Shown here: one piece after another, positions 1 through 64,000 of the stretch
Position numbering within the stretch: position 1 is the stretch's first letter
How the letters are laid out: every line of letters starts with the position of its first letter
Assembly: GCF_001542905.1 (NCBI RefSeq)
Contig: NZ_LOAJ01000001.1
Coordinates: 2,046,001-2,110,000 of the forward strand
Reading direction: 5' to 3'
From: Halorubrum aethiopicum
GTDB taxonomy: Archaea > Halobacteriota > Halobacteria > Halobacteriales > Haloferacaceae
Length of the DNA stretch: 64,000 nt
Translations under genes and position numbers: made by a program
The notes under the pieces: generated by a model
Told to the model about the DNA's origin: nothing
What the model saw: only the letters and a program-made list of their open reading frames with translations
Databases searched by the model: none

Positions 1-1
1 C

Positions 2-226
2 GTCGAGCGCTACCGCTTCTACACCGAGGCCCCCGACGGGTCGGTCCGGCACACCGACGTGCGCCACGACCCATGGACGCTGTACCCCGCGGAGGCGAGC
101 GTCGAGACGGACACGCTGCTCCGGGCCAACGGGTTCCGGCGGCCGGAGGCGGAGCCCGTGCGCTACTACAGTCCCGGTCTGGACGTGACCGCCTCGCGGA
201 GCGAGCGGTCGGGGGAGGTGAACTGA
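2..226 (+). CDS. DUF2071 (YqjF-like) family protein, C-terminal fragment
   Basis: An open frame enters from the left edge and stops at 226, so only the last 74 residues are visible. They resemble the C-terminal end of DUF2071/YqjF proteins: a region around DVRHDPWTLYPAEA, which corresponds to the W-P-L-(Q/x)-A stretch of the family, and a closing YYSPGLDV. The stop codon is one base before the ATG of the DCC-family gene, so the two are probably co-transcribed. As I recall, this pairing recurs in haloarchaea. The biochemical function of DUF2071 is not known to me. The assignment rests on a short tail and is moderate. Confidence 0.6.
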   Translation, partial: VERYRFYTEAPDGSVRHTDVRHDPWTLYPAEASVETDTLLRANGFRRPEAEPVRYYSPGLDVTASRSERSGEVN

Positions 227-227
227 G

Positions 228-713
228 ATGGCCGCGGAACCCGACGAATCCGACGACCCCGCCAACCCCGAGGAGTCCGCCGAGTCCGATGTCCCCGCTG
301 AACCCGCCGACCCACCCGAGACGCCCGTCGTCCTGTTCGACGGGGTCTGTAACCTCTGTAACGGAGTCATCCAGTTCCTGATCCCGCGCGATCCCGAGGG
401 CCGCCTCAAGTACGCCGCGCTCCAGTCGGACGCCGGCCAGGCGCTGTTGGAGCGCCACGACTTCCCCACCGAGGAGTTCGACTCGTTCGTCCTCGTGGAG
501 GGCGAGAGGACCTACACCAAGTCGGGGGCCGCGATCCGGATCGCGGAGATCCTCGGCTGGCCCTACCGGATCGCGGGGGTCGGGCGAGCGATCCCGCGGC
601 CGATCCGCGACCGGCTGTACGAGTTCGTGGCGGACAACCGGTACGACTGGTTCGGACGGAAGGACCAGTGTATGATCCCCGACGAGGACGTCAGCGACCG
701 GTTCCTGTCGTAG
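228..713 (+). CDS. DCC-family thiol-disulfide oxidoreductase (DUF393)
   Basis: This 161-residue protein carries the DCC signature: FDGVCNLC at about residues 37-44, with the Cys-x-x-Cys pair at 41 and 44, and a third cysteine at 148 in DQCMIPD near the C-terminus. DUF393 proteins are predicted thioredoxin-like oxidoreductases, but their partners are mostly unknown. The first 30 residues are an acidic Pro/Glu/Asp-rich extension with no recognisable fold. The ATG follows the stop of the upstream DUF2071 gene by one base, which supports this start and translational coupling. No signal peptide or membrane segment is seen, so it should act in the cytoplasm. Confidence 0.85.
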   Translation: MAAEPDESDDPANPEESAESDVPAEPADPPETPVVLFDGVCNLCNGVIQFLIPRDPEGRLKYAALQSDAGQALLERHDFPTEEFDSFVLVEGERTYTKSGAAIRIAEILGWPYRIAGVGRAIPRPIRDRLYEFVADNRYDWFGRKDQCMIPDEDVSDRFLS

Positions 714-774
714 CCGTCTCGTGCCGACCCCGCCGCGGGCGGGACGGTCGCCTGTGGATGGGTCGATCCGTGGG

Positions 775-1677
775 CTACGTCGAGTCGGGTCGTCGAAGCG
801 TGAGCGTGACGGTCGAACCGACGCCCGGCTCGGTGTCGAACGACGTCTCCCCGCGATACTGGTCACAGACCCACTTGACCAGCCAGAGGCCGATCCCGCT
901 CCCGTGTGCCAGCGGCGTTTCCCGCCCGCGCTCCAGGGCCTCGAGTTCGGTCTCGGGAATACCGGAGCCGTTGTCTCGTATCTCGATGCGGACGCGATCC
1001 GCCGTTTCGTCGATCGAGACGGTTATCTCCAGCGTCTCCAGGGGATCATCGTAGTGTTCAACCGAGTTCTCCAACACCTCGCTACAGGCGTATCTCAGGG
1101 AGGGACCGGCCATGGCAACGCACCGATCGGGAACGTCCGTCTCGATCGAAACGGGACTCGCGACCTGCTCGATCGCGCCCTCGACGAGGGGGATCACGTC
1201 CACCGGTTCGGGAACCGTCTCGTCCAGCTGGAGCCCGTCGAGCGCCCGCACCTTCTCACTCATCACGAGCAGGTCGTTCGCGGTTTCTTCGGCCGTACGC
1301 AAGCATTTCTTGGCCTCCGTATCCGTGATCGACTCGCTCGCCAGCTCGAGGTTCCCGGAGATGATGTTCAAGTCGTTGCGGATGTTGTGTCTCAGAACCC
1401 GCTGTAACACCTGGCTCTCCTGTGACCTGGCTTCCATCTCGTTTCGGGTTTCGACTAACTGTCGTTCACGGTACCGCAAGAGCACGTAGACCAGCGTTCC
1501 GGAGACGAGAACGAACGCGGCACCTTTGACCGATTGGATGACCGTGGAGACCGGGTCGGGGTCGGCGACGACGGCGACGAGCTGGTCCGACAGCAGTATC
1601 CACAGCATGCCGAAGGCGAGGTAGATGGCCACGATCCGACGGGCTGACAGCCGTGGAATCCGGCTCCGGTCATCCAT
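775..1677 (-). CDS. Membrane-anchored sensor histidine kinase
   Basis: This 300-residue kinase has two N-terminal hydrophobic segments (about 13-36 and 50-68), a short coiled linker, a HisKA-type H-box with the likely phospho-acceptor His97 in LRHNIRND, an N-box with Asn204 in ENSVEH, a DNGSGIP G1 box near 235-241 and a GSGIGLWLV G2 box near 259. There is almost no extracytoplasmic loop, so it may sense membrane or internal signals. I chose the ATG at 1677 over an upstream in-frame start at 1779 because GGAGG lies 7 bases before it and a TATA-like AT-rich stretch lies at 1714-1725. No response regulator is adjacent, which is common in haloarchaea. Confidence 0.88.
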   Translation of the reverse strand: MDDRSRIPRLSARRIVAIYLAFGMLWILLSDQLVAVVADPDPVSTVIQSVKGAAFVLVSGTLVYVLLRYRERQLVETRNEMEARSQESQVLQRVLRHNIRNDLNIISGNLELASESITDTEAKKCLRTAEETANDLLVMSEKVRALDGLQLDETVPEPVDVIPLVEGAIEQVASPVSIETDVPDRCVAMAGPSLRYACSEVLENSVEHYDDPLETLEITVSIDETADRVRIEIRDNGSGIPETELEALERGRETPLAHGSGIGLWLVKWVCDQYRGETSFDTEPGVGSTVTLTLRRPDST

Positions 1678-1683
1678 GACGGA

Positions 1684-1725
1684 ACCTCCGGTACGCGTTT
1701 CTGGAGAAGTGTCATAAAGTATTTT
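1684..1725 (-). promoter_or_regulatory. Promoter and ribosome binding site of the histidine kinase
   Basis: On the minus strand AAAATACTTTAT (1714-1725) is the only AT-rich stretch upstream and fits a TATA element. GGAGG at about 1685-1689 is a good Shine-Dalgarno sequence 7 bases from the ATG at 1677. The spacing implies a leader of roughly ten bases, unlike the many leaderless genes in this window. Confidence 0.5.
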
Positions 1726-1798
1726 GTCAACGAGTGACAGGGAAGCAGAACGCCGATCGAACCGCCGTGGCGGGCTCACGGGCGCGTTCGCGGTGTCC

Positions 1799-2503
1799 TC
1801 ACTCCGGCGTCTCGATCGCGCCGGCGATCTCGTCGCGTTCGTCCGCGCCGGCCACCAGCCGCTCGAAGTTCTCGAAGACGCGCCCCGGCGTGACGTTCGC
1901 GAAGGAGAACTCGCGTTCGTCCCAGTCGCCCCCCTCCCGGATCGCCTCGCGGTGGTCGGCCTCTATCTCCGGATGGAACTGGACGGTCCACAGCGGCGCA
2001 CTCCGGTGGCGGGTGCCGAATATCCGGGCGTGATCGGCCGAGGCGATGGCCTCTAATCCGTCGCCGAGTTCGGTGACCGCGTCGCCGTGGAGGGCGACGA
2101 CGACCGGGGCCACTCCGTCGAAGAGCGGGTCGTCGTCGAGTTCCGCCTCGACGAGCGCGTGGGTCGTCCCGACCTGCTCGACGGTCCCGCCGAGCGCCGA
2201 GTTCACGACCTGGTGGCCGAAACAGACGCCGAGCGTCGGGATCCCGCGGTCGACGAGTTCGCGGACGAGCTCCTCCTCCTCGGCGATCCACGGGCGGTCC
2301 TCGGCCTCGTAGACGCCCGCGGTGCTCCCGGTGAAGACGACGCCGGCGGCCTCCTCGACCGGGACGCGCTCGCCAGCGACGAAGTCGATCTCGGTCGCCT
2401 CCGGGAACCACGACGCCAGCGCGTCGCAGTGGTACTCCCGGTCGGGGTTCGGCTCGTTTCGGACGACGAACAGGGTCTTGCCGTCGGCGCGGGTGGAACT
2501 CAT
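1799..2503 (-). CDS. Class I glutamine amidotransferase-like protein (GMP synthase subunit A-like)
   Basis: The 234-residue protein has the class I amidotransferase triad: nucleophile Cys94 in GVCFGHQ, and His177 and Glu179 in QFHPEIEA. It is a stand-alone glutaminase domain with no synthetase domain fused or adjacent. It resembles the YfeJ/GuaA-amidotransferase-like proteins whose acceptor is usually unknown. It could work on a small-molecule substrate like gamma-Glu peptide hydrolases, or donate ammonia to an unlinked synthetase. Translation starts at the ATG at 2503; the DJ-1 gene lies 36 bases upstream on the same strand, so the two may form an operon. Confidence 0.82.
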   Translation of the reverse strand: MSSTRADGKTLFVVRNEPNPDREYHCDALASWFPEATEIDFVAGERVPVEEAAGVVFTGSTAGVYEAEDRPWIAEEEELVRELVDRGIPTLGVCFGHQVVNSALGGTVEQVGTTHALVEAELDDDPLFDGVAPVVVALHGDAVTELGDGLEAIASADHARIFGTRHRSAPLWTVQFHPEIEADHREAIREGGDWDEREFSFANVTPGRVFENFERLVAGADERDEIAGAIETPE

Positions 2504-2539
2504 GGTTATTGGGTATCGGTACCGCGGGGGCTTAAATCG

Positions 2540-3133
2540 TCAGTCGTCCGCGGCCACCGCGGGGTCGCCGTGGGAGATCTCGTCGCCGAGGAGGTCCATG
2601 AACTCGGCGAGCCACTCGGGGTGGTCCGGCCACGCCTGCCCGGTGACGAGGTTGCCGTCGCGGACGACGCCGTCGACCCACGAGCAGCCCGCGGCCTCGA
2701 CCTCGGGACGCACCGCGGGGTAGGCGGTCATCTCGTAGCCGTCGAGGACGCCCGCGGCCGCGAGGATCTGCGGGCCGTGACACAGCGCCGCCACCGGCTT
2801 GTCCGCCTCGAAGAAGTGTCTCACCGCGTCGAGCACCTCCTCGTGGGTCCGGAGGTACTCCGGCGCGCGCCCGCCCGGAACGACGAGCGCGTCGTAGTCG
2901 GCGGGATCGACCTCGTCCATCGTCGCGGTCAACTCGAAGTCGTGGCCGCGCTCCTCGAGGTACGTCTGGTCCCCGCGGAAGTCGTGGATCGCCGTCTTGA
3001 CCCGGTCGCCGGCCTCCTTGTCCGGACAGACCGCGTCGACCCGGTGGCCCACCGCTTGGAGCGTCTGGAACGGGACCATTATCTCGTAGTCCTCGCCGAA
3101 GTCGCCGACGATCATCAGGATCTCCTTCGTCAT
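2540..3133 (-). CDS. DJ-1/PfpI family protein
   Basis: This 197-residue protein has the DJ-1/PfpI nucleophile elbow ALCHGPQ with Cys118 and His119, and an N-terminal acidic residue (Glu14 in FGEDYE) in the position that contacts the cysteine. The family includes intracellular proteases, glyoxalase III-type enzymes and deglycases, and the sequence does not tell these apart. The length is normal for PfpI proteins. The start is the ATG at 3133; a TATA-like CTTATG about 31 bases upstream (3160-3168, minus strand) suggests a very short leader. It precedes the amidotransferase gene on the same strand. Confidence 0.85.
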
Positions 3134-3278
3134 TGTCGACCGATGATACGTCGGGAACCATCATAAGTCTTTAACGAACGATCCCGCACACCGGCCGTGC
3201 CGCCGGCATCGACGGACTGAGTGTGAACGGCGGGACGGGACATCCGACGGTCGAGATCGACGAGATCCGCCGAAACTC

Positions 3279-3300
3279 ACCGAACTCCGTTGAGTTCGGT
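3279..3300. repeat. Perfect 9-bp inverted repeat in the leader region
   Basis: ACCGAACTC (3279-3287) and GAGTTCGGT (3292-3300) are perfect complements with a four-base loop. The element lies between the divergent DJ-1 and TTHB210-like genes, about 40 bases upstream of the likely TATA element TTCATATAG of the latter. It may be an operator or a hairpin. A T-run characteristic of a terminator is absent. Confidence 0.6.
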
Positions 3301-3373
3301 CGTTTCACTCCGGATAACAGTGTTTTCATCCAATACGTTCATATAGTTTCGGAAAGTCGACGTGTGTTGTACG

Positions 3374-3397
3374 GTAACTGGTTACACTGTCGTAACC
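3374..3397. repeat. GTAAC/GTTAC repeat cluster before the secreted protein gene
   Basis: Three half-sites occur in 24 bases: GTAAC at 3374-3378, GTTAC at 3381-3385 and GTAAC at 3392-3396. The first two form one inverted repeat, and GGTTAC/GTAACC form a second, overlapping one. The cluster sits just downstream of a TATA-like TTCATATAG (about 3338-3346), where a bound repressor would block transcription of the gene that starts at 3419. Confidence 0.45.
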
Positions 3398-3418
3398 GGG
3401 CCGACAACGGGGGGATCC

Positions 3419-4492
3419 ATGAACGAGGACCACACGAGCGACGAGTCGGATCGTCAGCGAACCACCGGACGGCGGAGCTTCGTTCGCGCCACGGTCGCCG
3501 GAACCGCCCTCGTCGGCGGGTCGGGCGTCGTCGCGGGACAACCGGGAAATTCGGGGAATGCTTCCGGAGGGAAGGGCGGCGGAAACGGCAACGGCGGCGG
3601 AAAGGGATTTCCGCCGGACGGGATCACCGAGTACGGAGACAGCGTCGATCTCGGCGACGGCGAGGTGCGCACCTTCACGACGGAGACGCCGTCGGGGAAC
3701 CCGAAGTACCACGGCGTCGAGTTCGATCGGTCGGCGCTCGAGGGGTTGCCGAGCGCCGACGATCTCGAAACGGCCGACAACCGGGACGAGACCGACAAGT
3801 ACCGCGCCGGTGGGCAGGCGACAAAGGTCCATTTCAAGCAGTCCCTACAGTTCTTCGTCCCGTTCCCGGACGCCGAGGAAACGCCGTTCACGTTCCTCGG
3901 ACTCAACTGGAATCCGGGTGGCCACTACGGCGGGGCGGGTGCGTGGCTCAAGCCGCACTTCGACGTCCACTTCCATATGCTCGACCCGGCGACGGTCGAT
4001 TCCATCGAGGGGCCGGGACTCCCGCCGTACGACACTGGCGAGGATTACGAGCCCGAAAGCCCGGAACCGGACCCCGACGGAGAGGTTACGGAAACGAACT
4101 TCGATTCCGATCAGCTTCCCGAGGGATACGCGCGGTCGCCCGAGCCGGTCGCCGATCAGCGATACATCACGGATATGGGCGAGCACACGGCCCCTGCGGA
4201 CGCGCCCGAGCTCCCGGACGCACCGGGGGAACCGGGGGATCCGGAGGCCTTCGATAACACTCTCATCCAGGGGTTCGTCGCCGACGCCGAAACGTCGCGA
4301 CTGGCGTTCGTCGAGCCGATGATCACGCGCAAGTTCCTGCGCGACCACTCGGGAACAGAGAACTACGACGTACCACAGCCGGAGGAGTACCCGTACGACG
4401 AGCCGACCCACCATCCGACCGGCTACAGCGTCCGCGACGTCCCCGCGAAGGACGCCGTCGTCGTGACCATTCAGGACTTCGAGGAAGTCTGA
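3419..4492 (+). CDS. Tat-exported TTHB210-like (DUF5602-type) protein
   Basis: The 357-residue product starts with a twin-arginine signal: RRSFVRA at 18-24 followed by a hydrophobic stretch ending VVAG near 40. Next comes a low-complexity Gly/Asn/Lys segment (about 42-62). The mature part contains NPGGHYGGAG and HFDVHFHM (about 180-187), a histidine-rich pattern I associate with TTHB210-like (DUF5602) proteins, and a long acidic Pro-rich segment. The clustered His/Asp residues suggest metal binding, but no activity is known to me. The ATG at 3419 is preferred because it directly precedes the Tat signal. Export through Tat fits haloarchaeal practice for folded proteins. Confidence 0.65.
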   Translation: MNEDHTSDESDRQRTTGRRSFVRATVAGTALVGGSGVVAGQPGNSGNASGGKGGGNGNGGGKGFPPDGITEYGDSVDLGDGEVRTFTTETPSGNPKYHGVEFDRSALEGLPSADDLETADNRDETDKYRAGGQATKVHFKQSLQFFVPFPDAEETPFTFLGLNWNPGGHYGGAGAWLKPHFDVHFHMLDPATVDSIEGPGLPPYDTGEDYEPESPEPDPDGEVTETNFDSDQLPEGYARSPEPVADQRYITDMGEHTAPADAPELPDAPGEPGDPEAFDNTLIQGFVADAETSRLAFVEPMITRKFLRDHSGTENYDVPQPEEYPYDEPTHHPTGYSVRDVPAKDAVVVTIQDFEEV

Positions 4493-4542
4493 CTCTCTCC
4501 TCCCGCCGACAGCTTTCTTTCCGTGGCTCCCGTCGATCGCCC

Positions 4543-5526
4543 ATGACCGACTGGACTCCCGCGGACATGCCCGACCTCGAGGGAACGACGGTGGTCGTGA
4601 CCGGAGCCAACAGCGGCCTCGGCCTCGAGGGGACGCGCGCGTTCGCCCGGAAGGGCGCGACCGTCGTGATGGCGTGCCGGAGCGTCGACCGCGGGGAACG
4701 GGCGGCCGCCGAAGTTCGGGAGTCGTCGTCGGCCGACTCCGATCTCGACGTCCGCGAGTGCGACCTGGCGTCGCTCGACTCGGTCCGGTCGTTCGCCGAG
4801 GGGCTCGCCGCCGACTACGACGCGGTCGACGTGCTCTGTAACAACGCCGGCGTGATGGCGATCCCGCGGAGCGAGACCGAGGACGGCTTCGAGACGCAGT
4901 TCGGCGTCAACCACCTCGGCCACTTCGCGCTGACCGGCCGGCTGTTCGACCTCCTCCTCGCGGCCGACGGGGTCGACGGAACCGCCCGCGTCGTGACGCA
5001 GTCGTCGGGAGCCCACGAGCAGGGCGAGATGGACTTCGACGACCTCAACTGGGAGAAGTCGTACGGGAAGTGGAAGGCGTACGGCCGGAGCAAGCTCGCG
5101 AACCTGCTCTTCGCCTACGAGCTCCAGCGCCGGATCGACGCGGCCGGGGACCTCGGCGTTCGGAGCGTCGCCTGCCACCCGGGATACACCGACACGAACC
5201 TCCAGCTGCGCACCGCCCGCGAAAGCGGGAATCCCCTGTTGAAGGTCGGGATGCGGCTCGCGAACGCGGTGCTCGGTCAGGACGCCGCGGTCGGAGCGGA
5301 GCCGATGCTGTACGCTGCGACCGCCGACGCCGACGGGGGCGCGTACGTCGAGCCGGGCGGGTTCATGAACATGCGCGGCCACCCGACGGTCGGACGGTCG
5401 AACGACGCCTCCTACGACCGCGCGGACGCCCGCCGGCTCTGGGAGTACTCGGTCGAGGCGACGGGCGTGACGTTCCCGTTCCGGGAGGGGGACGACGAGA
5501 CCGTCGAGGCCGTCGACGACGCCTGA
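4543..5526 (+). CDS. Short-chain dehydrogenase/reductase, retinol-dehydrogenase-like
   Basis: A 327-residue SDR with the nucleotide-binding motif TGANSGLG at 20-27, NNAG at about 101-104, and the catalytic YGRSK with Tyr180 and Lys184. The sequence MACRSVDRGE after the Rossmann strand is typical of NADP-preferring members, with an Arg that contacts the ribose phosphate. The overall pattern matches the large human RDH11-14-like subgroup that is common in bacteria and haloarchaea. The substrate cannot be deduced. It starts at an ATG 50 bases after the secreted-protein gene; the two functions have no evident link. Confidence 0.9.
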   Translation: MTDWTPADMPDLEGTTVVVTGANSGLGLEGTRAFARKGATVVMACRSVDRGERAAAEVRESSSADSDLDVRECDLASLDSVRSFAEGLAADYDAVDVLCNNAGVMAIPRSETEDGFETQFGVNHLGHFALTGRLFDLLLAADGVDGTARVVTQSSGAHEQGEMDFDDLNWEKSYGKWKAYGRSKLANLLFAYELQRRIDAAGDLGVRSVACHPGYTDTNLQLRTARESGNPLLKVGMRLANAVLGQDAAVGAEPMLYAATADADGGAYVEPGGFMNMRGHPTVGRSNDASYDRADARRLWEYSVEATGVTFPFREGDDETVEAVDDA

Positions 5527-5631
5527 CGGCTCAACGTTCCCGTCGCCTTGGTCGGCCGGCACCGCCGCTGGCGAGGATGATATACGCAGGACGCGTTTCG
5601 CGGGCTGTCCGAGCGGTCGTCGTACCGCCGC

Positions 5632-5826
5632 TTACAGTCGAGTGAGGTTCTTCGCGCGCGGACCCTTCTCCGCCTCCTCGATGTCGAACTCTACCTCCTG
5701 GCCTTCCTCGAGGTCCGGGCCGCCGACGTCCTCCATGTGGAAGAACACGTCCTCGTCAGCGTCGTCAGTCTCGATGAATCCGTAACCGCCGGTGTCGTTG
5801 AAGAAGTCGACCTTGCCTGTCGCCAT
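5632..5826 (-). CDS. Cold-shock domain protein (CspA family)
   Basis: The 64-residue protein begins MATGKVDFFNDTGGYGFIET and contains both RNP motifs of the cold-shock fold: KVDFFN...GYGFIE and DVFFHMED. It is a nucleic-acid-binding single OB domain, acidic outside the motifs as expected in high salt. The frame continues upstream to 5916, but the ATG at 5824-5826 gives the canonical Csp N-terminus and lies about 30 bases after a TATA-like CTTATTG, so I start here. Confidence 0.95.
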   Translation of the reverse strand: MATGKVDFFNDTGGYGFIETDDADEDVFFHMEDVGGPDLEEGQEVEFDIEEAEKGPRAKNLTRL

Positions 5827-5852
5827 CGCGACCGTATAGAGGCGGAACCGGG

Positions 5853-5859
5853 CAATAAG
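5853..5859 (-). promoter_or_regulatory. TATA element of the cold-shock gene
   Basis: CTTATTG on the minus strand at 5853-5859 is centred 30 bases from the csp start codon, giving a nearly leaderless mRNA. No other AT-rich hexamer occurs in the 150-base spacer to the next gene. Confidence 0.45.
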
Positions 5860-5977
5860 TGTTTGGTGTCGAAACCGGCATCGGCGGCTCGTGCCCGATT
5901 CGACCGCCGATCCCACCGATCCGCGATCGGCGACTCGGGCTACTCGCCCTCGACCGAGCGTCGCCCTTCGGCGAGCG

Positions 5978-7432
5978 TCACCTCTCGGCGATCGCCCGGA
6001 TGACGCGCGCGCTCGTCCGGATCCCGTTCTCGAAGCAGTCGACGTCGAGGTGCTCGTTCGGCGAGTGGTTCCCCTGGTCGTGGTTGGCGTACGGGACGAC
6101 GAGCACGGGCACGTCCGCGAGCGCCTCCACCTCCCGGAAGTAGGCGGCCGGAAGGCTTCCGCCCAACACGGGCAGCTCGACGGCGTCCTCGCCCCACACC
6201 GCCGCGAGCGACTCCCGAACCGGGTCCGCCATCGGCGTGTCGACCGGCGTCTTCATCGGCGGGAACGTCCCGTGTTTCGCCACCTCGACCCGCGGCTCGC
6301 GCTCGCGGAGGTGGTCCCGAACCGCCTCGAAGACCGCGTCGGGGTCCTGGTTCGGAACGAGCCGGAAGTCGAGCTTCGCCGACGCCCGCGCCGGCAGGAC
6401 GGTCTTCATCCCCTCGCCCTGGTAGCCGCCGGAGAGGCCGTTCACCGTCATGCTCGGCCGGGTCAAAAGCCGCTCGTAGTAGGGGTCGTCGGTGACGAAC
6501 CGGTCGACGTCCAGCTCCTCGCGGATCGCCTCGCTGTCGTCCGGAATCCGGGCCACCAGCTCGCGGTCCGCGTCGGTGATCGCGGTCCCGTCGTGGAAGC
6601 CGTCGACGGCGATCCCGTCGCCGTCGTCCGCGCGCATCGACGCGAGGAGTTCGACGAGCCGGTTCGTCGCGCCCGGCACCGGTCCGCCGAAGTTGCCGGA
6701 GTGGAGGTCCGTGTTCGCCGTCCGCAGGTCGACCTGGATGGAGAGCACGCCGCGGTTGCCGTACATCAGCGTCGGCACGCCCGTCCGGACCCCGTCGTCG
6801 CCGGCGACCGCGTGACGGGGTCCGTCGGCGACGTACACGAGGTCGACGTCGGCGAGTTCGGCCGGCTGGCTCTCGAGGTACTCGCGGAGCCCGGCGCTCC
6901 CGCTCTCCTCGCCGCCCTCGACGAGCAGCTTCACCGTGGCGTCCGGGAACGCGTCGGCGGCGACGAGCGCGTCGACCGCGAAGGCGTGGGCCGCGAACTG
7001 TCCCTTGTTGTCGCCCGCGCCGCGGGCGTAGATGGAGCCGTCCCGGACCGTCGGCTCGAACGCCGGCGACTCCCACGCGTCGACGTCGCCCGGCGGCTGG
7101 ACGTCGTAGTGGCCGTAAAACAGGACGGTCGGCGCGTCGTTTCCGACAGCGTCCCCGTCGTCGCCGGCGCTCTCCCCGCCCTCGGGCCCGCGTTCCGCGT
7201 AGACGACGGGATACCGCTCCGTCTCGATCCGCTCCGCGTCTAGTCCGGATCCCTCGAGGACGTCGATCACGAGGTCGACGGCCGCCTCCATCCCCTCGCC
7301 GGTCGTCGAGACGCTCGACTGGGCGAGCAGGTCGAAGAGCCGGTCCCGATACGTCTCCACCCGGTCGTCTATCGTCGCAGCGAGCGCGTCGTTCGCGTCC
7401 GATTCCCCGCCGTCCGCGCGCTTCTCGACCAT
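5978..7432 (-). CDS. M20 family metallopeptidase (dipeptidase-like)
   Basis: The 484-residue enzyme has the di-zinc ligands of the M20/ArgE/DapE/CPG2 family in order: GHYDVQPPG, then GAGDNKGQ (bridging Asp), then EGGEESGS (general-base and ligand Glu), DLHSG in the lid domain, and a C-terminal HDQGNHSPNEH. The pattern is that of CNDP-like dipeptidases that cleave short peptides. I chose the ATG at 7432 because the upstream in-frame extension to 7570 runs through a repeat-rich, non-protein-like stretch. It is divergent from the MATE gene. Confidence 0.9.
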   Translation of the reverse strand: MVEKRADGGESDANDALAATIDDRVETYRDRLFDLLAQSSVSTTGEGMEAAVDLVIDVLEGSGLDAERIETERYPVVYAERGPEGGESAGDDGDAVGNDAPTVLFYGHYDVQPPGDVDAWESPAFEPTVRDGSIYARGAGDNKGQFAAHAFAVDALVAADAFPDATVKLLVEGGEESGSAGLREYLESQPAELADVDLVYVADGPRHAVAGDDGVRTGVPTLMYGNRGVLSIQVDLRTANTDLHSGNFGGPVPGATNRLVELLASMRADDGDGIAVDGFHDGTAITDADRELVARIPDDSEAIREELDVDRFVTDDPYYERLLTRPSMTVNGLSGGYQGEGMKTVLPARASAKLDFRLVPNQDPDAVFEAVRDHLREREPRVEVAKHGTFPPMKTPVDTPMADPVRESLAAVWGEDAVELPVLGGSLPAAYFREVEALADVPVLVVPYANHDQGNHSPNEHLDVDCFENGIRTSARVIRAIAER

Positions 7433-7498
7433 GCCGACCCCGACGGCGGCCCGGGTGGTCGTCCTTGCGGTCGCGGCACCCGTCTCCGGGAGGTGAGC

Positions 7499-7595
7499 GA
7501 GGCCTCGGTCGCTTCGCTCCCTCTCCGAACCGCCATGCTTCGCGGGTCGCTCCGCTCTCCGCTCCGCCACGAGGCCTCGGTCGCTTCGCTCCCTC
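7499..7595. repeat. 25-bp direct repeat between divergent genes
   Basis: The identical 25-base unit beginning GAGGCCTCGGTCGCTTCGCT occurs at 7499-7523 and 7571-7595, a 72-base period. The spacer is rich in short CGCT/CGCC blocks. The element lies in the 272-base gap between the M20 peptidase and the MATE pump and has no coding function. I recall similar GC-rich intergenic repeats from Halorubrum genomes, but copy number cannot be checked here. Confidence 0.75.
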
Positions 7596-7704
7596 GGCCT
7601 CGCTTACCTCGCTTGCCTCGCCCGCCGCCTCCCGAAAGGTTAGGTCCGGAGGGGCCCAGGCTTCGGACGGGATCCCCGTGGGAAACGACGACGCCAGGGT
7701 CGAC

Positions 7705-9204
7705 ATGACGACGGGAGCCATCTCCCCGAAGCTGTTCGACCTCGCGTGGCCGCTGGTGCTCGGCAACCTCCTCCAGACGCTGTACAACCTCGCGGACATG
7801 TTCTGGGTGGGGCGCGTGAGCACCGACGCCGTCGCCGCCGTCTCGCTCATGTTCCCCCTGTCGTGGCTGTTCGTCTCCACCGCGATGGGGCTCACCGCCG
7901 CGACGATCGCCCTGGTCTCCCAACACGTCGGCGCGGGCGACGACCGACGCGCGGACGAGATCGTCGGCCAGACCGTGTTGCTCGCGGTCGTCGTCTCCGT
8001 CGTCCTGGCGATCGTCGGCTTCCTCGCGCGCCACCGACTGCTCTACTGGATCGGCGCGCGCGACGCGGTGTTCACGGAGTCGCTCGCGTACATCGAGGTG
8101 ATCTTCCTCACGCTGCCGCTCACGTTCCTCTTCTTCGCGTTCCGCGCGTCGCTCCAGGGCGCGGGCGACACCCGGACCGCGATGTGGCTCGTCGCCATCT
8201 CCGCCGCGCTCAACATCGTCATCGACCCCGTCTTCATCCTCGGGTGGGGACCGGTCCCCGCCATGGGCACCCGCGGGGCCGCGATCGCGACGTTCATCGC
8301 CCGCCTGTTCGCGACCGCGGTCGGGATCTGGATCCTGCTCCGCGGCGACTGGGGCGTGAAGCTGTACGTCCGCGACCTCATCCCGAACCCGGAGATCCTC
8401 CGGAAGCTCATCGACGTGGGGTACCCGGGGACGCTCGACGGCTGGGCCCGGTCCTTCGCGGCCGTCGCGATGGCGGCGCTCGTCGCGCGGTTCGGCCCGG
8501 CCGCCACCGCGGCGTACGGCATCGGCGTCCGGCTGATGTCGATCTCGTGGGGCGTCGCCGGCGCGGTCGGGCAGGCGACCGCGACCGGCGTGGGCCAGAA
8601 CCTCGGCGCGCGGACCCCCGAGCGCGCGGCCGCCGTCACGCGCGCGGCCACCGCGGGCACGATGGGGCTGCTCGCGGTCGCCGGCGGGCTCGTCTGGGTC
8701 TTCCCCGGCGTCGCGATGGGCGTCTTCGTCGACGACCCGGCGACGATCGCGGAGGGGATCGGCTTCCTGCGGATCGTCGCGCTCTCGTGGGCCTTCTTCG
8801 GCGGGCTGATGGTGATCCAGGGCGGGTTCCGCGGCGCGGGTCACACCAAGGCCGCGATGGCGCTGTCGCTGCTCTCGCGGTGGATATTCCGGATCCCCGT
8901 CGCCGCGTTGTTGGCGTTCGGGACCGTGAGCCTCACCCTCGGCGGGTTCGCCGTCGGTCCCCTCGCCGTCCCCGCGGTCGAGGTCGGCTACACGGGGCTC
9001 GGCTGGGGCGTCGAGGGGCTCTGGTGGGCGTACGCGACGGCCGCGGTCGTCTCGTTCGTCCTCGGCGCGGCGTGGTTCCGGCGGGGAACGTGGACGGAGG
9101 GCGTCGTCGACGGGTCCGAGAGGGCGACGGTTCCCCCGGACGCGGACGCCGCCGGAGACGGCGAGGAGGGTCCCGAGACGTCCGCCGAGACGCTCGACGA
9201 TTGA
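7705..9204 (+). CDS. MATE family multidrug/cation efflux transporter
   Basis: This 499-residue membrane protein has about twelve hydrophobic segments and the two-fold MATE architecture. The N-terminal half opens with PLVLGNLLQTLYNLADMFWV, a classic MATE/DinF signature, and the second half has a corresponding GGLMVIQGGFRGAGHTKAAM. It would export drugs or metabolites in exchange for Na+ or H+. The tail of about 50 residues is acidic and disordered. The ATG at 7705 matches family N-termini; an in-frame GTG at 7678 would add nine residues. No regulator is adjacent. Confidence 0.92.
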   Translation: MTTGAISPKLFDLAWPLVLGNLLQTLYNLADMFWVGRVSTDAVAAVSLMFPLSWLFVSTAMGLTAATIALVSQHVGAGDDRRADEIVGQTVLLAVVVSVVLAIVGFLARHRLLYWIGARDAVFTESLAYIEVIFLTLPLTFLFFAFRASLQGAGDTRTAMWLVAISAALNIVIDPVFILGWGPVPAMGTRGAAIATFIARLFATAVGIWILLRGDWGVKLYVRDLIPNPEILRKLIDVGYPGTLDGWARSFAAVAMAALVARFGPAATAAYGIGVRLMSISWGVAGAVGQATATGVGQNLGARTPERAAAVTRAATAGTMGLLAVAGGLVWVFPGVAMGVFVDDPATIAEGIGFLRIVALSWAFFGGLMVIQGGFRGAGHTKAAMALSLLSRWIFRIPVAALLAFGTVSLTLGGFAVGPLAVPAVEVGYTGLGWGVEGLWWAYATAAVVSFVLGAAWFRRGTWTEGVVDGSERATVPPDADAAGDGEEGPETSAETLDD

Positions 9205-9223
9205 CGATCGAAAACTGGACGCG

Positions 9224-9487
9224 CTACCGCTCTCTCGCCGCCTCCAGCGAGATGAAGAAGCCGAAGTACGCCGGAATACCGCCGATCATCGCCAGGTAGA
9301 ACGCCCACTTCGGCGCTCCGACGAAGACGTGATCGAAGAGCAGCGAGACGACCGTCACCCACGCGACCGCGAACACGAGGTCCTGGAACATGCCGGTCCG
9401 GTTCTCGCTGACGTGCGATCTGAGGCGGTCGACGAGGGCGTTCTCCTCCGAGTCATCGATCGGATCGGTCGGGTCGGTCTCGGTCAT
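9224..9487 (-). CDS. Small haloarchaeal membrane protein, function unknown
   Basis: The 87-residue protein has an acidic N-terminus of about 30 residues followed by two hydrophobic helices (roughly 36-53 and 60-80). It carries no recognised motif. The ATG at 9487 is preferred to upstream in-frame codons because the extension is Arg/Pro-rich, antisense-like sequence. It lies downstream of the universal stress gene on the same strand, separated by 97 bases, and could be the last gene of the acetate series or be independent. I do not recognise a named family. Confidence 0.7.
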   Translation of the reverse strand: MTETDPTDPIDDSEENALVDRLRSHVSENRTGMFQDLVFAVAWVTVVSLLFDHVFVGAPKWAFYLAMIGGIPAYFGFFISLEAARER

Positions 9488-9584
9488 GGGTGAGCGTGTC
9501 GGTCGGGATACGTCGGCGTTCCGGAAACGGAGCGGTGCGGGGTCGTGACGACGGCGCGCCGGCCGGTCCGGCGCGGTCGGGGTT

Positions 9585-10046
9585 TCAGTCCTCCTCGAGG
9601 TAGTCGACGACGAGGACGGGGACGTGCGTCGAGCGCAGGGTGCGCTCCGTGACGCTCCCGAGGAGCGCACGCCGTACGCCGGCGCGACCGTGGCTCCCCA
9701 TGACGATGAGGTCCACCCCGTTGTCCTCGGCGTAGCTCGCGATCACCTTGTGCGGGCGGCCGCCGGAGACGTGTTCGACCACGTCGACGTCGCGCTCCGC
9801 GCCGCGGTCGGCGACCACGCCGGTCGCCTCGTCCGCCTGCTCTTTCAGCTCCTCCATCTCGTCGAACCGTCCCTGTTTGAGCCGGTCGACCTGTTCGGTT
9901 CCGAGGCTGAAGTTCACGGAGTCGATGTCGACCACGTACAGCGCGTGGACCTCGGCGTCGTACTTCTCCGCGAGGTCGAGCGCGTGATCGACGGCGGCCT
10001 CCGCGACGTCGCTACCGTCCGTGGGAACGAGAATGCGTTCGTACAT
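9585..10046 (-). CDS. Universal stress protein A (UspA) family, linked to a symporter
   Basis: A 153-residue single UspA domain beginning MYERILVPTDGS and containing the ATP-binding loop GSHGRAGVRRALLGS followed by VT near the C-terminus, so it is predicted to bind ATP. The ATG at 10046 has GGAGG seven bases before it and sits two bases after the symporter stop codon, so it is translationally coupled to it; a GTG at 10052 is possible but weaker. USPs encoded with transporters can act as their regulators, as TeaD does for the Halomonas TeaABC transporter. Here the partner would be the symporter upstream. Confidence 0.93.
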   Translation of the reverse strand: MYERILVPTDGSDVAEAAVDHALDLAEKYDAEVHALYVVDIDSVNFSLGTEQVDRLKQGRFDEMEELKEQADEATGVVADRGAERDVDVVEHVSGGRPHKVIASYAEDNGVDLIVMGSHGRAGVRRALLGSVTERTLRSTHVPVLVVDYLEED

Positions 10047-10048
10047 GA

Positions 10049-11773
10049 TCACTCCTCCGTGGCCGCGTCGTCAACTGTGTGGCCCCCGTCCGTCGCCATC
10101 TCCTCGCCGCCGTCGGCGACGACGTCCTCGGCGGTCTCCTGTTGCCCCATCGGTTCGGGGCTGTGACACTGCCGGACGATCCGCTTCGTCTCCAGCGACG
10201 GCTCGTCGGTCGCCATCGAGACGACGATGGTGACGGCGAACACGACGGGGAGCGTGATCAGCGCCGAGCCGATGGCGGGCATCCACTGGGCCAGCCCCGC
10301 CGACAGCGGCGCGTCGAGCGAGCCGATGTACGTCGGGACGATCTGGTTGATCATCGGGATCGACCAGAGCGTCAGCCCGGTCGTCATGCCCGCGAGCGCG
10401 CCCTGCCGGTTGGCGTTCTCCCACCACATCCCCAGGAAGAACATCGGGAACAGGACGGAGCCGGCGAGCGAGAACGCGTACCCCACGAGCGCGGCGATCG
10501 ACGACGCGGGGTTGAGCGCGGCCAGCGTGGTCAACGCGCCCAGCGCGACGATCGACAGGCGGCCGACGAGGATCTGCTGGCGCTGCGTCGCGTCCTCATT
10601 GATGATGTTGGTGTAGATGTCGTGGCTGATGGCCGACGAGCCGGCGATGAACAGCCCGGCGACCGTCGCGATGGCCGCCGCGATGCCGCCCGCCGCGACG
10701 ATGCCGACGAACCAGTCCGGGAGCCCCGACAGCTGCGCCGCCAGCACGACGATGACCTCGCTGGCCGCGCTCGACATTCCGGGGTCGCCGTACGTCGCGC
10801 CGACGTTCTGGCTGTACAGGTCCGTCCCGAACGCCGCGAACGCCGGGGCGCTCCAGTAGAGGATACAGATGAAGAAGAGGCCCCACACGGTCGACCAGCG
10901 GGCCGTCCGCTCGCTCTCGACCGTGTAGAACCGGACGAGCACGTGCGGCAGCCCGCAGGTGCCGACGATCAGCGAGAACGTCGTGGCGACCCAGAGGTAG
11001 TAGCTCGAGGAGGCGAACGGCTCGGAGAACTCGCTGCCGAGCTCGCTTATCAACATCCCGTACTCGAGCTGGGGCAGCACCGTCGAGTAGCCGTTCGTCC
11101 AGCCGACGACGAACAGTCCGACGACGAACGCGAGGATGAGGATGACGTACTGGACCGCCTGGTTCTTCGTCGCGCCGAGCATGCCGGACAGCGTCAGGTA
11201 GCCGACGGTGACGACCATCATGGCGACCACCATCACCTGGTACCCGTCCAGGCCGGGGATGAGCCCGCCGTAGTCGCCGAAGATGTACAGCCCGACGAGC
11301 GCCATCCCCTTCGCCTGCCCGATGGCGTAGACGAAGCCGATGAGGAACGTCGTCACCGCCGCGATGGCGCGCGCGGTGTCGGAGTTGAACCGGTCGCCGA
11401 CGAAGTCCGGAGCCGTGTACTTCCCGAACCGGCGCAGCTGCGCGGCGAGGAAGATGAGCAGGATGAAGTACCCCGTCGTCCAGCCGACGACGAACACGAG
11501 CCCGTAGAACCCCGCGAGCGCGATGGACGCCGCCATCCCGAGGTACGAGGCGGCGGACATCCAGTTCGCGCCGATCGCCATCCCGTTCTCGACGTTCCCG
11601 ATGGACCGGCCGGCGACCCACATGTCGTCGGTGTCGGCGACGCGGAAGATGAAGCCGATCGTGAGGAACAGTCCCAACATCCCGATCACGAGGATCGCCG
11701 GGCCGATCTTGAACGAGATGTCGAGCGCCTCCGGAAGGAGGTCGCTCTGGAGGAGGAGGGAGCTCCCCGTCAT
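10049..11773 (-). CDS. Sodium:solute symporter, probable acetate/monocarboxylate permease large subunit
   Basis: The 574-residue protein has about thirteen transmembrane segments and the SSSF signature, including GRSIGNVENGMAIGANWMSA and a conserved GTCGLPHVLVRFYTV. That last pattern is typical of the ActP-like branch paired with a DUF4212 small subunit. The small-subunit gene overlaps its start by four bases, and acs1 lies just upstream on the same strand, so import of acetate or a related short acid followed by activation to acetyl-CoA is the likely job. The C-terminal 60 residues are acidic and cytoplasmic. Substrate identity is inferred from the neighbours. Confidence 0.9.
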   Translation of the reverse strand: MTGSSLLLQSDLLPEALDISFKIGPAILVIGMLGLFLTIGFIFRVADTDDMWVAGRSIGNVENGMAIGANWMSAASYLGMAASIALAGFYGLVFVVGWTTGYFILLIFLAAQLRRFGKYTAPDFVGDRFNSDTARAIAAVTTFLIGFVYAIGQAKGMALVGLYIFGDYGGLIPGLDGYQVMVVAMMVVTVGYLTLSGMLGATKNQAVQYVILILAFVVGLFVVGWTNGYSTVLPQLEYGMLISELGSEFSEPFASSSYYLWVATTFSLIVGTCGLPHVLVRFYTVESERTARWSTVWGLFFICILYWSAPAFAAFGTDLYSQNVGATYGDPGMSSAASEVIVVLAAQLSGLPDWFVGIVAAGGIAAAIATVAGLFIAGSSAISHDIYTNIINEDATQRQQILVGRLSIVALGALTTLAALNPASSIAALVGYAFSLAGSVLFPMFFLGMWWENANRQGALAGMTTGLTLWSIPMINQIVPTYIGSLDAPLSAGLAQWMPAIGSALITLPVVFAVTIVVSMATDEPSLETKRIVRQCHSPEPMGQQETAEDVVADGGEEMATDGGHTVDDAATEE

Positions 11774-12210
11774 TCGTCGGATCCCCCGTCGGTCGCCGCG
11801 ACGTCAGCCCCGCTCGGGGCGTCCGCTTCGGTGCCGTGGTCGATCCCGTACTTCTCGTCGAGCGCGTCCCGCTTGCGCGAGTACCAGAACGCCAAGATCA
11901 GCGCGCTGGTCGGCGCGCCGAACGCGACGAGGAAGTAGTGGAGCGGGAAGCCTAAGATCGGCATCTGGCTCGTCATCGGGCCGGGCGCGATCCGCGTCAG
12001 CGTCACGGGCCCCCAGATCGCGAGGACCCACACGGCGAACCCCGTCCAGACGATACGGAGGTGATCGCGCATGTACGGCGTGCTCGGGTTGAGGATGTTC
12101 ACCTCCGAGCCGAGGTAGTCGGTCTCCTTGTGTGCCTGTGCGGCTCCGGTCGCGACGCCGCCGTCCGTCTCGGGGGCGTTCGCTCGGTCGTGGGTGTCGT
12201 TATCTGTCAT
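11770..12210 (-). CDS. DUF4212 symporter small subunit
   Basis: The 146-residue protein has two transmembrane helices (about 52-72 and 88-110). Its layout, a membrane-proximal YMRDHLRIVW, PLHYFLVAFGAP between the helices and a C-terminal RDALDEKYGID, matches DUF4212, the small subunit found with SSSF permeases of the acetate/solute class. Its final codons overlap the start of the large subunit, which supports a two-subunit transporter. The first 45 residues are hydrophilic and variable. Confidence 0.9.
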   Translation of the reverse strand: MTDNDTHDRANAPETDGGVATGAAQAHKETDYLGSEVNILNPSTPYMRDHLRIVWTGFAVWVLAIWGPVTLTRIAPGPMTSQMPILGFPLHYFLVAFGAPTSALILAFWYSRKRDALDEKYGIDHGTEADAPSGADVAATDGGSDE

Positions 12211-12250
12211 GACGTGGTCCGTTCGGTCTCCGCGGATGGTCGTCGTGAAT

Positions 12251-12292
12251 CGGTGATCGGTCGTCCGTAGTCGGTAATCGGTAGTCGGTGAT
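12251..12292. repeat. Imperfect GATC-ACCGA/TACCGA repeats before the symporter operon
   Basis: Read on the minus strand the stretch contains GATCACCGA twice and several TACCGA/GACTAC variants in about 40 bases, starting 40 bases upstream of the DUF4212 start codon. The arrangement resembles multiple binding sites for one regulator. It may alternatively be slippage-derived sequence in the acs1-DUF4212 spacer (12211-12341). Confidence 0.35.
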
Positions 12293-12341
12293 CCTCGATC
12301 GCGAACCGGTCCGGAAGGTCCGGCCGGAGCGGGGAGGGCGC

Positions 12342-14336
12342 TCAGTCGTCGGCCGCCTTGGCTTGGATCTCCTCGACGATCTCGGGGTTACGAAGCGTGC
12401 TGGTGTTGCCGATCTCCTCGCCGTCGGCGATGTTCTCGAGCAGGCGTCGCATGATCTTCCCGGAGCGGGTCTTCGGGAGGTCGGGGCTGAACACGATCCG
12501 CTCGGGGCGGGCGATCGGGCCGATAGCGTCCTCGACGCCCGCGACGATCCGCTCGCGGAGGTCGTCGTCCCCCTCGTAGCCGTCCTCCGTGATCACGTAC
12601 GCGTAGACGGCCTCGCCCTTGATGTCGTGGTTGCCGCCGACGACGGCGGCCTCGGCGACCCCCTCGACGCCGACGATCGCCGACTCGATCTCCATCGTCC
12701 CGAGCCGGTGGCCGGAGACGTTGATCACGTCGTCGACGCGGCCGAGCACGGTGATGTAGCCGTCCTCGTCGATCTTCGCGCCGTCCTCGGGGAAGTACAC
12801 CCAGTCGTCGGGGTCGTCGCTGTCGGTGTCGGAGTACTCCGCCCAGTACTCCTCGATGAACCGCTCGTCGTTCTTATAGAGGGTCCGCAACATCCCCGGC
12901 CACGGCTTCTGGACCGTGAGGTAGCCGGCCTGTCCCGGCTCGATCTCCTCGCCCGCCGTGTCGAGGATCTGTACGTCGAGTCCGGGGAGCGGCGGCCCGG
13001 CGGAGCCGGGTTTCATGTCCTTGACGCCCGGCAGCGTCGTGATCATCATCCCGCCGGTCTCCGTCTGCCACCAGGTGTCGACGACCGGACACTCCTCGTC
13101 GCCGATGTGCTTGTAGTACCACTTCCAGGCGCGCGGGTTGATCGGCTCGCCGACGGTTCCGAGCAGCCGGAGGCTGGAGAGGTCGTGGGCGGCGGGGTAC
13201 TCCGAGCCCCACTTCATGAACGCGCGGATCGCGGTCGGCGCGGTGTACAGCTGGGTCGCCTCGTACTCCTCGATGATCTCCCAGAGGCGGTCGCGGTCGG
13301 GGTGATCCGGCGTCCCCTCGTACATCATCGTCGTCGTGCCGAGCGCGAGCGGCCCGTACACGATGTAGGAGTGTCCCGTGATCCAGCCGATGTCGGCCGA
13401 ACAGAAGTAGGTGTCCTCGGGCTTGATGTCGAGCACCGCCTGCGAGGTCCACGAGACCCACGAGAGGTAGCCGCCCGTCGTGTGTTTCACGCCCTTGGGT
13501 TTCCCGGTCGTCCCCGAGGTGTACATCAGGAAGAGCATGTCCTCGGCGTCCCGCGTCACGGGCTCGACCTCCGCGCCGGCGTGCGCCTCGACGAGCGCGT
13601 CGTAGTCGTGCTGGTCGTCGCCTAGGTCGTGGCCGAAGTCGTCGTCGTTGGGACCGAGCCGGTCGACGACGATCGTCTCGGTGCCGTGCTCGACGTCCTC
13701 GAGGCCCTCGTTGGCCTTCGAGAGGTGATCGAGCGGGTCGCCGCGGCGGTAGTAGCCGTCACACGTGACGAGGTACTCGGAGTCCGCCGAGTTCATCCGG
13801 GTCGCGAGCGCCTCCGCGGAGAACCCCGCGAAGACGACGCTGTGTGGCGCGCCGATGCGAGCGCACGCCAGCATCGCGACCGGCAGCTCCGGGATCATCG
13901 GCATGTACATCGTGACGACGTCGTCCTCCTCGACGCCCATCTCCCGGAGCGCGGCCGCGAACTCGTTGACCTCGCGGTGGAGCTCCTCGTAGGTGTACGT
14001 CCGGTCCTCCTCGTCGACCGGCTCGCCGACCCACTCGATGGCGGCCTCGTCGCCGCGCTCGTCGAGGTGTCGGTCGAGGCAGTTCGCGGAGGCGTTCAGC
14101 TCGCCGCCCGTGAACCACTCGTAGAACGGCGGGTCGTCGTCGTCGAGCACGCGGTCGTACTCCGTCTCCCAGTCGAGGAGATCGGCCGCCCCCTCCCAGC
14201 ACTCCGGCCAGTTCTCCTCGAACTCCTCGTAGATCCCGGGATCGCTCACGTTCGCCCCCGATACGAAGGAGTCGGACGGCTCGAACACCTCCTGTTCCTG
14301 TAGCCGTGCTTCCAGTTGTCCGTCGTCCTCGGTCAT
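12342..14336 (-). CDS. acs: Acetyl-CoA synthetase (AMP-forming), first copy
   Basis: A 664-residue adenylate-forming enzyme that makes acetyl-CoA from acetate, ATP and CoA through acetyl-AMP. Visible motifs are the P-loop-like YTSGTTGKPKG, the adenine-binding TWWQTETGG, VSGHRLGT at the hinge, and the terminal KTRSGKIMRR whose Lys is the catalytic, acetylation-regulated residue of Acs. The full family length is present. It is the first gene of a minus-strand series acs-DUF4212-symporter-usp, so it probably handles imported acetate. The ATG at 14336 was chosen; an upstream in-frame ATG at 14354 would overlap the promoter. Confidence 0.95.
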   Translation of the reverse strand: MTEDDGQLEARLQEQEVFEPSDSFVSGANVSDPGIYEEFEENWPECWEGAADLLDWETEYDRVLDDDDPPFYEWFTGGELNASANCLDRHLDERGDEAAIEWVGEPVDEEDRTYTYEELHREVNEFAAALREMGVEEDDVVTMYMPMIPELPVAMLACARIGAPHSVVFAGFSAEALATRMNSADSEYLVTCDGYYRRGDPLDHLSKANEGLEDVEHGTETIVVDRLGPNDDDFGHDLGDDQHDYDALVEAHAGAEVEPVTRDAEDMLFLMYTSGTTGKPKGVKHTTGGYLSWVSWTSQAVLDIKPEDTYFCSADIGWITGHSYIVYGPLALGTTTMMYEGTPDHPDRDRLWEIIEEYEATQLYTAPTAIRAFMKWGSEYPAAHDLSSLRLLGTVGEPINPRAWKWYYKHIGDEECPVVDTWWQTETGGMMITTLPGVKDMKPGSAGPPLPGLDVQILDTAGEEIEPGQAGYLTVQKPWPGMLRTLYKNDERFIEEYWAEYSDTDSDDPDDWVYFPEDGAKIDEDGYITVLGRVDDVINVSGHRLGTMEIESAIVGVEGVAEAAVVGGNHDIKGEAVYAYVITEDGYEGDDDLRERIVAGVEDAIGPIARPERIVFSPDLPKTRSGKIMRRLLENIADGEEIGNTSTLRNPEIVEEIQAKAADD

Positions 14337-14363
14337 GGGTACGATCGTATACACCGAACACCC

Positions 14364-14389
14364 CTACATAAACAACCACCCTAAATAGG
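14364..14389 (-). promoter_or_regulatory. Promoter region of acs1 with a CCTA-TAGG palindrome
   Basis: On the minus strand GTTTATGTAG (14364-14373) is a TATA-like element about 32 bases before the acs1 ATG. Immediately upstream, at 14380-14389, is the palindrome CCTA-AA-TAGG, in the position of the BRE or an activator site. The Bat-type regulator gene lies directly upstream and is an obvious candidate to act here. Confidence 0.45.
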
Positions 14390-14437
14390 AAAAATCGTGA
14401 AGGATACGGTCGAGATCCGAGTCGGTATCGCGGGAGT

Positions 14438-16195
14438 TCACGGGCGATCCCGCGCGTCGCGCTCCTCGAAGAGGGTCTCGAGGAGCGCCCGCTCCGCCTT
14501 CCGGAGGTGGTTGTGGAAGGTGGGCGAGGAGACGTCCATCGCGTCCGCGACCTCCTCGGCCGTGCTGCCGCGCGGCCAGTCGAAGTAGCCGCTGTGGTAC
14601 GCCGCGGACAGCGTCGCCCACTGGCGGTCGGTGAGCCGGTCGATCACCCCCTCGCGCAACGCCGACTCGGTCCGCGGCGATCGCGCGATCGACTCCTTGC
14701 TCACGAGCCGGGCGTCGGAAAAGGCCTCCCGGAGGTCGTCGGCGATCGGTCGCACGTCGGTCCCGTCCGGCAGGTCGGCGACGACCCGGACCCGGCCCTC
14801 CTCGGCCACCGCCTCCCGGACCGCCGCGCCGTGGCCCGTCAGCGCGCGGACGATCGACCCGCCGGTCGCTCGGGCCGACACCGCACAGCCGTCCTCGCGC
14901 GTCTCGATCACGCGCAGTTCGGCGACGCCCTCTGCGTCGTCGACCGCGTCCGCGACCGCCTGCGGGCCCGTCCCCATCACGGAGAGGTACCACCGCGAGG
15001 CCGATCCCGACACGGCGACCGTGGACTCGAGTTCGATCCGACAGTCGAGCGCGGCGCTCGTCGACGCGAGGAACGCGTCCGCCGCCGCGGTGTGGAACTC
15101 GACCTCGGTGACCGCGTCGGAGTGGAGCAGGTCCCGCCAGCGCCCCGCCGTGACCGCCCAGCCGAGACACCGACCGAGCGCCTCGGCCTCCCGACGCTCC
15201 GCGGGGCGCGCCGGCGCGCCGTCCGGGAGGAGCCGGAGCGTCCCGTAGGTCGTCTCCCGGTGACCGATCGGGACGGAGAGCCAGCGGTCGTCCTCGAGGA
15301 CCGACTCCGATCGCTCGTCGGTCGGCCCCGTCTCTTCCGTCGACGGTCCGCGACGGACTTGAGCCTCCCGCCACCGGTCCGTCTCGGACACCCGATCGAC
15401 GACGGTCTCGAACAGGGCCTCCCGGTCCGGAACCCGGGCCACCGCCTCGAACGCGCCTACGAGCGTGAGCGTCGGATCCTCGCGAGTTCCGCGGTCGGTG
15501 GGACCCTCGCGGTCCTCGGTCGGGTCACCGGAACCGACGCGGTCGCCGTCGTCGTCGCGGTCACCGTCGTCGTCCTTGCCGCCGTCGTCGCCGGACCCGC
15601 CCGCGACGGCCGCGGCGATGGCCTCCCCGTCGAGCGGGTCGAGGTGAGCGTCCAGCGCGTCCAGCGTCTCCCAGCCGCCGGCCTCGCGGACGACGTGCGG
15701 GTCGACGCCGCGGTCGACGAGGAGGCGTCGGGCGAAGGTCCGCCGGAGCGTTCGCGGCGTGACCGACGACAGCGCCGGGTCGTCGCGGCGCTCCCGCGCC
15801 CGCTCCGCGGTCTCGCGCACCAGCATCTGGACGCGGCGCGGGGAGACGCCGACGAGAGGGTCGCCTGCGGCGAGTCCCTCGCTCTCCGCGTATCGTCGGA
15901 GGTCGGCCGCGAGCGACGCCGGAACGACCGTCTCGCGGTCGATCGGGACGGCGTCGTCCGCCGCGTCGACGTCCGTCTCCGCGCGTTCCGGTTCCGCGGA
16001 CCCCTCCGCCGGTACCGCGAGGAGGAACGTCCCCTCGGCCGCCGGCGACTCTCCGAGGTCGCACGGGCGGACGCGGGTGATCTCGGCGGTCCGCAGGCCG
16101 GCCTCTCCCGCCAGTCGGACGACGACCGCGGCGCGGTACGTCCCCGCCGCCGTCACGAGCGCGTCGTACGAGTCGGCGGGGAGCGCCTCGCTCAT
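14438..16195 (-). CDS. Bat-type HTH_10 regulator with an N-terminal tyrosine-recombinase-like domain
   Basis: The 585-residue protein has four parts. Residues 5-190 resemble the catalytic domain of tyrosine recombinases: box I AGLRTAEI with Arg35, box II TPRTLRRTF with Arg151, and GGWE with Trp175. The usual box II His is Arg148, and the residue nine after Trp175, where the nucleophilic Tyr belongs, is His184, so it should not cut DNA. An Asp/Gly linker (200-240) follows, then a GAF-like domain (about 245-350), a bacterio-opsin-activator middle domain (about 355-500) and an HTH_10 domain (about 515-570, with YFDWPRGSTAEEVA). It is likely a transcription factor. It lies 101 bases upstream of acs1, on the same strand, suggesting control of acetate genes. 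Confidence 0.88.
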   Translation of the reverse strand: MSEALPADSYDALVTAAGTYRAAVVVRLAGEAGLRTAEITRVRPCDLGESPAAEGTFLLAVPAEGSAEPERAETDVDAADDAVPIDRETVVPASLAADLRRYAESEGLAAGDPLVGVSPRRVQMLVRETAERARERRDDPALSSVTPRTLRRTFARRLLVDRGVDPHVVREAGGWETLDALDAHLDPLDGEAIAAAVAGGSGDDGGKDDDGDRDDDGDRVGSGDPTEDREGPTDRGTREDPTLTLVGAFEAVARVPDREALFETVVDRVSETDRWREAQVRRGPSTEETGPTDERSESVLEDDRWLSVPIGHRETTYGTLRLLPDGAPARPAERREAEALGRCLGWAVTAGRWRDLLHSDAVTEVEFHTAAADAFLASTSAALDCRIELESTVAVSGSASRWYLSVMGTGPQAVADAVDDAEGVAELRVIETREDGCAVSARATGGSIVRALTGHGAAVREAVAEEGRVRVVADLPDGTDVRPIADDLREAFSDARLVSKESIARSPRTESALREGVIDRLTDRQWATLSAAYHSGYFDWPRGSTAEEVADAMDVSSPTFHNHLRKAERALLETLFEERDARDRP

Positions 16196-16224
16196 AGTTT
16201 CGTATTCGTTCGAAAACGCGAAAG

Positions 16225-16260
16225 GTAATTCTTGTGGTGGGGGTTGAAACGGCGAGTTTC
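16225..16260 (-). promoter_or_regulatory. Promoter and GAAAC/GTTTC palindrome of the Bat-type regulator
   Basis: On the minus strand AAGAATTACC (16225-16234) is a TATA-like element about 33 bases before the start codon at 16195. Just upstream is an inverted repeat GAAAC (16246-16250) / GTTTC (16256-16260) with a five-base centre. This is the position in which haloarchaeal activators such as Bat bind. Further CGAAAC/GTTTCG half-sites are scattered up to 16376. Confidence 0.45.
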
Positions 16261-16353
16261 GCGCCAGTACGGAGACGTCTCGACGACCCTGTTTCGGTCT
16301 TTCTCGACGTACTCGTTCGATCTCGAGTTCTGTTTCGGATATTTTCGTGAAAG

Positions 16354-16376
16354 CGAAACGCTATCGATACGTTTCG
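16354..16376. repeat. CGAAACG/CGTTTCG inverted repeat at the vapC stop codon
   Basis: CGAAACG (16354-16360) and CGTTTCG (16370-16376) are perfect complements around a nine-base centre that contains the vapC stop codon. It could fold at the 3' end of the vapBC mRNA, or serve as another GTTTCG-type site for the regulator gene downstream. No T-run follows. Confidence 0.5.
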
Positions 16377-16768
16377 TGTGTGACGCCCGGGACGTCTCCG
16401 AAATGCCGATCACCGGCGAGAACGGGCTCGTCACGCTCCAGCGCGGTCGCGGCGATCACTGCGTCGGCTTTTCCGATCCCCGACCCCTCGTCGCCGTCGG
16501 TATCGGCCATCCGCTCGCCGAGCAGCCGTCCGGCACGTCGGGAAATACTCGGGGTCAGATCCACGAGCGGGTAGGAGTCGAGCACGGCCTCCACCCTTCG
16601 ACGCTCTTCGCGTGTGCCGGCGACCTTTCCGACGCCGATGTACAGCTCCAGCACGGTCATCGACGGCACGACGAGCGGAACGCCTTCCGCTTCGAGCTCG
16701 CGCTCCTTCATGACGGCCGCGTCGACGTCGTCGATGACGTCCAAAACGAAACTCGTGTCGACGATCAT
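16361..16768 (-). CDS. vapC: VapC-type PIN-domain endoribonuclease toxin
   Basis: The 135-residue protein is a PIN domain with the acidic metal-binding residues in the expected order: Asp4 in IVDTSF, Glu41 in LELYIG, Asp102 in KADAVIAA and Asp120 in AGDRHF. PIN toxins of VapBC pairs cleave tRNA or other RNA when released from their antitoxin. Its start overlaps the antitoxin stop by four bases, the usual antitoxin-first arrangement. The catalytic set is complete, so it is probably active. The pair sits between the two acs genes in the same orientation. Confidence 0.92.
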   Translation of the reverse strand: MIVDTSFVLDVIDDVDAAVMKERELEAEGVPLVVPSMTVLELYIGVGKVAGTREERRRVEAVLDSYPLVDLTPSISRRAGRLLGERMADTDGDEGSGIGKADAVIAATALERDEPVLAGDRHFGDVPGVTHETYR

Positions 16769-16995
16769 TCGAACCGCTCCGCAACGTCGCGAACTTCGTC
16801 GCGGTCGGTCCGGTCGGCCGCCTCGATGGCGTCCCGCATTTCGCTCACTTGGTCTTCGTCGAAGACGCCGCGAAGGTCTCGGAGCGACCGTCCGCCGATC
16901 AGCCGTTTCACGGCGTCGCTGAATGATTCGTCGTCGCGTTTGTTGGCCTTGATCCGTTCGTACACGTCGTCGTCGAGGCGGATCTGGTGTGACAT
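16765..16995 (-). CDS. vapB: VapB-type antitoxin
   Basis: This 76-residue protein starts SHQIRLDDDVYERIKANKRD, a ribbon-helix-helix-like N-terminus of the DUF217/VapB group common in euryarchaea. It ends in an acidic helix that would wrap the toxin. The sequence ESFSDAVKRLIGG is characteristic of that group. It is translated from the ATG at 16995 and overlaps vapC. It probably represses its own promoter. Confidence 0.88.
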   Translation of the reverse strand: MSHQIRLDDDVYERIKANKRDDESFSDAVKRLIGGRSLRDLRGVFDEDQVSEMRDAIEAADRTDRDEVRDVAERFE

Positions 16996-16999
16996 CCTT

Positions 17000-17035
17000 G
17001 TTGACGGCGTTGACGCTTCGACGGAATCAATATTT
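17000..17035 (-). promoter_or_regulatory. vapBC promoter with paired GTTGACG repeats
   Basis: A TATA-like AAATATT (minus strand, 17029-17035) lies about 36 bases before the vapB ATG. Between it and the start codon are two copies of the heptamer GTTGACG (plus-strand reading) at 17000-17006 and 17009-17015, nine bases apart. Their position, over the transcription start, fits an autorepressor operator. Confidence 0.45.
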
Positions 17036-17058
17036 GGGTGGATCGCCTCGGAGGAACC

Positions 17059-19017
<1,959 letters not shown>

Positions 19018-19114
19018 GTGTGTACTCCAGACCGGAGGACCGTATACTTTGTCCGACCGTCCGCCGAGCGCCCCTCGATCCGCTCGTGTCTCCTGACCGC
19101 TTTCGTCCCCAACA

Positions 19115-19145
19115 CTTATTGCCGGAAGTTGAGCATGTTAACATG
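19115..19145 (+). promoter_or_regulatory. Promoter and 12-bp palindrome of the small conserved protein
   Basis: CTTATT (19115-19120) is centred about 30 bases before the ATG at 19148. The perfect palindrome CATGTTAACATG occupies 19134-19145, from just downstream of TATA to two bases before the start codon, so a protein bound there would block initiation. It is a strong candidate operator by symmetry and position. Confidence 0.55.
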
Positions 19146-19147
19146 TG

Positions 19148-19435
19148 ATGGCACGGAGCGATAGGTACGTCGTCGTCAGGGCACGGAACGACCACGACGC
19201 GATGACCGTCCGGGACGCCGACCGGAACGGCACGTATCACGTGGTCGAGTGCGACGGCGAGGAGCTGGAGACGCTCCTCGACGCGGTGGAGCCCGGTGAC
19301 GCCGTCCGGCTCGAGCTGCGCCGGCTCGGCCGCCGGGGGAACGCCTGGTGCGTGGAGGAGGCGGATCCGGTCGGCGGCGACGGCGGAGCCCCGGTCTCGG
19401 AGGGCGAGGAGGCGGACCCGGTCGTCGGCCGTTGA
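19148..19435 (+). CDS. Small conserved haloarchaeal protein with GRRGNAWC motif
   Basis: The 95-residue protein has an N-terminal module of about 75 residues and an acidic Gly/Glu tail. Its key feature is LELRRLGRRGNAWC near 55-68, with one of its two cysteines (the other is Cys35 in VVECDG). A paralogue with LDLRRAGRRGNAWC is encoded at 46050-46283, and both start with a (K/R)YxVVxAxND pattern, so this is a real family. I do not know a function; the basic motif with a nearby Cys could bind nucleic acid or metal. The ATG at 19148 is preceded by an in-frame GTG at 19145. It converges on the alkyltransferase-like gene. Confidence 0.8.
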   Translation: MARSDRYVVVRARNDHDAMTVRDADRNGTYHVVECDGEELETLLDAVEPGDAVRLELRRLGRRGNAWCVEEADPVGGDGGAPVSEGEEADPVVGR

Positions 19436-19450
19436 GGGGACGCGGCGGAA

Positions 19451-19915
19451 CTACAGGCCCTCGACGCGCCGGAGCGACTCGCGCACGTCCCCGGGCGTCG
19501 CGTACGGGCCGCCCTCCACGCGGTGGTCCGGGAGGAGAACGGGGATCGGGTTCTCGCGCAGTGCCTCCTTCACCAGACCGACGTCCTCGGCGTCGTTGTC
19601 GTCGAGTCCGGCCAGCCGCGCGAGCCGGCTCACCGACGTCGACTCCCCGTACGGCACCTCGCGGAGGGCCTCGAGGACGCGCCGCCGATCGGTGGGGACG
19701 GTGAGCCCCACCTCGACGTCGCCGAACGTCTCGCGGTCGCCCCGGAGGTACTCTCCCACCCGATCGAGGAGGTCGTGGTCGCCGTCCGCGTCGGCCGGGA
19801 CCTCCTCCGGGAACGACACCGCGATCACTCGCCCGCCGGCGAAGCCGACCTCGACCGCCCGCTCGATCGCGTCGTACTCGCGCGCGAAGACGCCGGAAGT
19901 ACCGCTCGTGGCCAT
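19451..19915 (-). CDS. Alkyltransferase-like (MGMT/Ogt-fold) protein lacking the acceptor cysteine
   Basis: The 154-residue protein matches the C-terminal DNA-binding domain of O6-alkylguanine-DNA alkyltransferase: VPYGES at about 88-93, an arginine-finger candidate Arg120 in ALRENPIP, and the active-site loop LLPDHRV. The methyl-accepting cysteine of the PCHRV motif is Asp130, while His131, Arg132 and Val133 remain. It therefore cannot repair by alkyl transfer. Alkyltransferase-like proteins of bacteria and yeast, where Cys is Trp or Ala, bind alkylated guanine and recruit nucleotide excision repair, and this may do the same. The start is the ATG at 19915, with a TATA-like GTTTATC about 28 bases upstream. 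Confidence 0.85.
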   Translation of the reverse strand: MATSGTSGVFAREYDAIERAVEVGFAGGRVIAVSFPEEVPADADGDHDLLDRVGEYLRGDRETFGDVEVGLTVPTDRRRVLEALREVPYGESTSVSRLARLAGLDDNDAEDVGLVKEALRENPIPVLLPDHRVEGGPYATPGDVRESLRRVEGL

Positions 19916-20010
19916 ACGCCCCGGTGTGTCCCCGCGACGGATAAACCGACCGAGGCAGCCCTCGATCCGATCGGATCGAGACTCTCCGCCGTCGATGCCT
20001 CTGTCCCCGC

Positions 20011-20045
20011 AAGTCTTATGTACAGATACGTTCATTAGTGTACAG
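20011..20045 (+). promoter_or_regulatory. trpC promoter with two TGTACA boxes
   Basis: AGTCTTA (20012-20018) is a TATA-like element about 32 bases before the trpC ATG at 20048. TGTACAG occurs twice, at 20019-20025 and 20039-20045, exactly 20 bases (about two helical turns) apart, the first touching TATA and the second covering the likely transcription start. TGTACA is the TRP-box consensus reported for the TrpY repressor of Methanothermobacter. A repressor here would control the whole trpCBA series. Confidence 0.6.
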
Positions 20046-20047
20046 TA

Positions 20048-20932
20048 ATGGACGATACAGCGGAGTTGGATCCGGCGGTACGGTCGATCCTCGCCGCGGC
20101 CCGCGAGCGGGCGGAGGCGGGCGGGCGAGACGGGGGAGACGGCGGAGGGAGAAACGGCGCAGGGAGAGGCGGGGAACGAAACGAGGACGGCGATCCGGCC
20201 GGTTCGGACCGCGTCGCCGTCGAGCCCCGCGATCTGCGCGCCGCCTTCGAGCGCGCGGAGGCGGACGGCCGCGTCCCCGTGATCGCGGAGGTCAAGCCGA
20301 CGAGTCCGACCACGGAGGGGACCCGCGAGGACGACCCGGTGGAGCTGGCCGAGTCGATGGTCGCGGGCGGGGCGGCCGCGCTGAGCGTGCTCACGGAGCC
20401 GGAGCACTTCGGCGGGAGCACGGAGACGCTCGAACGCGTGCGCGAGGCGGTGGACGTGCCGGTCCTCCGCAAGGACTTCGTCGTGGCTGAGTCGCAGCTC
20501 GACGCCGTCGAGAGCGACGTGGTCCTCCTCATCGCCCGGTTCGTCGGCGACGACCTCGCCGAGCTGCTCGCGGCCGCTCGCGACCGCGGCTTCCAGGTCC
20601 TCGTGGAGGTCCACGACCGCGAGGAGCTCGCCGCCGCCGTCGACGCGGGCGCGACGACCATCGGCGTGAACAACCGCGACCTCGCCGAGCTGACGGTCGA
20701 TCTCTCTACCTTCGAGTCGGTCGCGCCCGCGGCCCCGGACGACGCGACGCTGGTCGCCGAGAGCGGGATCGCCTCGCCCGCCGACGCCCGCCGGATGCGG
20801 GCGGCCGGCGCGGACGCGCTGCTCGTCGGCAGCGCGATCATGGACGGCGACGTCGAGGCGAACACGCGTGCGCTGGTTCGCGCGGAAACCGACACCCACT
20901 CCACCGACGAGCCCGCGGAGACATCCATATGA
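20048..20932 (+). CDS. trpC: Indole-3-glycerol-phosphate synthase
   Basis: The 294-residue enzyme closes the ring of 1-(o-carboxyphenylamino)-1-deoxyribulose-5-phosphate to give indole-3-glycerol phosphate, the fourth step of tryptophan synthesis. Motifs are [14 protein letters not shown] near 77-90 with the catalytic Lys, LRKDFVV with a second Lys, [15 protein letters not shown] and the phosphate-binding AESGIA...GSAIM. Residues 18-55 are a variable Gly/Arg/Asp-rich insertion at the N-terminus, longer than usual. It is the first gene of trpC-trpB-trpA; its stop overlaps trpB by four bases. Confidence 0.97.
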
Positions 20933-22233
20933 GCGAAACCGAGCCCACGACGACCGACGCGCCGGAGCCCTCGCGGCGACCGGGCCGCGAGCGCGGCCGC
21001 GACGACGGGAAGTTCGGCCGCTACGGCGGCCAGTACGTCCCCGAGGCGCTGATGCCCGCGATCGAGGAGCTGACCGACGCCTACGAGCGCTACGTCCTCG
21101 GCAACGAGGACGGGTTCATGGACGAGTTCCGCGAGCGGCTCGCGGACTTCGGCGGCCGACCGACCCCGCTCCAGCGCGCCGAGCGGCTCTCCGAGCGCTA
21201 CGACCGGGAGATCTACCTCAAACGCGAGGACCTGCTTCACGGCGGCGCACACAAGCTGAACAACGCCCTCGGACAGGTCCTCCTCGCGAAGTACATGGGG
21301 AAAGAGCGGATCGTCGCGGAGACCGGCGCGGGCCAGCACGGCACCGCGACCGCGATGGCGGCCGCCCACCTCGATATGCCCTGTGAGATCTACATGGGCG
21401 AGCGCGACATCAACCGCCAGCGCCCCAACGTCTTCCGGATGAAGCTCAACGGCGCGGAGGTGAACCCCGTGGCCGCCGGCCGCGGCACGCTGAAGGAGGC
21501 CATCTCGGAGACGATGCGCGACTGGGCGACCACCGTCGAGAACACCCACTACGTGATCGGCAGCGTGGTGGGACCGCACCCGTTCCCAGTGATGGTCCGG
21601 GACTTCCAGGCGGTCATCTCGGAGGAGGCGCGCGCGCAGTCGATCGAGAAGACGGGCGGGCTCCCGACCGACGTGGTCGCCTGCGCGGGCGGCGGCTCCA
21701 ACACGATGGGGTCGTTCGCGGGGTTCGTCGACGACGACGAGGTCGCGCTCCACGCGATCGAGGCGGGCGGCTCCACGCTCGAGGTCGACGAGGAGGCGGG
21801 CGTCGCGCCCAACTCCGCGTCGCTTTTCGCCGGCGAGGAGGGCGTGCTCCACGGCGCGCGCACGAAGCTGCTCCAGGACTCCCACGGCCAGATCATGGAG
21901 AGCCACTCCGTCTCCTCCGGGCTCGACTACGCCGGCGTCGGCCCCGAGCTCGCCTACCTCGTCGACGAGGGGAGAGTGACGCCGGTCGCGGTCGACGACG
22001 ACGCCGCCCTGGAGGGGTTCCACCGGCTCTCGAGCACCGAGGGGATCATCCCCGCCCTGGAGACCGCCCACGCGTTCGGCTACCTCGAGGAGCACGCCGA
22101 CGACCTCGGCGAGCGGGTGGTCGTGACCGTCTCCGGTCGCGGCGACAAGGACCTCGAGTCGGTGATCGAGGAGACCGACAAGCGCGAGATCGCCGGCGCG
22201 CCCGACATGTCGATGTTCTCGGAGGGGATCTGA
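20929..22233 (+). CDS. trpB: Tryptophan synthase beta chain
   Basis: The 434-residue PLP enzyme joins indole and serine to give tryptophan. Lys109 in GGAHKLNN is the PLP lysine; [12 protein letters not shown] near 30-41 and the phosphate-binding [10 protein letters not shown] are typical of TrpB1, the form that works with TrpA. The N-terminal 25 residues are an added acidic/Arg segment. It overlaps trpC and is followed one base later by trpA, so the two subunits are made together. Confidence 0.98.
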
Positions 22234-22234
22234 G

Positions 22235-23161
22235 ATGGCGAAACGCACCGCGGGAGGAGACGGGACCGCGACGACCGGCAACAGCGAGGCGCTCGCGGCC
22301 GCGTTCGCGGACGGCCCCGCCTACGTCCCGTACCTCGCCGTCGGCGACCCCGACTACGAGTCGTCGCTCGCGTACGTCGAGGCGCTCGACCGCGGCGGCG
22401 CGGACGTGATCGAGCTCGGGCTCCCCTTCTCCGAGCCGATCGCCGAGGGGCCGACGATCCAGGGCGCGGTCGTGCGCTCGCTCGAGGGCGGAATGACGCC
22501 GGACCGCTTCTTCGAGTTCGTCGAGGAGCTCGACGTGGACGCGCCGCTCGTCTGTATGACCTACTACAACCTGATATATCAGTACGGGGACGGCGAGGCG
22601 CGGAGCGCCTCGGAGACGGGCGGCGACGCCGCGAGCGGCGGTCCCCGCGCCTTCGTCGAGAAGGCGGCCGAGGTCGGTCTGGAGGGGTTCGTCGTCCCCG
22701 ACCTTCCGGCCGAGGAGGCCGACCCGCTGCGGGAGGCCTGCGACGAGTTCGGGCTCGACCTCGTCTTCATCGTCGCCCCGACCACGACGGGCGATCGGCT
22801 CGAGCGCATCATGAGCCGGGTCTCGGGGTACGTCTACGTCCAGGCGCGGCTCGGGACGACCGGCGCGAAGAGCGACGTGGCCGACAGCACGACCGAGAGC
22901 CTCGACCGCCTCCGCGAGTACGACGTGCCGAAGGCGGTCGGCTTCGGCATCTCGACGGGCGAGCACGCGGAGCGGATCGTCGCGGGCGGGGCGGACGGGA
23001 TCATCGTCGGCTCCGCGCTCGTGGACATCGTCGCCGACGGCGTCGAGGAGGACCTCCCGACCGAGGCGGTCGCCGACCGGCTCGAGTCGCTCTCGCGGGA
23101 GCTGAAGGCGGGTGCGGAGCGCGGCTACGCGGCGCGGACCGGGGCGGCCGAGTCGCGCTGA
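22235..23161 (+). CDS. trpA: Tryptophan synthase alpha chain
   Basis: The 308-residue TIM-barrel subunit splits indole-3-glycerol phosphate into indole and glyceraldehyde-3-phosphate. Glu60 in [10 protein letters not shown] corresponds to the catalytic Glu49 of E. coli. The position of E. coli Asp60 (LADGP) is Glu71 here (IAEGP), a conservative acidic change that I believe is general in haloarchaea. A substrate-phosphate GFGIST loop is present. An insertion of about 20 residues after YYNLIYQYG carries Ser/Gly/Ala-rich sequence. It ends the tight trpCBA group; a 124-base gap separates it from the next gene. Confidence 0.97.
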
Positions 23162-23285
23162 GCGGGAGGGCGCGGCGGTCCGCATCGTTCGGCGTCCGGC
23201 CCGCCGCCGGGATCGGAGCCAATTCCTCCCGGAACGAAACCGACTTACCTCCCTTTGACACAGGGTCACATAAGACCGATCCACA

Positions 23286-24077
23286 ATGACAGCAGGACTC
23301 TCGGCACGACTCGACCGGATCTCGACGAACGATCGCTACCTCATCGTCCCGATGGACCACGGGATCACGATGGGCGCGGTGAAGGGCCTCGTCGACATCG
23401 AGTCGACCATCGACGGCGTCACGAGCGGCGGCGCGGACGCGGTGCTCACCCAGCGGGGGATCGCCCCGCGCGTCCACGACAACAAGAACGGCGCGGGCTA
23501 CATCGTCCACGTCAACGCCTCGACGACGATCGGACCCGACGAGCAGGACAAACGCGTCACCGCGAGCGCGGAGGCGGCGGTCCGCGCCGGCGCGGACGCG
23601 GTCTCGTTCCACATCAACGTCGGCTCCGACCACGAGCCCGAACAGATCGAGGAGCTGGCGGAGCTCACGGACGAGGCCTCGCGGCTCGGGCTCCCCGTGC
23701 TCGCGATGGCGTACGCGCGCGGCCCGGGCGTCGACAGCACGGACCCGGAGTCGCTCGGGCACGCGGTCCGGCTCGCAGAGGAGCTCGGCGCGGACGTGGT
23801 GAAGACCGGCTACTCCGGCGACGGCGACACCTTCGGGCGCGTCACGGAGTCCACCCGGCTCCCGGTCGTCATCGCCGGCGGCTCGAAGGGCACGGACCGC
23901 GAGACCGTCGAGATGGTCCGCGGCGCGATGGACGGCGGCGCGGCCGGCGTCTCGATGGGCCGGTCGATCTTCCAGCACGACGACCCCGAGGGGATCGCGA
24001 GCGCGGTGTCGGCGGTCGTCCACGACGACGCCGACGTGGAGGCGGCGCTCGAAGCCGGCGGGTTCCTCGAGGCCTGA
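23286..24077 (+). CDS. 2-amino-3,7-dideoxy-D-threo-hept-6-ulosonate synthase
   Basis: The 263-residue class I aldolase-fold enzyme makes ADH from aspartate semialdehyde and a deoxy sugar phosphate, the first step of the archaeal route to 3-dehydroquinate (established for MJ0400 and its haloarchaeal homologue). PMDHGITMG near 22-30 and the Schiff-base lysine in DVVKTGYSGD near 180 are visible, with the phosphate-binding IAGGSKG. It is followed by the second enzyme of that route at 24170, and trpCBA precedes it, forming an aromatic amino acid cluster. It may have its own promoter in the 124-base gap after trpA. Confidence 0.93.
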   Translation: MTAGLSARLDRISTNDRYLIVPMDHGITMGAVKGLVDIESTIDGVTSGGADAVLTQRGIAPRVHDNKNGAGYIVHVNASTTIGPDEQDKRVTASAEAAVRAGADAVSFHINVGSDHEPEQIEELAELTDEASRLGLPVLAMAYARGPGVDSTDPESLGHAVRLAEELGADVVKTGYSGDGDTFGRVTESTRLPVVIAGGSKGTDRETVEMVRGAMDGGAAGVSMGRSIFQHDDPEGIASAVSAVVHDDADVEAALEAGGFLEA

Positions 24078-24169
24078 GTCCGGGAGAGCGGGTTCGAACG
24101 GGGCGGCGACCTCGTCGCCCGCATGTCCCTTCCGCAGTTTTCAAGCACCGTCCCCGTGAGGTTCCGGTA

Positions 24170-25342
24170 ATGACACGCACGGTCTGGGTCAAAGCCGACG
24201 GCGCGGTCGGCGACTGGGAGGCGCGGAAGCGACGGATCACGACCGCCATCGAGGCGGGCGCGGACTGGGTGCTCGTCGACGAGGCGGACGTCGCGAGCGT
24301 CAGGGAACTGGGCGACGTGAACGTGGCGGCGTTCCTCGCGGACGCCGACGTCGTCGACGGCGACGACGACGAGGCGGAGGCGGACGCCTACTTCGTCGGC
24401 AAGGGCGGCGAGGGCGACGGCACCATCGACCTCCCCGACGACTTCTCCGGGTCGGCCGACCTCACCACGCTCCGCCGGCGCGACGACCGCGCGCAGGGCG
24501 CGTACGTCCGCGTGCTCGGCACCGAGTACGAGGCGTTCGCCGAGGAGGCGGCGGACGCGGCCGACTTCACCGTGGTCGTCGGCGAGGACTGGTCGATCAT
24601 TCCCCTCGAGAACCTCATCGCGCGCGTCGGCGAGGAGACGCACCTGATCGCGGGCGCGACGACCGCCGCCGAGGCGCGGACCGCCTTCGAGACGCTCGAG
24701 ATCGGCGCGGACGGCGTGCTCATCGACGCCGACTCGCCCGACGAGATCCGCGGCGCGGTCGAGGCCCGCGACGCGGCCGACCGCGAGACGCTCGAGTTGC
24801 GGCACGCCGAGGTGACCGCGGTCGAGGCCACCGGCATGGCCGACCGCGTCTGTATCGACACCGGGTCGCTGATGGACGGCGACGAGGGAATGCTGGTCGG
24901 GTCGATGTCCCGCGGGCTCTTCTTCGTCCACGCGGAGACCGCGGAGTCGCCGTACGTCGAGTCGCGACCCTTCCGCGTGAACGCGGGCGCGGTCCACGCC
25001 TACGTGCGCAACCCCGAGGGCGGCACGAACTACCTCGCGGAGCTGTCGAGCGGCGACGAGGTCCAGGTCGTCGACACGGACGGGCACACCCGCGAGGCGA
25101 TCGTCGGGCGCGTGAAGATCGAGAAGCGGCCGATGTTCCGGGTCCAGGCCGAACTCGAGACCGACGACGGCGTCGACCGGATCGAGACGCTCATCCAGAA
25201 CGCCGAGACCGTGAAGGTCGCCACGAGCGAGGGGCGGAAGGCGGTCACGGACCTCGAGGCCGGCGACGAGGCGCTCGTCTACTACGAGGACGTCGCGCGC
25301 CACTTCGGCGAAGCTGTCGAGGAGAGCATCATCGAGAAGTAA
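24170..25342 (+). CDS. 3-dehydroquinate synthase II
   Basis: The 390-residue protein matches the archaeal DHQ synthase II family (MJ1249 type), which oxidatively deaminates and cyclises ADH to 3-dehydroquinate using NAD+. Diagnostic stretches are VWVKADG at the N-terminus, DWSIIPLENLIA, MLVGSMSRGLFFVHAE and FRVNAGAVHAYV. It is unrelated to bacterial AroB. The ATG at 24170 gives the canonical N-terminus MTRTVWVKAD; further in-frame upstream sequence to 23255 overlaps the ADH synthase gene and is not coding. An acidic run of Asp near residue 63-70 is a halophilic insertion. Confidence 0.95.
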   Translation: MTRTVWVKADGAVGDWEARKRRITTAIEAGADWVLVDEADVASVRELGDVNVAAFLADADVVDGDDDEAEADAYFVGKGGEGDGTIDLPDDFSGSADLTTLRRRDDRAQGAYVRVLGTEYEAFAEEAADAADFTVVVGEDWSIIPLENLIARVGEETHLIAGATTAAEARTAFETLEIGADGVLIDADSPDEIRGAVEARDAADRETLELRHAEVTAVEATGMADRVCIDTGSLMDGDEGMLVGSMSRGLFFVHAETAESPYVESRPFRVNAGAVHAYVRNPEGGTNYLAELSSGDEVQVVDTDGHTREAIVGRVKIEKRPMFRVQAELETDDGVDRIETLIQNAETVKVATSEGRKAVTDLEAGDEALVYYEDVARHFGEAVEESIIEK

Positions 25343-25395
25343 GCCGGCGGAACCAAACGTTAATTACCGGCGTCTACTACCGGTTTTCGTACGCG

Positions 25396-26415
25396 ATGAG
25401 CTCACCCCCTCCCACCGACTCCGACGACTTCTACCGGACGCTCGTCGAGAACGCCTCGGAGGGGATGTTGACGATCGACGCGGAAAGCGAGATCGTCTAC
25501 GCCAACCCGGCGGTCGAGGACATCCTCGGGTACGCGCCCGAGGAGCTGATCGGCAGCTCGAAGATGAAGATCATTCCCGATCGGCTCCAGCCCGTCCACG
25601 CGGCCGCGCTCGCGTCGTACGTCGACACGGGCGAGCGGAACATCGACTGGGACGGGATCGAGCTCCCCGCCCGCCACAAGGAGGGCCACGAGGTGCCGAC
25701 GCTCATCAGCCTCCGGGAACACGAGTACGACGGCGAGCAGTACTTCACGGGGATCATCCGCGACATCAGCGAGCGGAAGCGTCGGGAGGAACAGCTCCGC
25801 GATCAGAAGGAGCGGCTCGACGAGTTCGCGGACATCCTCGCACACGACATCCGCAACCCGCTCTCGGTCGCGATCGGCTACACCGACATCGCGCGAGAGG
25901 AGCACGACGCCCCCGAACTGGAGAGCATCGCGGAGTCGCTCTCGCGGATCGACGACCTCGTCGACGACGTGCTCGCGCTCTCGAAGGACGGCCGGTCGAT
26001 CGGCGAGACCGAACCCGTCGACGTCGAGGCGGTCGTCCGCGAGTCGTGGCGGAACGTGGAGACGGGCGAGGCCACGCTTCGCGTCGACGGCGACCTGGGC
26101 GGGATCGACGCCGACGAGAGCCGGTTCAGGGAGCTGTTGGAGAACCTCTTTCGAAACGCGGTCGATCACGGCGGCGACGACGCGACCGTCAGCGTGGGCA
26201 GAACGCCCGACGGCGGAGCGCTGTACGTCGCGGACGACGGTCCCGGGATCCCCGAAGACGTGCGCAGGGAGGTGTTCGAGTACGGCTACTCGACGAGCGA
26301 GGAGGGGACCGGCTACGGGCTCTCGATCGTGGCGCAGATCGCGGAGGGACACGGGTGGGAGGTCTCGGCGACCGAGGGCGACGACGGCGGGGCGCGCTTC
26401 GAGATCGCCTTCTGA
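25396..26415 (+). CDS. PAS-domain sensor histidine kinase
   Basis: The 339-residue soluble kinase has one PAS domain (about 10-125, beginning YRTLVENASEGML and followed by a PAC-like FTGIIRDISERKR), a short coiled coil, a HisKA H-box DILAHDIRNPLSV with the likely phospho-His near 151, then N-box LFRNAVDH, G1 DDGPGIP and G2 GTGYGLSI. It lacks membrane segments, so it senses an internal signal. No response regulator is adjacent. A TATA-like TTAATTA about 35 bases before the ATG suggests its own promoter, after the shikimate genes. Confidence 0.92.
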   Translation: MSSPPPTDSDDFYRTLVENASEGMLTIDAESEIVYANPAVEDILGYAPEELIGSSKMKIIPDRLQPVHAAALASYVDTGERNIDWDGIELPARHKEGHEVPTLISLREHEYDGEQYFTGIIRDISERKRREEQLRDQKERLDEFADILAHDIRNPLSVAIGYTDIAREEHDAPELESIAESLSRIDDLVDDVLALSKDGRSIGETEPVDVEAVVRESWRNVETGEATLRVDGDLGGIDADESRFRELLENLFRNAVDHGGDDATVSVGRTPDGGALYVADDGPGIPEDVRREVFEYGYSTSEEGTGYGLSIVAQIAEGHGWEVSATEGDDGGARFEIAF

Positions 26416-26460
26416 CCCCGGCAACCGTTATGCCTCCGCGGCCGTACCTGATACACATCG

Positions 26461-27540
26461 ATGACCACCATCGGCATCATCGGGGCGGGCGCCGCGGCGG
26501 CGGCGGCGACGCACGTCCTCGACTCGGCCGTCCCGGACGCGGAGGTGACCGTCCTCGAGAAGTCGGGCGGGCTCTGCGGTCGGGCCGCGACCCGACGGAA
26601 CGACGAGCGGGACCTCGTGTACGACTACGGCGCGAACTACCTCAAATCGGACGACGAGCGCGTCGTCGACCTCGTGACGGAGACGCTCGACGAGGAGGGG
26701 ATGGTCGACGTGACGGAGCCGATCCACACCTTCGAGGAGTCCGGCGAGGTGTCGTCCGGCCGCGACGCCGACGACCACAAGTGGAGCTACCGCATGGGGC
26801 TCACCCAGATCGCGAAGCGGCTCTTCGGCGGGACGGACGCGACGGTCCACCGCCGCACCCGAGTCGAGACGGTCCGGCGGACTGAGGACGGCGCGGGCGA
26901 CGACCCCGCCTGGACCCTCGTCGACACCGACGGCGACTCCTGGGGTCCCTTCGACGTCCTGCTCGTGAACCCGCCGGCCCCGCAGACCGCCGAACTCCTC
27001 GCCGACGCCGAATGGGAGTCGCCGGCCCGCGAGTCGCTCCGGGCGGCCGCCGCCGACGTGCCGTACCGCACCGTCTGGACCGCGGTCCTCCACTACTCCT
27101 TCGCGCTCGACCGGCCGTACTACGGGCTCGTGAACACGGACAAGGAACACGCGGTCGGCTGGATCTCCCGCGAGGAGTGTAAGGCGGGCCACGTCCCCGA
27201 CGGCGAGTCGCTGCTCGTCGTCCAGGCCGGCGGCGAGTGGTCGGCCGAGCGCTACGACGCCGACCCCGCCGACAACGTCGCGGAACTGGCCGGCCACGCC
27301 GCCGAGATCGTCGGAGACGACCGCCTGCTGGACCCCGACTGGACGGACCACCAGGGGTGGCGCTACGCGATCCCGGAAGGAGAACTCGACCGCGATCCGG
27401 CGGACGGCGAGGATCCGGTCGACGCCGCGGCGGAGGAGGGGCTGTACGTCTGCGGCGACTGGGTCGCCGGCGAGGGGCGGCTCCACGCCGCGCTCGCGAA
27501 CGGGCTCGACGTCGGCGAGCGGATCGCTCGCGAGGTCTGA
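26461..27540 (+). CDS. FAD-dependent amine-oxidase/renalase-like oxidoreductase
   Basis: The 359-residue flavoprotein begins with a Rossmann dinucleotide motif, IGIIGAGAAAAAA at 4-16, followed by VLEKSGGLCGRAATRR, the amine-oxidase/renalase pattern. The C-terminal FAD-binding stretch LYVCGDWVAGEGRLHAALANG is also present. The substrate is unknown; renalase-like enzymes oxidise off-pathway NAD(P)H isomers, others amines or carotenoid-like compounds. It starts 45 bases after the kinase stop and may share its transcript. The protein converges on the M32 peptidase gene. Confidence 0.88.
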   Translation: MTTIGIIGAGAAAAAATHVLDSAVPDAEVTVLEKSGGLCGRAATRRNDERDLVYDYGANYLKSDDERVVDLVTETLDEEGMVDVTEPIHTFEESGEVSSGRDADDHKWSYRMGLTQIAKRLFGGTDATVHRRTRVETVRRTEDGAGDDPAWTLVDTDGDSWGPFDVLLVNPPAPQTAELLADAEWESPARESLRAAAADVPYRTVWTAVLHYSFALDRPYYGLVNTDKEHAVGWISREECKAGHVPDGESLLVVQAGGEWSAERYDADPADNVAELAGHAAEIVGDDRLLDPDWTDHQGWRYAIPEGELDRDPADGEDPVDAAAEEGLYVCGDWVAGEGRLHAALANGLDVGERIAREV

Positions 27541-27575
27541 GCCGGGCGGCGAGTTACTGGCGAGTCGCGCGCCCC

Positions 27576-29102
27576 TTAGAGGTCGTACAGCTCGCCGTAC
27601 TTCCCCTCGACGTACGCGAGGAACGCGTCGGCGGAGAAGTCCTCCCCGGTCGCCCGCCTCACCAGCTCGTTCGTCTCGTAGCGGGAGCCGTGCCGGTGGA
27701 CGTTCTCCCCGAGCCACTCGTGGAGCGGGTCGAAGTCGCCGTCGGCGACCGAGCCCTCGAGGTCGTCGATCTCGCTCTCGGCGGCCGCGTACAGCTGGGC
27801 GGCCATGACGGAGCCGAGCGAGTACGTCGGGAAGTAGCCGAAGTTGCCGTGGCTCCAGTGGATGTCCTGGAGACAGCCCTCCGCGTCGTTCTCGGGGCGG
27901 ATCCCGAGGTACTCCTCGTACTTGTCGTTCCACGTTTCGGGCACGTCCTCCACGGCGAGGTCGCCGCGGACCAGGTCGCGCTCGATCTCGAAGCGGACGA
28001 CGATGTGGAGGTGGTAGGTGAGCTCGTCGGCCTCGACCCGGATGAGGTTGTCCTCGTACACCTGGTTTACGGCCTCGTAGGCATCCTCGACGGTCGCGTC
28101 CGCGGTGTCGGGGAAGCGTTCCTGGAAGGTCGGCAGGAAGTGCTCCCAGAACGCCCGGCTCCGGCCGACGTGGTTCTCCCAGAGCCGCGACTGCGACTCG
28201 TGGACCGAGAGGTCGCGCGACTCGCCGAGCGGCGTGCCCCACTCCTCTTGCGGCAGCCCGAGGTTGTACTGGGCGTGGCCGAACTCGTGGATCGTCGAGC
28301 CCACCGCGGCGAGCGGGTCCGACTCGTCGAACCGCGTCGTCACCCGGCAGTCGAACTGGTTGCCGGAGGTGAACGGGTGCGAGGAGACGTCGAGCCGGCC
28401 GCGGTCGAAGTCGTACCCCACCGTCTCCAGGGCGTCGCGCGCGAGCGCCTCCTGGTCGTCCGTCGGGAAGGTCCCCTCGAAGGTGTCGACGGCGAGGTCG
28501 CGGTCGGACTCGCGGATCGCGTCGATCATGGGGACGAGCGCCTCCCGGAGTTCCTCGAGGATCGCCTCCGCGCGGTCGATGGAGAGGCACGGCTCGTACT
28601 CCTCGAAGAGCACCTCGTAGGGGTCGCGGTCGGGGTCGACGTGCTCGGCGTACTCGCGTTTGAGCTCGACGTGTCGCTCCAGGTGCGGGGCGAACGCCTC
28701 GAAGTCGTCCTCGGCTTTCGCCTCCTCCCAGGCCGCGAGCGCCTCCGAGCTCGCCTCGGAGATCTGCTCGACGAGCTCGACGGGGACCGCGTCGGCCCGC
28801 TCGTGCTCCCGACGGATCTCGCGGACGACCGCCGCCTGCTCGTCGGTGAGGTCGGCGTCGGCGAGCTCGTCGAGGAGGGCGGCGGTCTCGTCGTCGGTCA
28901 GCATGTCGTGGCGGACCGACGAGAGCGCGGAGAGCTGTTTCGAGCGGGCGGGCGTGCCGCCCTCGGGCATCATCACCTGCTGATCCCAGCCGAGCACGCC
29001 GGCGGCGCTGCCGACCGCGTTCCAGCGTTTCGCGCGCTCGAGGAGGGCGTCGTACGCGTCCGGCGCGTCGGACCCGTCGTCGGATGCGGCTTCCGTTGCC
29101 AT
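27576..29102 (-). CDS. M32 family carboxypeptidase
   Basis: The 508-residue metallopeptidase has the zinc motif HEFGH in STIHEFGHAQYNLGL, preceded by a DVSSHPFTSG substrate loop and followed by the second-shell ESQSRLWENHVGRS with the third zinc-ligand Glu. This matches thermostable carboxypeptidase 1 (Taq type), which removes C-terminal residues broadly except Pro. Length is normal. The start at 29102 gives a family-like N-terminus; a TATA-like element at 29126-29132 is 27 bases away, predicting a leaderless mRNA. It diverges from the threonine aldolase gene. Confidence 0.96.
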   Translation of the reverse strand: MATEAASDDGSDAPDAYDALLERAKRWNAVGSAAGVLGWDQQVMMPEGGTPARSKQLSALSSVRHDMLTDDETAALLDELADADLTDEQAAVVREIRREHERADAVPVELVEQISEASSEALAAWEEAKAEDDFEAFAPHLERHVELKREYAEHVDPDRDPYEVLFEEYEPCLSIDRAEAILEELREALVPMIDAIRESDRDLAVDTFEGTFPTDDQEALARDALETVGYDFDRGRLDVSSHPFTSGNQFDCRVTTRFDESDPLAAVGSTIHEFGHAQYNLGLPQEEWGTPLGESRDLSVHESQSRLWENHVGRSRAFWEHFLPTFQERFPDTADATVEDAYEAVNQVYEDNLIRVEADELTYHLHIVVRFEIERDLVRGDLAVEDVPETWNDKYEEYLGIRPENDAEGCLQDIHWSHGNFGYFPTYSLGSVMAAQLYAAAESEIDDLEGSVADGDFDPLHEWLGENVHRHGSRYETNELVRRATGEDFSADAFLAYVEGKYGELYDL

Positions 29103-29125
29103 ACCCCGTGAAACGGCCGGGTGCG

Positions 29126-29132
29126 TTAAGAA
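29126..29132 (-). promoter_or_regulatory. TATA element of the M32 carboxypeptidase gene
   Basis: TTCTTAA on the minus strand is centred 27 bases from the start codon at 29102, the spacing of a leaderless haloarchaeal gene. Confidence 0.5.
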
Positions 29133-29202
29133 GGACGCGCTCGCGGATCCTCGGGACGTGGGATCGTTCCGAGCCCCGAACGCGACCGTTCCGCGAGCGC
29201 GG

Positions 29203-29210
29203 ACTATATG
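29203..29210 (+). promoter_or_regulatory. TATA element of the threonine aldolase gene
   Basis: ACTATATG at 29203-29210 is centred about 32 bases before the ATG at 29239, implying a leader of a few bases. ACAGGA directly before the ATG is too close to be a normal ribosome binding site. Confidence 0.5.
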
Positions 29211-29238
29211 ACGCCGGCCGCGAAACGCCGGTACAGGA

Positions 29239-30285
29239 ATGTCCACGGACGAGTTCATCGATATGCGGTCGGATACCGTCACGAAACCCTCCGAGGCGAT
29301 GCGGGACGCCGCCCGCGACGCCGAGGTCGGCGACGACGTGTACCGCGACGACCCGACGGTCAACGAGCTGGAGCGCCGCGCGGCCGAGGCCGTCGGCATG
29401 GAGGCGGCCCTCTACACGCCGAGCGGGACGATGGCGAACCAGATCGCGATCAACGTCCACACCGAGCCCGGCCAGGAGGTCCTCCTCGAGCGGGAGTCGC
29501 ACGTCTACCGCTGGGAGCTCGCGGGCGCGTCGGCGCTCTCGGGGCTCCAGACGCGGACGATCGACGCCGGCGAGCGGTGCGTCCCGACCGCGGAGGCGGT
29601 CGAGCGGGAGATCGTCGAGGAGGACCTCCACCGGCCGGGGACCGGCCTCCTGAGCCTCGAGAACACCCACAACTACCGCGGCGGGGTCGCCGTGCCGAAG
29701 GCGCGGCTCGACGCGGCCGCGACGGCCGCACACGACGCCGGCGTTCCGGTCCACCTCGACGGCGCGCGCGTGTTCAACGCGAGCGTCGCGCTCGAGGAGC
29801 CCGCGCCCTCGCTGCTCGAGGAGGTAGACAGCGTCACCTTCTGTCTCTCGAAGGGCCTCGGCGCGCCGGTCGGCTCGATCCTCGCCGGCGACGAGGACTT
29901 CATCGACGAGGCTCGGCGGGTTCGCAAGCTGTTCGGCGGCGGGATGCGACAGGCCGGCATGATCGCCGCGCCCGGCCTGCTCGCGCTCGAGAACGTCGAT
30001 CGCCTGGCGGAGGACCACGCGAACGCCGCCGCACTCGCCGCCGGCCTCGACGCGCTTCCGGGGGTCTCGGTTCCCGAACCGGACACGAACATCGTCGTCG
30101 CCGACACCGAGGCGGCCGGGATCGAGGCGAGCGACTTCGTCGAGGCCTGTACCGACGCCGGCGTCGGCTGCGGCGAGTTCGACACGTACACGACGCGGTT
30201 CACGACGAACCTCGGGATCGACGGCGAGGACGTCGACGACGCGATCGAACGGGTGAGCGAGGTCGTCGAGGAGCTGTCGGCGTAG
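29239..30285 (+). CDS. Low-specificity L-threonine aldolase
   Basis: The 348-residue PLP enzyme of fold type I cleaves threonine and allo-threonine to glycine and acetaldehyde, or other beta-hydroxy amino acids. The N-terminal DMRSDTVTKPSEAM is the family hallmark; the PLP-binding lysine is in FCLSKGLGAPVGS near residue 207, and the active-site HLDGARVFNA is present. Full length is normal. No pathway neighbour is evident: the flanking genes are a carboxypeptidase and a non-coding region. Confidence 0.95.
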   Translation: MSTDEFIDMRSDTVTKPSEAMRDAARDAEVGDDVYRDDPTVNELERRAAEAVGMEAALYTPSGTMANQIAINVHTEPGQEVLLERESHVYRWELAGASALSGLQTRTIDAGERCVPTAEAVEREIVEEDLHRPGTGLLSLENTHNYRGGVAVPKARLDAAATAAHDAGVPVHLDGARVFNASVALEEPAPSLLEEVDSVTFCLSKGLGAPVGSILAGDEDFIDEARRVRKLFGGGMRQAGMIAAPGLLALENVDRLAEDHANAAALAAGLDALPGVSVPEPDTNIVVADTEAAGIEASDFVEACTDAGVGCGEFDTYTTRFTTNLGIDGEDVDDAIERVSEVVEELSA

Positions 30286-30786
30286 ACCTGTCTCTTCGCT
30301 TCCCCCGGATCCGTCCGTCGGCGCGGTCGAATTCGCTTCTTCGAATATATTCCCGTCCGAAACGACTGGTGGCTGAGGAGTGCTTATAGAACGGCTATTT
30401 CGTGAGTGATCGAGGTGAGTAGAATGGGATCGTTGTTGGCGCGATGAACATCTCCAAAGCCCCAGTCGCGAGGACTCGATGCGCTCGCTGTGCTCCTCGG
30501 TCGCTCGTTTCACTCGCTCCCTGCGGTGCTTGCGTCGCGCGTCTTCGCCCTCGCGACTGCCCCTTTGAGTCCCACCCAACCGCCCCGCAACCGCACCTCA
30601 CGCCTCCCCAACCTCGCGATTCGCGCTCTCCGAGCACTCATCGCGTCCCTCGCGGGCGGTTCGCGGTCGCCTACGGCGACCACTCACCGGCGCGCCACCG
30701 CTCCGGCGATCGTTCACTCCTTCGCCTGTATCGACCGAAAGCCGTTCTGAACGTCTCACTCGCCGAGGATCCGGGCGGAGCCCTGC
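30286..30786. other. 500-base non-coding stretch with promoter-like and hairpin elements
   Basis: No credible gene is seen on either strand between the threonine aldolase and the membrane protein at 30787. The stretch contains a palindrome GAATATATTC at 30343-30352, a TATA-like GCTTATAG near 30382, the long imperfect hairpin at 30455-30567, and a pyrimidine-rich CGCTC/CGCC low-complexity run on to about 30720. Short open frames here have Arg/Ser/Pro-rich, non-haloarchaeal composition. It may be a dispersed intergenic repeat or encode a structured RNA. Confidence 0.6.
30455..30567. repeat. Imperfect 19-bp inverted repeat flanking a 75-base loop
   Basis: CAAAGCCCCAGTCGCGAGG at 30455-30473 pairs with CCTCGCGACTGCCCCTTTG at 30549-30567 at 16 of 19 positions; the mismatches are three adjacent bases in the middle. 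The intervening segment is rich in CGCTCG-type words. I recall a very similar sequence next to other Halorubrum genes, so it may be a dispersed repeat family. Confidence 0.6.
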
Positions 30787-31218
30787 TCACGTCGCGATCC
30801 ACATCAGCCAGACGTTCGAGCCGGTGAGGTAGAGCCCGACGGCGGTCAGGAGGACGGGCGGGAAATAATAGAGGAGGCCGTCGCCCTCCCGGGCTCCGAG
30901 GACGCTGATCCACAGCATGACGAGGTACACCGCGATCTTGAGCGCGACGAGCCCGGCGAGCCCGAAGGAGTCCAGCGCGAAGGCGACCACCGGGTTGGCC
31001 TCCTCGATGGCGGGGACGTACGTGAGGAAGGCGATCGTCGAGACGATGTCGCCGACCCCGTACGTCGACGTGGCGGCGATCCAGAGGCTGTAGAACTCCT
31101 CGGGCCGCCGGAGGTACGCCGGATGGCGTCGGGTCCGGTCGCGGGAGCGTGACACGTCGGTCCGTCGCCCGGAGGGCCCCTGAAGCTGTCGCTCCGCCGC
31201 CGGGGCGGACCGATCCAC
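30787..31218 (-). CDS. Small membrane protein, DUF5658-like
   Basis: The C-terminal 100 residues hold three hydrophobic helices, with FYSLWIAATSTYGVGDIVST, an EEANP motif before the second helix and a closing YLTGSNVWLM. The D-x-x-(S/T)T ... EANP(V) pattern resembles DUF5658 membrane proteins. The start is uncertain: the frame opens at a GTG at 31218, but an in-frame GTG at 31155 gives a more protein-like N-terminus, because the first 21 residues are Arg/Pro-rich. Function unknown. It is divergent from nth. Confidence 0.72.
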   Translation of the reverse strand: MDRSAPAAERQLQGPSGRRTDVSRSRDRTRRHPAYLRRPEEFYSLWIAATSTYGVGDIVSTIAFLTYVPAIEEANPVVAFALDSFGLAGLVALKIAVYLVMLWISVLGAREGDGLLYYFPPVLLTAVGLYLTGSNVWLMWIAT

Positions 31219-31245
31219 GCGGAGGAACCGGGCGGTTCCGGATCG

Positions 31246-31252
31246 CTTTATG
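31246..31252 (+). promoter_or_regulatory. TATA element of nth
   Basis: CTTTATG centred at 31249 lies 26 bases before the ATG at 31275, predicting a leaderless transcript. The upstream GGTTCCG may be the BRE region. Confidence 0.5.
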
Positions 31253-31274
31253 CCGACCGGCGACTGCGACGCGT

Positions 31275-31958
31275 ATGGGAACGCCGCTCGAAACGCGCGA
31301 GGCGCAGGTCGAGGAGGTTCTCGAGAGGCTCTACGAGGAGTACCCCGACTCGACGATCTCGCTCAACTACTCGAACCGCCTGGAGCTGCTCATTGCCGTG
31401 ATCCTCTCGGCGCAGTGTACCGACGAGCGCGTCAACGCGGTCTGTGCGGACCTGTTCGAGACCTACGAGACCCCCGAGGAGTACGCGAACGCGCCACAGG
31501 AGGAGCTGGCCGAGGCGATCGACTTGATCACCTACTACAACAACAAGGCGAAGTACATCCGCTCCGCGTGCGCGGACATCGCGGAGAAACACGACGGCGA
31601 GGTCCCCGACACCATGTCCGAGCTCACGGACCTCGCGGGCGTGGGGCGCAAGACGGCGAACGTCGTCCTCCAGCACGGCCACGACGTCGTCGAGGGGATC
31701 GTCGTCGACACGCACGTCCAGCGGCTCACGAGGCGGCTCGGGATAACCGAGGAGGAGCGGCCCGAGGCGATCGAGGAGGACCTCCTCGAGATCGTTCCGG
31801 AGGAGGACTGGCAGCAGTTCACACATCTCATGATCGACCACGGCCGCGCCGTCTGTACCGCCCGGAACCCGGAGTGTGCGGAGTGCGTGCTCGGCGACGT
31901 CTGCCCCTCCGCGAAACCGGACGCCGCCGTGGACCTGGCGAGCGGCGAGGAGTGGTAG
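31275..31958 (+). CDS. nth: Endonuclease III (DNA glycosylase/AP lyase)
   Basis: The 227-residue base-excision enzyme removes oxidised pyrimidines and nicks at abasic sites. It has the helix-hairpin-helix LAGVGRKTANVV with the catalytic Lys near residue 124, the catalytic Asp in VVDTHVQRL about 18 residues later, and a C-terminal 4Fe-4S loop C-x6-C-x2-C-x5-C (CTARNPECAECVLGDVC). The ILSAQCTD motif near the N-terminus is also characteristic. All catalytic features are intact. Confidence 0.97.
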   Translation: MGTPLETREAQVEEVLERLYEEYPDSTISLNYSNRLELLIAVILSAQCTDERVNAVCADLFETYETPEEYANAPQEELAEAIDLITYYNNKAKYIRSACADIAEKHDGEVPDTMSELTDLAGVGRKTANVVLQHGHDVVEGIVVDTHVQRLTRRLGITEEERPEAIEEDLLEIVPEEDWQQFTHLMIDHGRAVCTARNPECAECVLGDVCPSAKPDAAVDLASGEEW

Positions 31959-32118
31959 ACCGGTCGGAGCCGGAGCCCCCGCCGCGGCCCGAGCATGGCC
32001 CGATCAGGTATAAAGACCCCGCCGACCGGGGGAGTCGGTGATTCCCTTCCCTGCGGCGTGGAACGCCCTTCTCCGCTTATGTGGTCACCCGGCGTATCCG
32101 TAAGTGGAGAGAGACACT

Positions 32119-32673
32119 ATGTCCACCAAAACCACGAACGAGTTCGGCGGGGAGTTCGGCGGAATCACGCTGCTGGGGAAGGCGCACTCGCTGTCGGCGC
32201 TGTTCATCGTCGTGCTCCGGGCACTCATCGGCGGGATGATCCTGTTCGCGGGCATCGGGAAGGTGAGCGAGTGGCCGTTCGACGCGAGCGGCTACCTCGC
32301 GAACGTCGACCCCGCGAGCCCGGTCAGCGGCCTCTACGCCGCGATGGCGTCGATGCCGGCGCTCATGGAGGTCGTCAACGTCGTCGTCCCGGTGACGCAG
32401 GTGCTCATCGGCGCGGCGCTGATCGCCGGGGCGTTCGTCCGGCTGGCTGCCCTCGGCGGGGCCGTCCAGATGACGATGTTCTACCTCGGCGGCTGGGCGG
32501 GCGAGTTCCTCGCGCTGTTCGACTCGACGCTCATCTACGCGGCCGTGTTCCTCACGGTCGCCGCCTTCGGCGCGGGCCGGATCCTCGGCCTCGACGCCTA
32601 CATCGAGCGGATCGAGGTCGGCGGAACCCCCCTGATCGAGCGGTTCCCGGCCGCCCGCTACCTCCTCGGCTGA
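32119..32673 (+). CDS. DoxX family membrane protein
   Basis: The 184-residue protein has four transmembrane helices with the DoxX hallmarks: [20 protein letters not shown] in the first helix and a later [15 protein letters not shown]. DoxX proteins are related to the small subunit of thiosulfate:quinone oxidoreductase and to proteins of membrane redox or thiol stress complexes. With gshA following on the same strand, a link to thiol homeostasis is possible but only inferred. The TATA-like CTTATG at about 32078 lies 40 bases before the ATG; another TATAAAG at 32011-32017 is farther away. Confidence 0.85.
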
Positions 32674-32757
32674 GCCGGGGACGCGGACGCCCCGAACCCC
32701 CGGTCCGACTCGTTTTCCGGCGGTTCGTTCCCTCCGTTCACGATCCGGCTTTCGGTT

Positions 32758-32827
32758 CGGTTTCTCGCGGGCGAGTACACGCGATCCGGCACGGTTTCTC
32801 GAGGCGTCTCGACGGTTTCTCGAGACG
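32758..32827. repeat. Three CGGTTTCTCG direct repeats and an 8-bp inverted repeat
   Basis: CGGTTTCTCG occurs at 32758-32767, 32792-32801 and 32813-32822; the last two are 21 bases apart, two helical turns. CGTCTCGA (32805-32812) and TCGAGACG (32820-32827) form a perfect inverted repeat around the third copy. The array is 50-115 bases upstream of the gshA TATA element and reads like a binding-site cluster. Confidence 0.55.
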
Positions 32828-32872
32828 ACCCGGACACGGGACCGCCACGAAGCGATTTCCCCCATCCAATCC

Positions 32873-32902
32873 TTATAATAACGCACGGGCTAATCGGCCC
32901 GT
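32873..32902 (+). promoter_or_regulatory. gshA promoter and ACGGGC/GCCCGT operator-like hairpin
   Basis: TTATAAT (32873-32879) is centred 28 bases before the ATG at 32904, so the mRNA is probably leaderless. ACGGGC (32885-32890) and GCCCGT (32897-32902) form a perfect inverted repeat between TATA and start codon, where a bound repressor would block transcription. Confidence 0.55.
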
Positions 32903-32903
32903 A

Positions 32904-34034
32904 ATGGAACTCGGTTCGCGGGACGCGTTCACCCGGACGGGGACGCTCGGCATCGAGGAGGAGTTCTTCATCGTGGACGCCGACGGTCGCCCGACCTCCG
33001 GGACCGACGACCTCGTGTACGGCCGCGACCCGCCGGCGGCGGTCCCCGATGGGTTCGACCACGAGCTGTTCAAGTGTACGATCGAGGCGCAGACGCCGCT
33101 CATCGAGGACCCGGCCGAGGCGGGCGACGCGCTCCGGTCGGTCCGGGAGGCGCTCGTCGACCACGCCGCCGCCGACGGCTACCGGATCGCGGCCGCGGGA
33201 CTCCACCCGGCCGCGCGGTGGCGAGAGCTGGACCACGCCGAGAAGCCGCGCTATCGCTCGCAGCTCGACCGGATCCAGTACCCCCAACACCGGAACACGA
33301 CGGCGGGGCTCCACGTCCACGTCGGCGTCGACGACGCGGACAAGGCGGTGTGGATCGCCAACCGCCTCCGGTGGTACTGTCCGGTGTTGCTCGCGCTGTC
33401 GGCGAACTCCCCGTTCTGGAACGGCCACGACACCGGGCTGGCGTCGGCGCGCGCGAAGATATTCGAGAACCTCCCGAACACGGGGATCCCCTCGGCGTTC
33501 GCGGACTTCGAGTCGTTCGACCGGTTCGAGCGCCGCATGGTCGAGCAGGGGTCGATCGAGGACCGGGGGGAGCTCTGGTTCGACGTGCGCCCCCACACCG
33601 GCCACGGCACCGTCGAGGTGCGCGCGCCGGACGCCCAGCGCGACCCGGAGCGGACCCTCGCGTTCGTCGAGTACGTCCACGCGCTCGTCGTCGACCTCGC
33701 GGAGCGGTACGACGACGGGGCGGCCGGCTCCGGACCCGACTCCGGCTCCCAACCTGATTCCGGCTCCGAGCCCGATCCGGACCTCCGCCGCGAGCTGTTG
33801 GACGAGAACAAGTGGCGCGCGATCCGGCACGGCCGCGACGCGTCGTTCGTCACGCGCGACGGCGAGGGGACGGTCTCGCTCGGCGAACTCGTCGAGCGGG
33901 AGTGCGACCGGCTCGGCGTCGACGGGATCCGGGACCTGTACGACGCCGAGAGCGGGACCGCGCGCCAGCGCCGGATCCGCGAGGAGGGCGGGCTCGACGC
34001 GCTGTGTGCGGATCTCGTGTTGGACGGGAGCTGA
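32904..34034 (+). CDS. gshA: Glutamate-cysteine ligase (GCS2 type)
   Basis: The 376-residue ligase makes gamma-glutamylcysteine, the main low-molecular-weight thiol of haloarchaea; the Halobacterium homologue has been characterised. Motifs of the GCS2/YbdK group are [13 protein letters not shown] near 14-26, CTIEAQTPL, the histidine-containing [11 protein letters not shown], and a conserved [18 protein letters not shown]. The Asp/Ser/Pro repeat near 275-292 is a low-complexity insertion. The following winged-helix gene lies 99 bases downstream on the same strand. Confidence 0.93.
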
Positions 34035-34133
34035 GCCCGGACGGGAGTCGGATCCGGACGCCGCCCGATCCGCGTTCCGTCGGAACGAAAGCGACGAGAA
34101 ACCCTTTTCAGCGCGCGGAGCGAGGTTTCGGAC

Positions 34134-34739
34134 ATGACCACGGACGACGACGCCGAACGCGGAGACGACATCGTCGGCGACGGCGACGACGAATCGCCGG
34201 CGGAGCGAACCAAAGAGGAGCTCCGAAAGACCCGCGAGCGGCTCGGCGAGGGGGCCGACAAGGCCGTCAAGGGGTTCGACGACAACGTCGTGGACCTGTT
34301 GGCGTGGCTGCTCGACACCGAGACGCGGGCGCGGATCTACGTCTACCTCCGCGAGAACCCCGACAGCACCAGCGACGAGGTCGCCGACGGGACCGGCCTC
34401 TATCCGAGCACCGTCCGGGAGGCGCTCGCGGAGCTCCACGAGGAGGGGACCGTCTCGCGGGGGAAACGCGAGGCCGACGGGGCGGGCAACAACCCCTACG
34501 AGTACGAGGCGATCGCGCCGAGCGAGCTGGTTCGCGGCGTCGTCGGCGACGTCCAGGCCGAGCTCAACGCCGTCTTCAACCTCGACCGGCGGCTGGGCGG
34601 CGAGTCCGCCGAGGGCGACGACGAACCCGTTCAGATCTCCGTCGCCGGGACGGACGAGGACGCGGACGAGGCGGACGCGGACAGTGGGGGTGCGGACGGG
34701 GAGGACGACGTGACCGGTCACGGTTCCGACGACGAATAG
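34134..34739 (+). CDS. Winged-helix transcriptional regulator
   Basis: The 201-residue protein has an acidic N-terminus with a short Lys/Glu/Arg coil (about 20-45), a winged-helix domain at about 52-125 with ETRARIYVYLRENPDSTSDE and the recognition helix LYPSTVREALAELHEEG, and a highly acidic C-terminal tail of about 50 residues. It belongs with the ArsR/TrmB-like single-domain regulators common in haloarchaea. Its target is unknown; it is co-directional with gshA upstream and coaD downstream. A CCCTTTT element near 34105 probably serves as TATA. Confidence 0.82.
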   Translation: MTTDDDAERGDDIVGDGDDESPAERTKEELRKTRERLGEGADKAVKGFDDNVVDLLAWLLDTETRARIYVYLRENPDSTSDEVADGTGLYPSTVREALAELHEEGTVSRGKREADGAGNNPYEYEAIAPSELVRGVVGDVQAELNAVFNLDRRLGGESAEGDDEPVQISVAGTDEDADEADADSGGADGEDDVTGHGSDDE

Positions 34740-34793
34740 TCGAACCGACCGAGACCTACCGAGACCGGCCGACGCCGCGGCCGGTTCGGGATG

Positions 34794-34800
34794 ATTTAAG
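34794..34800 (+). promoter_or_regulatory. TATA element of coaD
   Basis: ATTTAAG is centred 27 bases before the coaD ATG at 34824, the expected spacing of a leaderless transcript. Confidence 0.55.
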
Positions 34801-34823
34801 TCCCGGCCGCGCAACGCACGGAC

Positions 34824-35318
34824 ATGAACGTCGCGCTCGGCGGCACGTTCGACCCCGTTCACGACGGCCACCGGAAGCTGTTCGAACGGGCGTTCGAGCT
34901 GGGTGACGTGACCGTCGGCTTGACATCCGACGAGCTCGCCCCGAAGACCCGACACGTCGAGCGGTACGTCCGCCCCTACGAGGGGCGGAAACGCGACCTG
35001 GAGGCCGAACTCGAACCCCTCGCCGCGGCGCACGACCGGGAGTTCACGGTCAGGAAACTGGAGGAACCGACGGGGATCGCCGTCGAGCCGCGGTTCGACG
35101 CGCTGATCGTCTCGCCGGAGACGAAGGAGGGAGGAAAACGGATCAACGAGATCCGCGAGTCCCGCGGCCACGATCCCCTCGAGATCGTCGTCGTCGACCA
35201 CGTTCCCGCCGCCGACGGCGAGCGGATCTCCTCGACGCGCATCGTCGCCGGCGAGATAGACGAACACGGGAACCTCACCCCCGACCGGGAGGGGCGGGGC
35301 GCGACGCGACCGGAATGA
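34824..35318 (+). CDS. coaD: Phosphopantetheine adenylyltransferase (archaeal type)
   Basis: The 164-residue nucleotidyltransferase transfers AMP to 4'-phosphopantetheine in CoA synthesis. It has the HxGH-like nucleotide motif VALGGTFDPVHDGHRKL at 3-19, KTRHVERYVRPYEGRK and the ISSTRI phosphate loop near 143 that contacts ATP. The archaeal form is distinct from bacterial CoaD. It overlaps the next gene by four bases, and another CoA gene, for phosphopantothenate synthesis, is at 45149. Confidence 0.95.
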   Translation: MNVALGGTFDPVHDGHRKLFERAFELGDVTVGLTSDELAPKTRHVERYVRPYEGRKRDLEAELEPLAAAHDREFTVRKLEEPTGIAVEPRFDALIVSPETKEGGKRINEIRESRGHDPLEIVVVDHVPAADGERISSTRIVAGEIDEHGNLTPDREGRGATRPE

Positions 35319-35821
35319 CGCGACTCGCGCGGGTCCTCCTCGGGGAGGCGGGGTTCGAGCGGGCCGCGGTCTGGAGCGCGACCGGGTTCGCGCTCTCGCT
35401 CGTCGGCCTCCGGGCCGCGCCGTCGGCGGGAGCGGACCCGGTCGCGGTCGCGGCCGCCTGTACGGCCGTGGCCGCGATCGGCGTGGCGGGCTTCACGCGG
35501 GTCGGCGGCGGCCTCCTCCCGGGCGTGCTTCTCGCGTACGGACCGGTCGCGGCGGCGCTCCTCGAACTTGTCGGCCCCCGGATCCGCCTCGTCGCCGGCG
35601 GCGGGATCGCGGTCGACGCGGGGGGTGGGGCGGGCGGTGCGGCCGGCGGCCCGCTCTCGACCGGGCTCGCGGTCGCGGAACCCCTCGCGCTCGCGGTCGC
35701 CGGCGCGGTCGCGCTCGGGACCGTCGGATTCCTCGCCGGTCGCGGGCTGGCGGCGATCGGCGGAACGGGTCCGGACGCGGGACCCGACTCCGGCTCCTCG
35801 AGCGCCGACGCGGACGACTGA
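35315..35821 (+). CDS. Membrane protein of unknown function
   Basis: The 168-residue protein is strongly hydrophobic and Gly/Ala/Val-rich, with about four helices between residues 15 and 145 and a Gly-rich loop (GGGIAVDAGGGAGGAAGG-like) in the middle. The tail is acidic. It overlaps the stop of coaD by four bases, so it is co-translated with it, but I see no functional reason for the pairing. No family is recognised. The low-complexity loop makes orthologue detection hard. Confidence 0.7.
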   Translation: MTRLARVLLGEAGFERAAVWSATGFALSLVGLRAAPSAGADPVAVAAACTAVAAIGVAGFTRVGGGLLPGVLLAYGPVAAALLELVGPRIRLVAGGGIAVDAGGGAGGAAGGPLSTGLAVAEPLALAVAGAVALGTVGFLAGRGLAAIGGTGPDAGPDSGSSSADADD

Positions 35822-35828
35822 GTCCCCC

Positions 35829-37256
35829 TTACCCCTCGAGCGACCCGTTCAACACCTTCGCCGCGACCAGTACCGGGTCCCACACCGGGCTGAACGGCGG
35901 CGCGTACGCGAGATCGAGCCGTTCGAGTTCGGGAACGGTGAGGTCCGCCTCCAGCGCGGTCGCGAGGGTGTTTATCCGGACGGCCGCCCGATCGGGGCCG
36001 ACGATGCTCCCGCCGATCAGTCGCTTCGTGTCGCGGTCGGCGACGAGCGTCACGTCCGTCTCGGCGGCGCCGGGATAGTACCCCGAGCGCGACCCCGCGG
36101 TGACCGTCTCGCTCACGGGGTCGAAGCCGGCCTCGACCGCCTCCTTCTCCTCGACGAGCCCGACGCGGCCGCACTCCTGGTCGAACGCCTTGACGACGGC
36201 CGTTCCCACGATGTCGCCGACCGGCGTCGGATCGCCGGCGACCGTCGCGCCGACCGCGCGGCCGGACCGGTTCGCCGTGAGTCCGAGCGGCATCCACGCC
36301 TCCTCGCCGGTGACCGCGTGGGTCGCCGTCGCGCAGTCGCCGGCGGCGTACACGTCCGGGAGGCTCGTCCGCCCGTACTCGTCGGTTCGGATCGCGCCGC
36401 CCTCGCCGAGTTCGACGCCGGTTCCGGAGAGCAGCTCCGCGTTCGGCTCGATCCCGACGCCGACGACCGCGAGGTCGACGGCGATCGACTCGCCGTCGAC
36501 CGCGACCGCCTCGATCCGGCCGTCGCCGACGAGTTCCTCGACGGGACTTCCCGTGTGGACGGTCACGCCGCGCTCTTCGAGTTCCGCCTCGACGCGCTCG
36601 CCGACCGCCTCGCCGAACGGCGGGAGGAGGTGTTCGGAGCGCTGAAAGAGGTGTACCTCGAGCCCGCGGCCGGCGAGCGCCTCCGCCATCTCGACGCCCA
36701 CGTACCCGCCGCCGACGATGGCGGCGGTCTCGGGGGCTGGCAGGGCCGCGTTGCGGTCGACGCGCTCGCGGTCGACCGCCGGGGCGTCGGCGCGGCCGGG
36801 GTCGTACTCGTCGGGATCGGCGACGTACGCGTCGATCGCCGCCGCGGCGTCCATGTCGTGGAGGGTGAACGCGCCGTCTTTCCCCCGCACGTCGAAGGGG
36901 CCGGTGACGGCGCGGCCGCCGGTCGCGACGAGCAGGTCGGAATACGCCTGCTCGAGCCGGTCGCCGTCGGCGGTCTCGACCGCGACCCTTCCGTCGTCGG
37001 GATCGACGCCGACGACCTCGTGGCCGCGTCGGAGGTCGATTCCCCGCTCGTCCACCTCGCTCGGCGACAGCGAGAGCAGGTTCGAGATGCGCTCGATCCG
37101 GCCCTCGATGAAGTACGGCATCCCGCAGTACGCGAAGGAGATCCAGCGGCCCTTCTCGAAGACGACGACGTCGCGGTCGGGGGCCTCGCGGCGGAACTTG
37201 CTGGCGGCGCTCAGTCCGGCCGCGTCGGCACCGACGACGACGAACGGGTCGGTCAT
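35829..37256 (-). CDS. Pyridine nucleotide-disulfide oxidoreductase, CoA-disulfide reductase/NADH oxidase-like
   Basis: The 475-residue flavoprotein has the FAD motif VVGADAAGLSAA at 6-17, the single redox cysteine in SFAYCGMPYF near 44-53, an NAD motif IVGGGYVGVEMAEAL, and a C-terminal dimerisation domain with LDLAYAPPFSPVWDP. This arrangement (one active Cys and the YAPPFSP signature) is that of CoA-disulfide reductases and related NADH oxidases. In a cell that uses gamma-glutamylcysteine and CoA, a role in thiol or CoA disulfide reduction is likely but not proved. It converges with the membrane protein gene. Confidence 0.93.
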   Translation of the reverse strand: MTDPFVVVGADAAGLSAASKFRREAPDRDVVVFEKGRWISFAYCGMPYFIEGRIERISNLLSLSPSEVDERGIDLRRGHEVVGVDPDDGRVAVETADGDRLEQAYSDLLVATGGRAVTGPFDVRGKDGAFTLHDMDAAAAIDAYVADPDEYDPGRADAPAVDRERVDRNAALPAPETAAIVGGGYVGVEMAEALAGRGLEVHLFQRSEHLLPPFGEAVGERVEAELEERGVTVHTGSPVEELVGDGRIEAVAVDGESIAVDLAVVGVGIEPNAELLSGTGVELGEGGAIRTDEYGRTSLPDVYAAGDCATATHAVTGEEAWMPLGLTANRSGRAVGATVAGDPTPVGDIVGTAVVKAFDQECGRVGLVEEKEAVEAGFDPVSETVTAGSRSGYYPGAAETDVTLVADRDTKRLIGGSIVGPDRAAVRINTLATALEADLTVPELERLDLAYAPPFSPVWDPVLVAAKVLNGSLEG

Positions 37257-37340
37257 GCGAGGGGAGTCGCCGACCGCGGATAAAAAGCCGTCCCCGGCGT
37301 GTGCGACGGACGCATCGGCTCGCGAGGGCGCGGACGCCGC

Positions 37341-38801
37341 CTACGACCCGTTTCCGCCCTCTGTCGCGCCCTCGACGCCGAGCGCGTCGAACAGCTTCCG
37401 GCGGACCGCCTCCTCGGTCAGGTGGAGGAGGGTGTCGCGGTTCCCGCCGCTCGCCTCGATGCCCGTGAAGATGCCGAGCGGGATCTCGACGGAGCCCTGC
37501 GTCGAGTGGCCGGCGGCGTCGCCCATCTCCGCGAACGCCTCCTGGAGGACGTTGCCGATGTTGAGCCGGATGTCCTTCGAGCGGGCCGCGAGGTAGATGT
37601 GGTCGTCCGCGATCCCGAGCACGGCGGTCGTCGTGATCCCCTCGAGGTTGAGGAGGTGTTGGGCCGCCTGCGCGAGCGCCTCGCGGTCGCGGATGAACCC
37701 GGCCGTCGAGAAGAGGTGGCTCCCCTGGACCTGCCGGTTCTGGATCGCCTCGGCCAGCACGTCGAGCGTCTCGGGGCTCATCGACGGTGACTCCACCTGC
37801 TCGAGCGTGTCGTGGTTGGCGAACGGGTGGAGGTACGCGGCCGCGGTGAGGTCCGCGGGCGTGGTGTCGCGTTTGAAGTCCAGCGTCTCAGCGCGGATCC
37901 CGTACAACAGGGCGGTCGCGACCGCCTCCGTCGGCGACTGGTCGAACTCCTGGAGGTACTTCGTGAGGATCGTCGATGTCGAGGAGACGTTGGTCCGGAC
38001 GTCGACGAACCGCGCGTCCGGGGGTGCGTCCGACTCGAGGTGGTCGATGTAGACGTCGATCCCCGTCTCGGGGTCCACGTCGTCCTCGGCGGACTTCGCG
38101 AGGTCGACCGCGGCGACCGTGTCGTACTCCGAGAGCGGCGGCGCATCGGCCCGCGAGCGCAGGTCGATCCCGAGTAAGTTCACGAACGCGCGGTTCTCTT
38201 GGTGCCCCACGTCGCCGGAGTAGAGGATGTCCGCCTCGACCCCGAACGCGCCCGCGATCGCCTGAAGCGCGGTCGCCGACGCGATCGAGTCCGGCTCGGG
38301 GTTGTCGTGGGTGAGGATCGCCATCCGGTCGCCGCCGCCCTCGATGATCTCCGCGAGCTGGCGGGCCATGTACTCCAGCTCGCCCGTCTCGAGCGACTGG
38401 AGGGCGCTGTCGGCGATCACCGTCGAGGGGTTGATCACCACGTCCGCGCCGCGCTCGCGCAGCTCGTCCTCGCTCACCGGGTCGGACGCCCGCACGACCA
38501 CGTACTGGTCGCCGTCGACCTCGCGGATCGCGGAGACGGCCGCCTTGTTGGCTTCGACGTCGGAGGCGAGGATCAACACGATGTCCCGGTCGTCGAGCGC
38601 GTCGACGACGTCGGGCTCCGCGATGTCCTGGACGCGGGCGTTGAGGTCCTGGTCCCGCAGCGCCTCGACGCGGCTCTCGTCGCGGTCGAGGATGAGCACG
38701 TCCTTGCCGCGATCGGAGAGCGACTCCGCGACCGCGTGGCCGACGCTCCCGCAGCCGAGGATCGCGTACCGCGTGCGTGCCGAGCCGGATGCGCCACTCA
38801 T
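37341..38801 (-). CDS. TrkA-N/DHH-DHHA1 phosphoesterase
   Basis: The 486-residue protein has an N-terminal TrkA-N/RCK nucleotide-binding domain (RYAILGCGSVGHAVAE at 11-26, LDRDESRV), a DHH phosphoesterase domain from about 155 (THDNPEPDSIAS with His165 and Asp171, then AVDLA with Asp233 and IDHLES with Asp253-His254), and a C-terminal DHHA1 domain (DAAGHSTQGS near 430). The DHH triplet is DHL. DHH-DHHA1 proteins degrade nanoRNA or c-di-AMP; TrkA-N fusions of this kind have been proposed as archaeal c-di-AMP phosphodiesterases. The start at 38801 has a TATA-like TTAAGTG 27 bases upstream. Confidence 0.9.
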   Translation of the reverse strand: MSGASGSARTRYAILGCGSVGHAVAESLSDRGKDVLILDRDESRVEALRDQDLNARVQDIAEPDVVDALDDRDIVLILASDVEANKAAVSAIREVDGDQYVVVRASDPVSEDELRERGADVVINPSTVIADSALQSLETGELEYMARQLAEIIEGGGDRMAILTHDNPEPDSIASATALQAIAGAFGVEADILYSGDVGHQENRAFVNLLGIDLRSRADAPPLSEYDTVAAVDLAKSAEDDVDPETGIDVYIDHLESDAPPDARFVDVRTNVSSTSTILTKYLQEFDQSPTEAVATALLYGIRAETLDFKRDTTPADLTAAAYLHPFANHDTLEQVESPSMSPETLDVLAEAIQNRQVQGSHLFSTAGFIRDREALAQAAQHLLNLEGITTTAVLGIADDHIYLAARSKDIRLNIGNVLQEAFAEMGDAAGHSTQGSVEIPLGIFTGIEASGGNRDTLLHLTEEAVRRKLFDALGVEGATEGGNGS

Positions 38802-38976
38802 TGGAGCGAGTTTCCGCGGGACGACACTTAACGAGTGCGCTCTCGTCACGGGACCTCGGCGAAACGAGCCGTCGCGATCGTCCGGTTTCCACGTGTTCTC
38901 GCCCGATATCGGCGTCTTCGGTCGGTCGGGTGAGGTTGTCGTCGTCGCCGGCGCGTCGCCCGGCGAATGAAAAGGC

Positions 38977-38982
38977 CTTTTA
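38977..38982 (+). promoter_or_regulatory. TATA element of tRNA-Lys
   Basis: CTTTTA at 38977-38982, within the palindromic AAAAGGCCTTTT, is centred 28 bases before the first tRNA base at 39008. Confidence 0.55.
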
Positions 38983-39007
38983 CCGTGACTCGGGTACGAG
39001 AGTTCGA

Positions 39008-39081
39008 GGGCCGGTAGCTCAGTTAGGGAGAGCGACGGACTCTTAATCCGTCGGTCGCGTGTTCAAATCGCGCCCGGCCCG
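39008..39081 (+). tRNA. tRNA-Lys (anticodon CTT)
   Basis: The acceptor stem GGGCCGG (39008-39014) pairs with CCGGCCC (39074-39080), with discriminator G. The D arm follows as TAGCTCAGTTAGGGAGA. The anticodon stem ACGGA/TCCGT holds the loop CTCTTAA, giving anticodon CTT for AAG codons. The T arm GCGTG-TTCAAAT-CGCGC is intact. No intron is present and the CCA end is not encoded, as usual for haloarchaea. Confidence 0.97.
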
Positions 39082-39100
39082 TTTCCTATATATACGTTTT
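39082..39100 (+). terminator. T-rich terminator after tRNA-Lys
   Basis: The 19 bases after the tRNA are AT-rich with TTTCC and a closing CGTTTT, unlike the GC-rich surroundings. This fits intrinsic termination by T-runs in archaea. Confidence 0.45.
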
Positions 39101-39217
39101 GGAGCTTCTGCTGGCAGTTTTCGGCCGATCAGGATCGGGAGGGAACCCGACTCGTCAAGCGGGTATCGGTCCGCCGAACACGGTAGCGATAAGTGACGAG
39201 GTCAACGATCCGGCCCC

Positions 39218-39415
39218 ATGAGCGCCCTCCATCGGATCGCGGTCGGCGGCTATCTGGTGTGGCTGTCGTTGGTCGTCCTCCTCATCGCCGGGCGGTACAC
39301 CCCGCTCCAGTCGTTCGATCTCGTTCACTCCGGCGTCGTGTTCGGGGCGGCCGTCCTGACCCTGATCGGGTCCGGGAGGCTGGCCCGATCGGGATACCGG
39401 CGGATCGCCGGCTGA
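39218..39415 (+). CDS. Small membrane protein of unknown function
   Basis: The 65-residue protein has two hydrophobic helices (about 6-24 and 36-54) and an Arg-rich C-terminus. A TATA-like GATAAGTG lies about 30 bases before the ATG, so it is probably expressed. No family is recognised. It lies between tRNA-Lys and the RidA gene, with which it converges. Confidence 0.65.
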   Translation: MSALHRIAVGGYLVWLSLVVLLIAGRYTPLQSFDLVHSGVVFGAAVLTLIGSGRLARSGYRRIAG

Positions 39416-39451
39416 GCGGGGATGCCGGGGTCGTCGGGGCTCCCTGCAGGC

Positions 39452-39832
39452 CTACTCGATGGCCGCGACCATCTCGATCTCCACCGTGATGTCGATGGCC
39501 AGCGCGGCGACCTCGACGGTGCTCCGTCCGGGATACGGCGCGGGCATCCGGTCGCGGTACGCCCGGTTGAAATCCTCGATGTCGTCCATGTCCGTCAGGA
39601 ACGCCGTGGCCTTGACGACGTTCTCGAGGGAGGTCCCCGCAGCCTCGAGGACGGCCTCGAGGTTGTCGAACGTCGCGTGCGTCTGTTCGCCGATCGTCTC
39701 GCCCACGATCTCGCGCGTTTTGGGGTCCTTCGGGATCTGTCCGGCGGTGTAGACGGTGTCGCCGTGGATCACGCCCTGTGAGAACGGGAAGTCGCTGTCG
39801 TAGCCGGCGTCCGTCGAGATGTGCCGTACCAT
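39452..39832 (-). CDS. RidA family enamine/imine deaminase
   Basis: The 126-residue protein has the YjgF/YER057c/UK114 signature, with GDTVYTAGQIPKDP and the C-terminal Arg in YPGRSTVEVAAL that binds the carboxylate of imine intermediates. RidA hydrolyses reactive 2-aminoacrylate formed by PLP dehydratases. The ATG at 39832 gives a normal N-terminus (MVRHISTDAG). It follows the C45 gene region and precedes nothing on the same strand. Confidence 0.93.
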   Translation of the reverse strand: MVRHISTDAGYDSDFPFSQGVIHGDTVYTAGQIPKDPKTREIVGETIGEQTHATFDNLEAVLEAAGTSLENVVKATAFLTDMDDIEDFNRAYRDRMPAPYPGRSTVEVAALAIDITVEIEMVAAIE

Positions 39833-39936
39833 GCGACATCCACTCACGGGCGAGAGATACGTGTTGGGGTCCGGGGGGACCGGCACTCGGCGAGCGGAAT
39901 CGGCCCGGTTCAGGCCGGTTCGCGACGGCTCCCGGC

Positions 39937-41117
39937 TCAGAGCGCGTACTCGTGGTACTCGCCCTCGCAGGGCGGGCCGCGCTGGCCGAGTATCCGCCGT
40001 TCCCGGAGGTCGATGACGAGGCTGGCGTTCGTCTGCCCGTGTTCGACCTCGGGGAGCGACTCGTCGACGTGGCTACAGATGCTCGACGGGCGGCCGAAGT
40101 GGTCCCGCAGCGCGTCGCGGATCGCTCCGGAGCCGATCCCCTCCCGTCCCGCGTCGCCGGCGTCGACCTCCTCGGCGAGCAGCCGCCGGAGGCGCTCGGC
40201 GCGGTAGAGCGTGCTCGGGCCGCGCCGCTCGTTGACGCTCTCGACCGCGTCGGTCTCGAAGTGGTTCGAGTGCGTGAGCACGCCTCCCTCGGGGTAGATC
40301 GTGTTGACCAGTTCGGGGGCGGCCTCGAGGTCGATCAGCTCGCCGTCGGCGTGGCCGACGAGGACGTTCGCCGAGCAGACCCGGTCCGTCTCCAGGATCG
40401 GCCGGAGCGCGTCGTCGTACCGCTCGGCGTCGAGCACCTCGCGGAACCGGACGTGGTAGGGCTTCCGGAACCCGTCTTCCCCGTCGTCGCCGGAGATCAG
40501 GCCGTTGACCGCGATCCCGATGCCGTGTTCGTTCACGCCGACCTTCCCGCCGACGATGCCCGCCTCCGTCATCGCCAGGGCGTCGGGCGCGTCCTCGCGG
40601 CGCAGCTCCATCAGGAAGAGCGTGTCCGCGACCGGGGCGAGCCAGTCCCAGTTCTGGCCCATGTAGGTCGTCCCGTCCGCGGTCGCCGACGGCATCACCC
40701 CGAAGCTGGTACAGCCGTCGACCGGCGGGTCGGGCTCGCTCGCCCGGCCGGACTCGCTCGGCTCCCCGGCGGCGGACGAGCCCTCCGCGGGGGCTCGTTC
40801 GCTTTCTCCGTCTGCGCCTTCCACGCCGGATAGATCACCTCCCACCGGACGTTGAGCATCGTCACATCGACGAGGTCTACGCCGCTGCCCTCGGCGATCC
40901 CGCGCATCTCCGCGGCGTAGTCGGGGCTCTCGCGTTCGACGTACTCGACGTACTCGGCGGCCTGTTCCCGAAGGGCGTCGATGTCGACGCCCTCGTGGGC
41001 GAACCGCTCGCGGTACGTCTCGACGTTGGCCGCGACTTCCTCGGCGAACCGCTCGCCGTGTTCGATCCCCCGTTCGCGTGGCGTGCCTGTCAATACCAAC
41101 CGCTCGAATTCGGCCAT
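39937..41117 (-). pseudogene. C45 autoproteolytic acyltransferase/hydrolase, frameshifted
   Basis: The N-terminal part (frame from the ATG at 41117: MAEFERLVLTGTP ... TMLNVRWEVIYPAW) and the catalytic part (second frame, to the stop at 39937: DGCTSFGVMPS, GQNWDW, GGKVGVNEHG) are two halves of one acyl-CoA:6-aminopenicillanic-acid-acyltransferase-like Ntn hydrolase. The nucleophile Cys follows a Gly as in self-cleaving family members. The frames join if one C is added to the C5 run (plus-strand G5 at 40789-40793): NEP-PAEGSSAAGEP then reads through. It is either a real null allele, a sequence error, or slippage. All catalytic residues are otherwise intact. Confidence 0.75.
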
Positions 41118-41216
41118 GCGCCGAGTGCGGTCGGACGCGTGATAAAGCTTCGAGTGGAAGATCCCTCGCTGGACGCCGACCCCCACGGCTTTGCCGCTGG
41201 CGGACGAGGCGTCCGT

Positions 41217-42086
41217 ATGGTCACGGAACACGTCGATCCGGACGACACCTTCGACCTCGGCGGCGACCTGACGGTCAACCGACTCGGCTTCGGCGGCATG
41301 CGCGTCACCGGCGAGGACATCGTCGGACGACCGGCCGACGAACGGGCGGCGAAGTCGGTGATCCGGCGAGCGGTCGACCTCGGTGTCGACTTCGTCGACA
41401 CGGCCGACTCCTACGGCCCCGGCGTCAGCGAGCGGCTGATCGGCGAGGAGCTCGGCGCGGACGACGACGTCGTCGTCGCCTCGAAGGCCGGGCTGCTCCG
41501 GAACCGCGAGGGCGACTGGATCCCCCACGGCGACCCGGATTTCCTCAGGAACCAGGTCCTGTGTAGCCTCGACCGGCTCGGAACCGACTCCATCGACCTC
41601 TACCAGTACCACCGCCCGGACCCCGACGCCGACTTCGAAGCGTCCGTCCACGCGTTCGCCGAGATGAAGGACGCCGGCCAGATCGACCGCGTCGGGCTCT
41701 CGAACGTCTCGGTGGAGCAGCTCGAGACCGCACGGGAGATCGTCGAGATCGCGACGGTCCAGAACCGCTACGACGTGGGGAACCGCGACGAGGAGGACGT
41801 CCTCCGGGCGTGTGAGAGCCACGGCGTCGGCTTCATCCCGTGGGGACCGATGTACGCGGTCGAGGAGGACGAGGTCGCCGAGGTGCTCGAGGCGGTCGCC
41901 GCCGACCACGACGGCGCGACGCCCCGGCAGGTCGCGCTCGCGTGGCTGCTCGAGCACTCGGACGTGACCCTCCCGATCCCCGGCACGTCGAGCGTGGGCC
42001 ACCTCGAGTCGAACGTCGCGGCCTCGCGGCTGGAGCTGACCGACGACGACGTGGCGAGACTGGACGGGATCGACCCGCGGGAGTGA
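41217..42086 (+). CDS. Aldo/keto reductase
   Basis: The 289-residue TIM-barrel oxidoreductase has the AKR tetrad: Asp and Tyr in DTADSYGPG near 61-69, Lys in VVVASKAGL and His in YQYHRPDPD. The C-terminal PIPGTSSVGHLESNV binds NADPH. The sequence is of the bacterial AKR-11/12-like type, with wide substrate range. The ATG at 41217 lies 99 bases from the divergent C45 gene, and the N-terminus DDTFDLGGDLTVNRLGFGGM fits the family. Confidence 0.93.
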   Translation: MVTEHVDPDDTFDLGGDLTVNRLGFGGMRVTGEDIVGRPADERAAKSVIRRAVDLGVDFVDTADSYGPGVSERLIGEELGADDDVVVASKAGLLRNREGDWIPHGDPDFLRNQVLCSLDRLGTDSIDLYQYHRPDPDADFEASVHAFAEMKDAGQIDRVGLSNVSVEQLETAREIVEIATVQNRYDVGNRDEEDVLRACESHGVGFIPWGPMYAVEEDEVAEVLEAVAADHDGATPRQVALAWLLEHSDVTLPIPGTSSVGHLESNVAASRLELTDDDVARLDGIDPRE

Positions 42087-42155
42087 GGTGGAGTGCGGGC
42101 GTGAGTCGACGGCGCGTCCGGTTCGCGCGGCGATCGGCGGTCGGACCGCGCCGGA

Positions 42156-43313
42156 TCAGACCCCGAACGTCGCCCGCAGCATGTCGCGCGTGCCGGGCCC
42201 GAGCCCGACGGCGAGGACGGTGATGAGCAACAAGAGCGTGTACCGCGGCGACTCCTCGTAGAGCTCGCCGTTGAACACCCAGACGACGAAGGTCGCGGCG
42301 GCGAGCTTGACCAGTAGGAACGGCCAGGCGTCGCCGGTGACCGCGAGCACCGACTCGGGCAGCACCCGGCCGGTCACGTTCACGACCAGCTCGTTGACGA
42401 CGTGTTTCGGGACGAGGTTCGGCGTCCCCGTCAGCGCCGGCATCCAGTCGAGCCCGATCACGTTCGCGACCCCGTCGATCGCGTGCCCCCAGATGATCAC
42501 GAGGCCGACGAGCCCCGTCCCGCGGTTGATCGAGGGCTCGAACCGCTCGATCAGCTTCCACGTGACCGCCGCCGCCGCGCTGGCGATCAGGAGTATCGAC
42601 CCGATCACCTGCGGGTAGAAGGTCACGTAGTCGGTAGCGGCCGCGAGGTACGCCAGGTAGCCGACCGACAGCGCGAGTGCCAGCGAACCGGCTCCGAACA
42701 GCGGCGGGGCGTAGTCGTCGACGATCCCGCGGTCCTCGAGCGCGTAGGCGGCCATCACGCAGAGCAGCGTCACCCCGAAGACCGTGAAGTAGATGAACGG
42801 GCTGATGATGAGGGCACTCCAGGGGAAGGGGATCAGGGGATCGACGCCGGCCCGGATCGCCGCGATGCCGGCGTCCTCGACGGTGCGGAGCGCGCCGCCG
42901 AACAGCATGAACGGGAACAGCGCGTAGAAGAACCGGAACTCGGTGGCGATGTCGAGCCGCCGGAGCAGGAAGACGACCCCGATCAGCATCGCGAGCAGGA
43001 CCACGATGTAGCTCACCGTCGAGACGGTGGTGTAGCCGGGGTACGCGACGACCTCGCCCGCCGCGACCGCGTCGGCACACGCGGCCGCGCTCGTCAGCAG
43101 CTCCGTCCCGCCGTCGGCGGGGCGGACCGCGCACTGTGCGACCTGTCCGTCGGCGGCGACCGGCCCCCAGAAGTACCGCCAGAGGAACCGGTCGTACACG
43201 ACCCGCGGGAGGAGGACGGATCCGACGACGAGGACGGCGGAGACCGCGGCGACCGCCGTCGCCCACGCCCGCTCCGCCGAGAGTCCCAGCCGGTCCTCGA
43301 ACCGTGCGCTCAT
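42156..43313 (-). CDS. DUF63 family membrane protein
   Basis: The 385-residue protein has about eight to nine transmembrane helices. [30 protein letters not shown] (shown by position near 125-155) and later [15 protein letters not shown] are hallmarks of DUF63, a membrane family found in euryarchaea. The first 20 residues are cytoplasmic-like; the Cys-containing segment [10 protein letters not shown] ... CADAVAAGE (about 60-90) is an external loop. Function is unknown. It lies between an aldo/keto reductase and an Lrp-type regulator. Confidence 0.9.
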
Positions 43314-43404
43314 ACCAGGGGTTCGGAGGGTTCGCGAGTTGAGGGTTCCGGTACGGGACGACCGGCGGCGTCGCCCGTTTCGAACGGAAACATCGCCGGC
43401 ACGC

Positions 43405-43854
43405 TCAGATCGGCGGCCCCTCGGTCTCGTAGTCGGTTCCGAGGATGATCATGGTCTGTGACCGCGAGAAGCCGTCCATGTTCGCGACCCGGTCGAACAT
43501 CAGGTCCCGGAGCCGGTCCGTGTCCTCGGCGACCACGCGGAGGATCACGTCCCACTCGCCGGTGGTCAGGTGGATCTCCCGAACCCCCTCGATCTCCCGC
43601 AGGCGCTCGAGCGCGTCCTCCTCGCGGCCCTGCTCGACCCGGAGCCCGACGAGCGCGCTGACGCCGTAGCCGACCGCCTTGGGGTCCACCGAGGCGTGGT
43701 ACCCCTCGATGACGCCGGCGTCCTCCATCCGGCCGACACGGTCGTGGACCGTCGCGCTCGACATGTCGATCCGGCGCGCGATCTCCGAGAACGGGGTCCT
43801 GGCGTCCTCCTGGAGTATCCGGAGGATCGCCCTGTCCGTGTCGTCCAGTTCCAT
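43405..43854 (-). CDS. Lrp/AsnC family transcriptional regulator
   Basis: The 149-residue protein starts with the Lrp helix-turn-helix ([20 protein letters not shown], recognition helix [13 protein letters not shown]) and continues into a RAM/ACT-like effector domain with [19 protein letters not shown] near 100-118. Such proteins form octamers that respond to amino acids. The ATG at 43854 gives the usual start; upstream in-frame sequence is antisense to the Tat-exported gene. Its neighbours give no hint of target. Confidence 0.92.
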
Positions 43855-43993
43855 GCGGGGCGGTAGTCGCCGGAGGACTTTGAACTTGCCCCCGCCGGCG
43901 ATCCGGATCTCGGGCGGCTCCGCGGACGGAGCCGAGTGCCGGATCGGTCCTCGAAGTCGGTGAATTAAGTACCCTCCGCGCGACCGGAAAACG

Positions 43994-45046
43994 ATGCCCT
44001 CCAGACGCACGCTGCTCGGACGCCTCGGTACCTTCGGACTCCTCGGAACGTCGCTCGTCGGCGTCGCGTCGGCCGACGCGGTCGACGCCGCCGCCGCGAC
44101 CGATCCGACCGACGGGGAACGCGTCGCTCGGAGCCGAACCGCCGCCGACGCGGTCGCCCCCGTCGACGGCGACACCGTCGTCAGCGCGGTCGTCGACCCC
44201 GCGGCCGTCGCGACGGTCGGGCTCCCCGAACCCTGGTCGACGCGGCTCTCCGCCGCGATGGCCCGCGCGAACGTCGCCCTCGACGACGCCGACTCGATCG
44301 CCGGGAGCGCCGGGCTCTCCGGGACCGAACGCGAAGGAACCGTCGTCGTCCGCGGCTCCTTCGATCCGGACGCCCTCGCCGCCGCCGTCGAGGACCGCGG
44401 GCGCTGGTCGACGGCGCGAACGCGCCGGAGCGGCCGAACGGTCCACCGGTTCCACGGTCGCGAGGAGCCGTACGCGGTCGCCGCGAGCGACGAGGAACTC
44501 GTCGTCGGCTACGCGCCCACGGTCGACCGCGCGGGGTCCCGCGTCGACGCCGCGCTCGGTCGTTCGCGCGGTGCCGGAACGTCGGACGGGAAACCGACCG
44601 ACGGCGCGGCGGCGGTCGACGCCTCGATACCCGGGCTTCTGTCGGGCGACGTGGCGGTGTCCGCGGACCTCGGCGAGTCGGGACGGAGCCGACTCGAGTC
44701 CGCCCTCTCCGGCGCGCCCGACGCGCTCCGCGCGAGCGTCGAGGCCGCCGGATCGGTGGGCGTCGCGCTCGACGTCGGCGGCGGCGACGGGACCGGTCTC
44801 CGGTACGCGGCGACGCTCGATCCGACGCGGCTCACCCGCGACCGCGTCCGCCGGCTCTCCGGCGGCGTCGACGCCGAGGGGGCCCTCGAGGACGCGACGG
44901 TCGGGTTCCGCGGGCGGACCGTCGTCGTCGACGCGACGCCCACCCGCGAGGACCTGTTCGCCGTTCACGACGACCTGCTGTCCGGCGGCGGCTCCACGGC
45001 CGACGACGACCCCGACGACGGGGCCGGACCCGGATTCGGGCGATAG
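43994..45046 (+). CDS. Tat-exported haloarchaeal protein, unknown function
   Basis: The 350-residue product begins with a twin-arginine signal, SRRTLLGRLGTFGLLG, and a cleavage region SADAVDAAAA near 26-35. The mature part is Ala/Asp/Gly-rich with internal patterns repeated in shape (VDGDTVVSAVVDPAA, GSFDPDALAAAVEDRG, ELVVGYAPTVDRAG, GFRGRTVVVDATP), like a two-domain fold of beta-alpha units. The C-terminus is disordered and acidic. No catalytic motif is visible. It is followed by a pyrimidine-rich spacer and the convergent phosphopantothenate gene. Confidence 0.72.
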   Translation: MPSRRTLLGRLGTFGLLGTSLVGVASADAVDAAAATDPTDGERVARSRTAADAVAPVDGDTVVSAVVDPAAVATVGLPEPWSTRLSAAMARANVALDDADSIAGSAGLSGTEREGTVVVRGSFDPDALAAAVEDRGRWSTARTRRSGRTVHRFHGREEPYAVAASDEELVVGYAPTVDRAGSRVDAALGRSRGAGTSDGKPTDGAAAVDASIPGLLSGDVAVSADLGESGRSRLESALSGAPDALRASVEAAGSVGVALDVGGGDGTGLRYAATLDPTRLTRDRVRRLSGGVDAEGALEDATVGFRGRTVVVDATPTREDLFAVHDDLLSGGGSTADDDPDDGAGPGFGR

Positions 45047-45148
45047 GCCCTCGTCCGCCCCGCCCCCGTTCGGTCCGTCCGCTCTCCGTCCGTCTCGTCT
45101 CCGTCCCTGTTCGCTCCGCTCGTCTCGTTCCCGTCCGCTCCGCCCGTC
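45047..45148. other. Pyrimidine-rich low-complexity spacer
   Basis: The spacer between convergent genes is an almost pure C/T stretch with many CGTCCG/CGTCTC words and few purines. It contains no gene. Such tracts can adopt unusual DNA structures or act as terminators for both flanking genes. Confidence 0.5.
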
Positions 45149-45910
45149 TCACTCCTCGCCGTCGGAAAAGGATCCCTCGCGGATCGCCCGCTCCGCCGCC
45201 TCGAGCGCCGCGTCGGGGTCGAAGTCGTCGACGATCGCGCGGCGTTCCGCCGGCGTGGCGTCCGCCAGATCGCGGGCGTGGGCGGTCACGTTCGGGACGG
45301 CCCGGAGCACGTTGTCGACGATCGGGATCGCGGCGGTTCGCGGGGACCGGCTTCCGGGGTTGAGGTCGATCACGATCTCCGTCTTGCCCGCCGCGGCGAG
45401 CGCCTCCGCGCGGTCGCCGTCCTCCAGCGGCACCACCACCACGTCCGCCGCGCCGATCCCGTCGGCGTCGACGGTCCCGCGGGCGTGGTCGAGCCCCGGG
45501 ATCTCGCCGTCGCCGGTCAACCCCTTCACCTCCCCGGCACCGTGTTCGCGGAGGTGGTCGGCGATCGCCTCCATCCGTTCCTCGGTGCGGTTGAAGAGGT
45601 TCACCTCGAGGTCGGCGTCGACCGCGTCGGCGAGTTCGACGATCTCGTCGGGGACCAACGCGGCGACGTTCCCGTTCACGGAGAAGACGGGACGGTCCGC
45701 GGCGAGCAGCGTCGCGGCCGCCGCCCGCGCGGCGTCGTCCGCGCTCGGGAGGGTTCGCTCGCCCAACAGGTAGTCGAACGCCTCGCCGCGCCCCTGTGCG
45801 ATGAGCCCCTGCTTCGAGGTGATCCCCTTCTCGACGCCCGCCTCGATCCGGTGTCTGGTGAGAAGCGACGCGTGTCTGGGGTGATCCTCGGGGATCTCCG
45901 TCCCGGTCAT
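45149..45910 (-). CDS. 4-phosphopantoate-beta-alanine ligase (phosphopantothenate synthetase)
   Basis: The 253-residue archaeal enzyme joins 4-phosphopantoate and beta-alanine; it replaces the bacterial PanC/CoaA order of steps. Family stretches are HPRHASLLTRHRIEAGVEKG near 9-28, GNVAALVP, EVNLFNRTEERM, ADVVVVPLEDGDRAEAL and DLNPGSRSPRTA, the last lining the ATP site. It fits with coaD at 34824 in CoA synthesis. No pantoate kinase gene is in the window. Confidence 0.93.
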   Translation of the reverse strand: MTGTEIPEDHPRHASLLTRHRIEAGVEKGITSKQGLIAQGRGEAFDYLLGERTLPSADDAARAAAATLLAADRPVFSVNGNVAALVPDEIVELADAVDADLEVNLFNRTEERMEAIADHLREHGAGEVKGLTGDGEIPGLDHARGTVDADGIGAADVVVVPLEDGDRAEALAAAGKTEIVIDLNPGSRSPRTAAIPIVDNVLRAVPNVTAHARDLADATPAERRAIVDDFDPDAALEAAERAIREGSFSDGEE

Positions 45911-46049
45911 GGCCGGGGTTGACGCCGCGGCGAGTAAAGTGACGCGTTAGCGCGGCGAGCGGGGCGGTCCGTTGCGCGACGGGGAAACGGGTCGATGCCG
46001 CGATAGCCGGTCGACTACTAAGTGGTTCGAACGCGTATCGCCGACCGTG

Positions 46050-46283
46050 ATGGACCGGACCGGCAAGTACACCGTCGTCAAGGCGTGTAACGACCACGGA
46101 ACCATCACGCTCCGGGAGCACCCGCGGAACGAGACCCTCTACGTCGTCGAGTACGACGACCCGGAACTCAGAGAGGAGCTCGCGGACCTCGAGACGGGTT
46201 CCGTCGTCCACCTCGACCTCCGGCGGGCCGGCCGTCGGGGAAACGCCTGGTGTGCGGAGGCGGCACAGCCGGTCGAGACGTGA
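46050..46283 (+). CDS. Small conserved haloarchaeal protein with GRRGNAWC motif, paralogue
   Basis: The 77-residue protein is a compact paralogue of the one at 19148, sharing the KYTVVKACND start and LDLRRAGRRGNAWC near 55-68, without the acidic tail. The motif plus conserved Cys suggests a nucleic-acid or metal-binding role, but no function is known to me. It ends 46 bases before the channel gene. The ATG at 46050 follows GTGATGG, and TATA-like ACTACTAAG lies about 32 bases upstream. Confidence 0.78.
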   Translation: MDRTGKYTVVKACNDHGTITLREHPRNETLYVVEYDDPELREELADLETGSVVHLDLRRAGRRGNAWCAEAAQPVET

Positions 46284-46329
46284 GGGCCCGACGACACACG
46301 TTTTTCACGACACCGTCCCTTCCGTGCCC

Positions 46330-47964
46330 ATGAACGGATGGCAGCGGCGGGTCGTCGGCTACTTCCTGCTCCTCTGTCTGGCGCTCGTCGGGACGGCGCT
46401 CGCCTACCGCTGGGGGATGGCGACCTACGAGGGACGCCCGCAGACGTTCCTCGACTCGCTTCAGTTCACCGTCGAGATGTTCACCACGACCGGGTTCGGC
46501 GGGGACGCCCCCTGGCACAGCCCGCAGATGCAGGCGTTCATCGTCGTGACCGACCTGCTCGGGATGGCGCTCCTCGTCGGCGCGCTGCCGGTCGTCGCGA
46601 CGCCGCTCCTGGAGGCGGCGTTCACCGAGACCGCCCCGACGGCGCTCGAGAACGGCGTCGAGGGACACGTGATCCTCTGTTCGTACACGACGCGCGCGGA
46701 GGTGCTCATCGAGGAGCTGGAGGCGCACGACGTTCCGTACGTCGTCGTCGAGTCGGACCGCGAGCGGGCGGACGAGCTGTACGGGGACGGCCACCGCGTC
46801 ATCCGGGCGGATCCGGAATCCGCCGAGGGGCTGACCGCGGCACGGCTGGCCGAGTCGCGGGCGCTGGTGGCGGACCTCTCCGACCAGGTGGACGCGAGCA
46901 TCGTTCTCGCCGCGAAGGAGCTCGCCGAGGACGTCCCCGTCGTCAGCGTCGTCGACGACCCCGACCTCGAGCGGTACCACCGGCTCGCCGGTGCCGACCA
47001 CGTCCTCTCGCCGCGGCCGCTGCTCGGCCGCGGCCTCGCCGCGAAGGTGACGACGGCCCTCCGGACGGAGATCGACGAGACGATCACCATCGGCGACGAC
47101 CTCCGGCTCGCGGAGGTCTCGGTCCGGCACGGGAGCGACCTCGCGGGTGAGACGCTGGGGGAGAGCGGGATCCGCGAGCGAGCCGGCGTCAACGTGGTCG
47201 GCGCGTGGTTCCAGGGGGAGTTCGACGCCTCGCCGTCGCCCGACGCGACGCTGGAGCGTGGGACCGTACTCTTGGTCTCCGGTCGGTCGGACCAGCTGGA
47301 GCGGCTGGTCGGGATGACTCACTCGTCGGTGCGACGCTTCTCACCCGGACGAACCGTGATCGCCGGCTACGGCCAGGTGGGCCGGACGGTGGCCGCGGAG
47401 CTCGACGAGGCCGGGATCCCGTACACGGTCGTCGACCGGACGGACGCCGAGGGCGTCGATGTCGTCGGCGACGCGACCGAGTCGGAGACGCTCTCGGAGG
47501 CCGGGATAACGGAGGTCGACACCGTCGTGATCGCGCTCCCCGACGACACCACGACCGAGTTCGCCACGCTCGTGGTCCGGGACGCCGCGCCCGACGCGGA
47601 GATCGTCGCCCGCGTCGACGAACACGCCAACGTCTCGAAGACGTACCGGGCAGGTGCCGACTACGTCCTCTCGCTCGCCACGGTGACCGGGCGGATGTCG
47701 GCCGCACGCCTGCTGGAGGGTCGCGACGTGCTCGCCGTCGAGGGACAGGTGGAGGTCGTCAGACTCGAGGCACCCCGGCTCGTCGGCCGAACGCTCGGGG
47801 AGGCCGACATCCGGGGAAGAACTGGGTGTACGGTGCTGGCGATAGAGCGCGACGACGACGTGATCACGGAGATGGGGCCCGACACCGGCATCGAGCGCGA
47901 CGACGAGCTCGTCGTCGTCGGAACGGACGACGGGATCCGGACCTTCGAGCGGGCGTTCACGTGA
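46330..47964 (+). CDS. Two-TM potassium channel with two RCK units
   Basis: The 544-residue protein has two transmembrane helices (about 8-27 and 68-92) with a pore helix and selectivity-filter-like TTTGFGGD at 52-59. Cytoplasmic part: TrkA-N (from about 112) and TrkA-C, then a second TrkA-N with an intact Gly motif TVIAGYGQVG and a second TrkA-C. The first TrkA-N has CSYTTRA instead of the usual GxGxxG, so it may not bind NAD. The layout is that of an MthK-like channel with duplicated RCK. The ATG at 46330 directly precedes the first helix. Confidence 0.88.
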   Translation: MNGWQRRVVGYFLLLCLALVGTALAYRWGMATYEGRPQTFLDSLQFTVEMFTTTGFGGDAPWHSPQMQAFIVVTDLLGMALLVGALPVVATPLLEAAFTETAPTALENGVEGHVILCSYTTRAEVLIEELEAHDVPYVVVESDRERADELYGDGHRVIRADPESAEGLTAARLAESRALVADLSDQVDASIVLAAKELAEDVPVVSVVDDPDLERYHRLAGADHVLSPRPLLGRGLAAKVTTALRTEIDETITIGDDLRLAEVSVRHGSDLAGETLGESGIRERAGVNVVGAWFQGEFDASPSPDATLERGTVLLVSGRSDQLERLVGMTHSSVRRFSPGRTVIAGYGQVGRTVAAELDEAGIPYTVVDRTDAEGVDVVGDATESETLSEAGITEVDTVVIALPDDTTTEFATLVVRDAAPDAEIVARVDEHANVSKTYRAGADYVLSLATVTGRMSAARLLEGRDVLAVEGQVEVVRLEAPRLVGRTLGEADIRGRTGCTVLAIERDDDVITEMGPDTGIERDDELVVVGTDDGIRTFERAFT

Positions 47965-48053
47965 GGCAGGAGGATTCACGCGATAACCGGGCGTTCACGT
48001 GAGCTCCGGCGTTCGAGTGCCGCCGACCGACGGACCCCGTCGCGCGGTCGGTC

Positions 48054-48902
48054 TCATCCGAGCAGCCGCTCCCACAGCGTCCGCGACGACGGTCGCTCCG
48101 AGAGCAACACCGGCGCGTCGAGCGCCTCGATCGCGTCGTACGCGAGCGATCCGCGGACGATCCGCGAGAGCAGCCCGCGCTCCGTCGCCCCGACGATCAC
48201 GAGGTCGTACGCCTCCCCGAGACGACCGATCGTCTCCTCGACGTCGCCGATCTCGACGCGCAGCGTCGCGTCGTCCAGCCCGTGGCTCTCGGCCCACTCG
48301 AGGAGGAACTCGCGGCCGGCCTCCTCGTCTCCCGGGTCGGCGACGTACAGCAGGGAGACGTCGACGTCGAGCACCTCCCGGAGCGCTCTCGCGACCTCGG
48401 CGGAGAGGTCGGATGACGGACCGCCCGCGGTCGGGACGAGCACGTCCGAGAGCGCTCGGGGATCCAGCCGCCCGCCGTCGAGGACGAGGAAGTCACACGG
48501 GAGGTCGCGAGCGAGCTCGTCCAGCGAGCCCTCGACGCGCCCGCCGGCGAACCGGGCACCACCGTATCCCATCACGACCGCGTCGGCGTCGTTCGTCCGG
48601 GCCGCGTCGAACACCTCCTCGATCCCGCGGTGTGAGAGGATCGTCCTCGTCTCGACCGTCGCGTCGAACGCTTCGGCGTCGGCCGCCGCGGCGGCCAGCA
48701 GTTCCTCGGAGGAGTCGTCGAGGGCGGCCCTGTTCTCGGCCGCCTTCTCCAACGCCGTCTGGTCCGGCACGGTGACGACGTGCGTCGCGAGCACCCGACC
48801 GCCCTCGCGTTCGGCGAGCGCGCCGGCGAGCGTGACGAGCGCGCTCTCGGTCCGCGGGTTCGAGAGCGCGACCAGGACCGTCGGTCCGTCCTCGGCGTTC
48901 AT
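48054..48902 (-). CDS. Tandem universal stress protein
   Basis: The 282-residue protein holds two UspA domains. The first (about 7-145) begins PTVLVALSNPRTES and ends with GYGGARFAGGRVEGSLDE; the second (about 150-275) ends with GATERGLLSRIVRGSLAYD, an ATP-loop-like G-x2-G-x9-GS. It may act as a fused dimer. It is the last gene of the minus-strand series with another UspA, TrkH, TrkH and TrkA, suggesting that it modulates K+ uptake. The start is the ATG at 48902. Confidence 0.88.
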   Translation of the reverse strand: MNAEDGPTVLVALSNPRTESALVTLAGALAEREGGRVLATHVVTVPDQTALEKAAENRAALDDSSEELLAAAAADAEAFDATVETRTILSHRGIEEVFDAARTNDADAVVMGYGGARFAGGRVEGSLDELARDLPCDFLVLDGGRLDPRALSDVLVPTAGGPSSDLSAEVARALREVLDVDVSLLYVADPGDEEAGREFLLEWAESHGLDDATLRVEIGDVEETIGRLGEAYDLVIVGATERGLLSRIVRGSLAYDAIEALDAPVLLSERPSSRTLWERLLG

Positions 48903-48958
48903 GTGTCGAACCGAGCCTTACCTCGGACGCGAGCGGTCCGCCGCCGAGTCGGCGGCGA

Positions 48959-49396
48959 TCATTCCTCCGACGGCCCGTGAGGGAGGGCGATCACGGGGAC
49001 GTCCGCGTTCGTCACGAGCTTCACCGTGAGGTCCCCGGAGAGGAACTGTACGAGCCGGTTCCCGCCCCGAGTTCGGTAGGCGATGGCGGTCGCACCCACC
49101 TCGTCGGCGGCGGCGAGTATGGCGTCGACGACCTCCCGGTCGTACGCGGTGTGCTCGTCGGCGTCGGGAAACACCGACCGAACCGCGGCGTACGACTCCG
49201 CGGCGAGCTCCTCGGACTGCTCGACTGGCGTCTTGTCCGGGACGCCCTCGCCCTTCTCGACGACGTGGAGCGCGGTCACTCGATCCGGGTTGTACGGCTC
49301 GAGCGCCCGCGCCGTCGCGAGCGCGTCCTCCTCGTTGGCGACGGGGACGAGCACGTGGCCGAGCAGGTTCCGTCCGGCGGAGTCGGTTCCGATCAT
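48959..49396 (-). CDS. Universal stress protein A (UspA) family
   Basis: A 145-residue single UspA domain with LGHVLVPVANEEDALATARA at the N-terminus and YRTRGGNRLVQFLSGDLTVK at the ATP-loop position. That loop is GGNRLVQFLSG, a variant of G-x2-G-x9-G, so ATP binding is uncertain. I use the ATG at 49396; a TTG at 49405 is possible. It lies 67 bases after trkH and 56 bases before the tandem USP, in the K+ uptake series. Confidence 0.85.
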   Translation of the reverse strand: MIGTDSAGRNLLGHVLVPVANEEDALATARALEPYNPDRVTALHVVEKGEGVPDKTPVEQSEELAAESYAAVRSVFPDADEHTAYDREVVDAILAAADEVGATAIAYRTRGGNRLVQFLSGDLTVKLVTNADVPVIALPHGPSEE

Positions 49397-49463
49397 ACAC
49401 GACAATAGTCCCGGCGGCGTTTAAGAAGATGCCCCCACGGTTCCATCGCCCGAGGGCCGCGGC

Positions 49464-50999
49464 TCACCGATCGTCGACCGCCGAGATGAACACCGCGAGC
49501 ACCGGAACGATCTCCAACCGGCCGAGCCACATGAGGACGACCATGAGCAGCTTCGTCGTGTCCGGAAGCATCTCGTAGGTCCCGAACGGGCCGAGCGGTC
49601 CGAGCCCCGGCCCGATGTTGCCGATGGTCGCGAGCGACGCGGCGAGCGCCTCGATGCCGGTGAGCGGCTCTCCCACTCGGGTCGTGTCCAGTTCGATGAA
49701 GACGGCGGAGAACGCGAACACCAGGAAGTACAGCAGCGTGAACACCAGAATTCCGCGGATGACCTCCTCGTCGACCACCTCGCCGCCGAGCCGGACGGGC
49801 CGGACCACGTCGGGGTTCGCAGTGGTGTACAGCTCGCGCCGGAGCGTCTTGAACAGGATGAGCCACCGGATCACCTTGATCCCGCCGCCGGTCGATCCCG
49901 CGGAGCCGCCGACGAACATAGCGAACAGCAGGAGGAACTGCGTGTGCGTCTCCCACTGGGCGAAGTCCGCGGTCGCGAACCCCGTGGAATTCAGAAGCGA
50001 CGCGATCTGGAAGACCCCCTGTCGGAGCGCGTTCTCCGTGACGCCCGCGGTGACGCCGCCGATCTCCGTCGGTGGAGCCCCGCCGCGGAACAGCGCGACG
50101 GAGAGGACGGCGCTCAACAGGGCGACGGCTCCGACGTAGACGCGGAACTCCGTGTTCTCGAGCAGTTCCATCGCCTCGTCGCGAAGGACGTACCAGAACA
50201 GCGCGAAGTTCACCCCGGCGACGACCATGAACGGGACGAACGTCCACTGGACGACCGGCGAGAACGCCGCGATGCTGTCGGCCTCGGGCGAGAACCCGCC
50301 GGTCGGGAGCGTCGAGAAGCCGTGGGCGATCGCGTTGTACAGGTCCATGTTCGGCGCGAGCCCGACGAGGTGGAGCGCGTACAGGACGACGACGAGCGCG
50401 GCGGTGAACCCGACGTAGATGACCCAGAGCGCGCGCGCCGTCTCGGCGATCCGCGGCGTGAGCTTCTGGAGCTCCGGCCCCGGCGCCTCCGAGCGCATGA
50501 GTTGTGCGCCGTTGACCGCCAGTTCGGGCAGGATCGCGATCATCAACACGATGATCCCCATCCCGCCGAGCCACTGGGTGAGCTGCCGCCACATCAACAC
50601 GGCGTGCGAGTGGCGATCGAAGCTGATCTCCGCGAGCGCGGTCGCTCCCGTCGTCGTGAACCCGCTCGTCGACTCGAAGAGCGCGTTCACCGGATGTGCG
50701 AGCGACGAGGCGGTGCCGTACCCCGCGAGGACGTACGGGATCGCGCCGAGGGCCGCCGCCGCGAGCCACGCGAGCGCGACCACCGCGAGCCCCTCGCGGG
50801 GGCCCAGATCGGGATCGGGATCGAGCCGTTCGAGCGCGAAACCGGCGGCGACGCCGAACGCCATCGACGCGGCGAACACCCACGCGTCCTCCCCGTATAT
50901 CACGCCGACGAGGAGCGGGACGAGCATCGCCGCCGAGAGGTACTTGAGGATGCTCCCGATGTAGCTGAACGTCGCCCGCTTGTCGATGGTTCGCGTCAT
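49464..50999 (-). CDS. trkH: TrkH family potassium uptake protein, first copy
   Basis: The 511-residue membrane subunit of the Trk/Ktr K+ transporter has the four pore-loop repeats: ESTSGFTTTGATAL, FSTLPTGGFSP, LNSTGFATADF and TIGNIGPGLG, each carrying the filter Gly. About eight to ten transmembrane helices are visible. A second TrkH gene lies 150 bases upstream, with TrkA before that, and USP genes follow. It probably works with a TrkA-type regulator. Na+ cotransport specificity cannot be told. Confidence 0.95.
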   Translation of the reverse strand: MTRTIDKRATFSYIGSILKYLSAAMLVPLLVGVIYGEDAWVFAASMAFGVAAGFALERLDPDPDLGPREGLAVVALAWLAAAALGAIPYVLAGYGTASSLAHPVNALFESTSGFTTTGATALAEISFDRHSHAVLMWRQLTQWLGGMGIIVLMIAILPELAVNGAQLMRSEAPGPELQKLTPRIAETARALWVIYVGFTAALVVVLYALHLVGLAPNMDLYNAIAHGFSTLPTGGFSPEADSIAAFSPVVQWTFVPFMVVAGVNFALFWYVLRDEAMELLENTEFRVYVGAVALLSAVLSVALFRGGAPPTEIGGVTAGVTENALRQGVFQIASLLNSTGFATADFAQWETHTQFLLLFAMFVGGSAGSTGGGIKVIRWLILFKTLRRELYTTANPDVVRPVRLGGEVVDEEVIRGILVFTLLYFLVFAFSAVFIELDTTRVGEPLTGIEALAASLATIGNIGPGLGPLGPFGTYEMLPDTTKLLMVVLMWLGRLEIVPVLAVFISAVDDR

Positions 51000-51149
51000 G
51001 GCTGGCGTCCTCGGCCGTGGACGGATCGGGAGTGTTCGTGGGGGCGATAAGTAGGCGTCGATGCCGACACGGGACGCCGGCGGCCCACTCGCGCCGGGCG
51101 ACGACCGTCCCCGTCGGTCGAATCGATCGCCGTCACGACGCGACCCCCG

Positions 51150-52658
51150 TCACGATGTCCAGAACGCCCGCGTGAACAACACGAGCACCGGGACGATCTC
51201 GATCCGACCGATCCACATCAGGACGATCATCACGCCGCGGGTCGTCATCGAGAACGAGGCGAACGTCCCGTAGGGCCCGGCATCGCCGAACGCGGGACCG
51301 ATGTTGAGGAAGGTCGTCGCGGCCGCGCCCATCGCCTCGAACTCGGTGACGCGCAGTCCGGCGCGCTCGGCGTCGACGACGATCACGACGGTGAGCAGGA
51401 AGAAGATCACGATGCTCAACAGGAGGTACCCGTAGATGTCGCGGACCACGGTCTCGTCGACCGGTTTGCCCGTGACGCGGATCGGCCGCACCGCGTCCGG
51501 GTGGATCGCGGTGTAGAGGTCCCGCCGGAACGCCTTCAGCGCGACGAGCCACCGTAGCGACTTGATCGAACACGTCGTCGATCCAACCATCCCGCCGACG
51601 AACATACAGGCGAAGAGCATGTGTTTCGCCGCCGGAGCCCACTGAACGTAGTCGGTGCTGGCGTACCCCGTCGTGGTCACGATGGACGCGACGTTGAAGA
51701 CGGCGTGTCGCAGCGTCGCCTCGGCCCCGAACGTCGTCGCGGGATCGAGAAACAGCGAGCCCGCGACGACCGCCGAGAAGAACGCGAGCGCGCCCAGATA
51801 GAAGTGGAACTCCTCGTTGCGGAGCAGCCGCATCGGCTCGCCGTTGATGAAGAAGTACAGCAGGACGAAGCTCGTCGACCCGACCACCATGAACGGGACG
51901 ACCGCCCACTGGATGACGGGGTGGAACGCGCCGACGGAGAGCGGCTCGGGCGAGAAGCCGGCGGTCGCGACGGAGGTGAACGCGTGGGCGACCGCGTTGT
52001 ACAGGTCCATCCGGGGGTCGAACGCGAGCCCGAGCGCGAAGTAGACCGCGATCGCGAGCGCGGTGAGCCCGAGGTAGAGGCTCCAGATCAGCCGGGCCGT
52101 CTCGGAGATCTTCGGCGTGAGCTTGTTCACGTCCTGGGTCTGAGACTCCGTCTCCATCAGCTGGGCTCCGCCGACCCCGATCTCCGAGAGCACCGCGGTG
52201 GCGAGGATCAGGATCCCGAGCCCGCCGAGCCACTGGATCACCTGCCGCCACATCAACACCGACCGGGAGTGAACGGAGAAGTCGCGGAGCACGGTCGCGC
52301 CCGTCGTCGTCAGCCCGCTCATCGCCTCGAACATCGCGTTCACCGGGTGGGCTATCGTCCCGACGCCGGCGACGACGAACGGGACCGCGCCCACGGCGGC
52401 GACGAGCAGCCAGATCAGCGCCACCGCGAGGAACGCCTCCCGCGGACCGAGGTTCACGTCGGGGTCGCCGAGCCGTCGGAACAGGGTCCCGAGCGCGAGC
52501 GTGACGCCGATCGCGGCCAGAAACGGCAGCGGCGACTCGCCGTAGTAGAGGGCGACGAGGAGGGGAAACGACAGCGGGACGACGAGATACGTGAGGACGT
52601 CGCCGGTCAGTCCGACGCTCGCCCGCCAGCCGACGCGTATCCGGGTCCCGGCGGACAT
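51150..52658 (-). CDS. trkH: TrkH family potassium uptake protein, second copy
   Basis: The 502-residue paralogue has the same pore-loop set: EAMSGLTTTGATVL, FTSVATAGFSP, VTTTGYASTDY and FLNIGPAFGDAG. It begins one base after the TrkA stop codon, so the two are coupled. A C-terminal loop with RIEIVPVLVLF is shared with the other copy, showing a local duplication. The two copies differ in many loop residues and may differ in affinity or partner. Confidence 0.96.
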   Translation of the reverse strand: MSAGTRIRVGWRASVGLTGDVLTYLVVPLSFPLLVALYYGESPLPFLAAIGVTLALGTLFRRLGDPDVNLGPREAFLAVALIWLLVAAVGAVPFVVAGVGTIAHPVNAMFEAMSGLTTTGATVLRDFSVHSRSVLMWRQVIQWLGGLGILILATAVLSEIGVGGAQLMETESQTQDVNKLTPKISETARLIWSLYLGLTALAIAVYFALGLAFDPRMDLYNAVAHAFTSVATAGFSPEPLSVGAFHPVIQWAVVPFMVVGSTSFVLLYFFINGEPMRLLRNEEFHFYLGALAFFSAVVAGSLFLDPATTFGAEATLRHAVFNVASIVTTTGYASTDYVQWAPAAKHMLFACMFVGGMVGSTTCSIKSLRWLVALKAFRRDLYTAIHPDAVRPIRVTGKPVDETVVRDIYGYLLLSIVIFFLLTVVIVVDAERAGLRVTEFEAMGAAATTFLNIGPAFGDAGPYGTFASFSMTTRGVMIVLMWIGRIEIVPVLVLFTRAFWTS

Positions 52659-52659
52659 C

Positions 52660-53997
52660 TCAGGCCATCGACGCGATCTCGCTCACGGCGTCGGCGTCCA
52701 CGAGCAGGATGACGTGGTCGCCCGGTCGGAGCACGGTGTCGCCGCGCGGGGTGACGAGCGCGTGGTTCCGGGTGATCGCGCCGATGACGAACCGCACGTC
52801 GATCTCGTCGACCAGCTCCGCGATGGACCGGCCGGCGAACCGGCACCCCTCGGTGAGCTCGAGCTCAAGCACCTCGGCCTGGTCGTTCTCCAACACCGCG
52901 ATGTTCTCGGCGATGCTCTCGTAGGTGAACCGGGTGATCTCCTCGGCGGTGACGGTTCGGGGGTTGATCGCGATGTCGATGCCGATCTCCTCGAAGACGG
53001 TGACGTAGTCGGGGCTGTCGACGACCGCGATCACGCGGTCGACGCCCAGCCGCTTCGCGAGCACGGAGACGAGCAGGTTCTGCTCGTCGGAGCCGAGCGC
53101 GGCGACGACGATGTCGGCCTCGTCCACGTGTTCCCTCGAGAGGAACTCCGTGTCGGTCGCGTCGTGTTCCATCACGACCGTGTTCGGCAGCTCCTCGGCG
53201 AGCGTCCGGGCGCGGTCTGCGTCCCGCTCTATCAGCCGCGGGGAGAACTCCCGTTCCTCCAGCAGCCGGGCGGTCTGGTAGCCGATCTCGCTGCCGCCGA
53301 CGATCACGATCTCGTCGGCCCCGTCCGGGGTGGCCGCGGGCGCGACGTCGTTCGCGAACGACTGGACGCTCTCGGGGCTGCCGATCACCACGGCGCGGTC
53401 GCCCGCCTCGATGCCGGTGTCGCCGCGCGGGATGATCATCTCGCCGTCGCGGAAGATCCCCACGAACGTCAGCGACTCGAACCGGTCGGCCTCCGAGACC
53501 GTCTGGCCGGCGACCGGGCTCTCGGCTCCGATCTCGAACTCCGCCATCTGGACGAGCCCGCTCGCGAATGGGTCGACGTCGACCGCCGCGGGGAGCCCGA
53601 TGACGCGGACGATGTTCTGGGCGGTCAGGAGATCGGTACACACCATGAAGTCGACGCCGAAGGCTCCCTCGTTGCCCTCCCACGTCCGGAGGTACTCGGT
53701 GCTTTTCACCCGCGCGATGGTGAACCCGTCCCCGAGCGTCTTCGCCGTCCCGCAGGTCACGAGGTTGGTCCGGTCGTCGTCGGTACAGGCGATCACCATG
53801 TCCGCGTCCCCGACGTTCGCCGCCGTCTGGATCCCGGAGGCCGTCCCGTCGCCGGCGATCGTGAGCACGTCGAGTTCGTACTTGAGCTGTTCGGCGCGGT
53901 CGGGGTCGACGTCGACGACGACGACCTCGTGGTCGGGGGCGAGGCTCGCGGCGATGCTCGTACCGACCTCGCCGGCACCGACGATGACCACGTGCAT
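52660..53997 (-). CDS. trkA: TrkA, NAD-binding potassium uptake regulator
   Basis: The 445-residue cytoplasmic protein has two RCK units: TrkA-N with HVVIVGAGEVG at the start and a second EIVIVGGSEIG near 220-230, each followed by a TrkA-C domain (IGAESPVAGQTVSEA and LTEGCRFAGRSIAEL). It gates TrkH in response to NAD(H)/nucleotides. The ATG at 53997 gives the typical N-terminus MHVVIVG; an ATG at 54009 adds four residues. It is the first gene of trkA-trkH and divergent from nothing on the other strand. Confidence 0.95.
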   Translation of the reverse strand: MHVVIVGAGEVGTSIAASLAPDHEVVVVDVDPDRAEQLKYELDVLTIAGDGTASGIQTAANVGDADMVIACTDDDRTNLVTCGTAKTLGDGFTIARVKSTEYLRTWEGNEGAFGVDFMVCTDLLTAQNIVRVIGLPAAVDVDPFASGLVQMAEFEIGAESPVAGQTVSEADRFESLTFVGIFRDGEMIIPRGDTGIEAGDRAVVIGSPESVQSFANDVAPAATPDGADEIVIVGGSEIGYQTARLLEEREFSPRLIERDADRARTLAEELPNTVVMEHDATDTEFLSREHVDEADIVVAALGSDEQNLLVSVLAKRLGVDRVIAVVDSPDYVTVFEEIGIDIAINPRTVTAEEITRFTYESIAENIAVLENDQAEVLELELTEGCRFAGRSIAELVDEIDVRFVIGAITRNHALVTPRGDTVLRPGDHVILLVDADAVSEIASMA

Positions 53998-54070
53998 GGG
54001 GACATCCATTCGGCGGACTTACAAGTGGATTACTATCGGCGACGCGGGACGGCTCCCCCGCCGGCGGCAC

Positions 54071-54949
54071 CTACGGTTCGCCGCCGAACGACGCCGGTTC
54101 GGACCACGCGTCGCGGCCCGAGACGGTCCGCTGCGGGAACGGGATCGTGATGTCCTCCTCGTCGAACCGCTCTTTGACCGCCTTCACGTACTCGGCGCGG
54201 GTCCGCACGAAGTCCGCGCGCGAGGGGTCGTCGATCCAGATCCGCGACTGGAGTCCGACGTACGAGTCGGCGAGCTCGTTCAGCCGCACCGACGGCGCGG
54301 GGTCGTCGAGGATCCCCTCGTGTGCCTCGGCCTCCTCGACGATGATGTCGATCGCCGAGTCGATGTCGTCGTCGTAGTCGATCCCGAAGACGAACTTCAG
54401 GCGGAGCCGTCCCTTCGCGACGGGGTTCTTGATCACGCCGCCGGTGAGCACGTGGTTCGGCACCGTGAGCAGCTCGTTGTCGAACGTGCGGACGCGGGTG
54501 ACGCGGAAGGAGATGTCCTCGACGATCCCCGAGTTCCCGTCCCACTCGATCCAGTCGCCGATGCGGAACGGCTTGTCGGTGTAGATGAAGACGCCGGCGA
54601 CGAAGTTCTTGAGCACGTCCTGCATAGCGAGACCGATCGCGAGCGTGGCCGCGGCGGCGATCGTCGCCACCGACCGGAGGAAGTCGCCGTAGCCGGCCGC
54701 GCCGAACCCGACCGTGACGCCGACGAAGAGCACGACGAAGGTGACGATCTTCCTGAGCGGCCGGCGGGCGTGGTCGTCGAGCCCCTGCCGGTCGAACACG
54801 CGAGAGAGGAGCGGCCCGACGACGACCTTGTTCACGACGTAGGCCGCGGCGACGACCGCGAGGAAGGTCGCGGCGGCGAGCGCCGCGTCGGTCGCCGGAC
54901 CGAGGTACGGCTCCACGGCCCCGGAGACGACCGGTATCGTCCCCGCCAT
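54071..54949 (-). CDS. mscS: MscS-type mechanosensitive channel
   Basis: The 292-residue channel has an N-terminal helix, a pair of transmembrane helices (about 70-90 and 95-115), and the glycine/alanine-rich pore helix ATLAIGLAMQDVLKNFVAG near 107-125. The MscS beta domain follows with FRIGDWIEWDGNSGIVEDIS, then TVPNHVLTGGVIKNP. It releases ions on osmotic downshift. It overlaps the stop of the YhbY gene by one base, so the two are co-transcribed, close to the trkA operon. Confidence 0.93.
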   Translation of the reverse strand: MAGTIPVVSGAVEPYLGPATDAALAAATFLAVVAAAYVVNKVVVGPLLSRVFDRQGLDDHARRPLRKIVTFVVLFVGVTVGFGAAGYGDFLRSVATIAAAATLAIGLAMQDVLKNFVAGVFIYTDKPFRIGDWIEWDGNSGIVEDISFRVTRVRTFDNELLTVPNHVLTGGVIKNPVAKGRLRLKFVFGIDYDDDIDSAIDIIVEEAEAHEGILDDPAPSVRLNELADSYVGLQSRIWIDDPSRADFVRTRAEYVKAVKERFDEEDITIPFPQRTVSGRDAWSEPASFGGEP

Positions 54950-55194
54950 CAGTGGAAGACCGCCGTGTTCCCGCGCGTCTCGACCAGGTCGGCCCCGGTC
55001 GCCTCGGCGAGCTCCTCGGCGAGCTCGTCCGTCGACGTGCCCCCGCGGGCGGCCCGCAGGAACTTCGCTTTCACCAGTTTCCGGTCGTCGAGCTGGTCGG
55101 ACAGCTCGTCGACGACCGCCTCGATTCCCCCCTTGCCGACCCAGACGGTGACGTCGAGGTCGTGTGCCTCCTTTCGGAGCTCCTGATCGGTCAT
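54949..55194 (-). CDS. YhbY family RNA-binding protein (CRM domain)
   Basis: The 81-residue protein is a single CRM domain of the YhbY type, with LDVTVWVGKGG, DRKLVKAKFL and a closing VETRGNTAVFH. YhbY associates with pre-50S ribosomal particles in bacteria, and archaeal homologues are thought to act in ribosome biogenesis. Its stop overlaps the start of mscS. Confidence 0.94.
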   Translation of the reverse strand: MTDQELRKEAHDLDVTVWVGKGGIEAVVDELSDQLDDRKLVKAKFLRAARGGTSTDELAEELAEATGADLVETRGNTAVFH

Positions 55195-55284
55195 ATCCGG
55201 TACACTCGCTCGCCCGCATTGAACCTTGAGGTTCGCGGCTCGCCCGCGACGCCCCGCGACGACGACGAGCGCCCGGTCCGGGCC

Positions 55285-55334
55285 AAGAATTAGATTAGTC
55301 TAAGAATTCGATTAGAGCCGCAAGAAATATGGTC
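55285..55334 (+). promoter_or_regulatory. DtxR-like operator and promoter of the metal ABC transporter
   Basis: TTAGATTAGTCTAA at 55290-55303 is a palindrome that matches the DtxR/IdeR half consensus TTAGGTTAGCCTAA except for two symmetric changes. AAGAATT-(A/C)-GATTAG occurs twice, at 55285-55298 and 55302-55315, 17 bases apart. A TATA-like AAATATG at about 55327-55333 lies 27 bases before the ATG at 55357. The operator lies over and just upstream of the BRE, so metal-bound repressor would shut the operon. Confidence 0.6.
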
Positions 55335-55356
55335 GTCCCCCGCCGACGGGTCGGTA

Positions 55357-56439
55357 ATGAACTCCGAACGAACCGGACCGACGGGACCCTCGCGGCGGCG
55401 GTTCCTCGCGGTCGGTGCCGGCGGACTCGTCGGCGGGCTCGCGGGCTGTCTCGGCGGATCGGCGAATCCCGGCGGCGGTAGCGGCGGGAACAACGGGGAC
55501 GCCGACGGGGGCAACGGCGACGCCGGCGGGGACGGCCCCGTCGTGGTCGCCTCGTTTTTCACGTTCTACGACTACGCGCGCCGGCTCGCGGCGGGCACGG
55601 ACATAACGGTCGAGAACCTGGTCCCGACCGGGCTCCACGGCCACGGCTGGGAGCCGGACCCGTCGATCCAGCGGCGGATCACCGACGCGGACGCGTTCGT
55701 CTACGTGGGGCCCGACTTCCAGCCGTGGGCGGACCGCGCGATCGACACGCTCGCCGACGAGACCACGGAGACGGCGGTCGTGAACGCCCGCGAGGGGGTC
55801 GACCTGATCGACCTCGGCGAGGGCCTCGGCGAGGAGGAGGCCGTCGAGGACGCGAAGGACCCGCACTTCTGGCTCGACCCCGATCGAGCGGCGCTGGCGG
55901 TCGAGAACGTCGCCGACGGTCTGATCGACGTCACCCCGGACGCCGAGGAGACGATCCGCGAGAACGCGGCGGGGCTCGAGGACGACCTCGCGGACCTCGA
56001 CTCGACGTGGGCGGAGACGTTCGAGGCGGCCGAGCGCGACGTGGTCTTCCTCGCCGCCCACAACGCGTTCGGCTACCTCGCGGACCGGTACGGGACGACC
56101 ATCGAGCCGCTGGTGGTGAACCTCGCCGCCGACGGTGACGTGCGCCCCGCGGACATGCGGCGTGCCCAGGAGACGATCGCCGCGAACGACATCCGGCACA
56201 TCGGCGCGGCCGTCTTCGAGCCGATCCGCCCGGCGAGACAGCTGCTCGAACAGACCGACGTGGAGGCGTACTTCCCGGTCACGCCGTACGCCGGGACCGC
56301 GGAGTCGTGGGCCGAGCGCGGCTGGGGGTACTTCGACATCGCGCGGGAGGTCAACCTCCCGACGTTCCGGATCCTCCTCGGCGTCGACGACCCCGCGGAC
56401 GCCGACTTCGTCGACTACGGCCGCAACTTCGAGCCCTGA
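55357..56439 (+). CDS. Zinc/manganese ABC transporter substrate-binding lipoprotein
   Basis: The 360-residue protein has a twin-arginine signal with SRRRFLAVGAGG and a lipobox LAGC (Cys30), then a Gly/Asn-rich linker. The mature domain has the cluster 9 family layout: NLVPTGLHGHGWEPDPS with metal-ligand His residues, DPHFWLDPD, AHNAFGYLADRY and a C-terminal RILLGVDDPADADFVDYG. It is homologous to YcdH/ZnuA-like proteins; the Halobacterium homologue is a Mn-regulated SirR target. Metal specificity is unknown here. Confidence 0.93.
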   Translation: MNSERTGPTGPSRRRFLAVGAGGLVGGLAGCLGGSANPGGGSGGNNGDADGGNGDAGGDGPVVVASFFTFYDYARRLAAGTDITVENLVPTGLHGHGWEPDPSIQRRITDADAFVYVGPDFQPWADRAIDTLADETTETAVVNAREGVDLIDLGEGLGEEEAVEDAKDPHFWLDPDRAALAVENVADGLIDVTPDAEETIRENAAGLEDDLADLDSTWAETFEAAERDVVFLAAHNAFGYLADRYGTTIEPLVVNLAADGDVRPADMRRAQETIAANDIRHIGAAVFEPIRPARQLLEQTDVEAYFPVTPYAGTAESWAERGWGYFDIAREVNLPTFRILLGVDDPADADFVDYGRNFEP

Positions 56440-56443
56440 TACC

Positions 56444-57313
56444 ATGTCGTTCGAAGGGGTTTCATCGGTCGGCGTCGGCGGGATCGAAACGGCCCGCGAG
56501 CGCGCGGAAGCCGGCGGTGAACGGAGCGACGGAGGGGAGAGCGAGGACGCCGACCGTGTCGTCGACGCGGTCGATCTGACGTTCGGGTACGCCGCGACGC
56601 CCGTGGTCGAGGAGGTGTCGTTCGGCGTCGACCGCGGCGAGTACGTCGGGGTCGTCGGCCCGAACGGCTCCGGGAAGAGCACGCTGTTGCGGCTCGTGTT
56701 GGGGCTTCACGAGCCCGACGCCGGGATCGCCCGGCTGCTCGGGCACCCCTCGCTCGCGTTCGCCGAGCGCGAGCGCGTCGGCTACGTCGCCCAGGACGTG
56801 ACCGAGAACACGACGCGGATGCCGATCACGGTCGCGGAGGTCGTGTTGATGGGGCGGTTCCCGCACGCCGGGTTCGGCCGCGTGACCGAGACGGACCGCG
56901 AGCACGCCCGCGAGGCGCTCCGGACGGTCGGGATCGAGGCCCTCGCGGACCGGAAGATCACGGCGCTGTCGGGCGGGCAGCGCCAGCGCGCGTACATCGC
57001 GCGGGCGCTCGCCGGCGAGGCCGAGCTCCTCGTGTTGGACGAGCCGACCGTCGGCGTCGACGCCGAGTCCGTGGACGCCTTCTTCGATCTCCTCGCCGAC
57101 CTCAACGACGAGGGGATGACGATACTGCTCGTGGAACACGACATCGGGACCGTCCTCGAGCGCGCCTCGCGGGTGATCTGTCTCAATCGCGAGGTGTACT
57201 TCGACGGGTCGCCGGCGGCGTTCGCCGAGAGCGACGCCCTCGAGCGGGCGTACGGAACGGCCCTCGGTCTGGGGGCGAACGCGGGAGCGGACTCGGGGGG
57301 TGACGGGTCGTGA
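56444..57313 (+). CDS. Zinc/manganese ABC transporter ATP-binding protein
   Basis: The 289-residue ATPase has the Walker A GPNGSGKST near residue 74, the Q-loop YVAQDVTE, the signature LSGGQRQR, Walker B ELLVLDEPTVGVD and the H-loop EHDIG. An N-terminal extension of about 45 residues is variable and low complexity. It follows the substrate-binding gene by four bases and overlaps the permease by four bases, so the order is binding protein-ATPase-permease. Confidence 0.95.
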   Translation: MSFEGVSSVGVGGIETARERAEAGGERSDGGESEDADRVVDAVDLTFGYAATPVVEEVSFGVDRGEYVGVVGPNGSGKSTLLRLVLGLHEPDAGIARLLGHPSLAFAERERVGYVAQDVTENTTRMPITVAEVVLMGRFPHAGFGRVTETDREHAREALRTVGIEALADRKITALSGGQRQRAYIARALAGEAELLVLDEPTVGVDAESVDAFFDLLADLNDEGMTILLVEHDIGTVLERASRVICLNREVYFDGSPAAFAESDALERAYGTALGLGANAGADSGGDGS

Positions 57314-58317
57314 CGGCCCTCCTCACGGAAGCGGTCCGCGCGCCCTACGACCTCCTCGCGTGGCTGGTCGGGCTCTGGAGCGACGCGCTCGCCGCCGTCG
57401 GCGACGTCCTCGGGATCGGCATGCTCGAGTACGTCTTCATGCACCACGCCTTCCTCGTCGGGACGCTGATCGCGGTGATGGCCCCGCTCGTCGGGACGTT
57501 CCTCGTCCACCGGCAGATGGCGCTCATCGGCGACGCGCTGGCGCACACGGCGTTCGCGGGCGTCGCCGTCGGGCTGTTCGTCAACTCGGTCCTCGGAACC
57601 GGGATCTCGCCGTACCTCACGGCGGTCGTGGTCGCGATGATCGCCGCGCTCGCCATCGAGCTGATCTCCGAGGTCACGGATGCGTACAACGACGTCTCGA
57701 TGGCCATCGTGCTCTCGACGGGGTTCGCGCTCGGCGCGGTCCTGATCAGCCTGAACACCGGCGGGCTCGCGGTCGGGATCAACCAGTACCTCTTCGGAAA
57801 CCTCGCGACCGTCTCCAGGGAGAACGCGGTCCTGCTCGTCGTCCTCTTCCTCCTCGTCTCGCTCGTCGTGACGGTCACCTACAAACAGCTGCTGTACGTC
57901 ACCTTCGACGAGACCGCGGCCCGCGTCGCCGGGATCGACGTGACCTGGTACAACCGCCTGATGACGACGCTGACGGCGATGGTGGTCGTCGGCGCGATGC
58001 AGATCATGGGCGTGATCCTCGTCGCCGCGATGCTCGTCGTCCCCGTCGCCGCGGCCGCACAGCTCGCCCGCGGCTTCCGCGAGTCGCTCCTCGCCTCTGT
58101 CGTGCTCGCACAGCTCGCGGTGCTCGTCGGGATCACCCTCTCGTACCGGTACGAGGCGACCGCCGGCGGCACCATCGTCCTCGTCGCGGTCGGGGTCTAC
58201 GTGGTCGCGGTGCTGGCCGGGAAGCTCCAGTCGCGGCGGGGCGTCTCCGAGGAGGCGGGGACGGGGTCGGTCGCGAGGGAGATCGACGCGGGAACGGGCG
58301 AGTCGGCGGACGACTGA
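57310..58317 (+). CDS. Zinc/manganese ABC transporter permease
   Basis: The 335-residue permease has about eight to nine transmembrane helices with MLEYVFMHHAFLVGTLIAVM and MALIGDALAHTAFAGVAVG, the ZnuB/MntB-type coupling sequence, and MGVILVAAMLVVPVAAAAQL. A hydrophilic 30-residue tail ends the protein. It completes the three-gene transporter. Confidence 0.95.
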   Translation: MTALLTEAVRAPYDLLAWLVGLWSDALAAVGDVLGIGMLEYVFMHHAFLVGTLIAVMAPLVGTFLVHRQMALIGDALAHTAFAGVAVGLFVNSVLGTGISPYLTAVVVAMIAALAIELISEVTDAYNDVSMAIVLSTGFALGAVLISLNTGGLAVGINQYLFGNLATVSRENAVLLVVLFLLVSLVVTVTYKQLLYVTFDETAARVAGIDVTWYNRLMTTLTAMVVVGAMQIMGVILVAAMLVVPVAAAAQLARGFRESLLASVVLAQLAVLVGITLSYRYEATAGGTIVLVAVGVYVVAVLAGKLQSRRGVSEEAGTGSVAREIDAGTGESADD

Positions 58318-58356
58318 CCGTCCGCGTCGGTCTCCGTCCCCCGCGTCTACGGCCCG

Positions 58357-58863
58357 CTATTCGGTTATCTCGACCTCGACGGCGTCACGATCGACCGCGA
58401 GCCGGAAGGTCGGCACCGTCCGGTAGACGACCTCGACGACGTTCTTCCGCTCCAGACTCCGGAGCGCGCGGCGGACCTCCCCCACCTCGGGGTCGATGTC
58501 GTACGCCTCCCGGAGGGCCTCGAGGACGCTCACGACCGACTGCGAGCGCTCGTCCGGGCCGGCGACGACCGCGAACACCCGCGCTTCGAGCTCCGGGACG
58601 CGGATCGCGTCGGGCGCGCCCCCCTTCGCGACCGCGTCCGCCTCGATGCCGGGCTCGACGTCGACGAGGTCGTTCGCCTCCGCGGTCGCCCGGATCAGGC
58701 TGTCGTCGTCGCGGTAGTAGTACTCCTTGAGGTGGTCCTCGAGGTAGCGGTGGACCTCGCTGCCGCCGTCGACGCCCCACGCCTCCTCCAGCTCGGAGTT
58801 CTTCGTCGGCTGGAGGCGGACGACGTCGGCGAGGCGGTCGAGTTCCTCGTCGGTCAGGCTCAT
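58357..58863 (-). CDS. DUF5797-like winged-helix protein
   Basis: The 168-residue protein has a winged-helix N-terminus (TDEELDRLADVVRLQPTKNS and HRYLEDHLKEYYYRDDDS) and a second region resembling a wing or helix-turn-helix (VGEVRRALRSLERKNVVEVV) near 130-150. I recall it as DUF5797 from haloarchaea; its function is unknown. It starts four bases before the gatA stop codon, so it is co-translated with gatCA. Confidence 0.78.
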   Translation of the reverse strand: MSLTDEELDRLADVVRLQPTKNSELEEAWGVDGGSEVHRYLEDHLKEYYYRDDDSLIRATAEANDLVDVEPGIEADAVAKGGAPDAIRVPELEARVFAVVAGPDERSQSVVSVLEALREAYDIDPEVGEVRRALRSLERKNVVEVVYRTVPTFRLAVDRDAVEVEITE

Positions 58864-60164
58864 CGGTCCTCGACCGCGCTCGCCGCGCGGATCACGGTCG
58901 CCTCGTCGAACTTCGGCCCGACGAGCTGGAGCCCGACCGGGAGCCCGTCGGCCTCGCCCGCCGGCACCGAGATCGCGGGCAGGTTCGCGAGGTTGACGGG
59001 CGTCGTGTTCGCGTCCGCGAGGTACATCCGCAACGGGTCCTCGAGGCTCTCGCCCAGCTCGAAGGGGAGCACGGGCATCGTCGGCGAGGCGATCACGTCC
59101 ACGTCGTCGAAGGCGTCCTCGAAGTCACGGCGAACCCACTCGCGGGCGTCCTGGGCCTTCTCGTAGTACTTGTCGTGGTAGCCCGCCGAGAGCGCGTACG
59201 TCCCGAGCAGGATCCGGCGTTTGACCTCCGCGCCGAACGCCTCGCGGGTCTCCGCGAACGACTCGTTCCAGTTGCCGTCGCCCTCGGCGCGGTGGCCGTA
59301 GCGCACCCCGTCGAAGCGGGCGAGGTTCGAGGAGGCCTCGCTCGTCGCGATCACGTAGTACGCCTGGACCGCGTGCTCGACCGAGGGCAGGGAGATCTCC
59401 GTCGTCTCCGCGCCCTGTGCCTCGAGGTCGGCGATCGCGGCCTCGACCGTCTCGACCACGCGCTCGTCCGCGCCCTCGAAGAGTTCGGTGGGAACGCCGA
59501 CGGTCAACCCGTCCACGTCGCCGTCCGCGGCCGCGGCGTAGCCGCCCTCGGGGACGCCCGCGTCCGCGCCCGCCGCCTCGGCCGGATCGCGGGTCGTCCC
59601 GTCGTGGGGGTCCGGGCCCGCGATGACCGACAGCGCCTCGGCGGCCTCCTCGACGGTGCCCGCGATCGGGCCGATCTGCTCGAGCGAGTTGGCGTACGCG
59701 ACGAGCCCGTACCGCGAGACGAGCCCGTAGGTGGGTTTGATCCCGACGACGCCACAGAAGGCGGCCGGACAGCGCACCGAGCCGCCCGTGTCCGAGCCCA
59801 GCGCCACGTCGGCCTCGCCCGCCGCGACCGCCGCCGCCGACCCACCGGAGGAGCCGCCGGGCACGCGCTCGGGGTCCACGGGGTTCCGCGTCGGGCCGAA
59901 CGCGGAGGTCTCCGTGGTGGTCCCCATCCCGAACTCGTCCATGTTGGCCTTGCCGACGACCGTCGCGCCGGCGTCGGTCAGCCGCTCGACCGCGGTCGCG
60001 GAGTACGGCGGGACGTAGTCGGCGAGCATCTCCGAGCCGCAGGTGGTCCGGACGCCGGCCGTCGAGATGTTGTCCTTGATCGCGACGGTCGTGCCCGCGA
60101 GCGGCCCCTCGGCGTCGCCCTCGATCGTCTCCTCGGTGATGAACAGGTTGAGATCGGCCGCCAT
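58860..60164 (-). CDS. gatA: Glutamyl-tRNA(Gln) amidotransferase subunit A
   Basis: The 434-residue amidase hydrolyses glutamine for transamidation of Glu-tRNA(Gln). The catalytic Ser-cisSer-Lys set is in TVAIKDN near 27-33 (Lys) and GGSSGGSAAAVA near 105-116 with GSDTGGSVRCPA further on. It belongs to the bacterial-type GatCAB; gatB is outside the window. It begins right after the gatC stop codon. Confidence 0.97.
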   Translation of the reverse strand: MAADLNLFITEETIEGDAEGPLAGTTVAIKDNISTAGVRTTCGSEMLADYVPPYSATAVERLTDAGATVVGKANMDEFGMGTTTETSAFGPTRNPVDPERVPGGSSGGSAAAVAAGEADVALGSDTGGSVRCPAAFCGVVGIKPTYGLVSRYGLVAYANSLEQIGPIAGTVEEAAEALSVIAGPDPHDGTTRDPAEAAGADAGVPEGGYAAAADGDVDGLTVGVPTELFEGADERVVETVEAAIADLEAQGAETTEISLPSVEHAVQAYYVIATSEASSNLARFDGVRYGHRAEGDGNWNESFAETREAFGAEVKRRILLGTYALSAGYHDKYYEKAQDAREWVRRDFEDAFDDVDVIASPTMPVLPFELGESLEDPLRMYLADANTTPVNLANLPAISVPAGEADGLPVGLQLVGPKFDEATVIRAASAVEDR

Positions 60165-60530
60165 CTACGACACCTTCGGCCCCTTGAAGAAGCCGTCCTC
60201 CGTCTCGGCGGCGTTCGCGAGCGCCTCCTCCTGGCTCAGTCCGTCCTCGGTCTCGTCGGGGCGCATCACGTTGACGAGGTCCTCCTCGCGCTCGAGGTCG
60301 GGGACCTCGTCGAGCGCCTCGAAGTACTCGAGGATCTCCGCGAACTGCTCGGCGAACGCATCGCGTTCGCCCTCCGCCAGGCGGACGCGGGCCAGGTCGG
60401 CGACGTGTTCCACTTCGTCGGCGTCGACGACGGGCTCCGCGTCACCGTCGTCGTCGGCACCCGCCCCGGCGGCGTCCTCCTCCCCGCCGGACTCGACCGG
60501 ATCGGCGTCCGGATCCGCGGTGTCTGTCAT
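60165..60530 (-). CDS. gatC: Glutamyl-tRNA(Gln) amidotransferase subunit C
   Basis: The 121-residue subunit has an acidic Asp/Gly-rich N-terminus of about 40 residues, then the GatC core with EVEHVADLARVRLAE, FAEQFAEILEYFEALDEV and a tail ending FFKGPKVS. It stabilises GatA and is followed directly by it. The N-terminal addition is a halophilic extension compared with bacterial GatC. Confidence 0.96.
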   Translation of the reverse strand: MTDTADPDADPVESGGEEDAAGAGADDDGDAEPVVDADEVEHVADLARVRLAEGERDAFAEQFAEILEYFEALDEVPDLEREEDLVNVMRPDETEDGLSQEEALANAAETEDGFFKGPKVS

Positions 60531-60584
60531 ACGCGGAGATACGACGGACCGGGAGTAAGGGTTTCGGAACGGCAGACCGCTCCG

Positions 60585-61073
60585 TTACTCGTCTGCGGCC
60601 TCGGCGTCGGCGTCAGCGCGAACCGTCACCACCGGCGGGTCGGCCAGCCGAACGACCTTCTCGGAGACGCTCCCGAGCAGGTAGCGCTTGACGCCGGTGC
60701 GGCCCTCGGTTCCCATCACGACGAGGTCGATGTCGTTCTCGTCGATGTACTCGAGGATGGCCTCGTGGGGGTTGCCTCCCCGAACCGCGGCCACCGTCTC
60801 GATCCCCTCGAAGTCGGCCGCGAGCTCCTCGACGAACGGCGTGGCTCGCTCCTCGAGCTCCCGTTTCCGCTCCTCCTCGGAGGGCCGATCGCTCGAGTAG
60901 CCTTTCGGTCCCGAGATGTAGTTGCCGCTCATGCCGAGCGTGAACTGACGCGTGTCGACGACGTGTAACACGTGAACCGTCGCGTCGAACGCCTCGGCGA
61001 TCTCCCGTACGTGTGCTATCGCGGCCTCGGATCCGGCACTCCCGTCCGTGGGATACAGTATGTGCTTGTACAT
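60585..61073 (-). CDS. Universal stress protein A (UspA) family
   Basis: A 162-residue UspA domain with KHILYPTDGSAGSEAA at the N-terminus and the ATP loop GTEGRTGVKRYLLGSVSEK. It has an insertion (SGNYISGPKGYSSDRPSEEE) before the long helix. A strong TATA (61102-61112, minus) suggests an independent, possibly inducible, promoter. It lies between gatC and the aminotransferase without obvious partner. Confidence 0.95.
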   Translation of the reverse strand: MYKHILYPTDGSAGSEAAIAHVREIAEAFDATVHVLHVVDTRQFTLGMSGNYISGPKGYSSDRPSEEERKRELEERATPFVEELAADFEGIETVAAVRGGNPHEAILEYIDENDIDLVVMGTEGRTGVKRYLLGSVSEKVVRLADPPVVTVRADADAEAADE

Positions 61074-61101
61074 GTCGTCACCAAGCCAACCATCCGCACG
61101 G

Positions 61102-61112
61102 GTATATAAAAT
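61102..61112 (-). promoter_or_regulatory. Strong TATA element of the universal stress gene
   Basis: TTTTATATACC on the minus strand is the most AT-rich promoter in the window, about 34 bases from the start codon at 61073, leaving a leader of about seven bases. Confidence 0.6.
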
Positions 61113-61195
61113 CCCACCGGCGAGAGCGAGGAATGCCAGGGGCGCGGTTGCGAGCGACCACCGAACCCGATCGCGGCGGGGCCGCCTGGCCGCGA

Positions 61196-62356
61196 CTACA
61201 GCAGGTCGTTCGCGACCAGCCGGTCGACGGCCTCGCGCAGTCGTTCCTCGCTCGCGGCGTAGGAGATCCGCGCGAATCCGGGCGCGTTGAACGCGCTCCC
61301 GGGGACACACGCCACGGACGCCTCCTCGATGGCGCGCTCACACCAGGCCGCGTCGTCCTCGCCGACCGGGATCATCATGTAGAACGCCCCGTCGCCGACG
61401 TCGACGTCGACGCCGTGCTCGTCGAACAGGTCGACGAGCAGGTCGCGGCGGTCGGCGAACGCCTCGCGCATCTCCTCGACGGACGCGTCGGTGTTCTCGA
61501 GCGCCTCGACGCCCGCGCGCTGGACGAAGTTGGTCGCACACGAGACCGAGTGCGAGTGGAGCTTGCCCGCCTCCCCGACGAAGTCGCCCTTCGCGTGGAG
61601 ATAGCCCAGCCGCCAGCCGGTCATCGAGTACGCCTTCGAGAAGCCGTTGATCGTGACCGTACGGTCGGCCATTCCCTCGAGGCTCGCGAGCGAGACGTGG
61701 TCGGCGTCGTAGACGATCCGCTCGTAGATCTCGTCGGAGATGACGGCCACGTCGTGCTCGACCGCGAGGTCGCGGACGCCCGAGAGCGCCGCCTCCGAGA
61801 ACACCGCGCCCGTCGGGTTCGACGGCGAGTTGACGACGAGCAGTTCGGTGTCGTCCGAGACCGCCTCGGCGAGGTCGTCGAGGGCGGGTTCGAGCTGGAA
61901 GCCGTGCGGGGCGAGGTCGACGCGGGTGAGGTCGCCGCCAGCGAGCTTCACCATCGCCTCGTAGGAGACCCAGGCGGGATCCAAAAGCACCACCTCGTCC
62001 CCGTCGTCGATCAGCGTCTGGAACGTCTCGTACAGCGCCTGCTTGCCGCCGGGGGTGACGATCACCTCGTCGGCGCTCGCGTCGATCCCGTCGCCGCGGA
62101 GCTTGGCGGCGATCGCCTCCCGGAGCGGCGGGATCCCGTTCGAGGAGGTGTAGCCGGTGTGGCCGGCGTCGAGGGCGTCCTTCCCCGCCTCGACGACGTT
62201 CTCGGGCGTGTCGAAGTCGGGTTCGCCGACCGAGAGGTCGACGACGTCCGCTCCCTCGGCCTCCTTCTCCGCGGCCAGGTTCGATATCGCCAGCGTCGCG
62301 CTGGGCTCTACGCGTCCGATCCGGTCGGAGTAGTCGTAGTCGTGTGCGTCGGTCAT
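61196..62356 (-). CDS. Class I/II pyridoxal-phosphate aminotransferase, aspartate-type
   Basis: The 386-residue fold-type-I enzyme has the PLP lysine in NGFSKAYSMTGWRLGY near 235-250, the GVPx-like DLSVGEPDFDTP near 40-50, and the C-terminal Arg motif FARISYAAS near 362-370 that binds the substrate carboxylate. It is of the archaeal AspC/TyrB-like 1-beta group, which transaminate Asp, aromatic or branched amino acids. The ATG at 62356 gives the family N-terminus. Lumazine synthase follows upstream on the same strand. Confidence 0.93.
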   Translation of the reverse strand: MTDAHDYDYSDRIGRVEPSATLAISNLAAEKEAEGADVVDLSVGEPDFDTPENVVEAGKDALDAGHTGYTSSNGIPPLREAIAAKLRGDGIDASADEVIVTPGGKQALYETFQTLIDDGDEVVLLDPAWVSYEAMVKLAGGDLTRVDLAPHGFQLEPALDDLAEAVSDDTELLVVNSPSNPTGAVFSEAALSGVRDLAVEHDVAVISDEIYERIVYDADHVSLASLEGMADRTVTINGFSKAYSMTGWRLGYLHAKGDFVGEAGKLHSHSVSCATNFVQRAGVEALENTDASVEEMREAFADRRDLLVDLFDEHGVDVDVGDGAFYMMIPVGEDDAAWCERAIEEASVACVPGSAFNAPGFARISYAASEERLREAVDRLVANDLL

Positions 62357-62373
62357 TGTGTTCCGTTGGTCGG

Positions 62374-62778
62374 TCAGTCGAGTTCCTCCGCGAGGTCGAC
62401 GGCGGCGTTCGCGGCCTCCGCGCCCTTGTCGATCCGCTCGCGGGCCTCCGCGCCCGACATCCCCGGCCCGCTCACGCCGAAGGTGACGGGGGTGTCGCGG
62501 TCGAGGCTCACGTCGGTGAGCTTCTCCGCGGTCGCGTTCGCGATGACGCGGTCGTGATCGGTGTCGCCGGTGACGATGGCGCCGACGACGGCGACCGCGT
62601 CGACGTCCTCGCGCCGCGCCAGGCGGTCAGCCGCGAGCGGGCTGTCGTACGCGCCCGGCACGCTCACTTCGTCGACGACGACCGCGTCGCGCTCGGCGGC
62701 CGCCTCCCTAGCGGCCTCGGCCATCGGCTCCGTGACGGAGTCGTTGAACCGCGCCACCACCAGTCCCAGCGAGACCAT
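62374..62778 (-). CDS. ribH: 6,7-dimethyl-8-ribityllumazine synthase
   Basis: The 134-residue enzyme condenses 5-amino-6-ribitylamino-uracil with 3,4-dihydroxybutanone phosphate in riboflavin synthesis. GAIVTGDTDHDRVI near 76-89 carries the catalytic His, and PGAYDSPLAADRL and GVSGPGMSG fit the archaeal short form. It is the first gene of ribH-aminotransferase on the minus strand. Confidence 0.94.
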   Translation of the reverse strand: MVSLGLVVARFNDSVTEPMAEAAREAAAERDAVVVDEVSVPGAYDSPLAADRLARREDVDAVAVVGAIVTGDTDHDRVIANATAEKLTDVSLDRDTPVTFGVSGPGMSGAEARERIDKGAEAANAAVDLAEELD

Positions 62779-62891
62779 ACCACGGCTCGGAGGGGGGGCG
62801 GCAAAGGTCTACCGTTCGGCGACGACGCCCGGCGCGCTCGACCGAGGTCGCTCGGAGGGTGTTTAAGAGGTTCGCGCCCGTACCGGAGGAC

Positions 62892-63428
62892 ATGACGGAC
62901 CACCTCGAAACGGCGACGTTCGGCGGCGGCTGCTTCTGGTGTATCGAGGCGGCGCTCGAGGAGCTCTCGGGCGTCGAGTCGGTGACCTCCGGCTACGCCG
63001 GGGGCCACACGGAGAACCCGACGTACCGGGAGGTCTGTTCCGGCGAGACGGGCCACGCGGAGGTCGTCCAGGTGGAGTACGACCCCGGCGTAGTCGGCTA
63101 CGACGACCTGCTGGAGGTCTTCTTCACGATCCACGACCCGACGCAGCTCAACCGGCAGGGCCCCGACGTGGGGAGCCAGTACCGGTCGATCGTCTTAACG
63201 CACGACGAGGACCAGCGCGAGCGGGCCGCGGCGTACATCGAGGCGCTCGACGAGGAGTACGACGACGAGGTCGTGACCGAACTCGAGCCACTGGAGACGT
63301 TCTACCGCGCCGAGGAGAAACACCAGGACTACTTCGCGAAGAACCCCGACGACGCCTACTGTACCTTCCACGCGCAGCCGAAGGTCGAGAAGGTGCGAGA
63401 GACGTTCGAGGCGAAGCTCGCGAAGTAG
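62892..63428 (+). CDS. msrA: Peptide-methionine (S)-S-oxide reductase MsrA
   Basis: The 178-residue enzyme repairs methionine-S-sulfoxide. The active-site motif GGGCFWC is near 11-17 with catalytic Cys14, and GYAGGHTENPTYREVC, GHAEVV and the C-terminal YCTFHAQPKVEK region (a possible resolving Cys) are present. It is divergent from ribH. The ATG at 62892 is preceded by GGAGGAC, a possible ribosome binding site. Confidence 0.97.
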   Translation: MTDHLETATFGGGCFWCIEAALEELSGVESVTSGYAGGHTENPTYREVCSGETGHAEVVQVEYDPGVVGYDDLLEVFFTIHDPTQLNRQGPDVGSQYRSIVLTHDEDQRERAAAYIEALDEEYDDEVVTELEPLETFYRAEEKHQDYFAKNPDDAYCTFHAQPKVEKVRETFEAKLAK

Positions 63429-63504
63429 CCGTAGCGACTGCGACGGCGCGCCGGCGGCGACGGAGAGCCAAACCGCTTTAGGAGCCCCGCCGTAAGGGGC
63501 GGTA

Positions 63505-64000
63505 ATGGCGACGTGCGAGGAGTGCGGGGAGTACGAGAACCTCCCGTACCAGTGTCGACGGTGTGGGCGGACGTTCTGTGCGGACCACCGCCTGCCGGAG
63601 AACCACGACTGTCCGGGGCTCGCCGAGTGGAACGACCCCGGCGGCGTCTTCGACAGCGGCTTCGACGACGGCGTCGAGGGCGGGAACCGCGCCGACGCCG
63701 ACGACGGCGTCGCGAGTCGGGTGAAACGGCGGATCGAGCGCGAGACGGGGACCGGCGGCCTGCTCGGGTACTTCCGCGGGAACGCGACGTACGTGTTGCT
63801 CGCGCTGATGTGGCTCACCTTCGTCGCGCAGTGGGCGGTGACGCTCACGCTGGGCGAGGCGGCCCACAGCCAGATCTTCGTGTTGCGGTCGGACGCGATC
63901 GGAAACGTCTGGACGTGGGTCACCTCCGTCTTCTCGCACTCGCGGGGCGGGCTGTACCACATCCTCGGAAACAGCATCGTGCTGTTCTTCTTCGGCCCGC
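63505..64000 (+). CDS. Rhomboid protease with N-terminal AN1-type zinc finger (partial)
   Basis: The gene runs off the right edge; 165 residues are visible. The N-terminus CEECGEYENLPYQCRRCGRT and the following FCADHRLPENHDC give an AN1-type zinc finger. A hydrophilic linker (45-80) is followed by the first rhomboid helices and GLYHILGNSIVLFFFGP, the L1/H2 region of rhomboids. This architecture is known in haloarchaea (Haloferax RhoII). The catalytic Ser/His are beyond the edge, so activity cannot be judged. Confidence 0.88.
   Translation, partial: MATCEECGEYENLPYQCRRCGRTFCADHRLPENHDCPGLAEWNDPGGVFDSGFDDGVEGGNRADADDGVASRVKRRIERETGTGGLLGYFRGNATYVLLALMWLTFVAQWAVTLTLGEAAHSQIFVLRSDAIGNVWTWVTSVFSHSRGGLYHILGNSIVLFFFGP

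Follow-up and report, generated by a model that had tools for sequence, protein, structure and literature searches.

A Bat-type protein with a degraded tyrosine-recombinase domain as a candidate acetate regulator in Halobacteria

The window analyzed here, a stretch of 64,000 nucleotides from the genome of Halorubrum aethiopicum, encodes a 585-aa protein in which a tyrosine-recombinase CAT domain precedes the domains of a Bat-type regulator. We propose, with a probability of roughly 0.7, that this protein is dedicated to regulating, and most likely to activating, the adjacent acs1-DUF4212-actP operon, that its HTH_10 domain acts on a conserved element upstream of acs1, and that its recombinase domain is non-catalytic and exapted. 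The basis of this proposal is computational and consists of the fold, homology, the degraded active site, the single origin of the fusion, synteny, the promoter element, and the co-occurrence of the gene with the element.

Results

The regulator gene and its acetate locus

The open reading frame of the regulator, which a preliminary description of this DNA had placed at 14438-16195 with no strand given, was recovered there on the minus strand. Its domains and the neighboring genes are as follows.

14438..16195, minus strand: Bat-type regulator, 585 aa, with N-terminal recombinase CAT domain (ORF call, Pfam, models)
15599..16183, minus strand: tyrosine-recombinase CAT-like domain, residues 5-199, without a preceding core-binding domain (profiles, predicted structure)
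15119..15472, minus strand: GAF-fold domain, residues 242-359 (predicted fold; Pfam in relatives)
14654..15118, minus strand: BAT domain PF15915, residues 360-514 (Pfam)
14480..14635, minus strand: HTH_10 DNA-binding domain PF04967, residues 521-572 (Pfam)
12342..14336, minus strand: acs1, acetate-CoA ligase, probable ATG at 14336 (ORF call, annotation)
11770..12210, minus strand: DUF4212, sodium/solute symporter small subunit (domain match)
10049..11773, minus strand: actP-like sodium/solute symporter, VC_2705 family (domain match)
17059..19017, minus strand: acs2, second acetate-CoA ligase, upstream of the regulator (ORF call)

The preliminary description had assigned GAF, Bat-middle, and HTH_10 domains to this protein. 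The latter two were recovered by Pfam above the curated cut-offs (BAT, 1.4e-37, 129.4 bits; HTH_10, 3.6e-20, 72 bits), and the BAT domain of the full-length model matches Ta1207 (Z 11.4). The GAF domain had no Pfam match in the window protein and was recovered through its predicted fold, in which residues 242-359 of the full-length model match the KdpD GAF domain (Z 10.5); a Pfam match to GAF was found in 24 of the 41 family members scanned. With BAT, a C-terminal HTH_10, and GAF by predicted fold, the window protein fits a Bat-type (BAT/HTH_10) regulator. The median dN/dS among Halorubrum species was 0.28 for the N-domain, 0.31 for GAF, 0.22 for BAT, 0.06 for HTH_10, and 1.1 for the linker; the N-domain is thus under purifying selection, which indicates that it has been kept for a function.

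It had also been claimed that the regulator lies beside acs. The gene does adjoin acs, and its position can be given more exactly as inside a conserved acetate locus. In all 80 of the loci that were found by the N-domain alone, acs adjoins the gene, and in 52 of the 80 the exact order acs-bat-acs-DUF4212-actP is present on one strand. Further loci, together with annotated plasmids of Haloferax and Haladaptatus, have the same arrangement of acetate genes. In the window, a VapB/VapC-like toxin-antitoxin pair is located between acs2 and the regulator (16361-16995, minus strand; Pfam VAPB_antitox 5e-14, PIN 2e-14); a VapC-like match was seen at the same place in the Halorubrum halodurans locus (L159), and most relatives are without the pair.

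When the whole protein and the N-domain profile were used as queries, the fusion was found in most families of Halobacteria. No fusion was found with the N-domain profile outside Halobacteria in the phylum sample, where the two matches outside the order were proteins of 275-280 aa. When the fusion and DUF4212 were tallied from hand-transcribed lists for 145 genomes, both were present in 90 and neither in 37, with the fusion only in 10 and DUF4212 only in 8. Partial BLAST matches had suggested a Natrialbaceae type without the CAT domain. This was rejected, as the domain is present and is followed by an extra segment before GAF. In these Natrialbaceae-type orthologues (L080-L083, L086, L087, L090), the segment between CAT and GAF appears PAS-like by eye.

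The fold of the N-domain

It is virtually certain that the N-domain is homologous to the CAT domain of tyrosine recombinases, as the preliminary description had held. For the window protein alone, the Pfam match to Phage_integrase (residues 125-178, 2.3e-5) scored 24.7 bits against a cut-off of 27.1, and NCBIfam gave a partial match to XerA (residues 87-178, 1.5e-6). Among 31 diverse N-domains of the family, 30 matched Phage_integrase, the best of them at 2.7e-17. A profile of the N-domain family, when compared with PDB sequences, matched Pyrococcus XerA 4a8e with an E value of 9.1e-19 over profile positions 1-166 of 175 and Thermoplasma XerA 5hxy at 2.1e-12, the matches to XerA spanning box I to the Tyr region. 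The fold, for which the preliminary description had proposed a structure prediction as a test, was borne out by an AlphaFold2 model of the N-domain built from 56 sequences (pLDDT 91.2, pTM 0.85), whose top structural matches were XerA 5hxy (Z 18.4, rmsd 4.1, 165 aligned) and XerA 4a8e (Z 16.9, rmsd 2.4, 143 aligned), followed by IntI4, Tn1549 Int, XerH, Cre, and lambda Int. The window protein begins directly with the CAT domain, which starts at residue 1-5, and the core-binding domain is absent.

Catalytic residues

Orthologues were aligned in two sets that overlap in organisms: a 79-sequence set (78 orthologues plus the window protein), which was assembled by means of the peptide V[ST][PAE]RR[VL]QM, and a 69-sequence set from a genome search, which was collected without that peptide. 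The five residues of the active site that had been named previously are all at the positions then assigned.

16091..16093, minus strand: R35, box I Arg (RI), kept in 66/79 orthologues (alignment)
15752..15754, minus strand: R148, box II His position; His in 1/79 and 5/69 orthologues (alignments)
15743..15745, minus strand: R151, box II Arg (RII), invariant in 79/79 (alignment)
15671..15673, minus strand: W175, His/Trp position, kept in 75/79 (alignment)
15644..15646, minus strand: H184, nucleophilic Tyr position (W+9); Tyr in 35/79 (alignment)

The window protein therefore has the two catalytic arginines (R35, R151) and the His/Trp position (W175) intact and is without the beta-hairpin Lys, the box II His (R148), and the nucleophilic Tyr (H184). 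The suggestion that the Tyr might be lost throughout the homologues was contradicted, since Tyr is kept in 42 members of the 69-sequence set, all of which have R151 and 5 of which have the box II His, and in 35 members of the 79-sequence set, where the other residues are Leu (18), Phe (12), His (5), and others. The loss of Tyr in the window protein is recent, because His, Phe, and Tyr all occur at this position in the close Halorubrum group. A tree built from the C-terminal part of the protein shows at least 9 changes between Tyr and non-Tyr and at least 14 changes in the His column. Members of the Halalkalicoccus type (L133; relatives L041, L084, L085, and L088) have both the box II His and the Tyr, with only the hairpin Lys missing.

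Unlike the scattered loss of the Tyr, the loss of the Lys is common to the whole fusion family. Lys was found at the hairpin position in none of the 79 members, the one Lys seen being elsewhere, in a Halorubrum insert. R35 was lost in 13 of the 79, including all Haloferax sampled, and phosphate binding by the arginine pocket therefore cannot be universal. The description of the domain as catalytically dead holds in that the full catalytic set is absent from every fusion-family protein examined, but its basis has to be changed: catalysis is judged to be lost because the hairpin Lys and, nearly always, the box II His are missing, rather than because of His184. Judged from these residues, the fusion-family proteins very probably carry out no recombination.

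Probable origin from stand-alone integrases

The nearest sequence relatives of the N-domain are stand-alone CAT-only integrases of about 200 aa, which occur in many haloarchaea and are without GAF, BAT, and HTH_10. The genome that contains the window encodes one of them, a 204-aa protein (G000:C1:1842567-1843103; L186:5980-6591, minus strand) that was the second match of the family profile in this genome (4.3e-52). In 15 of 15 stand-alone integrases, R49, K78, H149, R152, W176, and Y185 are invariant. Their hairpin, GKDTTGxGGKPR, is shortened in the fusion family (e.g., ES-GGGTREAYLP) and is replaced by variable acidic stretches in the Halorubrum fusions. In a 75-row tree, all 56 fusion N-domains were on one side of a branch with an SH-aLRT of 99.6, and the stand-alone integrases were nearest to them.

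The simplest history for these sequences would be one fusion event and subsequent decay, for which we infer the root and the direction of the tree. A CAT-only haloarchaeal integrase would have been fused once to become the N-domain of a regulator; the Lys-bearing hairpin would have been lost at or near the fusion, the box II His next, and the Tyr repeatedly; and the phosphate-binding arginines would have been retained, with an invariant RRxQM acquired in the putative DNA-recognition helix. A search of viral contigs by tblastn detected no relative of the fusion family, and the stand-alone integrase of the home genome had no match in the phage collection, so that a viral source is not supported. 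No tRNA gene is present within 12.5 kb around this integrase gene (G000:C1:1842567-1843103).

The motif in the helix before box II

The fusion family has a specific motif in the following position.

15824..15847, minus strand: VSPRRVQM, residues 117-124, family-specific motif, helix before box II (alignment)

Positions that are invariant in the fusion family but not in the stand-alone integrases include R21, R120, R121, Q123, M124, and R132. Among the 39 diverse rows listed of the 69-sequence set, R120, R121, and M124 are present in all 39 and Q123 in 35, while the invariance of RRxQM in the 79-sequence set is partly built in, because that set was collected with the motif. In Cre-type CAT domains, the helix before box II reads the major groove. 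By alignment, the VSPRRVQM helix presumably corresponds to this recognition helix (cf. Cre Arg259). We consider the chances that the CAT domain contacts DNA to be about even.

The promoter element before acs1

Comparison of promoters identified two features upstream of acs1.

14381..14400, minus strand: conserved element TCACGATTTTTCCTATTTAG, candidate binding site, upstream of acs1 (promoter comparison)
14366..14373, minus strand: TATA-box-like GTTTATGT of the acs1 promoter (promoter comparison)

In 16 Halorubrum loci, TCACGATTTTTCGTATTTAG is located directly upstream of the TATA box GTTTATRT, between the regulator stop and acs1. The 19-base Halorubrum version of the element failed as a class-wide form outside the genus, and a shorter core pattern (TTtNNANANYTAG, 6-11 bases, YTTA) held. 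Of 123 regulator-bearing loci, 113 have this core pattern no more than 80 bases from the acs1 start, as do 55 of 59 genus-level groups; shuffled sequences gave a mean of 0.66 and a largest value of 3. These counts are descriptive, because the same promoters had served to draw up the pattern by eye and the genomes are related and not independent. Haloferax loci also carry the element. The core pattern was found in none of the 130 regions upstream of acs2.

Genomes without the regulator provide an independent test of the element. In such genomes the element was found in 1 of 13 acs1 homologues and in 0 of 8 DUF4212-actP operons; acs1 still precedes 4 of the 8, and two genomes are shared by the 13-gene and 8-operon sets. 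In addition, when the home genome was searched for the long form of the element at up to 3 mismatches, a single site was found. Being scarce without the regulator, absent before acs2, and confined to one site in the home genome, the element is not a general promoter part. At one locus without a regulator (L210, genome G082), the acs1 promoter matches the element pattern, possibly as a remnant after gene loss.

Upstream of acs2, 16 Halorubrum loci share a separate and almost invariant sequence, CGGACAAAGTATAC, which precedes the ATG by about 20-30 bases (at about 19030-19060 of the window, minus strand). From its sequence and position, it is likely a TATA-type acs2 promoter unlike that of acs1.

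It has been reported that, in Haloferax volcanii, a transcript of acs7-HVO_A0155-ssf-uspA, which starts with the matching acs, is made only on acetate (PMC7746861). No regulator is named in that report for this acetate-specific transcript, and the acetate literature searched named none for acetate induction in haloarchaea. A search that was thin on subscription journals found no paper on HVO_A0157, the H. volcanii orthologue by synteny.

Discussion

We consider it likely that the protein regulates the acs1-DUF4212-actP operon through the element, and the following mechanism may be envisaged. The operon would serve the uptake and activation of acetate. A metabolic signal would be sensed by the GAF domain, and HTH_10, as in Bat, possibly together with the CAT domain, would then bind the element beside the TATA box of acs1 and recruit basal factors, thereby turning on the transcription of acs1-DUF4212-actP. 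The CAT domain would now be a non-catalytic DNA-binding clamp or an assembly module. Binding of the element by the protein, activation, the GAF signal, and the role of the CAT domain are what we infer from the computational results; the association of gene and element alone does not distinguish binding by HTH_10 from binding by CAT, or activation from repression.

The CAT domain may instead act off the DNA, with HTH_10 alone reading the element and the arginine pocket either binding a phosphate-bearing ligand (CoA, AMP, or acetyl-adenylate) or serving dimerization. This is possible although unlikely. A phosphoryl ligand would be equally well accommodated by the invariant R87 and R151 together with the retained Trp, the gene presumably regulates acetate activation, which runs via acetyl-AMP and CoA, the core-binding domain that usually forms the other part of the DNA clamp is missing, and Bat, which is without a recombinase domain, activates by its C-terminal HTH (PMC3184054). 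However, the most family-specific invariant residues (R120, R121, Q123, and M124) are in the helix aligned with the recognition helix and not in the phosphate pocket, and the box I Arg is not universal.

A reading in which the conserved element belongs to promoters in general or is bound by another factor, with the Bat-type protein regulating something else, appears rather doubtful. The element does abut the TATA box, in a region that TFB contacts as well, and Bat-like HTH_10 proteins are numerous in haloarchaea, with at least 10 matches in most genomes. Nevertheless, the element is missing from nearly all acs1 and DUF4212-actP promoters without the regulator (1/13 and 0/8), from all acs2 upstream regions, and from the rest of the home genome, which speaks against a general promoter part.

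Improbable, in our estimation, is a reading in which the dead CAT domain is itself the main reader of the promoter, or bridges two DNA sites in a non-catalytic recombinase-like synapse. If the synapse were true, for instance between the acs2 and acs1 promoters, it would be a case of a recombinase assembly mechanism controlling the transcription of a cellular archaeal operon.

In some recombinases, activity is compatible with a different residue at the His or the Lys position, and many members of the fusion family have the Tyr, both Arg, and the Trp, with the Halalkalicoccus type also having the box II His. Even so, residual cleavage or recombination of DNA by the protein in certain lineages, such as for switching its own promoter, is highly improbable: the hairpin Lys is missing in all members examined whereas the stand-alone relatives keep the full set, the Tyr changes state at least 9 times while the N-domain is under purifying selection, the order of the locus is static, and MrpR, which has Lys and Tyr, showed no recombination (PMC10516654).

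The domain architecture is already published, as is evident from the accessible part of PMC8371274. In the literature searched, we found no description of the loss of catalysis, the origin from stand-alone integrases, the acetate locus, or the promoter element. With a dedicated acetate regulator of this kind, what had been one entry among the listed archaeal integrases would become a regulator of acetate use that can be tested, that occurs across most Halobacteria, and that has a candidate binding site. The family would also represent a traceable exaptation from enzyme to regulator, as its intact stand-alone relatives are encoded alongside it in the same genomes and one can follow how residues were lost, from the Lys hairpin to the His and then repeatedly the Tyr. 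In addition, integrase labels on such proteins will distort counts of mobile elements that are drawn from databases.

Comparison with known systems

XerA (4a8e, 5hxy) has the same CAT fold and related sequence, but it is active, with a core-binding domain and a full active site. The stand-alone haloarchaeal integrases, although the closest relatives, have the full R-K-H-R-W-Y set and none of GAF, BAT, and HTH_10. The Crypton-derived domesticated genes are eukaryotic, and their domain partners are unrelated to those of the window protein. In these animal genes, according to the accessible part of PMC3212892, a recombinase domain has likewise been reused by the host.

Among archaeal tyrosine recombinases, the accessible part of Badel et al. 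2021 (PMC8371274) gives the architecture Phage_integrase-(GAF_2)-BAT-HTH_10 as fam30-04, with 30% identity over 60% of the protein as the criterion. The window protein has this domain order, with Phage_integrase below the cut-off in the protein itself and confirmed with its relatives, and with GAF_2 being optional; it very probably belongs to fam30-04. In the same part of that source, fam30-04 is listed as an integrase family, whereas here it is a predicted regulator with a degraded active site, and the lost catalytic residues, the acetate locus, the promoter element, and the origin of fam30-04 are not discussed there.

Bat, the Halobacterium bacterio-opsin activator, has GAF and a C-terminal HTH (PMC3184054). 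The window protein resembles it in these domains and in its proposed action just upstream of a TATA box, here at the candidate element. In contrast, Bat has a PAS/PAC domain and no recombinase domain, and it controls bop, brp, and crtB1 (PMC3184054, PMC1447603).

MrpR (YopR) of the Bacillus phage SPbeta has a recombinase fold without recombination and is a proven DNA-binding transcription repressor (PMC10516654). MrpR and SroF of phi3T are structural matches of the window N-domain (Z 12.5-14.6), and a recombinase fold with an incomplete active site is common to MrpR and the window protein. The residues lost are different, however: MrpR keeps the core-binding domain, the Lys, and the Tyr and has lost RI, the His, and the Trp, whereas the window family has lost the Lys and the His, keeps RII and the Trp, and has no core-binding domain. 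Furthermore, MrpR is a phage repressor without GAF, BAT, and HTH_10, whereas the protein described here is encoded by a cellular gene.

Follow-up and report, generated by a model that had tools for sequence, protein, structure and literature searches.

The intergenic region downstream of a threonine-aldolase-like gene in the window (the whole stretch of 64,000 nucleotides of Halorubrum aethiopicum DNA analyzed here) probably holds one member of an interspersed repeat family, non-coding and structured, that extends across the haloarchaea; the family would be similar to bacterial REP/BIME elements in the way it works, though several times larger. The unit found across the class is a hairpin of 110-130 nt, M1, represented by a covariance model of 117 positions (R1). 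Copies of the family would spread only rarely, as folded single-stranded DNA or through RNA, with a mobilizing enzyme supplied in trans. They would be tolerated at the 3' ends of genes, and recombination between copies would preserve pairing while the sequence of the stem turns over.

Organization of the locus

The features of the region are summarized in Table 1. In Halorubrum, M1 is part of a larger core, in which a closing stem P1 (GATCG..GCGATG with CACCGC..CGATC) encloses both M1 and a second module of two hairpins, M2. Read on the minus strand, M1 starts with the 5' foot GGGTGGGACTCAAAGGGGC and ends with the 3' foot GGGGCTTTG; between them lie the two arms of a variable stem and, enclosed by these, an interior whose internal loops are purine-rich and conserved. 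The internal loops of M2 show conserved TC/TC, equivalent to GA/GA on the minus strand. An M2-like motif 3' of M1 was present in 10/164 motif hits, nearly all of these hits being from other genera. The minus-strand fold of positions 30365-30760 has a z-score of -4.15, with none of 100 shuffled sequences folding as well, compared to -1.71 for the plus strand.

Table 1. Features in and around the intergenic region, in window coordinates.
Feature	Position	Strand	Description
Upstream neighbor gene	29239..30285	+	Threonine-aldolase-like (named by eye); anchor for orthologous empty sites
Intergenic gap	30286..30786		Plus-strand gene ends at 30285, minus-strand gene at 30787; convergent neighbors
Left outer inverted end	30297..30312	+	Consensus GGCTCTGTTGAAATCC, degenerate in the window; one of an inverted pair, ends common to other elements
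Inverted pair	30298..30312 / 30767..30781		87% match
Palindrome GAATATATTC	30343..30352	.	Within the left terminal block, consensus TTCGGATATATTCTCGTCTGAAAC, common to other elements of the genome
TATA-like element	30383..30389		CTTATAG
Halorubrum core	30428..30711	- favored	Alignment of 40 own copies, RNAalifold, covariation ranking
M1, class-wide hairpin	30453..30577	-	R1 covariance model (cmsearch): 114.6 bits, E 3.5e-20, full model
Hairpin arms	30455..30473 / 30549..30567		19 nt, 84% complementary (16/19), spacing 75 nt; detected independently of R1
M2	30590..30690	-	CACCTCACGCCTCCCCAACC linker and hairpins P3 (~30616-30645) and P4 (~30658-30688)
Right outer inverted end	30767..30782	-	One of an inverted pair, ends common to other elements
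Convergent neighbor gene	30787..31218	-	Abuts the upstream gene directly in four relatives

A preliminary description of the window had proposed that these 500 bases lack a credible gene, and comparison of 75 copies agrees with this. Core lengths leave no fixed remainder on division by three (28/21/26 copies), and no single frame stays open over the whole core in more than 22 of the 75. As neither lengths nor frames are conserved, we reject a coding function, and the open reading frames listed within the gap are mechanical. The palindrome, the TATA-like element and the hairpin with 16 of 19 paired positions were all present as described. The stretch that had been labeled CGCTC-rich and of low complexity is instead the structured interior of the hairpin, and the reading of the palindrome as a promoter is not borne out; it sits in a terminal block that is also found in other elements.

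The region has no match to any Rfam 15 family at E values up to 1. A phage origin was dismissed, with no matching phage record, and chance or low complexity is ruled out by the copy number and by the reversed-pattern and slid-pair controls.

Structural constraint and folding strand

Across the class, the G-rich strand of M1 consists of GGGTGGGACTGAAAGGGGC, a variable stem, an interior containing AAGCACCGCAG and GAGGAGCGCAGCGAG, the returning stem and GGGGCTTTC. The feet are invariant, G-rich and unpaired, and they enclose a stem that is hypervariable but complementary: the second arm matches in 125/157 motif hits, which together contain 89 different stem pairs. For the alignment we used 52 copies, taken from 60 non-redundant copies of 100; L196, L207, L217, L255, L260, L280, L290 and L296 were left out because of their different interior. 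These eight loci retain the feet and the stem of M1 around an entirely different interior hairpin, and those for which a record title is given include Halorussus and Haladaptatus.

The preliminary description had suggested a covariance check of the hairpin. In the 52 copies, both partners have changed in 24 of 30 pairs, and 95.0% of the paired cells can pair, against 70.2% after shuffling and 30-46% with slid partners. Double-sided changes number 338 compared to 97.5 in shuffled alignments, and this was reached in none of 500 shuffles. The M1 hairpin is thus under strong structural constraint. When all column pairs of the own copies are ranked by covariation, the first 12 include 10 predicted helix pairs.

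It is the G-rich (minus) strand that folds. RNAalifold on 75 of the 76 near-full-length own copies (one over-long copy was left out) gives -203.5 kcal/mol for the minus strand and -176.5 kcal/mol for the plus strand. At pairs predicted for both strands, G.T exceeds A.C by 154 to 82 in the own copies and by 55 to 16 class-wide (p ~3e-6 each, values that are optimistic because the sequences are not independent), which indicates folding of the minus strand as RNA or as single-stranded DNA. These two forms are not separated by the excess, since in DNA, too, G.T pairs better than A.C. The earlier suggestion of a structured RNA gene therefore holds for the structure, by covariation; as to the RNA gene, the strand evidence fits RNA and folded single-stranded DNA alike.

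A stronger version of that suggestion, in which the copies are stand-alone non-coding RNA genes in multiple copies, with the G-rich strand transcribed, the internal loops binding a protein and mobility being secondary, is one that we consider unlikely. The strand-asymmetric tolerance of G.U, the invariant unpaired feet and the conserved TC/TC mismatches in two hairpins, tandem G.A when the minus strand is read, are all in line with it. Against it, there is no conserved promoter outside the copies, as the flanks vary by species, and the orientation in tandem gaps is unbiased; the pairing asymmetry would also be seen in DNA.

Distribution, inheritance and the outer block

The locus had been put forward as a possible dispersed Halorubrum repeat, and both the proposed copy-number check (about 100 recurrences in the own genome, matches in all 52 genomes of the genus) and our more detailed searches support this; the family is multi-copy and conserved, as opposed to a single copy without conservation. 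A sequence search of the source genome found at least 40 strong places, and a 17-base motif occurs at 46 forward and 57 reverse places, its reversed control at 2. With an HMM built from the core (nhmmer), 103 own copies were mapped, including 76 that are nearly full-length, and at least one further copy exists at C1:2948370. R1 yields 97 hits in 98 own loci. The 100 motif places listed all lie on contig C1 and none on C2 or C3; as C1 makes up 91.6% of the genome, this has a chance of 1.5e-4 under an even spread. Own copies are 58-92% alike, and the best pair (91.9%) and the median (71.1%, 75 copies) suggest that they are old, with no sign of a recent burst. Between ~1.52 and 1.91 Mb of C1 of the source genome (G000) there are few copies among those listed, and two TnpB genes lie inside; this is possibly a more recently acquired region.

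Dispersal extends well beyond what the preliminary description envisaged. The core is present in 52/52 genomes of the genus, each with at least one match. The Halorubrum form of the motif occurs at 7 to 189 places in all 30 congeneric genomes of the class sample (own genome included), at 73 places in G225 and at one or two places in seven of the other 211 genomes, and is thus abundant only in Halorubrum and one other genus. The variant motif GGCCCCTTTCAGTCC was found in 94/242 class genomes and 39/74 genera, at up to 67 places per genome; its reversed control gave 0 throughout. R1 matches 202/242 Halobacteria genomes and 64/74 genera (E <= 1e-4, no more than 15 candidates being scored in each genome), so that the repeat is not limited to Halorubrum.

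In the phylum sample, 37/246 genomes match R1, all from the own genome, the same genus, the same family or the same order; among 20 listed of the 209 non-matching genomes, 6 belong to the same family or order and 14 to the "same phylum". As the class and phylum searches yield counts that are capped or limited to exact motifs, copy numbers outside the own genome are lower bounds. An exact scan of 84,980 species genomes returned at least 120 stretches, and 80 among the matches listed are all from Halobacteria. Halobaculum, Haloarcula and Halorussus plasmids carry distant relatives; with a Haloarcula query, matches were found on 21 plasmid records, none with a gene listed beneath, though two of these records carry no annotation.

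The presence of the copy in the window is lineage-specific. It is absent in L060, L064, L065 and L066, where the same two flanking genes lie side by side, and gain in the lineage of the window is the simplest reading of these empty sites. Of the other 25 loci compared, 24 showed no copy and the second gene was not recognized there; in L078 there is a copy, but its context is different. No clear target duplication was seen when the window copy was compared with the four empty sites, but the ends and flanks have diverged. Some copies do persist at orthologous positions: 3/11 copies from other species are at sites common to the own genome (L048/L021, L049/L155 and L050/L045), suggesting that much of the inheritance is vertical, and the shared-site copy at L155 has decayed. 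For L048 and L021 the surroundings are ~94% alike, yet the stem and loop of M1 are largely different and still paired, as block exchange between copies would leave them.

The unit in the window lies within a larger block whose inverted ends resemble those of transposons, and the insertion probably rode on this block. The outer ends GGCTCTGTTGAAATCC and the GATATATTCT block, to which the palindrome belongs, also bound other elements of the own genome that carry different cargo. Such elements are L089 (G000 C2:31380-32205), L090 (C1:1764430-1764829), L091 (C1:1849407-1850236, continuing to 1850976) and L094 (C1:985691-986101), and their cargo includes ORFs that by eye look lipoprotein-like, an ORF of 70 aa, a cupin protein (PF07883) and one hairpin core, the last in L094, which combines the outer ends with the same core as the window. 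The family with these shared ends seems to be a carrier of small genes that has no transposase. Outer ends are recognizable in only ~10/103 own copies, and in most aligned copies of other species the flanks differ and the ends are mostly not recognizable. Since most copies lack recognizable ends and foreign flanks differ, we regard the core, above all M1, as what makes up the family, and the ends as one vehicle for it.

Flanks in other species have features of their own. In L050 (G036) a ~55-65 bp unit ending in CAAAGCCCCAGCCGCTCGGCTGTACG is tandem-repeated upstream of the core copy, and in L052, L053, L057 and L058, from other Halorubrum, TATA-like sequences unlike the own-genome flanks bracket the core (in L052, TTATAAATG before and CATTTATAAG after it).

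A search for the mobilizing enzyme in the own genome and the collected loci pointed to none of the known candidates. The own genome has no match to the Y1 transposase family PF01797, for which control genomes were positive, and a RAYT/Y1 origin in this genome was discarded. One TnpB-type motif was found in 1.5 Mb of collected loci, 1.5 kb from M1, and the four TnpB genes of the own genome are all far from any listed copy; with no linkage in either set, an IS605/TnpB end is ruled out. The outer ends of the window copy might be called IS6-like, but an IS6/IS240-type partner was not found, none of five transposase (PF13610) loci having the same ends.

The block could also derive from an insertion sequence in the manner of a MITE or PATE, with the hairpin as a mere passenger. 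The inverted ends at 30297-30312 and 30767-30782, shared by elements with different cargo, fit such an origin, and PATEs with palindromes and without target duplication have been reported for Haloquadratum, in the excerpted text of PMC3119063. We nevertheless find this doubtful: the hairpin is conserved class-wide while the outer ends are unrecognizable in most own copies and in most aligned copies of other species, TnpB linkage is absent in the collected loci, and a passenger would not be expected to show compensatory change throughout the class.

Genomic placement and relation to known elements

The own copies lie between genes. With a gene caller based on a simple coding score and trained on 29 ORFs of the window, 100 of the 103 own copies could be resolved, and all are intergenic, with none inside an ORF: 46 in convergent, 38 in tandem and 16 in divergent gaps. 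Nearby element-free gene pairs are 17 convergent, 49 tandem and 19 divergent, so that convergent gaps are enriched (46/100 versus 17/85, Fisher p 3e-4). In tandem gaps the two orientations occur 15 and 23 times, without bias. M1 occurs alone, as a face-to-face inverted pair or, in Halorubrum, with the second two-hairpin module. An inverted M1 partner was found 27-36 nt away in 36/157 motif hits, with pairs counted from both sides, in loci of other genera.

The convergent enrichment, together with the very stable predicted folds, could indicate a host-selected element at the 3' ends of genes, acting as a two-way terminator, an insulator or a protector of mRNA 3' ends between convergent genes. 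This appears quite improbable, as 38 of 100 placements are tandem and 16 divergent, a preference in orientation is absent, four relatives retain the convergent gene pair of the window without a copy, and the copy at the shared site L155 has decayed; avoidance of promoters alone could also produce the convergent bias.

An interspersed repeat family, the reading that we prefer, has its closest parallel in the REP/BIME elements of bacteria. In the excerpted text of PMC3733652, these GTAG- or CGTC-tagged elements are dispersed intergenic palindromes, many per genome and often in opposed pairs, with a preference for convergent and same-direction gaps, GT pairs in the stems and a fixed foot at one end. 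To the extent of that account, the family described here is similar in its many dispersed intergenic copies, its preference for convergent and same-direction gaps, its opposed M1 pairs in other genera, the G.T pairing in its stems and the possession of a fixed foot. In contrast, it is archaeal, measures 110-300 nt instead of 20-40 bp, carries no GTAG or CGTC tag but a G-rich foot at each arm (GGGTGGGACTGAAAGGGGC and GGGGCTTTC), and possesses a hypervariable stem, and the own genome lacks a RAYT-type Y1 transposase. On the basis of size, tags and transposase we do not regard it as a member of the REP/BIME group.

Among haloarchaeal repeats, the PATEs, MITEs and SMRs of Haloquadratum walsbyi are described, in the excerpt of PMC3119063, as transposase-free repeats that reach high copy numbers; some of them bear palindromes or terminal inverted repeats and lack target duplications. 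On this description, the absence of a transposase and the high copy number are shared with the family in the window. The Haloquadratum repeats are defined by IS-like ends within one species, and the conserved part of the family here is an internal hairpin found in 64 genera; M1 also differs from PATEs in having no linkage to IS605 genes.

The design of M1 also recalls the attC sites of integrons. In attC, a variable complementary stem lies between conserved ends and one strand folds. A site for site-specific recombination acting as a folded strand in the attC manner, with fixed feet and a variable stem, would account for the same design in M1, for the preference for one strand and for the exchange of a stem and loop block between fixed feet at an orthologous site, but it is highly improbable given that copies are single or in inverted pairs, in no cassette arrays, and that the conserved ends differ from those of attC.

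The feet themselves may have a further role. A GAAAG/CTTTC helix has GGGTGGG before it and, after it, a GGG/GGG internal loop that hardly varies. Both 5' G-tracts are kept in 83/92 own motif hits, the first tract is present in 20/20 matches from loci selected without it, and the 3' tract is nearly invariant in the 52 copies. M1 thus has the four conserved G-tracts expected of a G-quadruplex, GGG, GGG and GGGG in the 5' foot and GGGG in the 3' foot, and from their sequence these could join as a quadruplex across the base of the hairpin. The haloarchaeal cytoplasm is rich in K+, at molar concentrations. The class-wide foot GTGGGACTGAAAG (~30563-30577 of the window, minus strand) may also resemble the end GTGGGATTGAAGC of haloarchaeal CRISPR repeats. 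Thousands of potential quadruplex sequences are reported for Haloferax volcanii, in the excerpt of PMC12873603, and on that account the candidate quadruplex of M1 is plausible, to that extent only.

Taken further, M1 might be a new kind of mobile nucleic acid, in which a cassette of stem and loop is swapped between feet that close into a K+-stabilized G-quadruplex, and the quadruplex plus hairpin would be the mark by which a haloarchaeal recombinase or RNA-binding protein recognizes the units in order to copy, move or diversify them. We put this forward as a speculative and rather unlikely possibility.

Neither the hairpin family nor its motif strings were found in the open-access literature searched, and the M1 family seems to be undescribed to date, even though it occurs in most genera of a well-studied archaeal class and the motif reaches 189 copies in a single genome. 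With this family, archaea have a counterpart of REP/BIME elements, and its copies form a natural series of double mutants in which selection on folding can be studied. M1 is also a specific candidate for the combined folding of quadruplex and hairpin at the molar potassium concentrations of such cells. Finally, copies of M1 may account for some of the short "hypothetical ORFs" in GC-rich genomes.
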